Translations under genes and position numbers: made by a program
The notes under the pieces: generated by a model
Seen by the model: only the letters and a program-made list of their open reading frames with translations
What the model was told of the DNA's origin: nothing
The model's database searches: none
Virus record (IMG/VR): IMGVR_UViG_3300007509_000022
Span: 1-37,804 of that record
DNA: 37,804 bases
Direction: 5' to 3' (one strand)
Source of the DNA: a virus
In this document: one piece after another, positions 1 to 37,804 of the stretch
Numbering within the stretch: position 1 is the first letter of the stretch
Layout of the letters: every line of letters starts with the position of its first letter

Positions 1-243
1 GATATCCAAGTCGATTATGCAGACAACTTATTGACTATTAAATCCGTTAAGGAAGAGAAAGATAGCAAAGAATCTAATGGAATAATCCATAAAGGTATTG
101 CTAAAAGATATTTCTCTAAGGTATTTACCATCGCTGATGATGTAGAAATCAAAGGTGCTGAGTTAAAAGACGGATTACTGAAAGTATCTTTAAATAAGAT
201 TCTTCCAGAGTCTAAAAAGTCGAAATCAATCGAAGTTAAATAA
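1..243 (+). CDS. Small heat-shock protein (Hsp20/alpha-crystallin), 3' part
   Basis: The reading frame is open from base 1, so the gene is cut by the window edge and the visible 80 residues are the C-terminal part of an alpha-crystallin domain. The sequence shows the family pattern: a strand like DYADNLLTIK, then GIAKRYFSKVFTIADDV, then the signature A-x-L-x-x-G-L-L-x-V (AELKDGLLKVSL), and a C-terminal I-L-P resembling the IXI/V tail motif that controls oligomer assembly. Family members hold unfolding proteins in an ATP-independent way. Phage copies probably help virion protein folding. A TTG at 31 could be mistaken for a start but lies inside the domain. A GC-rich hairpin follows directly after the stop codon. 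The identification is firm, but the N-terminus is missing. Confidence 0.85.
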   Translation, partial: DIQVDYADNLLTIKSVKEEKDSKESNGIIHKGIAKRYFSKVFTIADDVEIKGAELKDGLLKVSLNKILPESKKSKSIEVK

Positions 244-252
244 TCAACCAAC

Positions 253-269
253 GGGGCGCTTGGCGCCCT
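253..269 (+). terminator. Hairpin after the Hsp20 gene
   Basis: GGGGCGC (253-259) and GCGCCCT (263-269) pair around a 3-nt loop TTG, starting nine bases after the Hsp20 stop codon. The following bases are GTTTGG, so the U-tract is short. It is a plausible weak intrinsic terminator or an mRNA 3' end stabiliser. Confidence 0.55.
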
Positions 270-336
270 GTTTGGATAGGCTTGAGGCTTGAGGCTTTAA
301 AAATCACAACGCCTCACGCGTATGTCCTACATTTTA

Positions 337-460
337 AGGGATAAGTGGTGGTTATTGATTTAACGGTCAATGAAAAATTAGAGATTCGGAATACCGAATC
401 AAATTCGCTCGTTAGAGCAGGACACCACCACATGCCCGCCAGGACGACTTTCCGATCCCT
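337..460. ncRNA. Candidate cloverleaf-shaped structured RNA
   Basis: No gene fits between the Hsp20 stop and the 3' end of the minus-strand helicase, but the stretch is rich in nested inverted repeats. GTGGTGGT (345-352) pairs with ACCACCAC (424-431). Inside it lie three further helices: ATTGA/TCAAT (354-358 with 367-371), GATTCGG/CCGAATC (383-389 with 394-400, loop AATA) and GCTC/GAGC (407-410 with 415-418, loop GTTA). An outer AGGGAT/ATCCCT helix (337-342 with 455-460) encloses all of it. Together they give a four-way junction. It is not a canonical tRNA: there is no 7-nt anticodon loop and no TTCRANY T-loop. The strand cannot be told because pairing works for both; it could be read from the Hsp20 side or the helicase side. 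It might also be a DNA-level cruciform. Confidence 0.45.
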
Positions 461-472
461 ATTCATAAAATT

Positions 473-1903
473 CTAAATCCATGCCTTTAATTCCTCTCCC
501 ATAATTTGAGAAGCTATGTTAACTTTTTCTTTTAAAGCTTTCACAATTCTTTCATCAACAGTGTTCTCCGCAAGGATGTCTATATAAGTCATTGGATATT
601 TTTGTCCTATTCTATCTATTCTTGCTTCTGATTGTTGTCTCTTCTCCAGGTCATAACCATTAGAATAATATATCATAGTAGAAGCTGCGGTTAATGTAAT
701 ACCATAACCACCGGTTTGTGTGGTACCTACAAAGAATCTGCATTCTGGATTATTCTGGAAATTTTCGATATTTTTTTGACGGTCGGCCATAGGGGTTAAA
801 CCGTAATAATCGACGAAACTATTTTCGCCAAACTTTTTCGAAATCTCCCTTAAAATCCTATGTACGTCTCTTTGCCAATGTGCCCATATAACTACCTTTC
901 CTTCTATTTCTTCTAATACATCCATTAATTCGGGTAACCTATTTGAATCTACTTCCTGAAAAGTGCCATCATCTGCAGTAAAGTGACCACAGGTAATTTG
1001 CTGGAGTCTCATCAATTGAGTAAGAACAGTAGCTGTACTCATCATTTTTCCATTCATTTGAGCAAGAGCTAATACTTTCATTTGTTTATATAGTTTAAGT
1101 TGATCTGGTGTTAATTGGACCGTCCTCTTTATATATGTCTTTTCTGGAAGATCTAAGCAGTCATCTTTTAAAACTCTATTTGAAAAAGGCTTAAGTTTTT
1201 CTGATAATTCAGCTAAATGCTGATAACCAACTACAACTTGAACAGATCTCCCACTAAAATTAGCTGTTTTCATAACTGCATATCTAGTTCTAAACGTATA
1301 ATAAGAAGTATGTCCCAATAATTCTTTCTTTAAAAATTCACATTGTTTATATAAATCTAATGGGGATTTAGTGACAGGAGAACCTGTAAGAATTCTTTTA
1401 TATTGTGCATATTCCCCTAAGGAACATAAATGTTTAGTTCTTTTAGCATCAGGGTTTTTAATAGTAGTAGATTCATCAATTGCCATCATAGTCCTGTGAC
1501 AACGTAAAAATTTAGCAGCAAACTCTACACCTTTTTTAGTAGAAAAAGCTTCAACGTTCATAATTAAAACATGTAAGTCTTCTACTGGTTGAAATAGCCT
1601 ATCTAATTCTTTTTGTTGTTTTTTATTGATTAATGATTGCCATAATACATCAGTATGCTCTACATGATCGGGCATATGGGCCGGTAATTCTTGTTCATAC
1701 CAAGTTTTAACCACTCCTTTTGGTGCCACAATTAAGACACCATTTATCTTGCCTTTATCATATAACATTGCAATATTATCTATCAGTACCTTTGATTTTC
1801 CAGTACCCATTTCCATAAAATAGGCAAAGTACGACTTGTCCCAAGAAAGCTCTAGCGCTTTTAATTGATGCGCGTATGGCTTTGTTTTAAACTTATAATC
1901 CAT
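473..1903 (-). CDS. SNF2-like superfamily 2 DNA helicase/translocase
   Basis: A 476-residue SF2 ATPase of the SNF2/Rad54 type. Visible motifs in order are the Q-like PYAHQ near residue 10, Walker A MGTGKS (about 32-37), motif Ia VAPKGVVKTW, motif II DEST (143-146) in place of DEAH, motif III LTGSP (172-176), motif V TQTGGYGITLTAA, and motif VI QSEARIDRIGQ with the arginine finger. Such enzymes use ATP to move on duplex DNA and help replication, recombination or transcription remodelling. The ATG at 1903 was chosen because the conserved sequence starts there. A longer frame reaches an ATG at 1960, but that start lies in the -35 box of the gene's own promoter. The gene is transcribed opposite to the adjacent replication cluster and ends facing the Hsp20 gene. 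Confidence 0.88.
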   Translation of the reverse strand: MDYKFKTKPYAHQLKALELSWDKSYFAYFMEMGTGKSKVLIDNIAMLYDKGKINGVLIVAPKGVVKTWYEQELPAHMPDHVEHTDVLWQSLINKKQQKELDRLFQPVEDLHVLIMNVEAFSTKKGVEFAAKFLRCHRTMMAIDESTTIKNPDAKRTKHLCSLGEYAQYKRILTGSPVTKSPLDLYKQCEFLKKELLGHTSYYTFRTRYAVMKTANFSGRSVQVVVGYQHLAELSEKLKPFSNRVLKDDCLDLPEKTYIKRTVQLTPDQLKLYKQMKVLALAQMNGKMMSTATVLTQLMRLQQITCGHFTADDGTFQEVDSNRLPELMDVLEEIEGKVVIWAHWQRDVHRILREISKKFGENSFVDYYGLTPMADRQKNIENFQNNPECRFFVGTTQTGGYGITLTAASTMIYYSNGYDLEKRQQSEARIDRIGQKYPMTYIDILAENTVDERIVKALKEKVNIASQIMGEELKAWI

Positions 1904-1923
1904 AATATTTTTTTCTTTCTGTA

Positions 1924-1951
1924 TTGACTTTAATATAAACATCTTTATATT
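1924..1951 (+). promoter_or_regulatory. Divergent promoter for the plus-strand replication operon
   Basis: -35 TTGACT (1924-1929), 16-bp spacer, -10 TATATT (1946-1951). It lies interleaved with the minus-strand helicase promoter, so the two RNA polymerases could not bind together. The predicted start point falls at or next to the ATG at 1960, which would make the first transcript leaderless or nearly so. Confidence 0.55.
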
Positions 1952-1960
1952 GTTTGTCAA
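1932..1960 (-). promoter_or_regulatory. Sigma70-type promoter for the SNF2-like helicase
   Basis: Read on the minus strand: -35 TTGACA (1955-1960), 17-bp spacer, -10 TATATT (1932-1937). Transcription would begin about 20 nt before the ATG at 1903. A weak AGAAAG ribosome binding site precedes that ATG. Confidence 0.7.
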
Positions 1961-2352
1961 TGTCAGAAAGTATAAATTATGAAGAGATAAAAAATAATTA
2001 TAAACCTAAGGTTTATGTATTACAGGAATTACCCGGCACAAGAGCTGGCTCTCCTAAAATTAATATTATGAGTGCTTCTAAATTTGGAGAATTTAAATTT
2101 CTCCTACCAGAATTTTCTCAAATTATTTTTTCTCCCGGACCGTTAATTTTTAAATTAAGGAGTCTTTTAAAAAATTATACAATAAAAGATTATTTATTAT
2201 TAACTGGTGATCCTGCCATTATAGGTGTAGCATGTTCTATAGTTTCTGAATTTACAAATGGAAAATACAATTTATTGAAATGGGATAAACAAGATAGAAT
2301 TTATTATCCTATAAAAATTAATTTAAACGAGAAAGGAAAAATAGATGAATAG
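1960..2352 (+). CDS. Conserved marine-phage protein of unknown function (130 aa)
   Basis: I recognise this as a small family common in marine phage genomes, but know no function for it. The conserved core reads VLQELPGTRAGSPKINIMSA, followed by FKFLLPEFSQIIFSPGP and DYLLLTGDPAIIGVACSIV. There is no signal peptide or membrane segment; the hydrophobic stretches look like buried strands and a helix of a small alpha/beta domain. The ATG at 1960 has no Shine-Dalgarno sequence and sits next to the predicted transcription start. A TTG at 1954 is also possible. The gene overlaps the next by 8 nt and heads the replication operon, so a role in DNA metabolism is possible from context only. Confidence 0.75.
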   Translation: MSESINYEEIKNNYKPKVYVLQELPGTRAGSPKINIMSASKFGEFKFLLPEFSQIIFSPGPLIFKLRSLLKNYTIKDYLLLTGDPAIIGVACSIVSEFTNGKYNLLKWDKQDRIYYPIKINLNEKGKIDE

Positions 2353-2899
2353 TATTGACTTTGAACAAGACCAACGTGCAGATTTAGATGGCGCAAATGA
2401 TGCCAATAAATTATCTGATCAAGTTGTAAAACTACAGCAACTAGAAGATCAATTAGTTGCGAAAGAAGAGGAACTAAAAGAGCTGAAAAGAAAAGTGGAA
2501 CTAGTTTCAGGAGAAGTCATTCCTACAATGATGCAGGAAATGAATATCTCTACATTAAAATTAGCAGACGGAACTTCGGTAGAAGTAAAACCCGTCTACG
2601 GTGCTTCAATTCCGATAGCAAAAAAGGAAGAAGCATTTAAATGGCTTCGAGATAACGGCCTAGGTGATTTGATAAAAAATGAAATCACTGTTGCCTTCGG
2701 TCGTGACGAAGATAACAAGGCACAGCAATATGCTGTCCTTGCGCAAGGTCAAGGGTACGAACCTGTCCAGAAATTAAAGGTCGAACCTATGACACTTAAA
2801 GCATTGGTCAGAGAGCGTCTGGAATCTGGACAAGAGATGCCCTCTGATCTTTTTAACATGTTCACGGGCAACAGAACAAAAATAACAAGGAACAAATAA
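2345..2899 (+). CDS. Conserved phage protein with N-terminal coiled coil (184 aa)
   Basis: Residues about 25-55 form a charged heptad-like helix (VKLQQLEDQLVAKEEELKEL). A compact domain follows with strands such as ISTLKLADGTSVEVKPVYGASIP and a conserved YEPVQKLKVEPMTLKALVRERLESG region. The family recurs directly upstream of the putative ssDNA-binding protein in marine and environmental podophages, but I know no assigned function. The spacing supports co-translation: the gene overlaps the previous one by 8 nt and the next begins 2 nt after its stop codon. A part in assembling or loading the replisome is a guess from position. Confidence 0.75.
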   Translation: MNSIDFEQDQRADLDGANDANKLSDQVVKLQQLEDQLVAKEEELKELKRKVELVSGEVIPTMMQEMNISTLKLADGTSVEVKPVYGASIPIAKKEEAFKWLRDNGLGDLIKNEITVAFGRDEDNKAQQYAVLAQGQGYEPVQKLKVEPMTLKALVRERLESGQEMPSDLFNMFTGNRTKITRNK

Positions 2900-2901
2900 A
2901 C

Positions 2902-3663
2902 ATGAACCAAGTAGCAGAGAAAAAGACTGCAGGACTTCCTTCAAATATGTTTGAAGAAGATGCAGCAAAAGGACTGGGAAAACTAGGTCAAGAAGATCTA
3001 GCTCTTCCTTTTCTTAAAATCCTTGGGCAACTTTCACCAGAAGTTAATAAACATGATGGTAAGTATGTCGAAGGTGCAGAGCCAGGAATGATTTTTAATT
3101 CTGTCTCTGGAGAGTTATACGATGGAGTGAAGGGCATAGATGTCATTCCTGCATTTTATAAACTTGAATACATCGAGTGGAAAGATAGAGGAGAAGGACC
3201 AGGTGCACCAGTTGCAATCTATGATTCATCTTCTGATATCATGTCTAAGACAAAGCCAGATGCAAACTATAAAGATAGATTACCTAATGGTAATTATATT
3301 GAAAAGACTGCGTCCCACTTTGTAATCATAACAGGTGATAGTCCATCCACAGCTTTGATTTCTATGAAATCTACTCAATTAAAAATTAGTAGAAAATGGA
3401 ACTCAATGATGTCGGGTATTAAAATGAAAGGTGCAAACGGATTGTTTACACCGGCTTCTTTTAGCCATATTTACAGATTAAAAACAACTCAAATGTCAAA
3501 TGATAAAGGCACTTGGATTGGTTGGGAAGTAAGTAAGGTTGGACCCATAACTGATCAACAACTTTATCAGCAAGCTAAATCGTTTTCAGAAAGTATCTCT
3601 AAGGGTGCTGTGAAAGCGAAACATGGCGAAGATAAACCGAAGGATCAACAAAGCATTATCTAA
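2902..3663 (+). CDS. Putative single-stranded DNA-binding protein (253 aa)
   Basis: This 253-residue protein sits between the coiled-coil protein and the primase. It resembles the conserved phage proteins in this position that are often proposed to be SSB-like. Visible features are an acidic flexible N-terminus, a LALPFLKILGQLSPEV segment, a beta-rich middle (GVKGIDVIPAFYKLEYIEW; HFVIITGDSPSTALISMKSTQLKISRKWN) and a long Lys/Gln/Asp-rich C-terminal tail (about residues 225-253). A charged tail after a beta domain fits an SSB layout, but no motif proves it. Start ATG 2902 follows AAGGAAC at a usable distance. Alternatives are a recombination mediator or another replication accessory protein. 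Confidence 0.55.
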   Translation: MNQVAEKKTAGLPSNMFEEDAAKGLGKLGQEDLALPFLKILGQLSPEVNKHDGKYVEGAEPGMIFNSVSGELYDGVKGIDVIPAFYKLEYIEWKDRGEGPGAPVAIYDSSSDIMSKTKPDANYKDRLPNGNYIEKTASHFVIITGDSPSTALISMKSTQLKISRKWNSMMSGIKMKGANGLFTPASFSHIYRLKTTQMSNDKGTWIGWEVSKVGPITDQQLYQQAKSFSESISKGAVKAKHGEDKPKDQQSII

Positions 3664-3675
3664 TTCTCTAAGAGA

Positions 3676-5364
3676 ATGAGTGCACAATGTGGGCCTGGAG
3701 GGAGACTGAAAGGCCCGCACAAAAAAGTTATGGATAAAAGATATATAAAATACTTTGATGGTTATCGTGAAGCTTATGGGTTAGCTGACTTCGAGCATGA
3801 AGAAGCAGTAGTAGATCCAGAAAGCGGAAAGAAAAAACCAGTATACAGATGGAATTTTGAACCTCTAACTGAAAAAATTTACGAGGCTCATATAAAAGGC
3901 ACCCTGTCAATAGGTATTCAACCCTGTAATGAGAACTCAGAAGCAAGATTTGGGGTTATAGATATTGACCCAAACGACTACGATGATTTTAATAAGAAAT
4001 TTTTTATCGATATAATACAGGATTATAATCTACCTTTAATACCGATTGAATCTAAAAGTGGAGGATTACATCTTTGCTTATTCATGGATAGTTTTGTAAA
4101 TGCAAAAGATGTTGTAGCTTTTTTAACTAATTTACTTCCTCTTTTTAAATTAAAACCTAACAACGAAATATTCCCCAAACAAACCGAACTCACAAGACAT
4201 GAAGAAACTGGACAATTAAAACCAGGCCAATTTATTAACCTACCTTACTATGGGAACAAGAGACATGCTTTAAACATAGACGGAACCCCTTTTAAAATTA
4301 ATGAATTTTTACAGGTCGTAGAAGCTAATCTAGTCTCAAAAGATCAATTAAAAACTATTACTGTAGATCTAGATAAAAAAATATACGAAGGAGTCAATGA
4401 AGATTTTATTGATGGTCCACCCTGTCTTGCAGACGTATCTAAAATATCTAACAAAAAAGGTTTTGATGGGAGGGATAGATTTTTATACAACTATCACGTA
4501 TTAGTTAAAATGAAATATCCCGATGATTGGGAGACGAAAGTAAAGAATGCTCCCGTTAAATTTTTTGACGAGGCACATGCTATTGCGTGGTCGGATCAAA
4601 AACTAAAATCTAAAGTAAATTCTTGGACTAAAACTGAGAAAGGTTATACTTGTACTACAGACCCTATTGCTGGTTTTTGTAAAAAGGGCATCTGTGTTAA
4701 GAAAAAATTCGGAGTCTTATCCGGTTCTAAGGGAACTTATCCTGTTTTAACTAATTTAAGAAAGATAGAAATTTTTGAAGAACCTGAATATGAATTTGAT
4801 GTGATTAAACCAGATGGCATTGGTAAAGTAACAATACACTGCCGATCTGTAGAACATTTAAATGATCAACGTAAGCGTAGAAATGCGATTTCAAAAGATG
4901 CAGGATTTTTACCACCATTAATTAAAGGGGATGCAGAACAGTTAATAATGGATGAATTATATAAAACACAAACTAAAGTATCTCCACCAATAGGAACTTC
5001 TCCTAAAGAAAAACTTCATGATGTTTTACACACTAAAATTAATGGACCGAAGGCTACAACAGATGCAGCATTTAAAACTGGATCAGTTTTAATAGAAGAA
5101 GGTTATGCTTATTTTAAATTTGATAAATTTTTTGACAGATTAAAAGCTAAAGATTGGAAATATAAAGAAGAAAAAACAGGTAGGATGATGGAATCAATAT
5201 ATAAGAGTTGTGATGTACAATTCTTGGATCAAAAAAGATTTCCTACTAAAGAAAAAGGTAAGTACACAGCCTCAGTTAAAAATGTTGTACAGATAAATAT
5301 AAAAGATTTTGAAGAAGTACCTATACACCATACTAAAATAAAACATAAAACGGAGATAATGTAA
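3676..5364 (+). CDS. DNA primase of the archaeo-eukaryotic (AEP, TOTE-like) superfamily
   Basis: The N-terminal half is an AEP primase/primase-polymerase domain. Metal-binding DID is at residues 96-98 (FGVIDIDP), the histidine motif GGLHLCLF has its His at about 132, and the basic motif is FPKQ (Lys about 168), followed by GQFINLPYYGNKRH. This matches the AEP branch known from TOTE elements. The middle has a cysteine cluster (TCTTDPIAGFCKKGICVKKKFG) of the kind seen after phage AEP domains, possibly binding zinc. The C-terminal 200 residues look like a winged-helix region. It would make primers, perhaps also polymerise, at the phage fork. Two starts are possible: ATG 3676 and ATG 3730, where the conserved sequence begins; neither has a good ribosome site. 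The gene ends in a TAATG overlap with the next. Confidence 0.85.
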   Translation: MSAQCGPGGRLKGPHKKVMDKRYIKYFDGYREAYGLADFEHEEAVVDPESGKKKPVYRWNFEPLTEKIYEAHIKGTLSIGIQPCNENSEARFGVIDIDPNDYDDFNKKFFIDIIQDYNLPLIPIESKSGGLHLCLFMDSFVNAKDVVAFLTNLLPLFKLKPNNEIFPKQTELTRHEETGQLKPGQFINLPYYGNKRHALNIDGTPFKINEFLQVVEANLVSKDQLKTITVDLDKKIYEGVNEDFIDGPPCLADVSKISNKKGFDGRDRFLYNYHVLVKMKYPDDWETKVKNAPVKFFDEAHAIAWSDQKLKSKVNSWTKTEKGYTCTTDPIAGFCKKGICVKKKFGVLSGSKGTYPVLTNLRKIEIFEEPEYEFDVIKPDGIGKVTIHCRSVEHLNDQRKRRNAISKDAGFLPPLIKGDAEQLIMDELYKTQTKVSPPIGTSPKEKLHDVLHTKINGPKATTDAAFKTGSVLIEEGYAYFKFDKFFDRLKAKDWKYKEEKTGRMMESIYKSCDVQFLDQKRFPTKEKGKYTASVKNVVQINIKDFEEVPIHHTKIKHKTEIM

Positions 5365-5564
5365 TGCACGATGACATAGAAAACACTTTAGAGTTCCAAC
5401 AAATGTTAAATGATATGGAAGATGAGCTGTACGAACGTGATCGCCTGCTTGAGCGAAAACAAATTTTAAAATTTATAAAAGGTAAAACTTTATCAGAAGC
5501 AAAGGAACTTGTTTTTGTTATAAAACATGAAATGCCTCTCAACGCCTTTAGGAAGCTACATTAA
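5364..5564 (+). CDS. Small charged helical protein (66 aa)
   Basis: The frame starts in a TAATG overlap with the primase stop codon and ends in another with the next gene, a strong sign of a real translationally coupled gene. The protein is almost entirely charged helix (NDMEDELYERDRLLERKQILKF), with a second amphipathic segment LSEAKELVFVIKHEMPL. There are no cysteines, no membrane segment and no recognised family. It may be a small accessory or adaptor of the replication proteins, but that rests on context only. Confidence 0.7.
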   Translation: MHDDIENTLEFQQMLNDMEDELYERDRLLERKQILKFIKGKTLSEAKELVFVIKHEMPLNAFRKLH

Positions 5565-6562
5565 TGAAACCATTACCTATAGCTACAATGCAGATTGAAG
5601 TATACAATGTGGAAGAAAGCCCCCTACATCAAATAGTAAAAAAATTAATATATAAAAAAATTCTAGACTTAGAACCCTATAATTTTAATTGTGTGTATCC
5701 TTCTGGTAAGTTGGCTAAAGAAATTTATGGACCCTATGCCCCTCGGGATTTTCCAGAAAGAGAGATATTTAATTATAATGAAAGAAACGAAAAGCAGAAA
5801 GAAATTAGAGAGACTATGACTTGGGACGATCCAAAGATTAAAATACTTTTAGATAATATTTCTGAAACCGGTAGACAGGAAGATAGAGAATATAGCCCAA
5901 ATCCTTTTAGACATGATTCAAGACGTGCCACAACTTATATACCCATACGACCATATGCGGGTAAGATCTTTATGGAGTATGCCTTCTTTCTTAATGGTCT
6001 AAAAATTATTCCAGACATTACCCTGATAGATGAAAAGGAGAAGCCAGAAACGGCTATTGAAATATTATATACGAGCCTACCTAACGCAGACAAATTAATT
6101 AAATATATTGAATCAGATTTAAACGTAATATTTGTTTTTGCTGATGAAGCTATTGAAATATTAGCAACAGATATGACATGTAGGCGAGAGTATTTTAATT
6201 TTCCAATTAGAGAAGCATGGTTAAAAGACACGCCTAAAAAAGAAAAAATTAGTCGAGCAGTTAATATTCTTTTGCATAAAAAACTACATCATAAAAACAA
6301 GGAATATATTACTCACAAAGATGTCATTAAAAATACAGAGTGGGACCCAAACCATAGATGGAAGAAGAATCGTATGAATATAGGTTTAAGAATAGAAACT
6401 ATGTCAGCCGAAGACTCTGGAACCCTGCAAACACATAATTTAAGTCATTCAATGATACAGATGAAAGAAACCAGTTCATTGATTATCTTACTAAGGTATT
6501 TACAAAAATATATAAAAGAAGAAACAACAATAAACAACAAGGAAAGGAGACCTACAGTATGA
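5564..6562 (+). CDS. Unknown 332-aa protein in the replication operon
   Basis: I do not recognise the family. The N-terminal 100 residues are tyrosine- and proline-rich (FNCVYPSGKLAKEIYGPYAPRDFP). The middle contains IIPDITLIDEKEKPETAIEI followed by an LPNADKLIKYIESDLNVIFVFADE segment. The order Pro-Asp, then a short gap, then a hydrophobic-flanked Glu, then a helix and a VIFVF strand faintly resembles restriction-like nuclease or CoiA-like folds, but the expected lysine or glutamine of the active site is not clearly present. The C-terminal 100 residues are basic and Asn/His-rich. It starts by overlapping the preceding stop and overlaps the next start by 4 nt. Confidence 0.7.
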   Translation: MKPLPIATMQIEVYNVEESPLHQIVKKLIYKKILDLEPYNFNCVYPSGKLAKEIYGPYAPRDFPEREIFNYNERNEKQKEIRETMTWDDPKIKILLDNISETGRQEDREYSPNPFRHDSRRATTYIPIRPYAGKIFMEYAFFLNGLKIIPDITLIDEKEKPETAIEILYTSLPNADKLIKYIESDLNVIFVFADEAIEILATDMTCRREYFNFPIREAWLKDTPKKEKISRAVNILLHKKLHHKNKEYITHKDVIKNTEWDPNHRWKKNRMNIGLRIETMSAEDSGTLQTHNLSHSMIQMKETSSLIILLRYLQKYIKEETTINNKERRPTV

Positions 6563-6744
6563 AAATCTGTAAAAAATGTAAAAAAGGAATCGATGACGTA
6601 GTCGGGGAGGCTATGGCACGTGGCCCTCAAACTTTTGAAGAGCATCTAGCATACGAGGAAAAGAAGGAACAGGGTCGTCACCTGGATGATTTCCATAAGC
6701 GCGCGGTTCCGATTGAATGGCATATTTGTGATGATTGTAAATGA
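6559..6744 (+). CDS. Small zinc-binding protein (61 aa)
   Basis: A CxxC pair at the N-terminus (CKKC, residues 4-7) and another at the C-terminus (CDDC, about 57-60) flank a charged helical middle (TFEEHLAYEEKKEQGRHLDD). Two separated CxxC knuckles suggest one structural zinc site closing a small fold. The AAGGAAAGGAG ribosome site before the ATG is strong. The gene overlaps the 332-aa gene by 4 nt and the next ORF by 4 nt, so it is part of the operon. Function is unknown; small treble-clef or ribbon proteins in phages often bind nucleic acid or host enzymes. Confidence 0.7.
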   Translation: MKICKKCKKGIDDVVGEAMARGPQTFEEHLAYEEKKEQGRHLDDFHKRAVPIEWHICDDCK

Positions 6745-6854
6745 GCTATAAACCACCAGTTCCACTGAGTAAATCAGAGAAGAGAGAGGCAATGCTCTTG
6801 GGGGCTATTGTAGCTTTATTGTACCTTTTTGCATTGGGATATTATTTATTATGA
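6741..6854 (+). CDS. 37-aa single-pass membrane peptide
   Basis: The ORF begins in an ATGA overlap with the zinc-protein stop and ends in an ATGA overlap with the helicase start, so it fills the gap exactly. The product has a charged N-terminus (LSKSEKREA) and one hydrophobic segment (LLGAIVALLYLFALGYYLL, residues about 19-37) running to the C-terminus. A ribosome-binding-like GAGAG lies inside the preceding gene. No family recognised. Perfect stop/start coupling on both sides is the main evidence that it is translated. Confidence 0.55.
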   Translation: MSYKPPVPLSKSEKREAMLLGAIVALLYLFALGYYLL

Positions 6855-8368
6855 TCAGTAGAAAAATATACGGGCCTCCGGGAACAGGGAAAACAACTAA
6901 ACTTATTGATTATGTTAAAACATTTTATAAGTTGGGAACACCTTTGGATAAGATTGGTTACTTTGCTTTTACAACCAAAGCAGCTGACGAAGCTATTGAT
7001 AGAATGTTAGATGCATACAAGCATCTACAAAGAAAAGATTTAAAACATTTTAGAACATTACATTCGTTAGCATTTAATAGACTTGGTATGAAGAAGAGTG
7101 AAGTCATGCAGGATGAGCATTATGAAGATATAGGAAGAAGTGTGGGCATAGAGGTTACCGTCTACTCTGACGGGAAAGAATCCACAGGGTTTATTGATTC
7201 TAATAGTGAATATTTTAATTTAATAAATGCAGCTAGAATAAAAGAGTGCTCTATTGAAGATGAATACAACACGGGCATGTATTCCTATGAATTAGAAAAA
7301 AATTTATTATATATTTTAAGAGATGAACTAGATAATTATAAAGAGTCATATAAACTTAAAGATTTTACAGACATGATCGAAAAATTTACGGACCCAAATA
7401 TGGCTGAATTGTGTCCAAAATATGACATAGTTTTTGTTGATGAGGCACAAGATTTATCTCCAATACAGTGGAAAATGGTAAATATTCTGCGAGAAAATTC
7501 CAAATATGTTATACTAGCCGGTGATGATGATCAAGCTATTTATGGGTGGGCTGGTGCAGATGTGCTTAAGTTTATAGCTACACAAGCTAAAAAAGACATT
7601 ATTTTGCCACAATCTTACAGGGTTCCTAGGAGTGTCCAGGACATTGCTAATAAAATATTAGATAGAATTCCACATAATAGAAGAGTTAAAAAAAATTGGC
7701 AAGCTAAAGATGAAGAAGGGGGTGTACACTACATTACTGCAATTGATGATGCACCTTTATACAAGGATGACTGGTTGGTGTTAGCCCGAACTAATGACAG
7801 ATTAGAAAAACTTAAACCAATTTTAAAAGACATGGGAATTTATTTTCAATTTAAAGGGAGAAAAAGTTTTAAATCTGCCTTGTTTAGAAGTATTCTAAAC
7901 TACACTAGATGGCAAAACAAAGGAGACCAATTATCTTTAAGTGAACTCAGAGATATATTAAGTTGTATTGGTTTTTTTCCCAATTTAAACCCTTATCCCA
8001 CGGAAGAAAAATTATATAATTTAAAAGAATTTGGATTTAGTAATACTCAAAGATGGTTTGATGTTTTTACAGTAGACCCGGAAGAATGTTTATACATTAG
8101 AGAAATGCTGAGACAGGAAGAAAATTTACATAAAGATGCAAGAGTACAATTATCTACAATTCATTCTGCAAAAGGTGGTGAAGCAAAAAATGTTTTACTT
8201 ATTTTAGATAATACAAAAACAATTAGAGAAGCTACAGAAAAAAGCAATGACAAACATGACGAAGAGCATAGAGTTTGGTATGTAGGTGTTACACGTACTA
8301 AACAAAATTTATATATAATGACAGCAAAAAGAGAGGATCGAGGGTATGACATCGAAAGTTTGGGATAA
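6851..8368 (+). CDS. UvrD/Rep-like superfamily 1 DNA helicase
   Basis: All SF1A motifs are present: Walker A GPPGTGKT (residues 8-15), motif Ia FTTKAADEA, motif II VDEAQD (about 196-201), motif III GDDDQAIYGWAGA, motif IV LPQSYRVP, motif V STIHSAKGGEAKNV and motif VI VWYVGVTRTKQNLY with its arginine. These enzymes move 3'-5' on ssDNA, unwinding duplex at forks or removing blocks. At 505 residues it is shorter than bacterial UvrD, lacking most of the 1B/2B insertions, as in other phage copies. No replicative DnaB- or T7-gp4-type helicase is seen in the window, so this or the SNF2-like protein may serve the fork. It overlaps the preceding membrane peptide by 4 nt and the next gene by 23 nt. Confidence 0.92.
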   Translation: MISRKIYGPPGTGKTTKLIDYVKTFYKLGTPLDKIGYFAFTTKAADEAIDRMLDAYKHLQRKDLKHFRTLHSLAFNRLGMKKSEVMQDEHYEDIGRSVGIEVTVYSDGKESTGFIDSNSEYFNLINAARIKECSIEDEYNTGMYSYELEKNLLYILRDELDNYKESYKLKDFTDMIEKFTDPNMAELCPKYDIVFVDEAQDLSPIQWKMVNILRENSKYVILAGDDDQAIYGWAGADVLKFIATQAKKDIILPQSYRVPRSVQDIANKILDRIPHNRRVKKNWQAKDEEGGVHYITAIDDAPLYKDDWLVLARTNDRLEKLKPILKDMGIYFQFKGRKSFKSALFRSILNYTRWQNKGDQLSLSELRDILSCIGFFPNLNPYPTEEKLYNLKEFGFSNTQRWFDVFTVDPEECLYIREMLRQEENLHKDARVQLSTIHSAKGGEAKNVLLILDNTKTIREATEKSNDKHDEEHRVWYVGVTRTKQNLYIMTAKREDRGYDIESLG

Positions 8369-8618
8369 ACAACACGGCGGATCACATTATCAGAAATTTA
8401 AAATTCAGCCAAGTAAATTTGTGGTTGAAAATGAGTTGCTTTTTCCAGAAGGCTGCGTTATAAAATATATCTGCCGACACAGGCTGAAAGGAAAGAGACA
8501 AGATTTGGATAAAGCTATTCACTTTATAGAAATGATAATTGAAAGAGATTATTCAGAGAAAGAAGATAAGCTAAAAGATAAAAAAAATTCATGGGGGATC
8601 GTAAATGAAGATTCCTAA
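8346..8618 (+). CDS. DUF3310 protein (90 aa)
   Basis: Clear match to the DUF3310 pattern: HYQKFKIQPSKFVVENEL, then FPEGCVIKYICRHRLKGKRQDLDKA and IHFIEMIIER. DUF3310 proteins are common beside phage replication genes. Some have been labelled nucleotide-kinase-like, but the activity is not well established. The ATG at 8346 lies within the helicase 3' end, and the gene also overlaps the polymerase start by 14 nt, so the three are one transcriptional unit. The C-terminal 25 residues are a charged tail not typical of the core domain. Confidence 0.88.
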   Translation: MTSKVWDKQHGGSHYQKFKIQPSKFVVENELLFPEGCVIKYICRHRLKGKRQDLDKAIHFIEMIIERDYSEKEDKLKDKKNSWGIVNEDS

Positions 8619-10461
8619 GTTCGAAGCACAAACTGAATGGGTTAAACCTACAGAATTTCCAGACTTAAGACAAGTAGATGAAATAGCAATAGATTTAGAA
8701 ACTAAAGATCCTGATCTAATTAAAAAAGGGTCCGGTTCAGTTATAGGTAATGGAGAAGTAATTGGTATAGCTGTAGCCACAAAACATTATAGAGGATATT
8801 TCCCGATCGCTCACGAAGGTGGTGGCAATATGGATAAATCAAGGGTTTTAGACTGGTTAAAAGATATATTAGAATCCCCATCAACAAAAATTTTTCACAA
8901 TGCTATTTACGATGTTTGTTGGCTACGGGCGATGGGATTTAAAATAAATGGTGACATAGCGTGCACAATGATTGCTGCAGCAATCACTGATGAAAATAGA
9001 TTTAGATATGATCTTAATAGTTTATCGTGGCATTATCTTGGTTATGGTAAGAACGAAGCTGCACTTGCAGAAGCTGCAGAAGAGTGGGGCATAGATCCAA
9101 AATCAGAAATGTATAAGTTACCTGCAATGCATGTTGGTGCATACGCTGAACGTGATGCTGAAGTAACTTTTGGTCTTTGGCAAGAAATGAAAAAAGAAAT
9201 TATTAGTCAGGATTTAGAGGACATATTTGACCTTGAAACAGAACTGTTTCCTTGCCTGGTTGACATGAGATTTAAAGGCGTGCGTGTGGATATTGAAAGA
9301 GCTCACGCAATGAAAACAGAATTTAAAAAAGCAGAACAAGAACTATTACATAAAATAAAAAGAGAAACAAATATTGACACACAGATATGGGCTGCAAGAT
9401 CTATTGCTAATGTATTTGATATATTAAGATTAGAATACCCACGTACAGAAAAAACTGAAGCACCATCATTTACTAAAAATTTTTTACAAGAACATAAACA
9501 TCCTGTTGTTAATATGATTGCTAAGGCAAGAGAAATTAATAAAGCTCACACAACCTTTATAGATTCTATTCTTAGATATGAACACAAGGGTAGAATACAT
9601 GCAGAGATAAACCAACTCAGATCACAAACTGGGGGCACGGTAACTGGTAGGTTTTCCTACCAGAATCCTAACCTACAACAGATTCCAGCACGTAATAAGG
9701 ATCTGGGGCCTAAGATCAGATCATTATTTATTCCTGAAGAAGGTTGTAAGTGGGGGGTCTTTGACTACTCACAACAAGAACCAAGATTAGTAGTACACTA
9801 TGCGTCATTATATAAACTACCATCAGTTTATGATGTGATTGATGCATACAACACAGACTCAAGCGCAGATTTTCACCAAACAGTAGCAGACATGGCTGAG
9901 ATACCACGTTCACAAGCAAAAACAATTAATCTCGGACTATTCTATGGAATGGGTAAGGCTAAACTTCAAGCAGAACTAGGTGTTACTAAAGAAAAAGCTG
10001 TAGATTTATTTAACACCTATCACAGTAGAGTACCATTTGTTAAACAGTTAATGGAGAAAGCATCTAACAGAGCACAGGATAGAGGACAAATAAGAACTTT
10101 ACTAGGTCGACTTTGTCGCTTCCATTTATGGGAACCGAATCAATTCGGGATGCATAAAGCATTACCTCACGAAGAAGCACTCAGGGAACATGGACCAGGG
10201 ATTAGGAGAGCTTATACATACAAAGCATTAAATAAATTAATTCAAGGTAGCGCAGCCGACATGACAAAAAAATCTATGTTAGAGCTTTACAAAGAAGGAA
10301 TTATACCGCATATACAAATTCATGACGAATTAGATCTGTCTATTGAAAGCGATGAACAATCTAAGAAGATCGTTGAGATTATGGAAAATGCGGTTACACT
10401 TGAAGTGCCTAACAAAGTTGACTATGAATCAGGTGATAACTGGGGGGAGATAAATGGCTGA
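8605..10461 (+). CDS. polA: DNA polymerase, family A, with 3'-5' exonuclease domain
   Basis: A 618-residue polymerase. The N-terminal proofreading domain has Exo I DLE (Asp30, Glu32), Exo II HNAIYDVCWL and Exo III YAERDAEVT; there is no 5'-3' exonuclease domain. The polymerase domain has motif A FDYSQQEPRL (Asp about 386), motif B RSQAKTINLGLFYG (Arg435, Lys439) and motif C HDEL (about 573-576). The residue equivalent to E. coli Phe762 is Leu443, four after the motif-B lysine. It copies the phage genome together with the primase and helicases upstream. The start ATG 8605 follows GGGGGATC inside the DUF3310 gene. The stop overlaps the next start as TGATG. Intact, with no intein or intron visible. 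Confidence 0.96.
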   Translation: MKIPKFEAQTEWVKPTEFPDLRQVDEIAIDLETKDPDLIKKGSGSVIGNGEVIGIAVATKHYRGYFPIAHEGGGNMDKSRVLDWLKDILESPSTKIFHNAIYDVCWLRAMGFKINGDIACTMIAAAITDENRFRYDLNSLSWHYLGYGKNEAALAEAAEEWGIDPKSEMYKLPAMHVGAYAERDAEVTFGLWQEMKKEIISQDLEDIFDLETELFPCLVDMRFKGVRVDIERAHAMKTEFKKAEQELLHKIKRETNIDTQIWAARSIANVFDILRLEYPRTEKTEAPSFTKNFLQEHKHPVVNMIAKAREINKAHTTFIDSILRYEHKGRIHAEINQLRSQTGGTVTGRFSYQNPNLQQIPARNKDLGPKIRSLFIPEEGCKWGVFDYSQQEPRLVVHYASLYKLPSVYDVIDAYNTDSSADFHQTVADMAEIPRSQAKTINLGLFYGMGKAKLQAELGVTKEKAVDLFNTYHSRVPFVKQLMEKASNRAQDRGQIRTLLGRLCRFHLWEPNQFGMHKALPHEEALREHGPGIRRAYTYKALNKLIQGSAADMTKKSMLELYKEGIIPHIQIHDELDLSIESDEQSKKIVEIMENAVTLEVPNKVDYESGDNWGEING

Positions 10462-11126
10462 TGGCTTATTTAAATGCAAACATACCTATCATAGAATGCT
10501 ATGTGAGAGGAAACTATCTCCGAGATCAAAAAGATTCCCACAATAAATATTTTACTTGCACGGTATTTGGTTTTAGTTCTATTCCAAACTCAGTACCATT
10601 ATTTCATTTCCTAATGGAAGATGGCGGTCTGTGGTGGCGAGCACCTATTTCCGCTTTCTGCAAAAAACCAGGGGTTAAAGAACTTCCCCTGGATGAACTT
10701 ATGATGTGGGACTGTTTTAGTTATAACGTAGCAGTCACAACTTTCTATCAATTAGCTGGATCTAAAATGAAATACATATCAAGACGTAAGAAACATCGGG
10801 AAGGAATATATTTATTTACCATAGACTGGTGTAGTGGAGACTTTAATGAATTAAATTTTGGTTATTCAGAAAAGCCAGGTCAACATAAATGCGGTCATGT
10901 AATTGAATTAGACGACGGAAACTATGCAATACAGCCAAATAATAGACTAAGAGTCTTCGATCCATCGATGGGTAATGACCCATCAAAAAACTTGATAAAT
11001 AGGTTAGTAACTAGTAAAACATGGTCAGTAGAGAAAACATCTAAGTGGATAACTGACGAGCACGAAGAAGGAAGCTATGACTATCAACTTAGGGAACTGG
11101 AGGAGAAAAATGAACAAAGCAATTGA
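10461..11126 (+). CDS. Conserved marine-phage protein following DNA polymerase (221 aa)
   Basis: I recognise the family from many marine phage genomes, but know no function. Conserved blocks are the aromatic stretch PLFHFLMEDGGLWWRAPISA, then LMMWDCFSYNVAVTTF, IYLFTIDWCSGD, GQHKCGHVIELDDGNYAIQPNNRL and KTWSVEKTSKW. The HKCGHVIELDDGNYA region with alternating polar and hydrophobic residues looks like a beta sandwich or barrel. Histidines and cysteines are conserved but do not form a clear metal motif. It starts in the polymerase stop codon (TGATG), so it is translationally coupled and likely acts in the same process. Confidence 0.8.
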   Translation: MAYLNANIPIIECYVRGNYLRDQKDSHNKYFTCTVFGFSSIPNSVPLFHFLMEDGGLWWRAPISAFCKKPGVKELPLDELMMWDCFSYNVAVTTFYQLAGSKMKYISRRKKHREGIYLFTIDWCSGDFNELNFGYSEKPGQHKCGHVIELDDGNYAIQPNNRLRVFDPSMGNDPSKNLINRLVTSKTWSVEKTSKWITDEHEEGSYDYQLRELEEKNEQSN

Positions 11127-11223
11127 AAACTTAAAAGAGAAAATTGAGCACAATTGGCTAATGCATAGAGAATATATCATTGGCGGAGTTGTAGGTTTTA
11201 TAATTGGCGCTTTAATATTCTAG
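11110..11223 (+). CDS. 37-aa small membrane protein
   Basis: ATG at 11110 follows a strong AGGAG site inside the end of the preceding gene. The peptide has a polar N-terminal helix (NKAIENLKEKIEHNWLMHRE) and a C-terminal transmembrane segment (YIIGGVVGFIIGALIF). No family name known. Clear ribosome site and membrane-like design support a real gene; it opens a run of tiny genes with AGGAGG-type starts. Confidence 0.65.
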   Translation: MNKAIENLKEKIEHNWLMHREYIIGGVVGFIIGALIF

Positions 11224-11237
11224 CAGGAGGAGGGTCT

Positions 11238-11333
11238 ATGAATTTCTTAAAAAAATTATGGATCAAATTTAAAGTTCGTTTACTTAAAAGTTATTTTGAA
11301 ATGAATGGCACATTGAAGAAAAAAGATGATTAG
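11238..11333 (+). CDS. 31-aa basic peptide
   Basis: ATG at 11238 follows AGGAGGAGG, the best ribosome site in the region, 7 nt upstream. The product is short and basic with an amphipathic helix (NFLKKLWIKFKVRLLKSYF). The stop overlaps the next ORF by 8 nt. Function unknown. It could associate with membranes through the helix. The strong initiation site is the main support. Confidence 0.5.
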   Translation: MNFLKKLWIKFKVRLLKSYFEMNGTLKKKDD

Positions 11334-11457
11334 ATGCGAAAAATGTAATCACGAATGTCACTGTAAAAATCAGGAGCATATTGATGAGTACTTAGATATA
11401 TGTCCTTGTGATGACTGTGAATGTAAAGAACGAGCTGAGGACAAAACATACGAATGA
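11326..11457 (+). CDS. 43-aa cysteine-rich zinc-binding peptide
   Basis: Eight cysteines and several histidines lie in a short acidic peptide: C-x2-C-x3-C-x-C (RCEKCNHECHC) then C-x-C-x2-C-x-C (CPCDDCEC). That is enough for one or two tetrahedral metal sites. No known family fits. It overlaps the preceding peptide by 8 nt and the next start by 4 nt (ATGATG over TGA). Cys and His codon placement that makes sense only in this frame argues that it is translated. Confidence 0.6.
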   Translation: MIRCEKCNHECHCKNQEHIDEYLDICPCDDCECKERAEDKTYE

Positions 11458-11708
11458 TGGAAAAAATTTTAACGATGTTGGTCGGACTCCTAATTGCATT
11501 AGGGGGTTGGTCGCTATCTAGAACTTTTGAACTCTCAACTATTCAAGCAGTACATGAAGATAAAGTAGAGAGAATTCAACAACAAGTTTTAAAACTAGAA
11601 GACCTGGTTGATAAAATGATGGATTCAGATGAAGAAATTATAGAGCAACATAAAAAATTATTTGAAGCTTTAGAAAATCAACCATCAACAGGGTATAATT
11701 ATAACTAA
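11454..11708 (+). CDS. Membrane-anchored coiled-coil protein (84 aa)
   Basis: One N-terminal transmembrane segment (ILTMLVGLLIALGGWSL, residues about 5-21) is followed by a long charged helix with heptad character (DKVERIQQQVLKLEDLVDKMMDSDEEIIEQHKKLFEALE). Topology resembles inner-membrane spanins or a membrane-tethered coiled coil, but length and partner are not conclusive. Together with the next two membrane/coiled-coil frames it may form a membrane complex. The gene starts by ATGA overlap with the cysteine-rich peptide and ends by overlapping the next ATG. Confidence 0.7.
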   Translation: MMEKILTMLVGLLIALGGWSLSRTFELSTIQAVHEDKVERIQQQVLKLEDLVDKMMDSDEEIIEQHKKLFEALENQPSTGYNYN

Positions 11709-11914
11709 TGGCACTTAAAATTTCAGAAGAAGCCGCCGTACAAATGCCGATGAAGACGGTAGCCTCACTGATCGCAATGGTCGCGATTGGAACGTGGGCT
11801 TATTTTGGTATCATAGAGTCTCAGAATCGGATGGAGACAACTCTAAAATTAATGGAAACCGATGTGGTCGAAAATACGGAATTCCGTATCAAGTGGCCGA
11901 GGGGGCAACTGTAG
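11708..11914 (+). CDS. Membrane/coiled-coil protein, N-terminal part (split at G5 run)
   Basis: This frame encodes 68 residues: an amphipathic start (ALKISEEAAVQMPMKTV), a transmembrane segment (ASLIAMVAIGTWAYFGII) and the beginning of a helix (RMETTLKLMETDVVENTEFR), then stops at TAG 11912. Coding sense continues in the -1 frame from 11905, where a coiled-coil domain follows. The change happens at a run of five G (11901-11905). Slippage of one base back there would give one 138-residue protein with TM plus coiled coil, much like its upstream neighbour. I recall related marine-phage proteins in which both halves are continuous. It starts in the stop codon of the previous gene. Confidence 0.7.
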   Translation: MALKISEEAAVQMPMKTVASLIAMVAIGTWAYFGIIESQNRMETTLKLMETDVVENTEFRIKWPRGQL

Positions 11915-12123
11915 GCTCGCTTCCGGCTGACTCAGAACAATTTATGATGATCGAGGATCTTTACAAGACCACCGATAAGTTGAACAAACATATCGACTCT
12001 ATGTCCTTGAATAAAGTAAATATTGAATTTTTAAGAAAACAAATGGATAAAGTATTAGAAGACATAGAAGAATTAAAAGATGCTAATAGAGAAATCCATT
12101 ACAAAAACGGGAGCCCAAATTGA
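11905..12123 (+). CDS. Membrane/coiled-coil protein, C-terminal part in the -1 frame
   Basis: From 11905 this frame reads GATVGSLPADSEQFMMIED then a coiled coil (YKTTDKLNKHIDSMSLNKVNIEFLRKQMDKVLEDIEELKDAN), ending at 12123. The upstream part of the same frame (a GTG at 11794) reads as an unlikely sequence that only shadows the N-terminal gene, and no ribosome site is seen near the junction, so independent initiation is less likely than a fused product or a one-base error. Boundaries are given from the slip site. The stop TGA overlaps the TTG start of the next gene. Confidence 0.6.
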   Translation, partial: ATVGSLPADSEQFMMIEDLYKTTDKLNKHIDSMSLNKVNIEFLRKQMDKVLEDIEELKDANREIHYKNGSPN

Positions 12124-12329
12124 TCGAACAAGTTTTTGCCCTACTGATGTTTATAAACGGAGAAATTAAGGAACACCGTATCCAACCCTCGATGGGAACG
12201 TGCCTTCGTGGGAAACGTGAGGCAGAGAGAACCTACAGTGAAACTGTATCTTATAAATGCTATAAGGGTAAAGCAAAGACCGAGATTTACATGGGAGAAA
12301 AATCAATTAAGGCATTGATACTAGAATAA
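12120..12329 (+). CDS. Conserved small marine-phage protein (69 aa), TTG start
   Basis: The only reasonable start is TTG at 12120, overlapping the previous stop as TTGA. A hydrophobic N-terminus (VFALLMFI) is followed by IQPSMGTCLRGKREAERTY and VSYKCYKGKAKTEIYMG. The GxCLxxKREAER pattern with a second cysteine about 25 residues later is one I recognise from small exported marine-phage proteins. The hydrophobic start may act as a signal or anchor, and the two cysteines could form a disulfide in the periplasm. Function unknown. Confidence 0.7.
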   Translation: MIEQVFALLMFINGEIKEHRIQPSMGTCLRGKREAERTYSETVSYKCYKGKAKTEIYMGEKSIKALILE

Positions 12330-12331
12330 TC

Positions 12332-12523
12332 ATGGCTAAACAAAACGCATTACAACGAATAGATTCCCACGAAAAATTATGTAGAATCATGCAGAAACAA
12401 ACTTACGATAAAATTCACAAATTAGAAAATCAAATAAACAGAATAGAAAGTATTTTATTAGTATCTGTAGGGGCCTTAATTACAGGTATGGCTTACGTTA
12501 TCTTTACTTTATTAACAAAGTAA
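12332..12523 (+). CDS. Tail-anchored coiled-coil membrane protein (63 aa)
   Basis: Order is opposite to the preceding membrane proteins: a coiled coil first (SHEKLCRIMQKQTYDKIHKLENQINRIESI) and one C-terminal transmembrane segment (ILLVSVGALITGMAYVIFTLL). This arrangement resembles small phage membrane proteins sometimes named haemolysin XhlA-like, which also have a coiled coil then a TM segment; the resemblance is structural only. The stop TAA overlaps the next ATG (TAATG). Confidence 0.65.
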   Translation: MAKQNALQRIDSHEKLCRIMQKQTYDKIHKLENQINRIESILLVSVGALITGMAYVIFTLLTK

Positions 12524-12606
12524 TGAAACTTTTTCATAATCCCATTGAGAAATGGTATATTATTTCCTTAGTTATTATATTAATTTTCTTAGGAATAAAC
12601 GTATAA
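12523..12606 (+). CDS. 27-aa transmembrane peptide
   Basis: Starts in a TAATG overlap with the preceding gene. After a short polar start (KLFHNPIEKW) the peptide is one hydrophobic helix (YIISLVIILIFLGINV). Too short for any family assignment. The start-stop coupling and membrane composition support translation; chance occurrence in AT-rich DNA cannot be excluded. Confidence 0.4.
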   Translation: MKLFHNPIEKWYIISLVIILIFLGINV

Positions 12607-12607
12607 G

Positions 12608-12754
12608 ATGAATAAAAAAGCGTATGCTTTTTTCTTGAAAAAAAATAGACCAAGAAATAAAGTAGCACAACAATTAAGTGATGGACGTTATCACCAGCGT
12701 GTGGTAAAGAATAAGAAAGCATATGACAGAAAAAAACATAAGATGGACAGCTGA
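12608..12754 (+). CDS. 48-aa basic peptide, conserved type in marine phages
   Basis: ATG lies 2 nt after the preceding stop. The product is strongly basic: FFLKKNRPRNKVAQQLSDG followed by RYHQRVVKNKKAYDRKKHK. I recognise the FFLKKN-x-PRNKVA and VVKNKKAYDRK blocks from small proteins in marine phage genomes. It may bind nucleic acid. The 3' end overlaps the next gene, in another frame, by 32 nt. Confidence 0.65.
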   Translation: MNKKAYAFFLKKNRPRNKVAQQLSDGRYHQRVVKNKKAYDRKKHKMDS

Positions 12755-12935
12755 GATAGTGACTGGGCAATGCCCAACGTGTACTGAGACTACTTCTTTG
12801 GTAGGAATTACTAAAGAATTCTATAGATGTATGACCTGTGGTTCTGATCTTAAACAACATGTTAATGGTAAAATATCATATTTACCTGTAATACACCCAC
12901 CTGATGGTACAAAACCATACGTTAGAGACTGGTAA
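12723..12935 (+). CDS. Small zinc-ribbon protein (70 aa)
   Basis: Two CxxC knuckles, CPTC and CMTC, about 20 residues apart, form a zinc ribbon: GQCPTCTETTSLVGIT, then EFYRCMTCGSDLKQHVNGKISYLPV. The first knuckle, a short beta hairpin and the second knuckle resemble small transcription-factor-like ribbons, but no further domain is present. A proline-rich tail follows. The gene overlaps its neighbours at both ends (32 nt upstream, 1 nt downstream). Role unknown. Confidence 0.75.
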   Translation: MTEKNIRWTAEIVTGQCPTCTETTSLVGITKEFYRCMTCGSDLKQHVNGKISYLPVIHPPDGTKPYVRDW

Positions 12936-13078
12936 TGGCTAAAGCTAAGGGTTTATATGCAAAAGTAGCACACGTACCTATTCAAAAAGGCAGCTCCCAG
13001 GGACGTCATCCCAATACTTCAACCATGAATAAACACAAGCGTAGGTCGTGGAAAAAATATCGTGGACAAGGAAGATAA
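12935..13078 (+). CDS. 47-aa basic peptide
   Basis: Begins in the stop codon of the zinc-ribbon gene (TAATG). The peptide is Lys/Arg-rich, especially at its end (MNKHKRRSWKKYRGQGR), with a hydrophilic middle (QKGSSQGRHPNTST). It looks like a nucleic-acid-binding or ribosomal-protein-like tail and has no hydrophobic core. Translational coupling supports it. It is the last gene before a new promoter at 13082. Confidence 0.55.
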   Translation: MAKAKGLYAKVAHVPIQKGSSQGRHPNTSTMNKHKRRSWKKYRGQGR

Positions 13079-13081
13079 CAC

Positions 13082-13110
13082 TTGACAAAAATCCTATAAA
13101 ATACTATATA
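13082..13110 (+). promoter_or_regulatory. Consensus-like sigma70 promoter
   Basis: -35 TTGACA (13082-13087), 17-bp spacer, -10 TATATA (13105-13110), followed by AAGGA (13121-13125) and the ATG at 13130. It sits in the only clear gap between 11126 and 14050 and would start a second short-gene transcript. Confidence 0.75.
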
Positions 13111-13129
13111 TACAGAAAGAAAGGACAAT

Positions 13130-13312
13130 ATGAAGTATAAATTTACAGTAACAGAAGAAGGCAAAGAGCCCGAAGAAAAGGAATCAATGTCTTTTAAAAA
13201 ATTACTAAAGTCTATAGTAAATACAAACCCAAAATGGACGGGTTCGTTAAACTATAACAACAAGAAAGGACGTGAAGTTACACACAACATATTAAGAGGT
13301 AAAAAAATATGA
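13130..13312 (+). CDS. Conserved small protein (60 aa)
   Basis: First gene after the promoter at 13082, with a good AAGGA ribosome site. The product reads KYKFTVTEEGKEPEEKESMS, then FKKLLKSIVNTNPKWTGSLNYNNKKGREVTHNI: a strand, an acidic loop, a helix and two more strands, a plausible small alpha/beta fold. I recognise the pattern from marine phage genomes with no function attached. It overlaps the next gene by 4 nt. Confidence 0.75.
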   Translation: MKYKFTVTEEGKEPEEKESMSFKKLLKSIVNTNPKWTGSLNYNNKKGREVTHNILRGKKI

Positions 13313-13557
13313 TAGATAAACTTTATAGACGATCTTCTTCTGAGGTTGTAGCCCTTGAAAAAGAGTTAGAAAAACTTTTAGATATGGATACAAAAGACAC
13401 AGCCCCAGAATTTTTGTGGCCTTTGTATCAAAAAATAGAAGTTATTATAGATAGAATAGTTAAATTAAGAGCTAGGAGACAATTTATAGTTAATAATTTA
13501 ATCAGTGATATAGGAGAAATGGAGGAACATGAGAGAAAGAAAACTAACAATCACTAG
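13309..13557 (+). CDS. Small helical protein (82 aa)
   Basis: Starts in an ATGA overlap with the previous gene. The protein appears entirely helical, with charged heptads (SSSEVVALEKELEKLLDMD; LYQKIEVIIDRIVKLRARRQ). No cysteines, no membrane segment. Likely a small coiled-coil dimer; function unknown. Its 3' end overlaps the next gene by 29 nt. Confidence 0.65.
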   Translation: MIDKLYRRSSSEVVALEKELEKLLDMDTKDTAPEFLWPLYQKIEVIIDRIVKLRARRQFIVNNLISDIGEMEEHERKKTNNH

Positions 13558-13726
13558 TAAAAACATAACCACTAAACAATGGACTAATTTACTACTTGAA
13601 CTAAACTTAATTAAAGAAGCATGGAGACCTTATGCAACGTTAGAGTTACAGGCACCAGGGCTCAAGAAAATAATTGCTTTTGGAAGGAAGACAGGTGACG
13701 ACAAAGAAACTAGACGAACTAGCTAA
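13529..13726 (+). CDS. Small basic protein (65 aa)
   Basis: ATG at 13529 follows AATGGAGGAAC, a good ribosome site within the preceding gene. The sequence RKLTITSKNITTKQWTNLLLELNLIKEAW begins with a beta strand followed by a helix, then LELQAPGLKKIIAFGRKT. This strand-helix-strand layout suggests a compact basic domain. Function unknown. Its end overlaps the next gene by 32 nt. Confidence 0.65.
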   Translation: MRERKLTITSKNITTKQWTNLLLELNLIKEAWRPYATLELQAPGLKKIIAFGRKTGDDKETRRTS

Positions 13727-13895
13727 TCTTTGGGAAAAAACTAAAGACCCTATATATAGAGATTTGTGGTATAAATTTGTTAAGGAGTTTGCAAATGGAA
13801 GAGTTGGTACATTGGATGATGATTTATGTGATGAACGCAGAGGAACTAATAATAAAAGTTCCACTGGAGTTTGCACGACCAATGACCCTACTTGA
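13695..13895 (+). CDS. Small protein with KLDELANLWEKTKD motif (66 aa), GTG start
   Basis: A GTG at 13695 with GGAAGGAAGACAG just upstream is preferred over a TTG at 13674 because the ribosome site fits and the conserved sequence (TTKKLDELANLWEKTKDPIY) begins there. The first 35 residues look like a real helical domain (DLWYKFVKEFANG). The last 30 are of low complexity and overlap the next gene by 101 nt in another frame, so the C-terminal part may be only a by-product of that gene's sequence. Unknown function. Confidence 0.6.
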   Translation: MTTKKLDELANLWEKTKDPIYRDLWYKFVKEFANGRVGTLDDDLCDERRGTNNKSSTGVCTTNDPT

Positions 13896-14052
13896 ATGTT
13901 CGGGTTATGCGGATGCACATAGAGAAGCGGTGTCTGTGTATAACGAAGAATTAAATAGATGGGTCATGAACGATGGATCGGGGAGCTGGTTTGGTCATCA
14001 ATGTTTTCAAGACCCAAGCAAGATGTTTAAGGTACCACATAATATTAAATGA
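13795..14052 (+). CDS. Conserved unknown protein (85 aa)
   Basis: ATG 13795 follows a perfect AAGGAG site seven bases upstream; longer starts in this frame (TTG 13777) lack a ribosome site. The N-terminus is hydrophobic (LVHWMMIYVMNAEELIIKV), then LLECSGYADAHREAVSVYNEELNRW and a Gly/Ser-rich aromatic stretch DGSGSWFGHQCFQD. Two cysteines could pair if the N-terminus serves for export. Function unknown. It overlaps the previous gene by 101 nt and the next tiny ORF by 4 nt. Confidence 0.65.
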   Translation: MEELVHWMMIYVMNAEELIIKVPLEFARPMTLLECSGYADAHREAVSVYNEELNRWVMNDGSGSWFGHQCFQDPSKMFKVPHNIK

Positions 14053-14135
14053 TGTTTATAAGCTTTGGACTGATATGCATAATTTATTTATTTATAGTTC
14101 TACTTTTATTAATGTGGAACAACGAACAAGTTTGA
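14049..14135 (+). CDS. 28-aa transmembrane peptide
   Basis: ATG overlaps the preceding TGA (ATGATG). The product is one hydrophobic segment (FISFGLICIIYLFIVLLLLM) with a short polar tail WNNEQV. It is like the other one-helix peptides of this region. No family assignment possible; overlap with the previous stop is the main support. Confidence 0.4.
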   Translation: MMFISFGLICIIYLFIVLLLLMWNNEQV

Positions 14136-14138
14136 AAA

Positions 14139-14250
14139 GGACCGGCGTCCAAATAATGCCTCGCGCTATTCCCTGTACGTCAAGCGATGACCCGAAAGGG
14201 TAGCCTCGGAGCCTTTGCTCGCCTAGGAGTACGTGCACGGAAACTAGGTG
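14139..14250 (+). ncRNA. Candidate GC-rich three-way-junction RNA
   Basis: A GC-rich stretch in AT-rich surroundings. CCCTGTACGT (14171-14180) pairs with ACGTGCACGG (14231-14240) through nine pairs, one of them G-U, with one C-C mismatch. It encloses ACCC/GGGT closed by a GAAA tetraloop (14190-14201) and a longer hairpin with GAGC/GCTC (14209-14212 with 14217-14220) extended by CCT/AGG (14204-14206 with 14225-14227). A separate small hairpin GGAC-CGGC-GTCC lies at 14139-14150. No T-tract follows. The ACGGAAACTAGG piece slightly recalls the glutamine-riboswitch core, but the rest of that motif is missing. A 25-codon ORF covers the same bases, so coding constraint is an alternative explanation. 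Confidence 0.4.
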
Positions 14251-14264
14251 GGTTGTATGATTAA
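14187..14264 (+). CDS. Possible 25-aa cationic peptide
   Basis: ATG 14187 opens a frame whose residues look protein-like: TRKGSLGAFARLGVRARKLG then GLYD. It is glycine- and arginine-rich and would form a short amphipathic helix. There is no good ribosome site, and the start lies in a hairpin-prone region. Another short frame (MPRAIPCTSSDDPKG, 14156-14203) precedes it in a different frame. Low confidence; it competes with the structured-RNA reading of the same region. It overlaps the 3' end of the minus-strand gene by 4 nt. Confidence 0.35.
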   Translation: MTRKGSLGAFARLGVRARKLGGLYD

Positions 14265-14494
14265 GCAGGTTTTCCTTTTTTAGGAAAATCTTTTTCTTCC
14301 ATGCAGAAAAATTTTATTATAGTTCCATATTTATTAACTTCTTTGGGACCGATCTCTTTAGCTTTTTTAATGGCTTCATTATAACCTGCTATCATGCATT
14401 CATAATGAGTAGGGTATATTTCCGGCAGAGTATGGGGAGGTAAACACTGCTGATATACACTGGTACAAATAATCATACTTAATAAAAATTTCAT
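14261..14494 (-). CDS. Small exported cysteine-containing protein (77 aa)
   Basis: A lone minus-strand gene. Starting at ATG 14494 it has a short signal peptide (KFLLSMIICTSVYQQ) followed by CLPPHTLPEIYPTHYECMIAGYNEAIKKA and then EVNKYGTIIKFFCMEE. I recognise the CLPPH...Y-x-C-M-x-A-GY-x-E-A pattern with a final IKFxC from small exported proteins in marine phages. Three cysteines suggest disulfides in the periplasm. Function unknown. It converges with the tiny plus-strand ORF and its start overlaps the plus-strand promoter at 14494. A GTG six bases upstream is an alternative start. Confidence 0.75.
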   Translation of the reverse strand: MKFLLSMIICTSVYQQCLPPHTLPEIYPTHYECMIAGYNEAIKKAKEIGPKEVNKYGTIIKFFCMEEKDFPKKGKPA

Positions 14495-14522
14495 TGACAC
14501 CTATTGTAAAACATGAGATAAA
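14494..14522 (+). promoter_or_regulatory. Promoter for the RHH regulator gene
   Basis: -35 TTGACA (14494-14499), 17-bp spacer, -10-like GATAAA (14517-14522, 4 of 6 matches). An AAAGGAG site and ATG 14564 follow. The -35 box coincides with the start codon of the divergent exported-protein gene. Confidence 0.55.
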
Positions 14523-14563
14523 TCCCATATGATTAATAAAAATAAGAAAGGAGTATAACAGTT

Positions 14564-14737
14564 ATGACTGATATAACAAAATATAAAAACGTGTCATTAT
14601 CACATAAGACCTATGAAGCAATTGACGTGTTAAGAAAAAAGATAGTTCCAAATACTGTACTGAGTCGTTCTCAAACTATAAATATTTTAGTGAACGAGAA
14701 AGTGAGGAAGTTAAATGGAAAAATCAAAAAAGACTAA
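14564..14737 (+). CDS. Ribbon-helix-helix (CopG/Arc-type) regulator (57 aa)
   Basis: The sequence fits a ribbon-helix-helix fold: a strand with alternating residues (KYKNVSLSH), helix A (KTYEAIDVLRKKI), a turn (VPNTVLS) and helix B (RSQTINILVNEKVRKL). The VSLS strand would enter the major groove as a dimer. Such proteins act as small repressors or antitoxins; no toxin partner is visible next to it. Start ATG 14564 has an AAAGGAG site. It follows its own promoter, so autorepression is possible. It overlaps the zinc-protein gene by 23 nt. It is the only obvious transcription regulator in the window. Confidence 0.7.
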   Translation: MTDITKYKNVSLSHKTYEAIDVLRKKIVPNTVLSRSQTINILVNEKVRKLNGKIKKD

Positions 14738-14909
14738 AAGAGTAATTTGTCCTCATTGTAAGGGCAATGGATATATAAGAGTACCATACAAGTTGGCTAA
14801 AGAAGAAATGACTGCACAATGTGGTGTCTGTGACTCGGAAGGAGAGATAGATGCTGAACAGCGTGATGATATTTATGTTGATGCTGATGGTATTCACCGG
14901 TTGCAGTAA
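14715..14909 (+). CDS. DnaJ-type zinc-finger protein (64 aa)
   Basis: Has one DnaJ-like CxxCxGxG repeat pair: CPHCKGNGYIRV and CGVCDSEGEI, separated by about 20 residues. In DnaJ such pairs bind zinc and contact unfolded protein; phages and bacteria also carry isolated copies of unknown role. The C-terminus is acidic (RDDIYVDADG). Start ATG 14715 lies within the RHH gene. In its 3' third a lipoprotein frame overlaps in another phase. Confidence 0.75.
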   Translation: MEKSKKTKRVICPHCKGNGYIRVPYKLAKEEMTAQCGVCDSEGEIDAEQRDDIYVDADGIHRLQ

Positions 14910-14976
14910 AATGGATCTGGATCCTAATCCATTAACAACAATAGGAAGGGTAATAATAAACCATGACAATGACTGA
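14851..14976 (+). CDS. Small lipoprotein overlapping out of frame (possible outer-membrane spanin)
   Basis: Hidden in another frame of the zinc-protein gene, ATG 14851 follows GGAAGGAGAG at ideal distance. The 41-residue product has a typical lipoprotein signal: a hydrophobic run MLNSVMIFMLMLMVF followed by lipobox FTGC (Cys18). The mature part would be only 24 residues (CSKMDLDPNPLTTIGRVIIN...). Size and out-of-frame embedding recall Rz1-type outer-membrane spanins, but no clear Rz partner is adjacent; the 11454 coiled-coil protein is a distant candidate. The gene also overlaps the next one by 14 nt. Confidence 0.6.
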   Translation: MLNSVMIFMLMLMVFTGCSKMDLDPNPLTTIGRVIINHDND

Positions 14977-15205
14977 AGAAGATATTGAAAGGATTAATAA
15001 ACGAGGTCCTAATGACCTTGAAGAAACTATCCATCAATTAAAAAAACAAGTAGAGTTTTTACAAGGTAAGTGTCGACAAGCTGGTCAAGCTATTCTGGAC
15101 TTAGAGCTTCAAAAGGGTAGTCTTTCTAAAGAATTAGATAGGTTATCAGAAGAGAATGACAACTTAAGAATAATATTAAAGGGAAAACAAAATGGTAAAG
15201 AATGA
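14963..15205 (+). CDS. Coiled-coil protein (80 aa)
   Basis: ATG 14963 follows AGGAAGGG. The protein is a continuous coiled coil: ETIHQLKKQVEFLQGKC, then LDLELQKGSLSKELDRLSEE and NDNLRIILKGK. No other domain. A small structural or adaptor protein of unknown role. It overlaps the lipoprotein end and the following oxygenase start by 14 nt each, so all three are co-transcribed. Confidence 0.7.
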   Translation: MTMTEEDIERINKRGPNDLEETIHQLKKQVEFLQGKCRQAGQAILDLELQKGSLSKELDRLSEENDNLRIILKGKQNGKE

Positions 15206-15890
15206 GAAAGGAACAGAAGTTAAATACCAGGTCCTTCAATGGGGTCCTTGTATTGTTCATTTAAAAATTTCTGAAGATTTTCAACAGAAGTTATTAAAAG
15301 GTGGAGAAGAAGCTAGAAAAAAGAATAAAGATTTTAGATCTAATCTAGCTGGAATCATTAAAGAAGAATATGCTTATGAAGATAGAAAAGATTATGTAGA
15401 TGAAATTGCACAATTCTTAACTGTCTATGATGCAGCTTATCAGAAGTGGAAGAATGAAGAGTATAAAGTAAAGCCTGAATATATTTTAAATTCTTTATGG
15501 ATTAATTACATGAAGAAGAATGAATATAATCCACCTCATGATCACTCAGATTATTTAAGCTTTGTAATATTCTTAAAGGTACCAGAAGAAATAACCAAGG
15601 AACAGGAAGAGTTTGTAGGAAACTCGGCTGGACCCGGAAGTTTATCTTTTTTGTATGGTGATGGCAATAGACAATCTATTACTTATCAATCAGTTAAACC
15701 TAAAGAACGAGACATCTTTATATTTCCTGCATGGATTAAACATTACGTTGCACCTTTTTATTCTGATGTAACTAGAATCTCTGTCTCTGGTAATATTATG
15801 GATTCAGTAAAGATTAACCAGGTTAGAATAGCTAACGAGCTCGCAGCTAAACAAGCAGATAAATTAAAGAATCCACATGAAGGAAAGTGA
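15192..15890 (+). CDS. 2-oxoglutarate/Fe(II)-dependent oxygenase (232 aa)
   Basis: The double-stranded beta-helix signature is clear: NPPHDHSDYLSFVIFLKVPE gives the HxD pair His118-x-Asp120, and FPAWIKHYVAPFYSDVTRIS gives the distal His184 and the 2-oxoglutarate-binding Arg195. The pattern is that of the putative 2OG-Fe(II) oxygenase family PF13759, common in marine T4-like and other phages. These enzymes hydroxylate protein, nucleic acid or small molecules; the substrate here is unknown. The start ATG lies in the end of the preceding gene. The 3' end overlaps the homing endonuclease by 14 nt. Confidence 0.88.
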   Translation: MVKNEKGTEVKYQVLQWGPCIVHLKISEDFQQKLLKGGEEARKKNKDFRSNLAGIIKEEYAYEDRKDYVDEIAQFLTVYDAAYQKWKNEEYKVKPEYILNSLWINYMKKNEYNPPHDHSDYLSFVIFLKVPEEITKEQEEFVGNSAGPGSLSFLYGDGNRQSITYQSVKPKERDIFIFPAWIKHYVAPFYSDVTRISVSGNIMDSVKINQVRIANELAAKQADKLKNPHEGK

Positions 15891-16311
15891 TATTTCATAC
15901 ATAGCCGGACTCTTTGATGGGGAAGGTAGTATTCATTATAAGCAAGCACCAGAAAAGAAAAAGAAACATAAAGGTAAAGGTTATAGAATGTCTAACTCTT
16001 GGCGTATCAGTATGGAAGTAACCATGACTGATCCTATGGTAATTAACTGGTTAAGGGAGACTTTAAAGGTTGGCACAGTTACAAAGAAGCCTCGTAAAGG
16101 ACTTCGTAAAGATGGTACTAAATATTTAATGCAGTATAGATGGCGTTGTACTTTTAGGGATGCTTATTATGTTTGTAGATTAATTTGGCCTTGGTCTAAA
16201 ACTAAACTACACAAAGTAGAACAGATCATAGATCACTATTCAGATCATGGAATTGTGAAGGATAAGGTGGTTGATCTAAATGAATATAGAAAGGTTATGA
16301 GTCTTGAATAA
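15877..16311 (+). CDS. LAGLIDADG-type homing endonuclease (144 aa)
   Basis: The N-terminus SYIAGLFDGEGSI is a textbook LAGLIDADG motif with the catalytic acidic residue, followed by a basic beta region (KKKKHKGKGYRMSNSWRISMEV), NWLRETLKVGTV and RWRCTFRDAYYVCRLIWPW. One motif only, so it would act as a homodimer. It is free-standing: no group I intron or intein is visible around it, and it overlaps the 3' end of the oxygenase gene. Such genes spread by cutting related genomes that lack them. ATG at 15877 follows AAAGAATC within the oxygenase gene. Confidence 0.9.
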   Translation: MKESDISYIAGLFDGEGSIHYKQAPEKKKKHKGKGYRMSNSWRISMEVTMTDPMVINWLRETLKVGTVTKKPRKGLRKDGTKYLMQYRWRCTFRDAYYVCRLIWPWSKTKLHKVEQIIDHYSDHGIVKDKVVDLNEYRKVMSLE

Positions 16312-16468
16312 AAAATCCAAAGGCATGAAATGGGACGGAAAATCAAGGGTTTCCACGGATTTGTATAGAAAACGTTGGGACGAAATATTTAAAAAAAAGA
16401 CTAAGAAAGAAAAGTTAAATGCTACGCAAAAACTACTTGAAGAAATAGCTGATCGAAATGGATTTTAA
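16304..16468 (+). CDS. Small charged protein (54 aa), TTG start
   Basis: TTG 16304 is chosen because AAAGG lies 9 nt upstream and the conserved-looking start KKSKGMKWDGKSRVSTDLYR follows. The in-frame ATG at 16325 has its only AAAGG too close. The rest is a basic helix (FKKKTKKEKLNATQKLLEEIA). I recognise the KGMKWDGKSRxSxDLYRxRW pattern from marine phages, function unknown. It overlaps the endonuclease by 8 nt and the next gene at its TAATG stop. Confidence 0.65.
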   Translation: MNKKSKGMKWDGKSRVSTDLYRKRWDEIFKKKTKKEKLNATQKLLEEIADRNGF

Positions 16469-16638
16469 TGTATTATAAATTTTTAGTATGGTTGATGGGA
16501 ATTGCAGGTTCTATTAGTTCATGGGCCTGGAGAGAACATGTTAAAATTTTAAAACGTATACAGGACATTGAACATAAAAAATTGATTCTAAATCAAAAGA
16601 AGCAAGAATACTTAAGAGGGTTAATTAATAAAGAATGA
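16468..16638 (+). CDS. Membrane-anchored helical peptide (56 aa)
   Basis: Begins in the previous stop (TAATG) and ends in an ATGA overlap with the HNH gene. A short N-terminal hydrophobic segment (YYKFLVWLMGIAGSISSWAW) is followed by a basic coiled helix (HVKILKRIQDIEHKKLILNQ). Function unknown; coupled spacing supports it as a real gene. Confidence 0.6.
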   Translation: MYYKFLVWLMGIAGSISSWAWREHVKILKRIQDIEHKKLILNQKKQEYLRGLINKE

Positions 16639-17183
16639 AAAAATTAGAATTGTTTTTTCCGAGACTATTAAAAGATACCTATGTTATTCATTCGACAGGG
16701 GGATATCATCCTTTTAGAAATGTAGAAGATGCAGCACCTATTTTTAAAGAAGATTGTTGGCCTTATATTCAACGAATTCATTGGCCGGTTACTACAGATC
16801 GAGCGAATAAATGGCGACAAGAAAATAAACCTAAACAAATAAATTTAAATATATCTTTTAGACACATGTATCCTTATCATAGTTTTTCTGGTGAGAATAC
16901 AAGGGAAATACGTATAAAGAATCGTAAACCTAGAGTCACTCATAAATCCCTTTATATTAAAATGCACAGTGCTGTGGCAAAAGCTTTTATTCCTAATCCT
17001 GAAAACAAGCCTCAAGTTTGCCATCTAAATGATGACCCTTTAGATTATCGTGTAGAAAATCTAAAGTGGGGAACTAATCAGGAGAATCATACCGGTAGAG
17101 GTGGAGACAGGCAAAGTAAAAAAGATTATGCTTTGATTCATTCTATCTTTAAAATGAATGGTTGGGCTAAAGGAGAGAAATGA
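16635..17183 (+). CDS. HNH homing endonuclease (182 aa)
   Basis: The C-terminal part carries an HNH domain: SAVAKAFIPNPENKPQVCH, then LNDDPLDYRVENLKWGTNQE and NH. The HL-N-D-D-x-x-D-x-R-x-x-N-L-x-W-x-x-x-x-x-N pattern matches HNH_3-type phage endonucleases, and the N-terminal 90 residues resemble NUMOD-like DNA-contact sequence (aromatic, basic). Free-standing, with no intron seen. It lies 0.3 kb after a LAGLIDADG enzyme of a different family and overlaps the exonuclease gene by 4 nt. Confidence 0.85.
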   Translation: MKKLELFFPRLLKDTYVIHSTGGYHPFRNVEDAAPIFKEDCWPYIQRIHWPVTTDRANKWRQENKPKQINLNISFRHMYPYHSFSGENTREIRIKNRKPRVTHKSLYIKMHSAVAKAFIPNPENKPQVCHLNDDPLDYRVENLKWGTNQENHTGRGGDRQSKKDYALIHSIFKMNGWAKGEK

Positions 17184-17890
17184 AACGAATAAAAAAATTT
17201 GATTATCCTAAGTCAATGAGGTCATTGATTAATGGTAAACGACACTATGATATTGGTGAAGAAAAATTACCATCGGTGACTACTATCTTGTCCGCGACCC
17301 AGTCGGAGGAGAAGAAAAAATCCTTAGCTGATTGGAGGGCCAGGATGGGGGCACAGTCGGCGGATCGAGTTAGAGATATAGCAGCAATGCGTGGTACTGC
17401 CATGCACAGGTATCTGGAGGCTTATATTGATGGATCAGGGCACAAGGACCTAACATCCATTGGTAAGGAAGCAGAAGGTATGGCCAAGAAGATTATTGAA
17501 TCAGGGCTCGGGGAACTTGATGAGGTGTGGGGACAGGAAGTAACCCTGTACTATCCTGGGTTGTATGCAGGAGCTACTGACATTGTAGGAATATACGAAG
17601 GCCAGCCAGCCATAATAGATTTTAAACAAACTAATAAACCAAAGAAACGTGAATGGATAACTGATTATTTTGCCCAGCTGGGGGCATATTGCATGGCCCA
17701 CAACTATGTATATCGTACTACGATTCAGAAGGGAGTCATCCTGATGTGTAGCAAAGATTTACTTTTTCAGAAATTTGAAGTGTCTGGTAAAGAATTTGTA
17801 GACTACCAACACGAGTTCTTGCGTAAAATAGACCAATACTACAAAAATGTACCAAACCAAAAAGAGGGCCAAGGTACAAAAAATGGTTGA
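17180..17890 (+). CDS. PD-(D/E)XK exonuclease, RecB/Cas4-like (236 aa)
   Basis: The nuclease core is evident: GTAMHRYLE (His76), Glu120, Asp134 in YAGATDIVG and Asp147-Phe-Lys149 in PAIIDFKQT, then QLGAYCMAHNY with the conserved glutamine of the RecB-type motif (QxxxY). Phage enzymes of this type degrade DNA ends or host DNA and help recombination and packaging, like T7 gp3/gp6 or lambda-exo functions. No four-cysteine Fe-S cluster typical of Cas4 is visible. The gene overlaps the HNH gene, is last in its operon, and its 3' end already contains GTACC/GGTACA boxes of the repeat region downstream. Confidence 0.85.
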   Translation: MKRIKKFDYPKSMRSLINGKRHYDIGEEKLPSVTTILSATQSEEKKKSLADWRARMGAQSADRVRDIAAMRGTAMHRYLEAYIDGSGHKDLTSIGKEAEGMAKKIIESGLGELDEVWGQEVTLYYPGLYAGATDIVGIYEGQPAIIDFKQTNKPKKREWITDYFAQLGAYCMAHNYVYRTTIQKGVILMCSKDLLFQKFEVSGKEFVDYQHEFLRKIDQYYKNVPNQKEGQGTKNG

Positions 17891-17940
17891 AAAGTACGCT
17901 AAATCATTGAAGAATTTGCTCATCAGGGCAATTGTATACA

Positions 17941-18132
17941 CTTTTTTCATGAAAAAAAATTTTTATTTTTTTATTTTTTTAAAACCTAGGTACAATTGGT
18001 ACAATTATAAAAAGCTAGCAATACCAACGCTTAATTGCTCAAATTTGTACCAAACCCCCTTGGTACAATTAGGTACAATTGGTACAATTTTTCCAGAAGT
18101 GAGCAATACCAACGATTTAAGGGGCGCGCGCG
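17941..18132. repeat. GGTACAATT iteron-like repeat region (candidate origin or operator)
   Basis: Five direct copies of GGTACAATT at 17989, 17998, 18062, 18072 and 18081 (two and three of them nearly tandem), plus a degenerate inverted copy at 18042-18051. Perfect TTGTACCAA/TTGGTACAA arms (18045-18053, 18060-18068) enclose ACCCCC. A 13-mer AGCAATACCAACG follows each group (18017-18029, 18102-18114), so the module is duplicated. Upstream is an AT-only stretch (17941-17980) with palindrome TTTTTTCATGAAAAAA; downstream is GGGGCGCGCGCG (18121-18132). Repeats plus an AT-rich stretch resemble iteron origins; a multi-site repressor region is the alternative. The whole gene gap is 17891-18186. Confidence 0.65.
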
Positions 18133-18186
18133 TATATTTTTATATTATATATTTTTATTTTATAAATCTGGGAGTATACAGAAGTC

Positions 18187-18474
18187 ATGACCAGAAATAA
18201 GAAATCAAAGTATAGACACGTCAAGATCGGTTCGAAGACTTATTATTTTTATCGGATTGAGTGGGTGGATATAACAGGCGATGCCGGTCATGCATCAATC
18301 GAAGAATTTGATAAATTCGCATGCAGCAAAATGATAACACATGCATACATTTACAAAAAAACAAAAAAGTTTGTTTGGTCATTCTCGTCATATGAAGAAA
18401 AAGATGTTTCATTCTCCGATAGAAATATATTCCCGGTTGGTTGTATTGTTAAAATGACAAAATTACTTGTCTAG
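18187..18474 (+). CDS. Conserved marine-phage protein (95 aa)
   Basis: I recognise the family: YYFYRIEWVDITGDAGHAS, then EEFDKFACSKMITHAYIYKK, TKKFVWSFSSYE and VSFSDRNIFPVGCIVKM. It is a small beta-rich protein conserved in many marine phages, with no known function. The start ATG 18187 has GGGAG about 15 nt upstream, a rather long distance. The gene stands directly after the GGTACAATT repeat region. It converges with the minus-strand terminase small subunit, overlapping it tail to tail by 12 bp. Confidence 0.8.
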   Translation: MTRNKKSKYRHVKIGSKTYYFYRIEWVDITGDAGHASIEEFDKFACSKMITHAYIYKKTKKFVWSFSSYEEKDVSFSDRNIFPVGCIVKMTKLLV

Positions 18475-18963
18475 TTTTCTCTCGATAAGTTTCTTAGAAG
18501 ATATTCCCTCAATTCGTTCTGCTTGAAGTTCTTTTAATCTTTTAATTTCTTCTAGTTTCTCTAATTTAGATAGATCGCTTAGATTACCATGTAGATGAGT
18601 CTCAATGAATTGTCCTGTAGCTTTACCTATAAGATTTTCAAAGCCCAATGCTTTTTCTGGCTTACCAGCGTCTTCTAAAGCTTTGGATAACTTCTGTTGT
18701 CGTAACACATAGTTATTTTTGGTTACAGTATAGGACCTGTTCACCTCGTTAAGTTTATAACGTAGGTATTTAATTACCTTCTGGTTATCCATTAGTTCTG
18801 ACCCTTCAACGTTAGCTCTTTTAGGACTATATCCTGCGGCTAGTGCGGCATCTGTGTATGTAGTTCTGCCTTGATTGTAGACTAAGTAGTCTACAAATCT
18901 TCGCTGCATTTCAGTAAGGGCATCTACTGGATGTGCCTTCTTTTTGACAACTTCCTGACTCAT
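18463..18963 (-). CDS. terS: Terminase small subunit (166 aa)
   Basis: The N-terminal helix-turn-helix segment LTEMQRRFVDYLVYNQGRTT, then YTDAALAAGYSPKRANVEGS, matches the Terminase_2 family: the mQ-x-x-F pattern, A-A-x-x-AGYS and conserved small residues. The middle is a helical oligomerisation region (YVLRQQKLSKALEDAGKPEKA), and the C-terminal part a charged helix (LSKLEKLEEIKRLKELQAER) that may contact the large subunit or portal. It recognises the packaging site on concatemers and loads the large subunit. Unusually, it is on the minus strand and 5 kb away from the plus-strand large subunit. ATG 18963; ribosome site weak. Confidence 0.85.
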   Translation of the reverse strand: MSQEVVKKKAHPVDALTEMQRRFVDYLVYNQGRTTYTDAALAAGYSPKRANVEGSELMDNQKVIKYLRYKLNEVNRSYTVTKNNYVLRQQKLSKALEDAGKPEKALGFENLIGKATGQFIETHLHGNLSDLSKLEKLEEIKRLKELQAERIEGISSKKLIERKLDK

Positions 18964-18965
18964 AG

Positions 18966-18993
18966 TTGCAATATATAAGATATGGGATATAAT
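18966..18993 (+). promoter_or_regulatory. Promoter upstream of the 74-aa gene
   Basis: -10 TATAAT (18988-18993) is a perfect match; a weak -35 TTGCAA (18966-18971) lies 16 bp upstream. The ATG at 19008 follows closely, with no clear ribosome site, so a very short leader is expected. The promoter occupies the gap between this gene and the divergent terminase small subunit. Confidence 0.55.
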
Positions 18994-19007
18994 ACAACCC
19001 TAGAAAT

Positions 19008-19232
19008 ATGATAGATGGAAAGACATTCAGACACGTTTTAGATAAGATGCTTAAGTCTCCAGTATGTCAAGGTGCAAGAGTTCAAATCGAGCTATCTAAT
19101 GGAGAATTTTTTGATGTTGATAGTGTAAAACTTCTTGAAAATAAAATAATTGGTAGTAAAGAATCTCACAGATTGGTCCTTACATGTAAGCGTCCAACTG
19201 AAACAATGGGAAAAATCATAGGCAAACTTTAG
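19008..19232 (+). CDS. Conserved small protein (74 aa)
   Basis: Reads KTFRHVLDKMLKSPVCQGARVQIE, then LSNGEFFDVDSVKLLENKIIGSKESHRLVLTCKR. A helix followed by a small beta-barrel-like run of strands (VQIELSNGEFFDV, HRLVLTCK) suggests an SH3-like or Sm-like fold. I have seen this type in marine phage genomes, without a function. Preceded by a strong -10 box and short leader. It is 11 nt upstream of the nuclease gene and probably co-transcribed with it. Confidence 0.7.
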   Translation: MIDGKTFRHVLDKMLKSPVCQGARVQIELSNGEFFDVDSVKLLENKIIGSKESHRLVLTCKRPTETMGKIIGKL

Positions 19233-19243
19233 TTGAGGTTACC

Positions 19244-19612
19244 TTGGTAAAACCTGAAACTAAATTTTGGTATGAGCTTAAAAGAAATACAAATAAAATT
19301 ATCTGGACACGCCTGGAAAATAAAGCTTTATTTGGCACTCCTGATCTATTGGGTTACGCTCCTTCTGGCAACTTTTTCACCACTGAATTAAAGGTATCAA
19401 GAGGTAATAGGATTACCTTTTCCCCCCATCAAATTAGCTTTCATGTGAAACATAATTTGAATTCATTTATCCTTGTTGCTTGTGCCCCGGATAAGGGGAA
19501 GGTACGCTTGTACCCTGGTGCTTGGATCCTGGAGCTTGTGCGCTTGGGACTTCAGCTTGAGCCCTTAAGGGAAGGTTGGAAGCTTGTGGCCCAGAAGCTT
19601 GAGAGCTTGTAA
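19244..19612 (+). CDS. PD-(D/E)XK (VRR-NUC/Holliday-resolvase-like) nuclease (122 aa), TTG start
   Basis: The compact nuclease core is visible: Glu25 in TRLENKALFGTPDLLGY, Asp34, Glu48-Leu-Lys50 in FFTTELKVS and Gln63 in SPHQISFH, followed by an ILVA strand. The arrangement FG-x-PD...(V/T)ELK...LSPHQ is the common phage VRR-NUC-like or Hjc-like signature. Such enzymes could resolve branched DNA before packaging. TTG at 19244 with GAGG five bases before is the only start that includes the domain. The last 45 residues are encoded by DNA full of GCTTG repeats and overlap a minus-strand gene, so this tail may be poorly conserved. Confidence 0.8.
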   Translation: MVKPETKFWYELKRNTNKIIWTRLENKALFGTPDLLGYAPSGNFFTTELKVSRGNRITFSPHQISFHVKHNLNSFILVACAPDKGKVRLYPGAWILELVRLGLQLEPLREGWKLVAQKLESL

Positions 19613-19679
19613 GCTTGCGAGCTTGTGCTCTTAATTTTTTATAAAAATTCGGGTGTCTCCATACGTGAGTCATATCCAT
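19467..19679 (-). CDS. Minus-strand gene with MDMTHVWRHPNFYK start (70 aa)
   Basis: After the gp88-family stop, ATG 19679 opens a frame whose first 20 residues, MDMTHVWRHPNFYKKLRAQA, look conserved and familiar from marine phages. An upstream ATG at 19703 overlaps the gp88 end and is also possible. The following 50 residues (KLTSSQASGPQASNLPLRAQ...) are low-complexity Ser/Gln/Ala/Pro, produced by the AAGCTTG-type DNA repeats, and lie antisense to the 3' end of the plus-strand nuclease. The N-terminal block is probably functional; the tail may vary freely. Coupled to gp88 by overlap. Confidence 0.55.
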   Translation of the reverse strand: MDMTHVWRHPNFYKKLRAQARKLTSSQASGPQASNLPLRAQAEVPSAQAPGSKHQGTSVPSPYPGHKQQG

Positions 19680-19684
19680 CTCTG

Positions 19685-20290
19685 TTAGTGCTTGCCGTAA
19701 CATATGTTAGATGTTCCCCGGTCCCAGCATGCGCGGCAGCTGCCGCAGGCGTTGCCCTGATCGGGCGCCGGGCAGGTCCTGTCTCCAGGCTTCGTTGACA
19801 CAGTCGACGTCCACGGCCAGTGTGTCACCGGTCCCTGGTCTATCATATGTGAAGAGATTCTAATAATTAAATTTGTTGGAATTACGGCCGGATCCATGAG
19901 CGTTAAAAATTTTACTTCTCTAGTTGGCATCCAGTGTCTGGTCCCCGGTGTACGCTTGCACACTAAAAAAATATTTTTTAGATGCTCGCAGCTCTGGATG
20001 TCTCCGCTGTCATGCCACCTGAACCAGTCCTGGTCCTTGATCAGTGTTACCATGGCGTCCACCCATCGCGGGTCCGTCAATGCTTGCAACCTACGGTTGA
20101 GCGCGTCCTTAACGTTCCTGAACCGGTAGCGGCCTTTCATGGCGTAACAGCCCGCGCAGACAGAGCCAGGGACCTTCTGGAGCTTCACCCCGGTGATACA
20201 TCTCCAGGCTGGCAGGTTGTGCGCCGGTCCGGGCATCTTGCTTGGCTTCGACAGCCCGCCGGTTATTTGTCTTGCTTCTTTTTTAAGCAT
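19685..20290 (-). CDS. Gene product 88 family protein (201 aa)
   Basis: Clear match to the phage gp88 family (Pfam GP88): KMPGPAHNLPAWRCITGVKL, GSVCAGCYAMKGRYRFRNV, then FRWHDSGDIQS, the HWMPTREVK block and C-terminal CGSCRACW. Cysteines C-x2-C-Y and CGSCRAC may hold a metal or Fe-S cluster; the biochemical role is not established to my knowledge. The ATG at 20290 has AGAAAGGA eight bases upstream, and the gene has its own TTGACA promoter. Its GC content is far above that of the neighbours, with many GGC/CTG/CCG codons, so it is probably a recent transfer. Confidence 0.85.
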   Translation of the reverse strand: MLKKEARQITGGLSKPSKMPGPAHNLPAWRCITGVKLQKVPGSVCAGCYAMKGRYRFRNVKDALNRRLQALTDPRWVDAMVTLIKDQDWFRWHDSGDIQSCEHLKNIFLVCKRTPGTRHWMPTREVKFLTLMDPAVIPTNLIIRISSHMIDQGPVTHWPWTSTVSTKPGDRTCPAPDQGNACGSCRACWDRGTSNICYGKH

Positions 20291-20387
20291 TTTAAAATCC
20301 TTTCTACTTTTTTAATATATGTTTTTTTTAAGTACTTATGATCAGTAATAAAATAATCTAATAAATAATATTTCTTTTTCATATCTT

Positions 20388-20416
20388 ATAATATCCTACA
20401 GCTTGGGACCTGTCAA
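20388..20416 (-). promoter_or_regulatory. Promoter of the gp88-family gene
   Basis: Minus strand: -35 TTGACA (20411-20416), 17-bp spacer, -10 TATTAT (20388-20393). The -35 is part of the shared 11-mer CAAGCTTGACA. The segment GGATATTATAAGAT is also found in the promoter of the next unit. The leader to ATG 20290 is about 90 nt, AT-rich. Confidence 0.7.
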
Positions 20417-20450
20417 GCTTGGACGCTTGCAGGCTTGCAGCTTGCAGCTT
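20402..20450. repeat. Tandem GCTTG(CAG/GGA)-type repeats
   Basis: Degenerate repeats of (A)GCTTGG/GCTTGC lie between the GC palindrome and the promoter -35. Similar runs occur at 271-295, 19505-19632, 20802-20827 and 21146-21163. They are confined to the edges of transcription units on the minus-strand side and after the Hsp20 gene, and may be a slippage-prone or mobile short repeat. Confidence 0.7.
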
Positions 20451-20453
20451 TCC

Positions 20454-20467
20454 GGGCGGGCCCACCC
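20454..20467. repeat. GGGCGGGCCCACCC near-palindrome, copy 1
   Basis: One of five copies of GGGNGGGCCCACCC (others at 20835, 23835, 23870, 23897). One base from a perfect 14-bp palindrome. Lies between the terminator T-tract of the 76-aa gene and the AAGCTTG-type repeats ahead of the gp88 promoter. Confidence 0.85.
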
Positions 20468-20501
20468 AAAAAAAAGAAGCGCACAACTTGAGGTTGTGCG
20501 C
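20468..20501 (-). terminator. Intrinsic terminator of the 76-aa minus-strand gene
   Basis: Perfect 9-bp stem GCGCACAAC (20479-20487) and GTTGTGCGC (20493-20501) with loop TTGAG. On the minus strand it is followed by TTC and eight T (plus-strand A at 20468-20475). It is the clearest rho-independent terminator in the window, and the GGGTGGGCCCGCCC repeat follows the T-tract. Confidence 0.85.
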
Positions 20502-20527
20502 CCCATTCCTAACAGATTGGAATTTTT

Positions 20528-20758
20528 TCAATCTAATAAGACCATATAAGCTTTGGCGTTGTGCTGCCTGAACCAGTCCAGACCCTTCCTCATTTTCTCC
20601 CAGTGCTTAGATCCTCCGGTGCCCAGGGTCCTGTCTTCGATGGTTGCGGCAACTTCATCAATAAAAATTTTATCATGAATGCGCGCTTCTTCTTTGGTCA
20701 ACATCACAGCTTCACCATTGAACCTGTTACGTCTCTCTTCAGTTTTTTCTTTTTTCAT
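20528..20758 (-). CDS. Unknown minus-strand protein (76 aa) in its own transcription unit
   Basis: ATG 20758 follows AAAAAAGGAG, an excellent ribosome site. The product starts very charged (KKEKTEERRNRFNGE), then VMLTKEEARIHDKIFIDEVA and SKHWEKMRKGLDWFRQHNAK. It looks like a small helical protein with no membrane segment or cysteine. No family recognised. Own promoter at 20778-20804 and strong terminator at 20468-20501, so it is an independently expressed one-gene unit of moron type. GC content is higher than the flanking AT-rich genes, as for gp88. Confidence 0.75.
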   Translation of the reverse strand: MKKEKTEERRNRFNGEAVMLTKEEARIHDKIFIDEVAATIEDRTLGTGGSKHWEKMRKGLDWFRQHNAKAYMVLLD

Positions 20759-20777
20759 TTTTTCTCCTTTTTTAAAT

Positions 20778-20804
20778 CTTATAATATCCCAGGTCCCCTG
20801 TCAA
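20778..20804 (-). promoter_or_regulatory. Promoter of the 76-aa gene
   Basis: Minus strand: -35 TTGACA (20799-20804); -10 TATAAG (20778-20783, spacer 15) or TAAGAT (20776-20781, spacer 17). Shares CAAGCTTGACAGG and GGATATTATAAGAT with the gp88 promoter, but is five bases shorter between them. Confidence 0.65.
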
Positions 20805-20834
20805 GCTTGGGCGCTTGGACGCTTGGACTTTATT

Positions 20835-20848
20835 GGGAGGGCCCACCC
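20835..20848. repeat. GGGAGGGCCCACCC near-palindrome, copy 2
   Basis: Second copy of GGGNGGGCCCACCC, again next to an A7-8 run on the plus strand (T-tract on the minus strand, 20849-20856), just after the end of the 79-aa minus-strand gene and before the promoter of the 76-aa gene. Same order as copy 1. Confidence 0.85.
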
Positions 20849-20861
20849 AAAAAAAATATTT

Positions 20862-21101
20862 TCACAGTGATTTTTCTCTGACTAGTTCTGTATCAGGCTG
20901 GACTAGATCTCCATGTTCTTCTTCCATTTCATTCCAATCTAGAATATTAAGCCCTGAAGCTACAGCCTTAGCCTCTTCATGATTTCTGCACATACAGAAG
21001 GTGAACGTGTGGGTGTCTCCATAATTACACATGACCACTGAACCTTCAGCCCAGTGGCAACCTTCTTTATTAATTTGTTTTATTTTATTTTTTGTTAGCA
21101 T
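20862..21101 (-). CDS. Unknown minus-strand protein (79 aa) in its own transcription unit
   Basis: ATG 21101 was chosen because AGAAAGGA lies directly upstream; longer frames run into the promoter. The protein reads LTKNKIKQINKEGCHWAEGSVV, then MCNYGDTHTFTFCMCRNHEEAKAVASGLN and an acidic tail. Three or four cysteines plus histidines (CHW, MCNYGD, CMCRNH) could bind a metal. No family recognised. It is the first gene of the minus-strand cassette array, with promoter at 21121-21149 and a T-tract/GC-palindrome after the stop. Confidence 0.7.
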   Translation of the reverse strand: MLTKNKIKQINKEGCHWAEGSVVMCNYGDTHTFTFCMCRNHEEAKAVASGLNILDWNEMEEEHGDLVQPDTELVREKSL

Positions 21102-21120
21102 TTTTTTCCTTTCTAAATTC

Positions 21121-21149
21121 ATCCTACAGCATCCCAGATCCATTGTCAA
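21121..21149 (-). promoter_or_regulatory. Promoter of the 79-aa gene
   Basis: Minus strand: -35 TTGACA (21144-21149), 17-bp spacer, -10 TAGGAT (21121-21126, 4 of 6). The -35 is again preceded by CAAGC, giving the shared CAAGCTTGACA. Confidence 0.6.
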
Positions 21150-21519
21150 GCTTGTGGCTTGCTGCTTTTTTTAATTTTCATATTAACCCATACGTGCTTA
21201 CTATAGAACACGTATGAGCAAAACCTGGCGGAATGTATAGGCCGGCCGCAGACCGCTGATTTTTTCTCATTATTCCTGATCCCAGATCCAACAGTTAAGT
21301 ACTCAATAGCCGTACGAACTATTAACAAACCCATTCCAGCCTATTGGATCAGGGATCAGCTTGAACCCTTACTTTATATATAAATATAAAAAATTTTTTT
21401 CTATTTCAAGTTGCATTTCTTTCTGCAACTTGCGGTTGCGTTTTTGTACTGCCAACCGCAAGTTAGCTTAAATTGTATATTTAAGTTTTTATAAATAAAT
21501 ATAAATTAACATATAATCC
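21150..21519. other. Gene-poor spacer with several inverted repeats
   Basis: No convincing gene. From left to right: a GCTTG repeat remnant; an 8-bp inverted repeat CATACGTG/CACGTATG (21189-21196 and 21209-21216); a GC-rich block GGCCGGCCGCAGACCGC (21241-21257); an AT-rich run (21370-21405); two overlapping hairpins (21408-21464); then AT-rich sequence up to the promoter of the 326-aa gene. A 62-codon minus-strand frame (21146-21334) exists but has no ribosome site. This region separates the minus-strand array from the plus-strand genes, so it is the natural regulatory boundary. Confidence 0.5.
21408..21464 (+). promoter_or_regulatory. Two mutually exclusive hairpins
   Basis: Hairpin A: AAGTTGCA (21408-21415) with TGCAACTT (21424-21431), 8-nt loop. 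Hairpin B: AACTTGCGGTTG (21427-21438) with CAACCGCAAGTT (21453-21464), perfect 12 bp, 14-nt loop that contains TTTTT. They share AACTT, so only one can form at a time, as in an attenuator or a riboswitch switch. Upstream of the promoter at 21522, so it would act only in a longer transcript, or as DNA-level sites. Confidence 0.55.
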
Positions 21520-21550
21520 TATTGACAAAGAATGTCAATAGTGTAAATTA
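21520..21550 (+). promoter_or_regulatory. Promoter with inverted-repeat operator for the 326-aa gene
   Basis: TATTGACA-AAGAA-TGTCAATA (21520-21540) is a perfect 8-bp inverted repeat that contains the -35 TTGACA (21522-21527). A weak -10 TAAATT (21544-21549) follows with 16-bp spacing. A dimeric repressor bound here would block the polymerase; the RHH protein at 14564 is one candidate. Confidence 0.6.
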
Positions 21551-21592
21551 AAAATAATGCAAATAAATAAAAACAATAACAGAAAGGACAAA

Positions 21593-22573
21593 ATGAGCAG
21601 AATAAGACTGAACCAAGAGTACAGAAATAAGATAGCCAATAGAATGCGAGTACACTTGGAACAAGAGGACACAATAGAAAAACAAAAATATGACAATTTA
21701 AAAGGCGACCAAATTGACATAAATGACAATGCTTGGAATGTTGCTGAAAAAATAGTTCGTAGGCATTATACACCAAGTGATGTTGAAAAAGCCTACTACC
21801 TACAAAATAAATTTGAGAATGTAAATACTATTGCAAAGGATAGTTGTTTTCACTTTCATTATATGGGGGAAGTAGAGGGTAGAGATTATGACAATAATCC
21901 TATTAAAGAAACTAAAGCAATAGAAAAACATTTTGATTTTAGATTAAATGGTTCTATTGATACTGAAAACAATGATAGTTATAATCGTTCTGACAATGAG
22001 TATGGTTATGCTTTATTTCGTGATGAACTTAAAGCCCAAGAGAACTGCAACCCAGATATTTTGATTGAACAAGAGGGCAAAGAAAACAACCCACATTTAA
22101 CAAAATATAGAGACGCAAATAATAAATATCTTGGTGATGATGACAAGGGTTATGGTAAAGAATGGAATGAGAAGTATCAATTAGATTTAATTGGTAGGGA
22201 GTATTGCCGAGATAGAACTTTACTTTGTTCAGAACAAGAGTTTATGATGTTGATAGATTGGAAAAAAGCAAAAGGTCAATTTGTTATGGCACATCATAAG
22301 TGGATTAAATCTGTACTAGACCAGATGAAAGAAATTAAAATTGGTCTTAAAGGTTATAAATATTTAGACGAGGCTTTAGAGTTGTCAAAAGAACTTGGCT
22401 TGAATATTACTGACGCAGAAATAATCAGAACAAACTCTACTGGGCTTGTAATCTATAATCCTAAAAATCTAGCTGATAGAATAAAAGGAATGAAGAACAA
22501 GAGAGTTAAAACGAAAGAAGAAAAAATAGCTGAAAGAATGGCATATATGCAACAATCACAAGTTGCAAATTAA
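21593..22573 (+). CDS. Conserved marine-phage protein (326 aa)
   Basis: ATG 21593 has AGAAAGGA eight bases upstream and starts the recognisable SRIRLNQEYRNKIANRMRVH segment; an upstream ATG at 21557 has no such site. The first 90 residues are a charged helical domain (HLEQEDTIEKQKYDNL; VAEKIVRRHYTPSDVEKAYYLQ), then NVNTIAKDSCFHFHYMGE. The C-terminal part contains YKYLDEALELSKELGLNI and a basic tail. I have seen the RxRLNQxxRxKI start and the TIAKDSCFHF block in other marine phage proteins, but know no function. It is the first gene of a five-gene plus-strand unit. Confidence 0.75.
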   Translation: MSRIRLNQEYRNKIANRMRVHLEQEDTIEKQKYDNLKGDQIDINDNAWNVAEKIVRRHYTPSDVEKAYYLQNKFENVNTIAKDSCFHFHYMGEVEGRDYDNNPIKETKAIEKHFDFRLNGSIDTENNDSYNRSDNEYGYALFRDELKAQENCNPDILIEQEGKENNPHLTKYRDANNKYLGDDDKGYGKEWNEKYQLDLIGREYCRDRTLLCSEQEFMMLIDWKKAKGQFVMAHHKWIKSVLDQMKEIKIGLKGYKYLDEALELSKELGLNITDAEIIRTNSTGLVIYNPKNLADRIKGMKNKRVKTKEEKIAERMAYMQQSQVAN

Positions 22574-22586
22574 TTTTTTCTAACTA

Positions 22587-22622
22587 TTGACAATTCTGGG
22601 AGTTTAAAATAAACTCCCAGAA
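22587..22622 (+). promoter_or_regulatory. Promoter embedding a perfect 13-bp inverted repeat
   Basis: -35 TTGACA (22587-22592) is followed by TTCTGGGAGTTTA (22594-22606), loop AAA, TAAACTCCCAGAA (22610-22622). A -10-like TAAACT (22610-22615) falls in the right arm at 17-bp spacing. No T-tract follows, so it is more likely an operator or an mRNA 5' hairpin than a terminator. The leader then carries AGAAAGGA before ATG 22639. Confidence 0.6.
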
Positions 22623-22638
22623 TAACAGAAAGGAAAAA

Positions 22639-22902
22639 ATGACAAATAAAATAGACTTAAACAACATACCAAATAATTTTGTTGTAACTTATTTTGCTAA
22701 TAAACATAAAAAAGTTATTACAAGAAATGGTAGTTGGTTCAAACCAAATACAGACACAGTAGGCAAGGCATTTATATCAAAAAATGGTGTAGTATGTTTT
22801 GTCTATTGGGATTTAGACGCAACTCCAGATGAGAAAGGCAATCAATGGCGAATGGCGAAAAATCCAATGACAATAAAAGCAACAACAACAATAGAGGGAT
22901 AA
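22639..22902 (+). CDS. Conserved small marine-phage protein (87 aa)
   Basis: Good ribosome site AGAAAGGA before the ATG. The product is beta-rich: NFVVTYFANKHKKVITRNGS, AFISKNGVVCFVYWDLDATPD, then QWRMAKNPMTIK. I recognise the type (strand, basic turn, NGS, then F-D-L-D and A-x-NPM) from small marine-phage proteins without assigned function. No membrane segment. Second gene of the plus-strand unit; the next gene starts 2 nt after its stop codon. Confidence 0.7.
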   Translation: MTNKIDLNNIPNNFVVTYFANKHKKVITRNGSWFKPNTDTVGKAFISKNGVVCFVYWDLDATPDEKGNQWRMAKNPMTIKATTTIEG

Positions 22903-22904
22903 AT

Positions 22905-23111
22905 ATGACATACTTTATAATGAGAAAGTTTAAAATTGAACACAGTGATTATGAACCAGAATATAGGGTTGAAAAATGTACTGACAATTTAGACCAAGCA
23001 AATAAATTTTTATCTGCCTTGTCTTTGTTAGAGGAAAGTAAGAATATAACTTATTTTATTGTTCAACACGATTTCAATGAACCATTAATCCTAACAAAAG
23101 AGGTGGCATAA
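22905..23111 (+). CDS. Small conserved protein (68 aa)
   Basis: ATG 22905 (TYFIMRKFKIEHSDYEPEYR) is preferred; the frame is open further upstream, but that part is only Asn/Gly-rich shadow of the previous gene. A strand, a helix (NLDQANKFLSALSLLEESK) and a strand (ITYFIVQHDF) make a small alpha/beta fold. Unknown function; probably a marine-phage family. The next gene starts directly after its stop. Confidence 0.65.
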   Translation: MTYFIMRKFKIEHSDYEPEYRVEKCTDNLDQANKFLSALSLLEESKNITYFIVQHDFNEPLILTKEVA

Positions 23112-23327
23112 ATGATAGATTACAATTTAGTCCTATACTTCGGTATAGGGCTAATTGTTTTTGGTTTTGTTTTATTTTTAGTTTCAATTCATTTTGAAAG
23201 GAAAGCAGAAATAGAATTATTTAAACTGGAACAATTAAAAAAATCTTTTGACAAGAACAAAGCAAAAGTTTTTAAGACTGTTGATAGTAAAGGCGACATG
23301 ACAATATGGTATCAATATAATGAGTGA
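23112..23327 (+). CDS. Single-pass membrane protein (71 aa)
   Basis: Begins immediately after the previous stop. One transmembrane segment (LVLYFGIGLIVFGFVLFLVSI, residues about 6-26), then a basic amphipathic helix (RKAEIELFKLEQLKKSFDKN) and a short beta end (DMTIWYQYN). Probably N-out, C-in by the positive-inside rule. Function unknown. Overlaps the next gene by 8 nt. Confidence 0.65.
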   Translation: MIDYNLVLYFGIGLIVFGFVLFLVSIHFERKAEIELFKLEQLKKSFDKNKAKVFKTVDSKGDMTIWYQYNE

Positions 23328-23688
23328 TTATAACTGGTGTCATAATCCTGATTGCCATAAGATTGAAACGCAATCAAGGGTACGAGGTTCAGGGGATAAT
23401 AAAGTTTTAAGAACTGTTAAAATAAAAGCTAATAGGTTTAATGGTTATCAAAGTAATATTTGGAATTACTTTTGCAACAACAGCTGCTTGTTTCAATTCT
23501 TAAATAAGTTTGGACAAGAGGTTGCTAACATAAGACCAGTTAAGCAACCAAGTGAAACTCCAATCAAAGTTGAGAAAGAAAAATACGACAGTTGGAGATA
23601 TGACTATAATGATATTGAGGGTAGACCACAACGAGTACCATATCAAGCAACAAGAACATCAATCAAATTAAAGAACTCGCAAGAGTAA
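23320..23688 (+). CDS. Conserved zinc-binding protein (122 aa)
   Basis: N-terminal WCHNPDCHKIETQSRVRGSG and later YFCNNSCLFQFLNKFG give C-x4-C...C-x3-C spacing, consistent with a treble-clef-like zinc site. Between them is VLRTVKIKANRFNGYQSNIW. I recognise this family (WCxNPDCH ... RGS...R(T)VK ... YFC...C) in marine phages; no function is known to me. The basic and Pro-rich C-terminus (GRPQRVPYQATRTS) may contact nucleic acid. Last gene of the plus-strand unit. Confidence 0.75.
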   Translation: MSDYNWCHNPDCHKIETQSRVRGSGDNKVLRTVKIKANRFNGYQSNIWNYFCNNSCLFQFLNKFGQEVANIRPVKQPSETPIKVEKEKYDSWRYDYNDIEGRPQRVPYQATRTSIKLKNSQE

Positions 23689-23834
23689 TAAGCCATAAAT
23701 ATTAGGGGAGTAAAATCCCCTAGTACTACTCGCTATAAATGTATGCAGTAATTGCATATACCACATATAGTTGGTCAAGAACTATCTCCCACAAAGTCCT
23801 ACGCATATTGTCGCAGGCGCAAATTCACAATTCT

Positions 23835-23910
23835 GGGCGGGCCCACCCCCACAATTTATAGAGGTACCAGGGCGGGCCCACCCTGGAACGAAAATTGGGA
23901 GGGCCCACCC
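23835..23910. repeat. Cluster of three GGGNGGGCCCACCC near-palindromes
   Basis: Copies at 23835-23848 (C variant), 23870-23883 (C variant) and 23897-23910 (A variant), start-to-start spacing 35 and 27 bp. Very GC-rich islands in AT-rich DNA, just upstream of the TerL promoter. Together with the two copies at 20454 and 20835 they bracket the 21.1-23.7 kb block. Confidence 0.85.
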
Positions 23911-23948
23911 ACTTTAAATAAAAAAAGGGGTCCCAAGTCTACCCTTTA

Positions 23949-23977
23949 TTGATTAATTCAGACGGTTAAGGTATAAC
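23949..23977 (+). promoter_or_regulatory. Promoter for TerL and the structural module
   Basis: -35 TTGATT (23949-23954), exactly 17-bp spacer, -10 TATAAC (23972-23977, 5 of 6). Start point would be near 23985, leaving a leader of about 15 nt before ATG 23999, which has a GAGAT sequence upstream instead of a strong ribosome site. Confidence 0.6.
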
Positions 23978-23998
23978 TTTTCAAAACATATTTGAGAT

Positions 23999-25483
23999 AT
24001 GCAAGATACGGAAAATATTACAAAAAATTTAGAAGGGTTGACCCCAGAAGAAAGTGCTAAGCTAATAGAACTTGAAAGAAGTGTAGCATTGGATGAAGCC
24101 AAGCCAAATATTACAAAAAATTTTTTAAGTTTTGTAAAATACGTTTGGCCTGAGTTTATAGAGGGGTCCCATCATAAAATTATTAATAAAAAATTCAATG
24201 ATCTTGCTGAAGGCAAGATTAAACGACTGATCATAAACATGCCGCCAAGACATACAAAGTCGGAGTTTGCCTCATACTTACTCCCGGCATGGATGATTGG
24301 GAACAACCCAAAATTAAAAATAATTCAAGCAACTCACACGGCCGATCTTGCAATTGATTTTGGACGTAAGACTAAAAACTTAGTTGATGAAAAGAATTAC
24401 CAGGAACTGTTTACCACTAGACTTCAAGAAGATAGTCAGGCAGCAGGGAAATGGAAAACTGAACAAGGTGGTGAATATTTTGCAGCTGGTGTTGGCGGAG
24501 CTATCACTGGACGGGGCGCTGATCTATTAATTATTGACGATCCCCATAAAGAACAAGATGTTCGCGCAGATGGTAAAGCTTTTGATAAAGCTATAAATTG
24601 GTATACAGCTGGACCACGTCAACGTCTTCAGCCTGGTGGCTCAATTGTAATAGTTATGACTAGATGGTCTACAAAAGACATAACTGGTCAATTATTAAAA
24701 GCCCAATCTGAAGAAGGATCGGATCAATGGGAAGTTGTGGAATTACCCGCGTTACTTCCTAATGGAAAACCTGTTTGGCCTGAATACTGGAAAGAGGAAG
24801 AACTTCTTAAAACAAAAGCCTCGATCCCCGTTTCCAACTGGTTGGCCCAATATATGCAGCAACCGACAGCAGAAGAAGGAGCTCTTTTAAAACGAGAATG
24901 GTGGAGAGATTACGAAGAACAATACCCACCTAAATTAGATTATATTGTAATGTCTATGGATACAGCATTTACAAAATCAACAACAGCCGACTATAGCGCC
25001 ATAACCATGTGGGGTGTCTATACAACCGAGGACCGGGGACAAAACATAATTTTACTGAACGCCTTTAAAGGCAGGTACGAGTTCCCTGAACTCCGGAGAG
25101 TGGCTCTGGAAGAATACAGAAACTGGAATCCTGACATGGTCATCATTGAAGCAAAAGCTTCAGGACTGCCTCTGACTCACGAGTTAAGGCAAATGGACAT
25201 CCCAGTTATTAACTTTACACCCTCAAAAGGAAATGATAAACACACTAGAGTAAACTCCGTAGCTCCGCTTTTTGAAAGCGGAAAAGTCTGGGCCCCGATG
25301 CATGAGCATTTTGCCCAGGAAGTAGTGGAAGAGTGCGCTTCTTTTCCATTCGGAGATCATGATGACTACGTCGATAGTACGACACAGGCCATTATGCGAA
25401 TTAGACAGGGCGGTTTGGTTCGTCATCCTGAAGACTATAAAGATGAGCCTATTGTTAGAGGACAAGTAAAGTATTATGGCTAG
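23999..25483 (+). CDS. terL: Terminase large subunit (494 aa)
   Basis: ATPase domain: deviant Walker A MPPRHTKSE (about 81-89), adenine-binding-like FVKYVWPEF, Walker B LLIIDDPHKE (176-184) and coupling motif MTRWS (220-224). Nuclease domain with RNase H-like fold: first acid Asp321 in VMSMDTAF, second Glu384 in VIIEAKASG, third in GDHDDYVDS (Asp453-456). It cuts concatemeric DNA and drives it into proheads through the portal. The PPRHTKS loop lacking the usual GKT is typical of this podophage/siphophage branch. It overlaps the next gene by 8 nt; the small subunit is far away on the opposite strand. Confidence 0.95.
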   Translation: MQDTENITKNLEGLTPEESAKLIELERSVALDEAKPNITKNFLSFVKYVWPEFIEGSHHKIINKKFNDLAEGKIKRLIINMPPRHTKSEFASYLLPAWMIGNNPKLKIIQATHTADLAIDFGRKTKNLVDEKNYQELFTTRLQEDSQAAGKWKTEQGGEYFAAGVGGAITGRGADLLIIDDPHKEQDVRADGKAFDKAINWYTAGPRQRLQPGGSIVIVMTRWSTKDITGQLLKAQSEEGSDQWEVVELPALLPNGKPVWPEYWKEEELLKTKASIPVSNWLAQYMQQPTAEEGALLKREWWRDYEEQYPPKLDYIVMSMDTAFTKSTTADYSAITMWGVYTTEDRGQNIILLNAFKGRYEFPELRRVALEEYRNWNPDMVIIEAKASGLPLTHELRQMDIPVINFTPSKGNDKHTRVNSVAPLFESGKVWAPMHEHFAQEVVEECASFPFGDHDDYVDSTTQAIMRIRQGGLVRHPEDYKDEPIVRGQVKYYG

Positions 25484-26546
25484 AAAAGCATTAGTAGATT
25501 CAATTATAAAATTATACTCCAAACTAGGAGGCAATGTCGGAGAGGTCCTTGGTACCCGATCCAATATTAGCTTTTTAGGAACTGGTAAGAGTCCAGAAGG
25601 CTTCATAGATTCTACAATCAATATAGATGCCATCGGTGCTCTAGGTAAAAATAAAGTTTTAGACGAATTAAAAAGTTCTATCGGTTATTTAACGGCTAAT
25701 AAGTTAAACGACGTTCAAGCAGGAAAGCTATACGAAAACATGTTAAAGATCGATAATGTCTTTAACCCACCGGTAGCTCCAGCAAACATCATTGATCTGG
25801 GAACAGGGACCAGGAACTTAACAGACGAAGGTCTTGGTGCTTTAAGAGCAACTAGAAAAACAGATGATGATGCAAGAATTATAAGAGATGAAGTTCAAAC
25901 ACAAGATCCAAATTTTATCCCCATGAGAGCCGATCAATACAGAGATGTATTTGGTAAAAGTCCGGAATTAAGTCGTGTTGAAAGTCAAATGGAAAAAATT
26001 AAAGGTACTTCATCAAAACTAGATGATGCGATGAGAGAATACGAAAACATTTATAGACCTAGAGGAACAAATGAAATTGAAGCTTTAGAAACTATGACAA
26101 GGAATAAAGCAGGTCATGAATTCATTACAGGTTATGTAGATGATGTTTATAAAAACTCAGGTGTAATTAATCCTCTTGATGTGCCGAAGAAAAGAGCAGC
26201 GGCAAGAGAATTTTTAAATTTAATGTTAAAAAAAGAAACAGACTTACTTCCTCCTGGAAAAGGTGGAACTTTAGAATCTGTGGTAAGTGAAGCAGATTAT
26301 AAATTTATTACAGAAGGCGGTGGCGGTGCTTTAGGAGATCCATTAATATTAGTTAAGAAATATTTTGGTGATGAGATTGCAAAAAGAATTCCATTAGATA
26401 CACGTACAGAAGTTATGGAAACATTCGTCGATAACGTTCGTTTTACAAAAGACAGAGCTGGTCGTTTAACTGACGATCCAAGATTCAATCCTGATGACAT
26501 TCCAGAATTCAAACATGGCGGACTAGCCCAGATCCTGGAGGTCTAA
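25476..26546 (+). CDS. Unknown protein after TerL (356 aa), virion candidate
   Basis: Overlaps TerL by 8 nt and ends by overlapping the next start, so it is co-transcribed with packaging genes. No known domain seen. The N-terminal 100 residues contain Gly/Thr-rich turns (LGGNVGEVLGTRSNIS; IIDLGTGTRNLTDEGLGALR); the middle is helical and charged (SRVESQMEKIKGTSSKLDDA); and it ends FKHGGLAQILEV. The K/HGGLA-x-IL ending recurs in proteins of other marine phages near structural genes. It may be an internal virion or ejection protein together with the next gene. Function unproven. Confidence 0.65.
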   Translation: MARKALVDSIIKLYSKLGGNVGEVLGTRSNISFLGTGKSPEGFIDSTINIDAIGALGKNKVLDELKSSIGYLTANKLNDVQAGKLYENMLKIDNVFNPPVAPANIIDLGTGTRNLTDEGLGALRATRKTDDDARIIRDEVQTQDPNFIPMRADQYRDVFGKSPELSRVESQMEKIKGTSSKLDDAMREYENIYRPRGTNEIEALETMTRNKAGHEFITGYVDDVYKNSGVINPLDVPKKRAAAREFLNLMLKKETDLLPPGKGGTLESVVSEADYKFITEGGGGALGDPLILVKKYFGDEIAKRIPLDTRTEVMETFVDNVRFTKDRAGRLTDDPRFNPDDIPEFKHGGLAQILEV

Positions 26547-28519
26547 TGACCGATAGAAACGTAATCTTAACTGTAACCGATAGAGACTTTAGTCAGTATG
26601 GTGCTCCTAGTTGGGCTAAGTTTAAAATTATCTTTAGAAAAGATTCTAATTACGAAGATTTTAAAGGAACTAAATTTTATAGAAGTGAAGAAGCTGCTAA
26701 AAACGCTTTAGCTAAAAAAGATAAATTAATTGAAAAAACAAAATTAGCAAACCTTAAACCAAAAGAACCACTAAAAGCAGATAAGTTTTTAGTTAAAGTC
26801 GGTGAATCTACAAAAACAAATAATGTTATAAAACAAAAATTTAAAGAAGTAATAGGTAGCAGAAATCAACCCAGCACTTACAAACCAACTGGAGTAACAA
26901 AAGATTTATATAGAGCAGCCATTGTTGTTAATGATAAAACAGTTTTATCTACTGAGTTTGGAAAACAATCAGATGCTATTAAAGCTGTAAAAGAATATAG
27001 AATAAAAAACCCAATTAAAAATCCACCACCTGATCTAAAAACTTTAAATGAACAACAGCTTAAAAGATATGAAGATAAGCAAGCAAAGTCTAAAGCTATT
27101 AAAAGCAAAGGTGGGTATTATTCAGGTCCTCATACAGGAACTACTAAAGCCCATTTAGGTCATACTGGAAATGTTTTTGGAATAGAGTTAATTACGGGAG
27201 ATAGATTAGCTTATACTCCTGCAGAGATTAATCAGGCGATGTCCTCAGAAGGAAAAGGGCTTGATTCTAAAATTAGAAAAGTTTCTGAAAAAATAGAAAA
27301 GTTAAAAAAACAAAACTTACCACCGGCAAGGAAGAAAAAATTATTAGAACAATCAGATGCTTTATTAGTTAGACTAGCTTCTCAATCACAAGGATTTAAA
27401 AAAGTTACATTAAGTGATGGCTCAACTTTTGGAGGAAATAGATTAACTATAGATATGCTTGATGAATTTCCTGGCAAAACTGAACGAGAGATTAATGAGT
27501 TTGTAAAAAAATGGAAAAATAAAAAAACTTGGGACACTGCAGAGGAATTTGAAAATATAAAAAAAGCTAAATTTTTTGAAATGAATAGAAAAGCAGCTTT
27601 AAAGGCGGCTGAAAAAATAGGTAAGACGGAACAAACAAGAGTTATCTCACATCTAAATTTTTTTGATGATGCAAGAGCAGATGCATTAGCGGGTGGTCAA
27701 ATTTGTAGTTTAGTTAGAGCTAAAGGAGCAACGGGCGGAACATTAACTTGTGTTGATGCTGTTGAAGAAGCAATACAAAAGGAACCAGAAAAATTAGCAC
27801 AAAAAGCAAGTAGATTAGAAAAATTTAAAAACTCTGCAACAGGATTTTTAAACTTTGCAAAAAAGGGCGGTAAGTTTGGTGCGATTGCAGCAGTTGGTGC
27901 AGCAGGTGCAGGTCTTGTTAAAACATTCATGAACGACGATCCAACAACTTATTTATCTGATGAAAATCAACAGAAGAATATGTTAATTGAAATGGTAACA
28001 GGTCCAATGGTTGACAAACCAGATCCAACTCCAGAAATTTTGGATTATCAATTACCAGTACTAGGGGCAACAACAGCAGCAGGAACAGCTGTAACGGCGC
28101 CTTCAACAATTGAAGCAGCAAGATCAGCAAGGTTTGGAAAAAAACCATCTGGTTATACTAAGACTGCTTTAAAAACTTTAGGAAGAGGTTTAGCAGCAAG
28201 TGGAACTCCATTAGGTTTACTTGCATTAGAACCATTACATATTGCAGGTCAAGTTAAAGCCGGAGATTCATTAGGAGAGATTGCAACTAATCCATGGAAT
28301 TATGCAGGTTTAGCTTTTGCAGATGATTTAAGTAAATTTGCGACAAAAGGATTAGGGCCTAATATAGCTAAAGCAATGAGACTTGGAATTAGTCCAGCAG
28401 CTTTAAGAATTGGAAGTAGATTCTTAGGTCTGCCAGGTCTTGCATTATCACTAGGTATTAGTGGTTATGAAATGTATGATGATTATAAAAAGAAAAGAGG
28501 TATGTTTGGTGAAGAATAA
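26546..28519 (+). CDS. Large unknown protein (657 aa), candidate internal virion/ejection protein
   Basis: Lys-rich N-terminal half with coiled-coil segments (LDSKIRKVSEKIEKLKKQNL), a HTGTTKAHLGHTGNVFGIEL block, then a Cys-containing segment GGQICSLVRAKGATGGTLTC. The C-terminal third alternates small hydrophobic helices (FGAIAAVGAAGAGLVKTF; LPVLGATTAAGTAVTAPS; LGLPGLALSLGISGYEMY), a composition seen in phage ejection proteins that pass through the tail and cross membranes. I recognise the CSLVRAKG...GTLTCVDAVEEA block from marine phages, unnamed. An enzyme-like N-terminal domain cannot be excluded. It lies between TerL and portal, an unusual place for an ejection protein. Confidence 0.6.
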   Translation: MTDRNVILTVTDRDFSQYGAPSWAKFKIIFRKDSNYEDFKGTKFYRSEEAAKNALAKKDKLIEKTKLANLKPKEPLKADKFLVKVGESTKTNNVIKQKFKEVIGSRNQPSTYKPTGVTKDLYRAAIVVNDKTVLSTEFGKQSDAIKAVKEYRIKNPIKNPPPDLKTLNEQQLKRYEDKQAKSKAIKSKGGYYSGPHTGTTKAHLGHTGNVFGIELITGDRLAYTPAEINQAMSSEGKGLDSKIRKVSEKIEKLKKQNLPPARKKKLLEQSDALLVRLASQSQGFKKVTLSDGSTFGGNRLTIDMLDEFPGKTEREINEFVKKWKNKKTWDTAEEFENIKKAKFFEMNRKAALKAAEKIGKTEQTRVISHLNFFDDARADALAGGQICSLVRAKGATGGTLTCVDAVEEAIQKEPEKLAQKASRLEKFKNSATGFLNFAKKGGKFGAIAAVGAAGAGLVKTFMNDDPTTYLSDENQQKNMLIEMVTGPMVDKPDPTPEILDYQLPVLGATTAAGTAVTAPSTIEAARSARFGKKPSGYTKTALKTLGRGLAASGTPLGLLALEPLHIAGQVKAGDSLGEIATNPWNYAGLAFADDLSKFATKGLGPNIAKAMRLGISPAALRIGSRFLGLPGLALSLGISGYEMYDDYKKKRGMFGEE

Positions 28520-28685
28520 AACTCTTGTTGTAAATATGCCACATGTAAAATGGAAGGAGATACCACCTTTAAAGGGACCTGACTCACAGGGGTTGAATGT
28601 TCCTACAAAACAAGTTAAAACAATAGAGAACTCGGAGAATATAAATGGCAGACATAGACAAACCATTACCAAACGTAAATACTGA
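28509..28685 (+). CDS. Small conserved protein (58 aa), GTG start
   Basis: GTG 28509 has AAAGAGG eight bases before it, within the end of the preceding gene; ATG 28536 (MPHVKWKEIPPLKGPDSQGL) is the alternative and begins the conserved block. The PHVKWKEIPP-x-(K/R)GP-x-x-QGLN-x-P pattern is familiar from marine phages, where it precedes the portal gene. Probably a small head or neck-associated protein; function unknown. Its 3' end overlaps the portal gene by 41 nt in another frame. Confidence 0.65.
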   Translation: MKNKTLVVNMPHVKWKEIPPLKGPDSQGLNVPTKQVKTIENSENINGRHRQTITKRKY

Positions 28686-31158
28686 AATTAAAGTACCTGG
28701 CGAAGAAGAAGTCGAAATTGCTCAAGAAGAAACTATTAAAGAGCAAGTTGGTCCTGATGATGTTGAAGTAACTCAAGAAGACGATGGTGGTGCAACAATT
28801 AATTTTGATCCAGAAGCGGTTAACCAACCTGGAGGAGAAAGCCATTTTGATAATTTAGCAGAATTATTACCCGACGATGTTTTAGGAAAATTAGGCTCGG
28901 AATTAGTAGGAAATTACGAACAATATAAATCTTCTAGAAAAGCGTGGGAAGATACTTACACAAAAGGTTTAGATCTTTTAGGATTTAAATATGAAAATCC
29001 AACACAGCCATTTCAAGGTGCTTCAGGTGCAACTCACCCAGTATTAGCAGAATCAGTTACACAGTTTCAAGCGCAAGCTTACAAAGAATTACTTCCAGCA
29101 ACTGGTCCAGTACACACACAAATAATTGGACTTGCAGATAGAGCAAAAGAAGACCAGTCGCAAAGAGTTAAAGAATTCATGAACTATCAGCTCATGGATG
29201 TGATGAAAGAGTACGAACCCGAGTTCGACACCATGCTTTTTTATCTCCCTCTTAGTGGCTCTGCTTTTAAGAAGGTCTACTATGACGAACTTTTAGGCAG
29301 AGCTGTTTCAAAATTTGTTCCAGCTGACGATTTAGTTGTGCCATACACTGCTACATCTTTAGAAGATGCAGAAGCAGTTGTGCATGTAATTAAAATGTCA
29401 GAGAACGATTTAAGAAAAAAACAAGTAGCAGGTTTCTACATGGACGTAGATTTAACACCTGGTTACAATCAAGAAACAGAAGTAGAGAAAAAAGAAAGAG
29501 AACTTGAAGGAATTAAAAAAACTAGAGACGAAGATGTATTTTCTATTTTAGAAATACACACTGATTTAGATTTAGAAGGCTTTGAAGACAAAGATTCAAC
29601 TGGTGAAGGCACTGGAATTAAACTTCCATACATTATTACCATTGAAATGGGAAATAGACAGATTCTATCGATTAGAAGAAACTACAAAGTAGATGATCCA
29701 CAAAAACTTAAAATAGATTATTTTGTTCATTTTAAATTTTTACCTGGATTAGGGTTTTATGGTTTTGGATTAATTCATATGATAGGTGGATTGTCGAGAA
29801 CGGCAACTACTGCATTACGTCAACTACTTGACGCAGGAACTTTAAGTAATTTACCGGCCGGATTTAAGCAAAGAGGAATCCGTGTTAGAGATGAGGCACA
29901 AGCTATACAGCCTGGAGAATTCAGAGATGTAGATGCACCTGGAGGAAGTATCAAGGATGCATTTATGCCATTGCCATTTAAAGAGCCATCAGCAACTTTA
30001 TTGCAATTGATGGGTATAGTGGTACAGGCAGGGCAACGATTTGCCGCCATCGCTGACATGCAGGTCGGGGACGGCAACCAGCAAGCAGCTGTTGGAACGA
30101 CTATAGCTCTCTTAGAACGTGGTTCAAGGGTCATGTCGGCGATTCATAAAAGACTTTATGTGGCGATGAAGAGTGAATTTAAATTATTAGCGGGAGTATT
30201 TAAACAATACTTACCACCAGAGTATCCTTATGATGTAGTTGGTGGACAAAGACAAATTAAACAAACAGATTTTGATGACAAAGTAGATATTTTACCGGTT
30301 GCAGACCCAAATATTTTTTCTCAATCACAAAGAATTTCAATGGCACAGACAGAATTGCAACTTGCAATGTCAAATCCTAAAATGCACAACCTTTATGAAG
30401 CATATAGAGCGATGTATCATGCGATTGGTGTAAAAAATATTGATAAAATTTTGCCACCACCGCCTCAACCTACTCCAATGGACCCGGCAACTGAAAATAT
30501 TTTAGCAATGAGCGGAAAACCGTTCCAAGCTTTCAAAGGACAAGACCATCAAGCGCATATTACAACTCATTTAAACTTTATGGCGTCTAATATTGCACGA
30601 AATTCACCTCCAGTTCTTGCTGCATTAGAAAAAAACATTTTTGAACACATCTCTATGATGGCACAAGAGCAATTAGAGGTAGAATTTAGAGAAGAAATTC
30701 AAAAATTGATGCAAATGCAACAAATGGTACAACAAAACCCAATGTTGCAGCAAGATCCACAAGTTCAACAACAAATTATTACTATGTCTATGCAATTAGA
30801 AGCAAGAAAAGCAAAATTAATTGCAGAAATGACTCAAGAATTCAAAGATGAAGAAAGTAAAATCATGGGTGAGTTCGGAAATGACCCGATTGCTAAATTA
30901 AAAGCAAGAGAACTAGATTTAAGAGCTATGGACGACGAAGTTAAACGTGAACAGGGCCAAGAAAAGATTGATTTAGATAAATCTAAGCAATTAATGGGCC
31001 AACAACAGTTTGATGAGAAATTAGCTCAAAATGAAGAATTAGCTCAATTAAGAGCTGATACCTCAATACAAAAACAGGCCATGTCTCAAGATGCTAAATT
31101 GCTTAACGATATGATAAAACAAGAAGACGTTAAGATCTTGAAAGGGCCTAGAAGATAG
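28645..31158 (+). CDS. Portal protein (837 aa)
   Basis: Large podophage-type portal. An acidic disordered N-terminus (about 60 residues) is followed by the portal core: YKSSRKAWEDTYTKGLDLLG, GASGATHPVLAESVTQFQAQ, KELLPATGPV, a wing region, then GFYGFGLIHMIGGLSRTATT and the crown-proximal helix AIADMQVGDGNQQAAVGTT. The C-terminal 200 residues are Gln/Met-rich coiled coil (LMQMQQMVQQNPMLQQDPQV), a barrel-like extension as in P22 portals. Twelve copies would form the DNA channel at one capsid vertex, engaging TerL during packaging. ATG 28645 follows CTCGGAGAATATAA. Position after TerL and before head genes is standard. Confidence 0.88.
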   Translation: MADIDKPLPNVNTEIKVPGEEEVEIAQEETIKEQVGPDDVEVTQEDDGGATINFDPEAVNQPGGESHFDNLAELLPDDVLGKLGSELVGNYEQYKSSRKAWEDTYTKGLDLLGFKYENPTQPFQGASGATHPVLAESVTQFQAQAYKELLPATGPVHTQIIGLADRAKEDQSQRVKEFMNYQLMDVMKEYEPEFDTMLFYLPLSGSAFKKVYYDELLGRAVSKFVPADDLVVPYTATSLEDAEAVVHVIKMSENDLRKKQVAGFYMDVDLTPGYNQETEVEKKERELEGIKKTRDEDVFSILEIHTDLDLEGFEDKDSTGEGTGIKLPYIITIEMGNRQILSIRRNYKVDDPQKLKIDYFVHFKFLPGLGFYGFGLIHMIGGLSRTATTALRQLLDAGTLSNLPAGFKQRGIRVRDEAQAIQPGEFRDVDAPGGSIKDAFMPLPFKEPSATLLQLMGIVVQAGQRFAAIADMQVGDGNQQAAVGTTIALLERGSRVMSAIHKRLYVAMKSEFKLLAGVFKQYLPPEYPYDVVGGQRQIKQTDFDDKVDILPVADPNIFSQSQRISMAQTELQLAMSNPKMHNLYEAYRAMYHAIGVKNIDKILPPPPQPTPMDPATENILAMSGKPFQAFKGQDHQAHITTHLNFMASNIARNSPPVLAALEKNIFEHISMMAQEQLEVEFREEIQKLMQMQQMVQQNPMLQQDPQVQQQIITMSMQLEARKAKLIAEMTQEFKDEESKIMGEFGNDPIAKLKARELDLRAMDDEVKREQGQEKIDLDKSKQLMGQQQFDEKLAQNEELAQLRADTSIQKQAMSQDAKLLNDMIKQEDVKILKGPRR

Positions 31159-31183
31159 TATATTAAACAAGTAGGAGAAAAAT

Positions 31184-31408
31184 ATGTCAAAAGGAAAAAC
31201 ATTTTGGACAAAAAACAACCCAAACTTTATTGGTAAAGTTGTATCTGACACACCAAAAGCAGATATGTCAAATACATTTAATGTCAATAATGATGGGTAT
31301 GGAAAAGCAGTAGAAGTTAAAATGCCTCTTGGTCAACCGACTGTAAACAAAGTTGGTGGACAAAAAAGAATGTTAGCTTCAAAAAAGTCTAAAGTAAGCT
31401 GGTGGTAA
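31184..31408 (+). CDS. Small conserved protein (74 aa)
   Basis: ATG has AGGAG upstream. KGKTFWTKNNPNFIGKVVSDTP, GYGKAVEVKMPLGQPTVNKV and the strongly patterned C-terminal GQKRMLASKKSKVSWW. The last block is familiar from marine phages at the same position (after the portal), so it may be a virion or assembly protein. Basic, without hydrophobic core. Its stop is one base before the holin ATG. Confidence 0.75.
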   Translation: MSKGKTFWTKNNPNFIGKVVSDTPKADMSNTFNVNNDGYGKAVEVKMPLGQPTVNKVGGQKRMLASKKSKVSWW

Positions 31409-31409
31409 T

Positions 31410-31796
31410 ATGGCTTGGTTCAGCTTAGCTAAAATAGCATTACAAGCTGGCGGTAAAATTTACGCTAACAGACAAAAAGCAAAAGTTGCTATGTCTGATG
31501 CACAACTTTTACATGCCGAGCGACAAGCTCGAGGTGAGGAAGCTTACCAGGGCAAACTTTTAGAAGCCCGTCAATCGGACTACAAGGACGAATTTGTCCT
31601 CGTGATTATTTCGGCGCCCATCATTGTGTTAATGTGGGCAGTGATGTCGGATGATCCGACAGCTATGGAGAAAGTAAAGCTTTTCTTCGAGTATTTTCAG
31701 TCGTTGCCGTCATGGTTTACAAATCTCTGGATCCTTGTCGTGGCGTCGATTTTTGGTATAAAGGGAACTCAGATCTTTAGGAATGGTAAAAAATAA
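31410..31796 (+). CDS. Putative holin (128 aa)
   Basis: An N-terminal amphipathic helix rich in Ala/Gln (LAKIALQAGGKIYANRQKAK) and a charged linker precede two transmembrane helices: DEFVLVIISAPIIVLMWAVM and FTNLWILVVASIFGIKGTQI, with PTAMEKVKLFFEYFQSLPSW between, and a short basic tail. Two TM helices with an aromatic loop and positive C-terminus match the holin type commonly annotated in marine podophages. It would time lysis by forming lesions in the cytoplasmic membrane. No endolysin was found next to it in the window, so the partner lies outside or is unrecognised. Confidence 0.7.
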   Translation: MAWFSLAKIALQAGGKIYANRQKAKVAMSDAQLLHAERQARGEEAYQGKLLEARQSDYKDEFVLVIISAPIIVLMWAVMSDDPTAMEKVKLFFEYFQSLPSWFTNLWILVVASIFGIKGTQIFRNGKK

Positions 31797-31837
31797 AGAT
31801 GGACATTAATTAACAATTTACATATAAGGATAACACT

Positions 31838-32272
31838 ATGGCTAAGAAAAAAAAGAAGTGGAAAAAAAGATTAGGAAAAGCTTTAAAAGGTGCTGCAATA
31901 GCTGGTGGAGCATTGTTAGCAGCTAAAGCTTTGAGTGGAAAAGGAAGAACTCCTGCTGCAAATGTTGACAGTGGAAGAGGAAGTGGTTTAAGAGCCACTA
32001 ACGTTAAAACATTACCTGGAAGCACATATAAACACAAAGATGATATGATGCATTTTCCAAATAGAGGCGTTTCAATTGGAGTTGACTATGAAGCAAGTCC
32101 TTTTGAAAGAAGTCGAGTTGCTCCATATATAAAAGGAATTGATAGAAGTCCGGTTGATAGAAGTGGTCCAAGTAGATGGGATACGTGGAGCGGTGAATAT
32201 AAATCCGGTGGAAGAGTTGGAGTAGGAAAAGCTAAACGTGGTTTTGGAAGAGCTTTAAAAAAGGGGAAATAA
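31838..32272 (+). CDS. Basic Gly/Lys-rich protein (144 aa), virion candidate
   Basis: An N-terminal polylysine stretch (KKKKKWKKRLGKALK) leads into one hydrophobic patch (GAAIAGGALLAAKAL), then disordered Gly/Ser/Arg-rich sequence with SPFERSRVAPYIKGIDRSPV and a basic end. The composition suggests a DNA-binding or minor capsid component packed with the genome. No known family. ATG 31838 has AAGGAT upstream; the next gene starts 1 nt after its stop codon. Confidence 0.65.
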   Translation: MAKKKKKWKKRLGKALKGAAIAGGALLAAKALSGKGRTPAANVDSGRGSGLRATNVKTLPGSTYKHKDDMMHFPNRGVSIGVDYEASPFERSRVAPYIKGIDRSPVDRSGPSRWDTWSGEYKSGGRVGVGKAKRGFGRALKKGK

Positions 32273-32273
32273 T

Positions 32274-32591
32274 ATGAGACAAAATGGAGTAAGACCAGGA
32301 AGAACTAGATATGCACATGGTGGAAGAGCTAAAGCTCAAGGCGGTGGAGTAATGAGAAGAGACATGGCACATGGTTACTATCCTTCAGACATGGGAATGG
32401 CTGGTGGAGCTATGTATAAAAAAGGTGGTTCTGTTAAAAAGAAAAAACAAGGCTACAAAGATAGAAAAGATGAATCTATTGCTATGAGAATTCGTAAGAA
32501 AAGAACTAAGAAACAATTAAGAGCTTCTGCTGATGAATCTTATGGAAGATGGGGAAGCAAAGCTAAGAAGTCTGGCAAAATCAATAGATAG
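32274..32591 (+). CDS. Basic protein with KDRKDESIAMRIRKKRTKKQ motif (105 aa)
   Basis: A Gly/Arg-rich first half (RTRYAHGGRAKAQGGGVMRR) with YYPSDMGMAGGAMYKKGG, then the strongly conserved-looking GYKDRKDESIAMRIRKKRTK, then KQLRASADESYGRWGSK. I recognise the second block from marine phages in the same head-gene neighbourhood. Highly basic, likely nucleic-acid-associated or a virion protein that binds DNA. Function not established. Confidence 0.75.
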   Translation: MRQNGVRPGRTRYAHGGRAKAQGGGVMRRDMAHGYYPSDMGMAGGAMYKKGGSVKKKKQGYKDRKDESIAMRIRKKRTKKQLRASADESYGRWGSKAKKSGKINR

Positions 32592-32593
32592 TC

Positions 32594-32728
32594 ATGATCA
32601 AGAAAATTATTGAAAAAATAAAGGGTATGTTTACTCCTTCTGTACAGGAGAAATGTGAGCACAAAGAAGTAGAGCAAAGAGCTGCTAAATTTTGTGTTGC
32701 ATGTAAAGAATATATTCCAGGTACTTAA
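32594..32728 (+). CDS. 44-aa peptide with C-x-H...C-x2-C motif
   Basis: Starts 2 nt after the previous stop and ends in TAATG overlap with the next gene. An N-terminal basic helix (IKKIIEKIKGMF) precedes CEHKEVEQRAAKFCVACKEY, a likely zinc site of type CxH/CxxC. I recognise the family as a tiny conserved marine-phage protein. Function unknown. Confidence 0.7.
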   Translation: MIKKIIEKIKGMFTPSVQEKCEHKEVEQRAAKFCVACKEYIPGT

Positions 32729-32907
32729 TGGCTAAGAATTGGATTCAAAAAGCTGTCAAGAAACCGGGAGCTTTAAGAAAGTCTTTAGGTATTAAAAAAG
32801 GCAAAAAAATTCCAGCGGCTAAATTAAATGCTGCTGCTAAAAAGGGCGGTAAGTTAGGACAACGTGCAAGACTTGCTCAGACCTTTAAAAAAATGAGAAG
32901 AGGATAA
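32728..32907 (+). CDS. Conserved basic peptide KNWIQKAVKKPGALRKSLG (59 aa)
   Basis: Begins in the previous stop (TAATG). The sequence NWIQKAVKKPGALRKSLGIK, then GAKLN-like AAKLNAAAKKGGKLGQRARL and AQTFKKMRRG, is a very widespread small phage pattern that is familiar to me from many marine phages, without a known function. Highly basic and helical; may bind DNA or act in the virion. In the head-gene operon. Confidence 0.8.
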   Translation: MAKNWIQKAVKKPGALRKSLGIKKGKKIPAAKLNAAAKKGGKLGQRARLAQTFKKMRRG

Positions 32908-32921
32908 GCACGCTATGAAAT

Positions 32922-33137
32922 ATGAGACAGGCACTATTAACAGCATTAGAAAAAAGATATAAAGCTAAGATATCTGAAGCAGACGCTACAATTAAGATTT
33001 ATTTGGAAAATCCTGTGGGGATTGGGGAACATCCTCAACACTTAGATGAAATTGACAAACAGCTACAAATTATAGTAGATGCTAATGAAAAACTAAAGGA
33101 ACTAGAGTCTTTTAATGTTCCAAGGGTGGAATTATAA
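32922..33137 (+). CDS. Small helical protein (71 aa)
   Basis: Entirely helical: RQALLTALEKRYKAKISEAD, then an extended NPVGIGEHPQH turn and LDEIDKQLQIIVDANEKLKEL. The two-helix layout with a conserved GIGEHPQH-like turn is common in marine phage head-gene clusters; function unknown. The stop overlaps the next ATG (TAATG). Confidence 0.75.
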   Translation: MRQALLTALEKRYKAKISEADATIKIYLENPVGIGEHPQHLDEIDKQLQIIVDANEKLKELESFNVPRVEL

Positions 33138-33259
33138 TGCCGTTTAAATCAGAAAAACAAAGAAGATACTTATGGAAAAAGGAACCAGCTATAGCAAGAA
33201 AGTGGACTAAGAAATACGGAAGCAAACCAGTAAAGAAAACAAAAAGGAGAAAAAAATAA
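33137..33259 (+). CDS. 40-aa conserved basic peptide MPFKSEKQRRYLW
   Basis: Starts in the previous stop and ends in the next start (both TAATG), so tightly coupled. PFKSEKQRRYLWKKEPAIAR then KWTKKYGSK and a polylysine tail. The F(K/R)SE(K/A)QRR(Y/F)(L/M)W motif is widely conserved in phages and some bacteria, function unknown. Confidence 0.8.
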   Translation: MPFKSEKQRRYLWKKEPAIARKWTKKYGSKPVKKTKRRKK

Positions 33260-33495
33260 TGGATGAATTAAGTTTCGTGGATAAGATAAGAAAAATTATT
33301 AAAATGCGACATGATGATGTTGTTTCAGCCATAGCGTCGGGCAGTGTTGACAATATGGAGAAATATCAGTATATGTTAGGTCAGATACGAACGTATCAAT
33401 ATTTAAGTCAGGAAATATCCAGCCTGCTACAAAAAAAGGAGCAAAATGACAAAAGTGGAACCGTTATCAACATCAACTCAAAATCCAAAGATTGA
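33259..33495 (+). CDS. Small conserved helical protein (78 aa)
   Basis: Reads LSFVDKIRKIIKMRHDDVVS, then AIASGSVDNMEKYQYMLGQI and RTYQYLSQEISSLLQKKE: a two-helix hairpin. The SVDNMEKYQYMLGQIRTYQ... pattern is familiar from marine phage head clusters. The C-terminal 17 residues overlap the GroES gene by 50 nt and are less constrained. Function unknown; possibly a head-assembly accessory. Confidence 0.75.
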   Translation: MDELSFVDKIRKIIKMRHDDVVSAIASGSVDNMEKYQYMLGQIRTYQYLSQEISSLLQKKEQNDKSGTVININSKSKD

Positions 33496-33895
33496 GTTAC
33501 CAGATAAAGAGTTAGTTGGCGTTAAAACAACTAAACAAAAAGAACAAGATTTAAAAGAAGAATCAGCAAAATTACCTAAACCAACAGGTTGGAGAATTTT
33601 AGTTTTACCTTTTAAACAAAAGGAAAAAACTAAAGGCGGAATATTATTAGCAGACGAAACAGTAGAAAGATCACAAGTAGCATCGACTTGTGGTTTAATA
33701 TTGGATATGGGCCCACACTGCTATGATAAAGAAAGATACCCAGAAGGTCCCTGGTGCAAGAAAGGTGATTGGATTATCTTTGCAAGATATGCCGGATCAC
33801 GAATTAAAATAGATGGGGGTGAGATAAGACTTCTTAATGATGATGAAGTTTTAGCGACCGTGGAAAACCCTGAAGATATATTCCACGAATTTTAA
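33446..33895 (+). CDS. groES: GroES-like co-chaperonin (149 aa)
   Basis: After a 45-residue extension comes the Cpn10 domain: TGWRILVLPFKQKEKTKGGI, LLADETVERSQVASTCGLIL, GDWIIFARYAGSRIKIDGGE and IRLLNDDEVLATV. The mobile-loop region (KTKGGILLADE) matches the GroEL-binding IVL-type hydrophobic tripeptide (GILL). It probably caps host GroEL to fold the capsid protein, as T4 gp31 does. The N-terminal extension is longer than in bacterial GroES. ATG 33446 has AAGGAG upstream; it lies before the scaffold and capsid genes. Confidence 0.92.
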   Translation: MTKVEPLSTSTQNPKIELPDKELVGVKTTKQKEQDLKEESAKLPKPTGWRILVLPFKQKEKTKGGILLADETVERSQVASTCGLILDMGPHCYDKERYPEGPWCKKGDWIIFARYAGSRIKIDGGEIRLLNDDEVLATVENPEDIFHEF

Positions 33896-33913
33896 CATAG
33901 ATAAGGAGAAACT

Positions 33914-34987
33914 ATGCCAGAAGCAGAAAAAAAAGAAGACAACTTGTCAAAAGAACCGATGGTCGATTTAGATACATCCGGACCGGGTGCAAGTGTAGAT
34001 CTTCCTGAACAACAAAAGGAAGAAGAAAAAACATACGAGAAAGAGGAGAAAAAAAATGAAGCAAATGTTACGTACGATAATCAGCCCGATGACACATCTG
34101 AGAAATCTAGTGAGCAGTCTGATGTTCGAGAGAGCAAGGACATTAAAAAATCAGAAGGTGGTAAGGTTGAACAAAAAACTTCTGAAGAAGGGAGTGATAA
34201 GCAACCAGATAACACTAGGGAAGTTGAAGAATATTCTGAAGGAGTTAAGAAAAGAATAGCTAAACTTACTAAGAAAATGCGTGAAGCAGAAAGGCAAAGA
34301 GAAGAAGCTTTGCGTTATGCTAAAAGCGTAAAACACGAAAGAGATCAGTATGAAGCAACTGCAACAACTTTAGATAAAAATTATGCTACAGAAATGGAAG
34401 GCAGAATTTCATCTTCACTTGCAGCAGCACAAGCAAAACTTGCTGCAGCTAGACAAAGCGAAGACTCTAAAGCTGAAGTAGAAGCTTTAACAGCTATCTC
34501 ACAATTAGGTTATGAACAAGGTAAATTGGCGGAGTTAAAAACTCAACACCAGATGCAGGAAACTGCAGCTAAAGAAGCGGCTGAAAAACCGGTTCAACAA
34601 CCTATTCAACAACAACCTGCCAGAGATCCGAAAGCGGAAGCTTGGGCAGAAAAAAATGAGTGGTTTGGCAAGGACAATGCCATGACGTACACTGCATTTG
34701 ATTTACACCGTAAATTAACAGAAGAAGAGGGAATGGACCCACAATCAGATGAATATTATGCTGAAGTGGATAAAAGAATAAGACTTGAATTCCCCCACAA
34801 ATTTGGTAATAAAGGTGTAGAAAAGACGATTAGTAAACCTACACAAAACGTTGCCTCTGCAACGCGTAGTACAAAGACTGGTCGCAAGCAAGTGAGACTC
34901 ACATCTTCTCAAGTCGCAATAGCGAAAAAATTAGGTGTGCCACTGGAAGAGTATGCGAAACAACTTATGAACACGAAGGAGGTATAG
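33914..34987 (+). CDS. Capsid assembly scaffolding protein (357 aa)
   Basis: Very acidic disordered first third (PEAEKKEDNLSKEPMVDLDT ...), then a long coiled coil (YSEGVKKRIAKLTKKMREAE; RQREEALRYAKSVKHERDQY) and Ala/Gln-rich helix (LAAAQAKLAAARQSEDSKAE). A C-terminal basic helix-turn-helix-like part (VRLTSSQVAIAKKLGVPLEE) fits the capsid-binding end of podophage scaffolds. Located just before head proteins and major capsid, the expected place. It would shape the prohead and exit or be lost before maturation. Start ATG with AAGGAG site. Confidence 0.85.
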   Translation: MPEAEKKEDNLSKEPMVDLDTSGPGASVDLPEQQKEEEKTYEKEEKKNEANVTYDNQPDDTSEKSSEQSDVRESKDIKKSEGGKVEQKTSEEGSDKQPDNTREVEEYSEGVKKRIAKLTKKMREAERQREEALRYAKSVKHERDQYEATATTLDKNYATEMEGRISSSLAAAQAKLAAARQSEDSKAEVEALTAISQLGYEQGKLAELKTQHQMQETAAKEAAEKPVQQPIQQQPARDPKAEAWAEKNEWFGKDNAMTYTAFDLHRKLTEEEGMDPQSDEYYAEVDKRIRLEFPHKFGNKGVEKTISKPTQNVASATRSTKTGRKQVRLTSSQVAIAKKLGVPLEEYAKQLMNTKEV

Positions 34988-34991
34988 GCAT

Positions 34992-35486
34992 ATGAATACA
35001 AGTAAACCAACTCGTGCGAGTCAAGCTAAGAAAAGTGATACAACAAAAGTTGTAACACAAGCAAAAACGGTTAAGCCAAAAGCAAGACCAAAAGTTTGGA
35101 CTCCACCATCGTACTTAGATACGCCCAACGCGCCAGAAGGATTCAGACACAGATGGGTCAGGGTAGAAATCCTAGGGTTCGTCGACACGAAAAACATACA
35201 AGGACGCTTAAGGTCTGGTTATGAATTAGTAAGAGCCGATGAATATCCTAACGACGACTTCCCAACAATCATGGACGGCAAATACGCAGGGGTGATCGGG
35301 CACGGAGGCCTAGTGCTGACTAGGGTACCGGAAGAGATCGCAAGGTCAAGACAAGAGTATTTTATGAAGCAAGCTCAAGATCAAATGACCGCAATTGACA
35401 ACGATCTTATGAAGGAGCAGCATAAGGGAATGCCTATCGAAATTGATAGACAATCTCGTACGACCTTCGGTGGGAAGAAAAGTTAA
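34992..35486 (+). CDS. Conserved head-region protein (164 aa)
   Basis: A basic disordered N-terminus (SKPTRASQAKKSDTTKVVTQ) leads to a conserved domain: VWTPPSYLDTPNAPEGFRHR, WVRVEILGFVDTKNIQGRLR, GYELVRADEYPNDDFPTIMD and GHGGLVLTRVPEEIARSRQE. The pattern is familiar from marine podophages at this position between scaffold and capsid. Role unknown, perhaps a capsid accessory. It begins 4 nt after the scaffold stop, with GGAGG at the scaffold end as its ribosome site. Confidence 0.8.
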   Translation: MNTSKPTRASQAKKSDTTKVVTQAKTVKPKARPKVWTPPSYLDTPNAPEGFRHRWVRVEILGFVDTKNIQGRLRSGYELVRADEYPNDDFPTIMDGKYAGVIGHGGLVLTRVPEEIARSRQEYFMKQAQDQMTAIDNDLMKEQHKGMPIEIDRQSRTTFGGKKS

Positions 35487-35524
35487 CGAATTTTTAACAA
35501 TTCAAACCAGCGAATAAATTAACC

Positions 35525-35553
35525 GTGACTGGAGGTCCGCAAGGACAGGTCAC
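35525..35553 (+). promoter_or_regulatory. Leader hairpin with GNRA tetraloop before the decoration gene
   Basis: GTGAC (35525-35529) pairs with GTCAC (35549-35553); inside, GTCC (35535-35538) pairs with GGAC (35543-35546) around a GCAA tetraloop, with an asymmetric internal loop. The AAGGAG site follows 4 nt later, outside the helix. May stabilise the capsid mRNA or mark a processing site. Confidence 0.6.
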
Positions 35554-35568
35554 ACAAGGAGAAAAACT

Positions 35569-36141
35569 ATGGCTAACTCGTCATCGACTGGGTTTGGATT
35601 CAAACCTATCAAACAGTACGGGAACAACTATGAAAACATGGGTCTAGGTGAGTACCCTGTAGCCGCGTCTTCAACTGCTTTCTACTTTCAAGATTTAGTA
35701 GCACAAGCAGCAACTGGATATGTGGTTGTAGGTACTGCCGGAGTCGAAGATCTTATCGGTTCTGTGAACGGTGTTTTCTACACTGATCCTACTACTAGTA
35801 AGCCGACGTGGAAGAATTATTACGATGGTAATGCCGCTACTGATATTAAGGCGCTTGTTAATGACAGCCCTTTAATTCAGTACGACGTTAGAAGTAATAA
35901 CTCGAGTGCATCGGCGCAAACTGACGTTGGAAATACTGCTGATTTAGCGTACACAGCTGGGGTAACACCTAACTGGGTTTCTAGAGCTACTCTAGACGAC
36001 AGTACGTTAAACACAACAGTCCAACAAGTTAAAATAATCGGAGTGTCAAGAGATCCTGAGAACCAAGATTTAACATCTGCAAACGTTGTTTGGAGAGTTA
36101 TTCTTAATCAGACTTTCTTTGATGACACTTCAGGGGTATAA
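35569..36141 (+). CDS. Capsid decoration protein (190 aa)
   Basis: Directly before the major capsid gene with a strong AAGGAG site. Beta-rich, Ser/Thr/Asn/Ala-rich: SSTGFGFKPIKQYGNNYENM, ASSTAFYFQDLVAQAATGYV, then GSVNGVFYTDPTTSKPTWKN and IGVSRDPENQDLTSANVVWR. The arrangement (parallel of a trimeric outer-surface protein) fits marine-phage capsid decoration proteins and lambda gpD-like cementing roles. The gene has a richer GC and codon pattern than the early genes, as expected for high expression. The identity is inferred from position and composition. Confidence 0.65.
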   Translation: MANSSSTGFGFKPIKQYGNNYENMGLGEYPVAASSTAFYFQDLVAQAATGYVVVGTAGVEDLIGSVNGVFYTDPTTSKPTWKNYYDGNAATDIKALVNDSPLIQYDVRSNNSSASAQTDVGNTADLAYTAGVTPNWVSRATLDDSTLNTTVQQVKIIGVSRDPENQDLTSANVVWRVILNQTFFDDTSGV

Positions 36142-36157
36142 TAGGAGGTATTAAATT

Positions 36158-37066
36158 ATGGCTATATCACGTAATCAACTAGTCAAAGAACTAGAGCCAG
36201 GTTTGAATGCCCTATTCGGCCTGGAATATAAACAGTATGAAAATCAGTCCGCTGAGATTTATACTACTGAGTCATCTGACAGAGCTTTTGAAGAAGAAGT
36301 TATGTTGTCAGGTTTCGCTCAAGCACAAGTAAAACCAGAAGGTTCAGGTGTTACATACGATAACGCTCAAGAAACTTTCACAGCTAGATACACTAACGAG
36401 ACAATCGCGTTAGCGTTTGCTATCACTGAGGAAGCAATTGAAGACAACTTGTATGACAGACTGGCTTCTAGATATACAAAAGCTTTAGCAAGATCTATGG
36501 CTCAAACAAAACAAGTTAAAGCAGCGTCACCATTAAACAATGGACAAACTGGGGGATCATTCAACTCAGGCGACGGTGTAACTTTGTTAAACGCGTCACA
36601 CCCAACAATTGCTGGAACGTTTTCAAACCAACTAGCAACTGCGGCAGACTTAAACGAAACTTCATTAGAGCAAGCATTGATTGACATTGCTGCGCTAACT
36701 GATGAAAGAGGTTTAAAAATCGCTGCTAAGGGTATGAAGATGATCATCCCATCTGCACTACAATTCACAGCTGAAAGACTTATGGCTTCTGCTGGTAGAG
36801 TTGGAACTGCTGATAATGATATCAACGCAATCAAATCTATGGGGATGATTCCTCAAGGATACTCTGTTAACAATTTCTTAACAGACACTGATGCTTGGTT
36901 CATTAAAACAGATGTGCCAAATGGTATGAAACATTTCGAAAGAACTCCTCTATCTACTAAGATGGAAGGTGATTTCGATACTGGCAACGTTAGATACAAA
37001 GCTAGAGAAAGATACGTTTTCGGCGTGTCTGACCCTAGAGGTATCTTCGGAACAGCTGGAGCGTAA
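36158..37066 (+). CDS. Major capsid protein (302 aa)
   Basis: Sits after scaffold and decoration genes, with AGGAGG before the ATG. The HK97-type outline is visible: an N-terminal helix with ELEPGLNALFGLEYKQYENQ, E-loop-like EEEVMLSGFAQAQVKPEGSG, a spine region EEAIEDNLYDRLASRYTKAL, then the P-domain KGMKMIIPSALQFTAERLMA and YSVNNFLTDTDAWFIKTDVP with a C-terminal RYVFGVSDPRGIFGTAGA. Hundreds of copies form the shell; GroES would help fold it and the scaffold organises it. The full gene is intact. A hairpin lies just after the stop. Identification is strong by position, length and pattern. Confidence 0.88.
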   Translation: MAISRNQLVKELEPGLNALFGLEYKQYENQSAEIYTTESSDRAFEEEVMLSGFAQAQVKPEGSGVTYDNAQETFTARYTNETIALAFAITEEAIEDNLYDRLASRYTKALARSMAQTKQVKAASPLNNGQTGGSFNSGDGVTLLNASHPTIAGTFSNQLATAADLNETSLEQALIDIAALTDERGLKIAAKGMKMIIPSALQFTAERLMASAGRVGTADNDINAIKSMGMIPQGYSVNNFLTDTDAWFIKTDVPNGMKHFERTPLSTKMEGDFDTGNVRYKARERYVFGVSDPRGIFGTAGA

Positions 37067-37080
37067 TACTTAAAACTTTT

Positions 37081-37107
37081 TTGTGGCGGGACATAGTTCC
37101 GCCACAA
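37081..37107 (+). terminator. Hairpin after the major capsid gene
   Basis: TTGTGGCGG (37081-37089) and CCGCCACAA (37099-37107) form a perfect 9-bp stem with a 9-nt loop. Followed by TCTTG, so without a full U-tract; T-run ACTTTTT lies before it. Could be a partial terminator that lowers expression of downstream genes, or an mRNA stabiliser for the capsid message. Confidence 0.6.
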
Positions 37108-37127
37108 TCTTGAAATAGAAAGGAAAA

Positions 37128-37403
37128 ATGCACCCTAAAAACTTCAGAGTACAAATTAATGCCTACCAATATCATGCAGATTTCGTTATAAACTGCATCG
37201 AAACCCCGTTAGATATTGAAAATGCAATTATTGACAGATTGGGAAAAAGTGATATAAAGTGGGAACATCTTGGAGAAATGATGGATCCAAGAGTTAAAAG
37301 AATAACCTATGAGGAGGTTATAGATGGAGTTGCATCAACATCTAGCGGACCTTTACAAACAGAAGAGAGGTCTGGAGTTAGAATGGGAGCAGGAGCATCT
37401 TAA
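37128..37403 (+). CDS. Small conserved protein after the capsid gene (91 aa)
   Basis: Has AGAAAGGA before the ATG. RVQINAYQYHADFVINCIETPLDIENAI, then IIDRLGKSDIKWEHLGEMMD and ITYEEVIDGVASTSS. The pattern (YQYHxxFxINCIETPxDIEN, DRLGKSxIKWE) is familiar from marine podophages after the capsid gene. An alpha/beta domain; may be a neck or tail-assembly component. The last 26 residues overlap the next gene by 80 nt. Confidence 0.75.
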   Translation: MHPKNFRVQINAYQYHADFVINCIETPLDIENAIIDRLGKSDIKWEHLGEMMDPRVKRITYEEVIDGVASTSSGPLQTEERSGVRMGAGAS

Positions 37404-37548
37404 CGAGGGTAGATATACTCTCAATATGGTTAGAATTGACCATAAGGTCAGAGAAGTAATTAACCATATAAAAATGGCAGAAGCTAAAAAAGAACTTTTA
37501 GAAGTTAAGATAGCAGACGCTGCACCACAAGTTTCCGTAGCTACTTAA
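37324..37548 (+). CDS. Small coiled-coil protein (74 aa)
   Basis: ATG 37324 has the ribosome site GAGGAGG seven bases upstream, inside the preceding gene. ELHQHLADLYKQKRGLELEW, then EQEHLNEGRYTLNMVRIDHK and VREVINHIKMAEAKKELLEV: a helical, charged protein conserved in marine phages next to the previous family. Function unknown; probably head-tail joining or assembly. The long overlap with the preceding gene (80 nt) suggests coupling. Confidence 0.75.
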   Translation: MELHQHLADLYKQKRGLELEWEQEHLNEGRYTLNMVRIDHKVREVINHIKMAEAKKELLEVKIADAAPQVSVAT

Positions 37549-37719
37549 ACAAAAGCTACATCGTTGGATAATTCTTATCTGCATTACATAGTCTCTTGCG
37601 CTCTACCCAAAACTGTTGTATAAAAATCACACTATACAATTAATAATAACTATTAAATGTAGACGCGTATAGTCGACTTCCCCTAGGGACTACATTTAAG
37701 ATATTCTAGGAGGAATATT
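37549..37719. other. Intergenic region with two inverted repeats
   Basis: No gene seen. TTGTATA (37616-37622) and TATACAA (37633-37639) form a 7-bp inverted repeat. TTAAATGTAG (37653-37662) and CTACATTTAA (37690-37699) form a perfect 10-bp stem whose 27-nt loop contains the palindromes ACGCGT, GTCGAC and CCCTAGGG. The AGGAGG ribosome site of the next gene follows. The second repeat may be a terminator-like or RNA processing structure between two virion operons. Confidence 0.55.
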
Positions 37720-37804
37720 ATGGCAAACACATCGTTTAATGGTCCGGTTAGATCCGAAAAAGGATTTCAACAGATCAATAAAGCAGCTAGTACAGGAGTT
37801 ATAA
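37720..37804 (+). CDS. Start of a virion protein gene (partial)
   Basis: ATG 37720 after AGGAGG; 28 codons up to the window end: ANTSFNGPVRSEKGFQQINK then AASTGVI. The MANT-x-F-x-GPVRSE-x-GF start is familiar from short structural (head or decoration-type) proteins in marine podophages. The rest lies outside the window, so function cannot be judged. Confidence 0.6.
   Translation, partial: MANTSFNGPVRSEKGFQQINKAASTGVI

What the first reader, a model, noticed from the sequence alone, without database searches (positions are those of the whole stretch)
14139..14264. GC-rich three-way-junction RNA overlapping a 25-codon ORF
A GC-rich island contains a long closing helix (9 of 10 positions paired), a GAAA-capped hairpin and a third helix, while also encoding a protein-like cationic 25-mer from ATG 14187 and a 15-codon frame before it. 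Either a new regulatory RNA, a peptide-coding riboregulator, or a small toxin-like peptide with a folded message.
Basis: partly seen in the sequence, partly recalled or inferred. Interest (0 to 1): 0.6.

Follow-up and report, generated by a model that had tools for sequence, protein, structure and literature searches.

The report
Pelagiphage folded RNA with self-pairing loop
The stretch is a real ~120-base non-coding RNA of a marine phage group related to viruses of the ocean bacterium SAR11; it belongs to a catalogued RNA family of unknown function, does not encode the suggested peptide, and its end loop looks built to pair with a second copy of itself.

Summary
It is a member of Rfam RF02976 ('Flavobacterium-1' RNA; 75.5 bits, cut-off 58.9), function unknown. 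About 178 distinct homologues show an RNA selected for structure: helices P1, P2 and P3 form a three-way junction, followed by hairpin P4; all are kept by compensatory changes. The 25-codon peptide is rejected: its frame runs 2 to 65 codons in relatives. The family is misnamed: its only true hit among 84,980 prokaryote genomes is a phage-like contig; otherwise it sits in HTVC027P-like pelagiphages, including isolate HTVC027P. New here: (1) the P4 loop is self-complementary in 162 of 178 sequences through five different loops, and 10 more carry GACG, a known dimer-linking tetraloop, so kissing-loop homodimerisation is likely; (2) one copy per genome, at one of two sites; (3) it is an exchangeable cassette: close relatives lack it, or carry another subtype or site. 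Best reading: a trans-acting, homodimerising phage sRNA, target unknown. RNA gene: near certain. Dimer and trans action: inferred. Stranded RNA-seq of HTVC027P infection exists and could test expression at once.

The parts
14132..14259 (+). whole RNA gene, from the common NTGA to the common ATG(A); RF02976 member
   Evidence: CM hit 14136-14253, 75.5 bits; alignment edges
14136..14144 (+). P1 closing helix, 5' strand (pairs with 14207-14216)
   Evidence: 21 distinct 5' strands in the family pair better with their own 3' strand (-7.8 kcal/mol) than with swapped ones (-4.8)
14207..14216 (+). P1 closing helix, 3' strand
14145..14180 (+). P2 arm: GCGU-(C)-CA / UG-(U)-ACGU, with an inner hairpin and conserved UUCCC
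   Evidence: GCGU/ACGU, CCGU/ACGG, GGGU/ACCU in 172 sequences; mismatch C.U in 131, A.G in 40
14184..14204 (+). P3 hairpin: 2-bp base, NNN-GA/UA internal loop (k-turn-like), GAAA cap
   Evidence: base GC/GC or CC/GG; NNN-GA in most sequences; GA/GA in subtype C'; tip length varies with pairing kept
14218..14252 (+). P4 hairpin
   Evidence: stem changes are compensatory across subtypes
14228..14242 (+). AGUA...GAA module (sarcin-ricin/bulged-G-like) under the P4 cap
   Evidence: kept in nearly all subtype A and C sequences, about 95 of 178
14234..14237 (+). UGCA self-complementary apical loop, proposed kissing-dimer contact
   Evidence: UGCA 83, UCGA 12, UGAUCA 57, UGGCCA 7, GUGCAC 3, GACG 10 of 178 distinct sequences
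14257..14259 (+). terminal ATG, kept in most homologues; here it lies beside the stop of a convergent gene and starts no long frame
   Evidence: ATG within 7 nt of P4 in 152 of 168 sequences (end of P4 found by a heuristic)
13777..14052 (+). upstream small phage gene, the usual 5' neighbour at site 1
   Evidence: homologues present with or without the RNA
14261..14494 (-). convergent small, secreted-looking gene that bounds the RNA on its 3' side
   Evidence: homologues at the empty site; no Pfam match

Best explanation
It is a phage non-coding RNA gene (RF02976) that most likely acts in trans. Transcribed with the early operon (site 1, as in the window) or from a promoter upstream of a non-coding region (site 2, as in HTVC027P), it folds into a P1/P2/P3 three-way junction plus hairpin P4. 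Two copies then join through the self-complementary P4 loop, and the homodimer binds a host or phage partner that is not identified. Shown: family membership, selection on structure, one copy per genome, exchange between phages, palindromic P4 loop. Inferred: expression, dimerisation, trans action. Unknown: the target.
For: RF02976 hit. P1-P4 kept by compensatory change. P4 loop: 162 of 178 sequences carry one of five exact palindromes; UGCA to UCGA and UGAUCA to UGGCCA are double changes with no non-palindromic intermediates seen among subtypes A-D; 10 more carry GACG, which links retroviral dimers (PMC516450). GACG is not a DNA palindrome, which favours RNA pairing over a DNA site. Exactly one copy in each of the 20 long records over the cut-off, never at both sites; two sites, each with one orientation. 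About 31 downstream neighbour families and about half of the neighbours convergent, so no single cis target. At site 2 a promoter-like sequence lies about 300-360 nt upstream in about a third of B/D loci (20 of 62 B/D loci), and the downstream gene has its own promoter-like sequence in 27 of 62 (0.25% in shuffles).
Against: No transcript data could be examined here. Dimerisation is inferred from sequence only, and the homologues are related, so counts are not independent. The ATG kept at the 3' edge and the snug fit between genes suggest some cis role. Phages with PolA at least 91% identical to the window's lack the RNA, so it is not essential to the group.
Confidence: 0.55

Rival explanations
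1. A cis-acting operon element: the folded RNA insulates or processes the polycistronic mRNA between a stop codon and the next start, or sets translation of the gene beginning at its terminal ATG.
For: It often lies shortly after a stop codon and its terminal ATG is kept in 152 of 168 sequences; 57 of 152 have an ORF of at least 25 codons from that ATG. One subtype appears to have ATT where a relative has ATG at the same codon (L094/L109 against L108).
Against: 95 of 152 terminal ATGs lead to fewer than 25 codons; about half of the neighbours are convergent, including in the window; many downstream families; a separate promoter-like sequence before gp34 in HTVC027P. Cis action does not explain palindromic loops.
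Confidence: 0.18
2. A small non-autonomous mobile RNA element, spread by a nuclease in trans, in the manner of HEARO or homing elements.
For: Clean presence/absence at the same gene junction; subtype reshuffled on the PolA tree, 27 changes against a minimum of 7; NTGA and ATGA at the edges of most copies; a LAGLIDADG gene and often an HNH gene nearby.
Against: Never more than one strong copy per genome, only two sites, one orientation at each; the empty site carries no NTGA; edges not kept in subtype B. Homologous recombination explains the exchange as well.
Confidence: 0.12
3. A DNA element (palindromic binding site, origin or packaging signal) rather than an RNA.
For: Perfect DNA palindromes (CGTGCACG, TGATCA, TGGCCA); site 2 lies near the terminase genes.
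Against: P3 and P4 stems covary with G-U pairs and length changes; fixed strand at each site; the GACG loop is not a DNA palindrome.
Confidence: 0.05
4. A peptide gene (25-codon cationic or toxin-like peptide) with a folded message.
For: An open frame from ATG 14187 to TAA 14264 exists in the window.
Against: Frame length 2-65 codons across relatives, start lost in 25 of 153, P3 length not kept in multiples of three.
Confidence: 0.02

Closest known systems
Rfam RF02976, Flavobacterium-1 RNA
   Same: Covariance model matched end to end above the gathering score; same P1/P2/P3/terminal hairpin layout
   Different: The only true prokaryote-genome hit, evidently the family's namesake, is a phage-like (HTVC027P type) contig. 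Divergent subtypes fall below the cut-off (C' 38 bits) or were first reached with wider models (F). The palindromic loop and exchange between phages are described here from our alignments; no paper naming the family was found in the library.
Retroviral dimer-initiation hairpins (HIV-1 DIS palindromes; GACG tetraloops; PMC516450)
   Same: Self-complementary or GACG apical loop on a covarying stem
   Different: No relation by descent; a small DNA-phage RNA rather than a genomic RNA; dimer not yet shown
Large homo-oligomeric RNAs (GOLLD, ROOL, OLE; PMC12286853)
   Same: Non-coding RNA, proposed RNA-RNA self-assembly
   Different: About 120 nt instead of several hundred; no Rfam hit to them
phi29-type packaging RNA
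   Same: About 120 nt, three-way junction, loop-loop contacts (own knowledge)
   Different: No Rfam hit; pRNA uses two different complementary loops (own knowledge), here one palindromic loop; the window phage is of another group

Membership tests
Rfam RF02976 (Flavobacterium-1) | covariance-model score above the curated gathering score (58.9 bits) | tested here: met
   75.5 bits, positions 1-121 of 121
Rfam RF02976 (Flavobacterium-1) | consensus helices formed | tested here: met
   alignment; compensatory changes
Rfam RF02976 (Flavobacterium-1) | flavobacterial origin implied by the name (not a formal criterion) | tested here: not met
   one true contig among genome-contig hits (L088, single-cell Flavobacterium SCGC AAA160-P02); it carries HTVC027P-like gp33 (87%), gp35 (89%) and TerS (74%)
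HEARO / IsrB omega RNA | match to the HEARO model | tested here: not met
   no hit at E up to 5
HEARO / IsrB omega RNA | insertion beside a fixed target motif | tested here: inconclusive
   NTGA/ATGA edges common, but the empty site has none and subtype B lacks them
phi29 packaging RNA | match to the phage pRNA model | tested here: not met
   no hit at E up to 5
kissing-loop homodimer (DIS-like; works like) | self-complementary apical loop kept through changes | tested here: met
   162 of 178 perfect palindromes plus 10 GACG
kissing-loop homodimer (DIS-like; works like) | dimer formed by the RNA | not testable with these tools
   needs native gel or cryo-EM

The most novel reading that the evidence does not exclude
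The RNA is a swappable homotypic recognition device: each phage carries one copy with one of several kissing-loop types (UGCA, UCGA, UGAUCA, UGGCCA, GUGCAC, GACG), and the loop type governs interaction with co-infecting phages carrying the same or another type, much as antisense loops govern plasmid incompatibility.
Probability: 0.1. Interest if true: 0.85.

Novelty: new member of a known kind. Interest (0 to 1): 0.5.

Why it matters
An orphan Rfam family gets a real home (pelagiphages, among the commonest viruses in the sea), an isolated phage-host pair to study it in (HTVC027P on SAR11 strain HTCC1062), published stranded infection RNA-seq to test it with, and a specific structural prediction (homodimer through P4). 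It also corrects the host implied by the family's name. If dimerisation holds, it adds a small, easily made natural example to the short list of self-assembling RNAs.

Tried and rejected
Peptide coding: frame not kept. Cis-regulation of one gene: neighbours too varied. HEARO-like insertion at NTGA: attractive at first because most copies are flanked by NTGA/ATGA, but the empty site lacks it. Own promoter at site 1: rate near that of shuffled sequence apart from four subtype-A loci with TTGACA-N16-TATA... Terminators right after the RNA: only 12 of about 170 loci by a simple scan. The MAFFT-wide RNAalifold consensus recovers only P2, because P1, P3 and P4 vary in length; helices were therefore checked by subtype. 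Phages HTVC023P, 023Pt_psg01, DSL-LC04, CRP-901 and MinM2 have no copy with two wider models. Genome hits L089-L093 and viral hits L096 and L099 are chance matches of the pattern. Literature: no paper in the library names the family together with RNA or Rfam; the 2017 discovery paper is not held.

Full report
What is there. The window is a 37.8-kb phage contig whose terminase, capsid and DNA polymerase are closest to Pelagibacter phage HTVC027P (65%, 83% and 64% amino-acid identity), a lytic HTVC023P-type phage of SAR11 strain HTCC1062 (PMC12753301). In a mostly AT-rich stretch, 14136-14253 matches Rfam family RF02976 (Flavobacterium-1 RNA) over its full length at 75.5 bits, gathering score 58.9. 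The fold energy of the single sequence is unremarkable (z -0.25), so the case rests on comparison.

Relatives. Pattern scans of IMG/VR and one of GTDB genomes gave about 170 distinct homologues, all in viral contigs except one: a 6.6-kb contig of the single-cell assembly Flavobacterium sp. SCGC AAA160-P02. That contig encodes HTVC027P-like gp33, gp35 and TerS at 87%, 89% and 74% identity, so the family's name reflects a phage, not flavobacterial DNA. HTVC027P itself carries the RNA (90.2 bits). The long records examined gene by gene belong to the same phage group with the same gene order.

Structure. P1, P2, P3 and P4 are all kept by compensatory changes. P2: GCGU/ACGU, CCGU/ACGG, GGGU/ACCU; a C.U mismatch (131 sequences) is replaced by A.G (40). 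P1: 21 distinct 5' strands pair at -7.8 kcal/mol on average with their own partner, -4.8 with swapped partners. P3: base GC/GC or CC/GG, a NNN-GA internal loop that in subtype C' has the GA/GA of a classical k-turn (motif assignment from own knowledge), and a cap that varies widely in length. P4: freely changing stem, in subtypes A and C an AGUA/GAA module like that of the sarcin-ricin loop (own knowledge), and an apical loop. The loop is UGCA, UCGA, UGAUCA, UGGCCA or GUGCAC in 162 of 178 distinct sequences, all exact palindromes, and GACG in 10 (one printed TGATCA row, L256, is a match outside the loop and is counted among the six others). The changes UGCA to UCGA and UGAUCA to UGGCCA alter two bases and keep self-complementarity; while the stem below changes (UCC/GGA, CAC/GUG, UAC/GUA, UUCU/AGAA), the palindrome stays. 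GACG tetraloops are recognised dimer linkages in retroviruses (PMC516450). A DNA-binding palindrome would not explain GACG. The sequences are related, so these counts are not independent events; the argument rests on the number of different loops, not on the 162.

Peptide. The frame of ATG 14187 is not kept: lengths 2 to 65 codons, start lost in 25 of 153.

Place and mobility. Each of the 20 long records over the cut-off holds exactly one copy (two further records have one weaker copy). Site 1, used in the window, is on the early-operon strand between PurM and the LAGLIDADG/exonuclease genes; site 2, used in HTVC027P, is on the other strand between gp34 and gp35. Phages with PolA about 91% identical to the window's can lack the RNA: in G022 and G023 the stop codons of the two genes flanking site 1 overlap, with nothing between them. 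On a PolA tree of 63 phages the RNA subtype needs 27 changes (minimum 7, shuffled mean 37); for example L020 (subtype A) and G013 (subtype B, at site 2) are neighbours. The RNA is thus a cassette exchanged between phages, yet kept at one copy. About 31 families of downstream neighbour were counted and about half of the neighbours converge on the RNA (some are spurious ORFs), which argues against one cis target.

Expression. At site 2 the RNA is the last of a row of hairpins behind a promoter-like TTGACA...TATAT sequence about 300-360 nt upstream (20 of 62 B/D loci), and the next gene, gp34 in HTVC027P, has its own promoter-like sequence. In HTVC027P gp33 and gp34 form a separate expression cluster high at 6-9 h (PMC12753301). 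The same study made directional RNA-seq libraries (accession); its main text does not use the terms non-coding, intergenic or sRNA. I could not map the reads.

Reading. The RNA gene is near certain; trans action and homodimerisation are inferred and I put the combined reading at 0.55. The strongest unexplained feature is the ATG kept just after P4 even where no gene starts there (where the end of P4 was found by a heuristic). Novelty: the window copy is a new member of a known family; the palindromic loop, the single-copy exchange and the corrected home are, as far as the library shows, not described.

Noticed in passing
window 21540-21180 (-); L110 17712-17390 (-): Site 2 of these phages holds a promoter-led non-coding row of hairpins. 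One, CUGAUCCCU-GAUCC...GGAUC-UGGGAUCAG with varying paired tips, occurs once to three times per locus, also in phages without the RF02976 RNA there; no Rfam family matches it in HTVC027P.
   Followed up: partly
window 21165-21110, 20825-20775, 20455-20380 (-); L110 17246-17190 and 16939-16885 (-): Arrays of CAAGC heptads directly before TTGACA...TATAGGAT-type promoter-like sequences. In HTVC027P they precede gp34 and gp33, the two genes of a separate expression cluster in PMC12753301, so they look like a phage-specific promoter class.
   Followed up: partly
window 21225-21180 (-): A hairpin CAUACGUG...CACGUAUG followed by GGGUUAAUAUGA, the same 3' tail as the RF02976 RNA: perhaps a relic or a minimal relative at site 2.
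   Followed up: no
window 14052-14134 (+): 27-codon, strongly hydrophobic ORF between the upstream gene and the RNA; similar short membrane-peptide frames start right after the RNA in some relatives (e.g. L024, L138).
   Followed up: no
L094 and L109 against L108: The gene after the RNA seems to begin with ATT in two phages where a close relative has ATG at the same codon.
   Followed up: no
window 15877-16311, 16635-17183 (+): A LAGLIDADG and an HNH_3 endonuclease gene near site 1.
   Followed up: no
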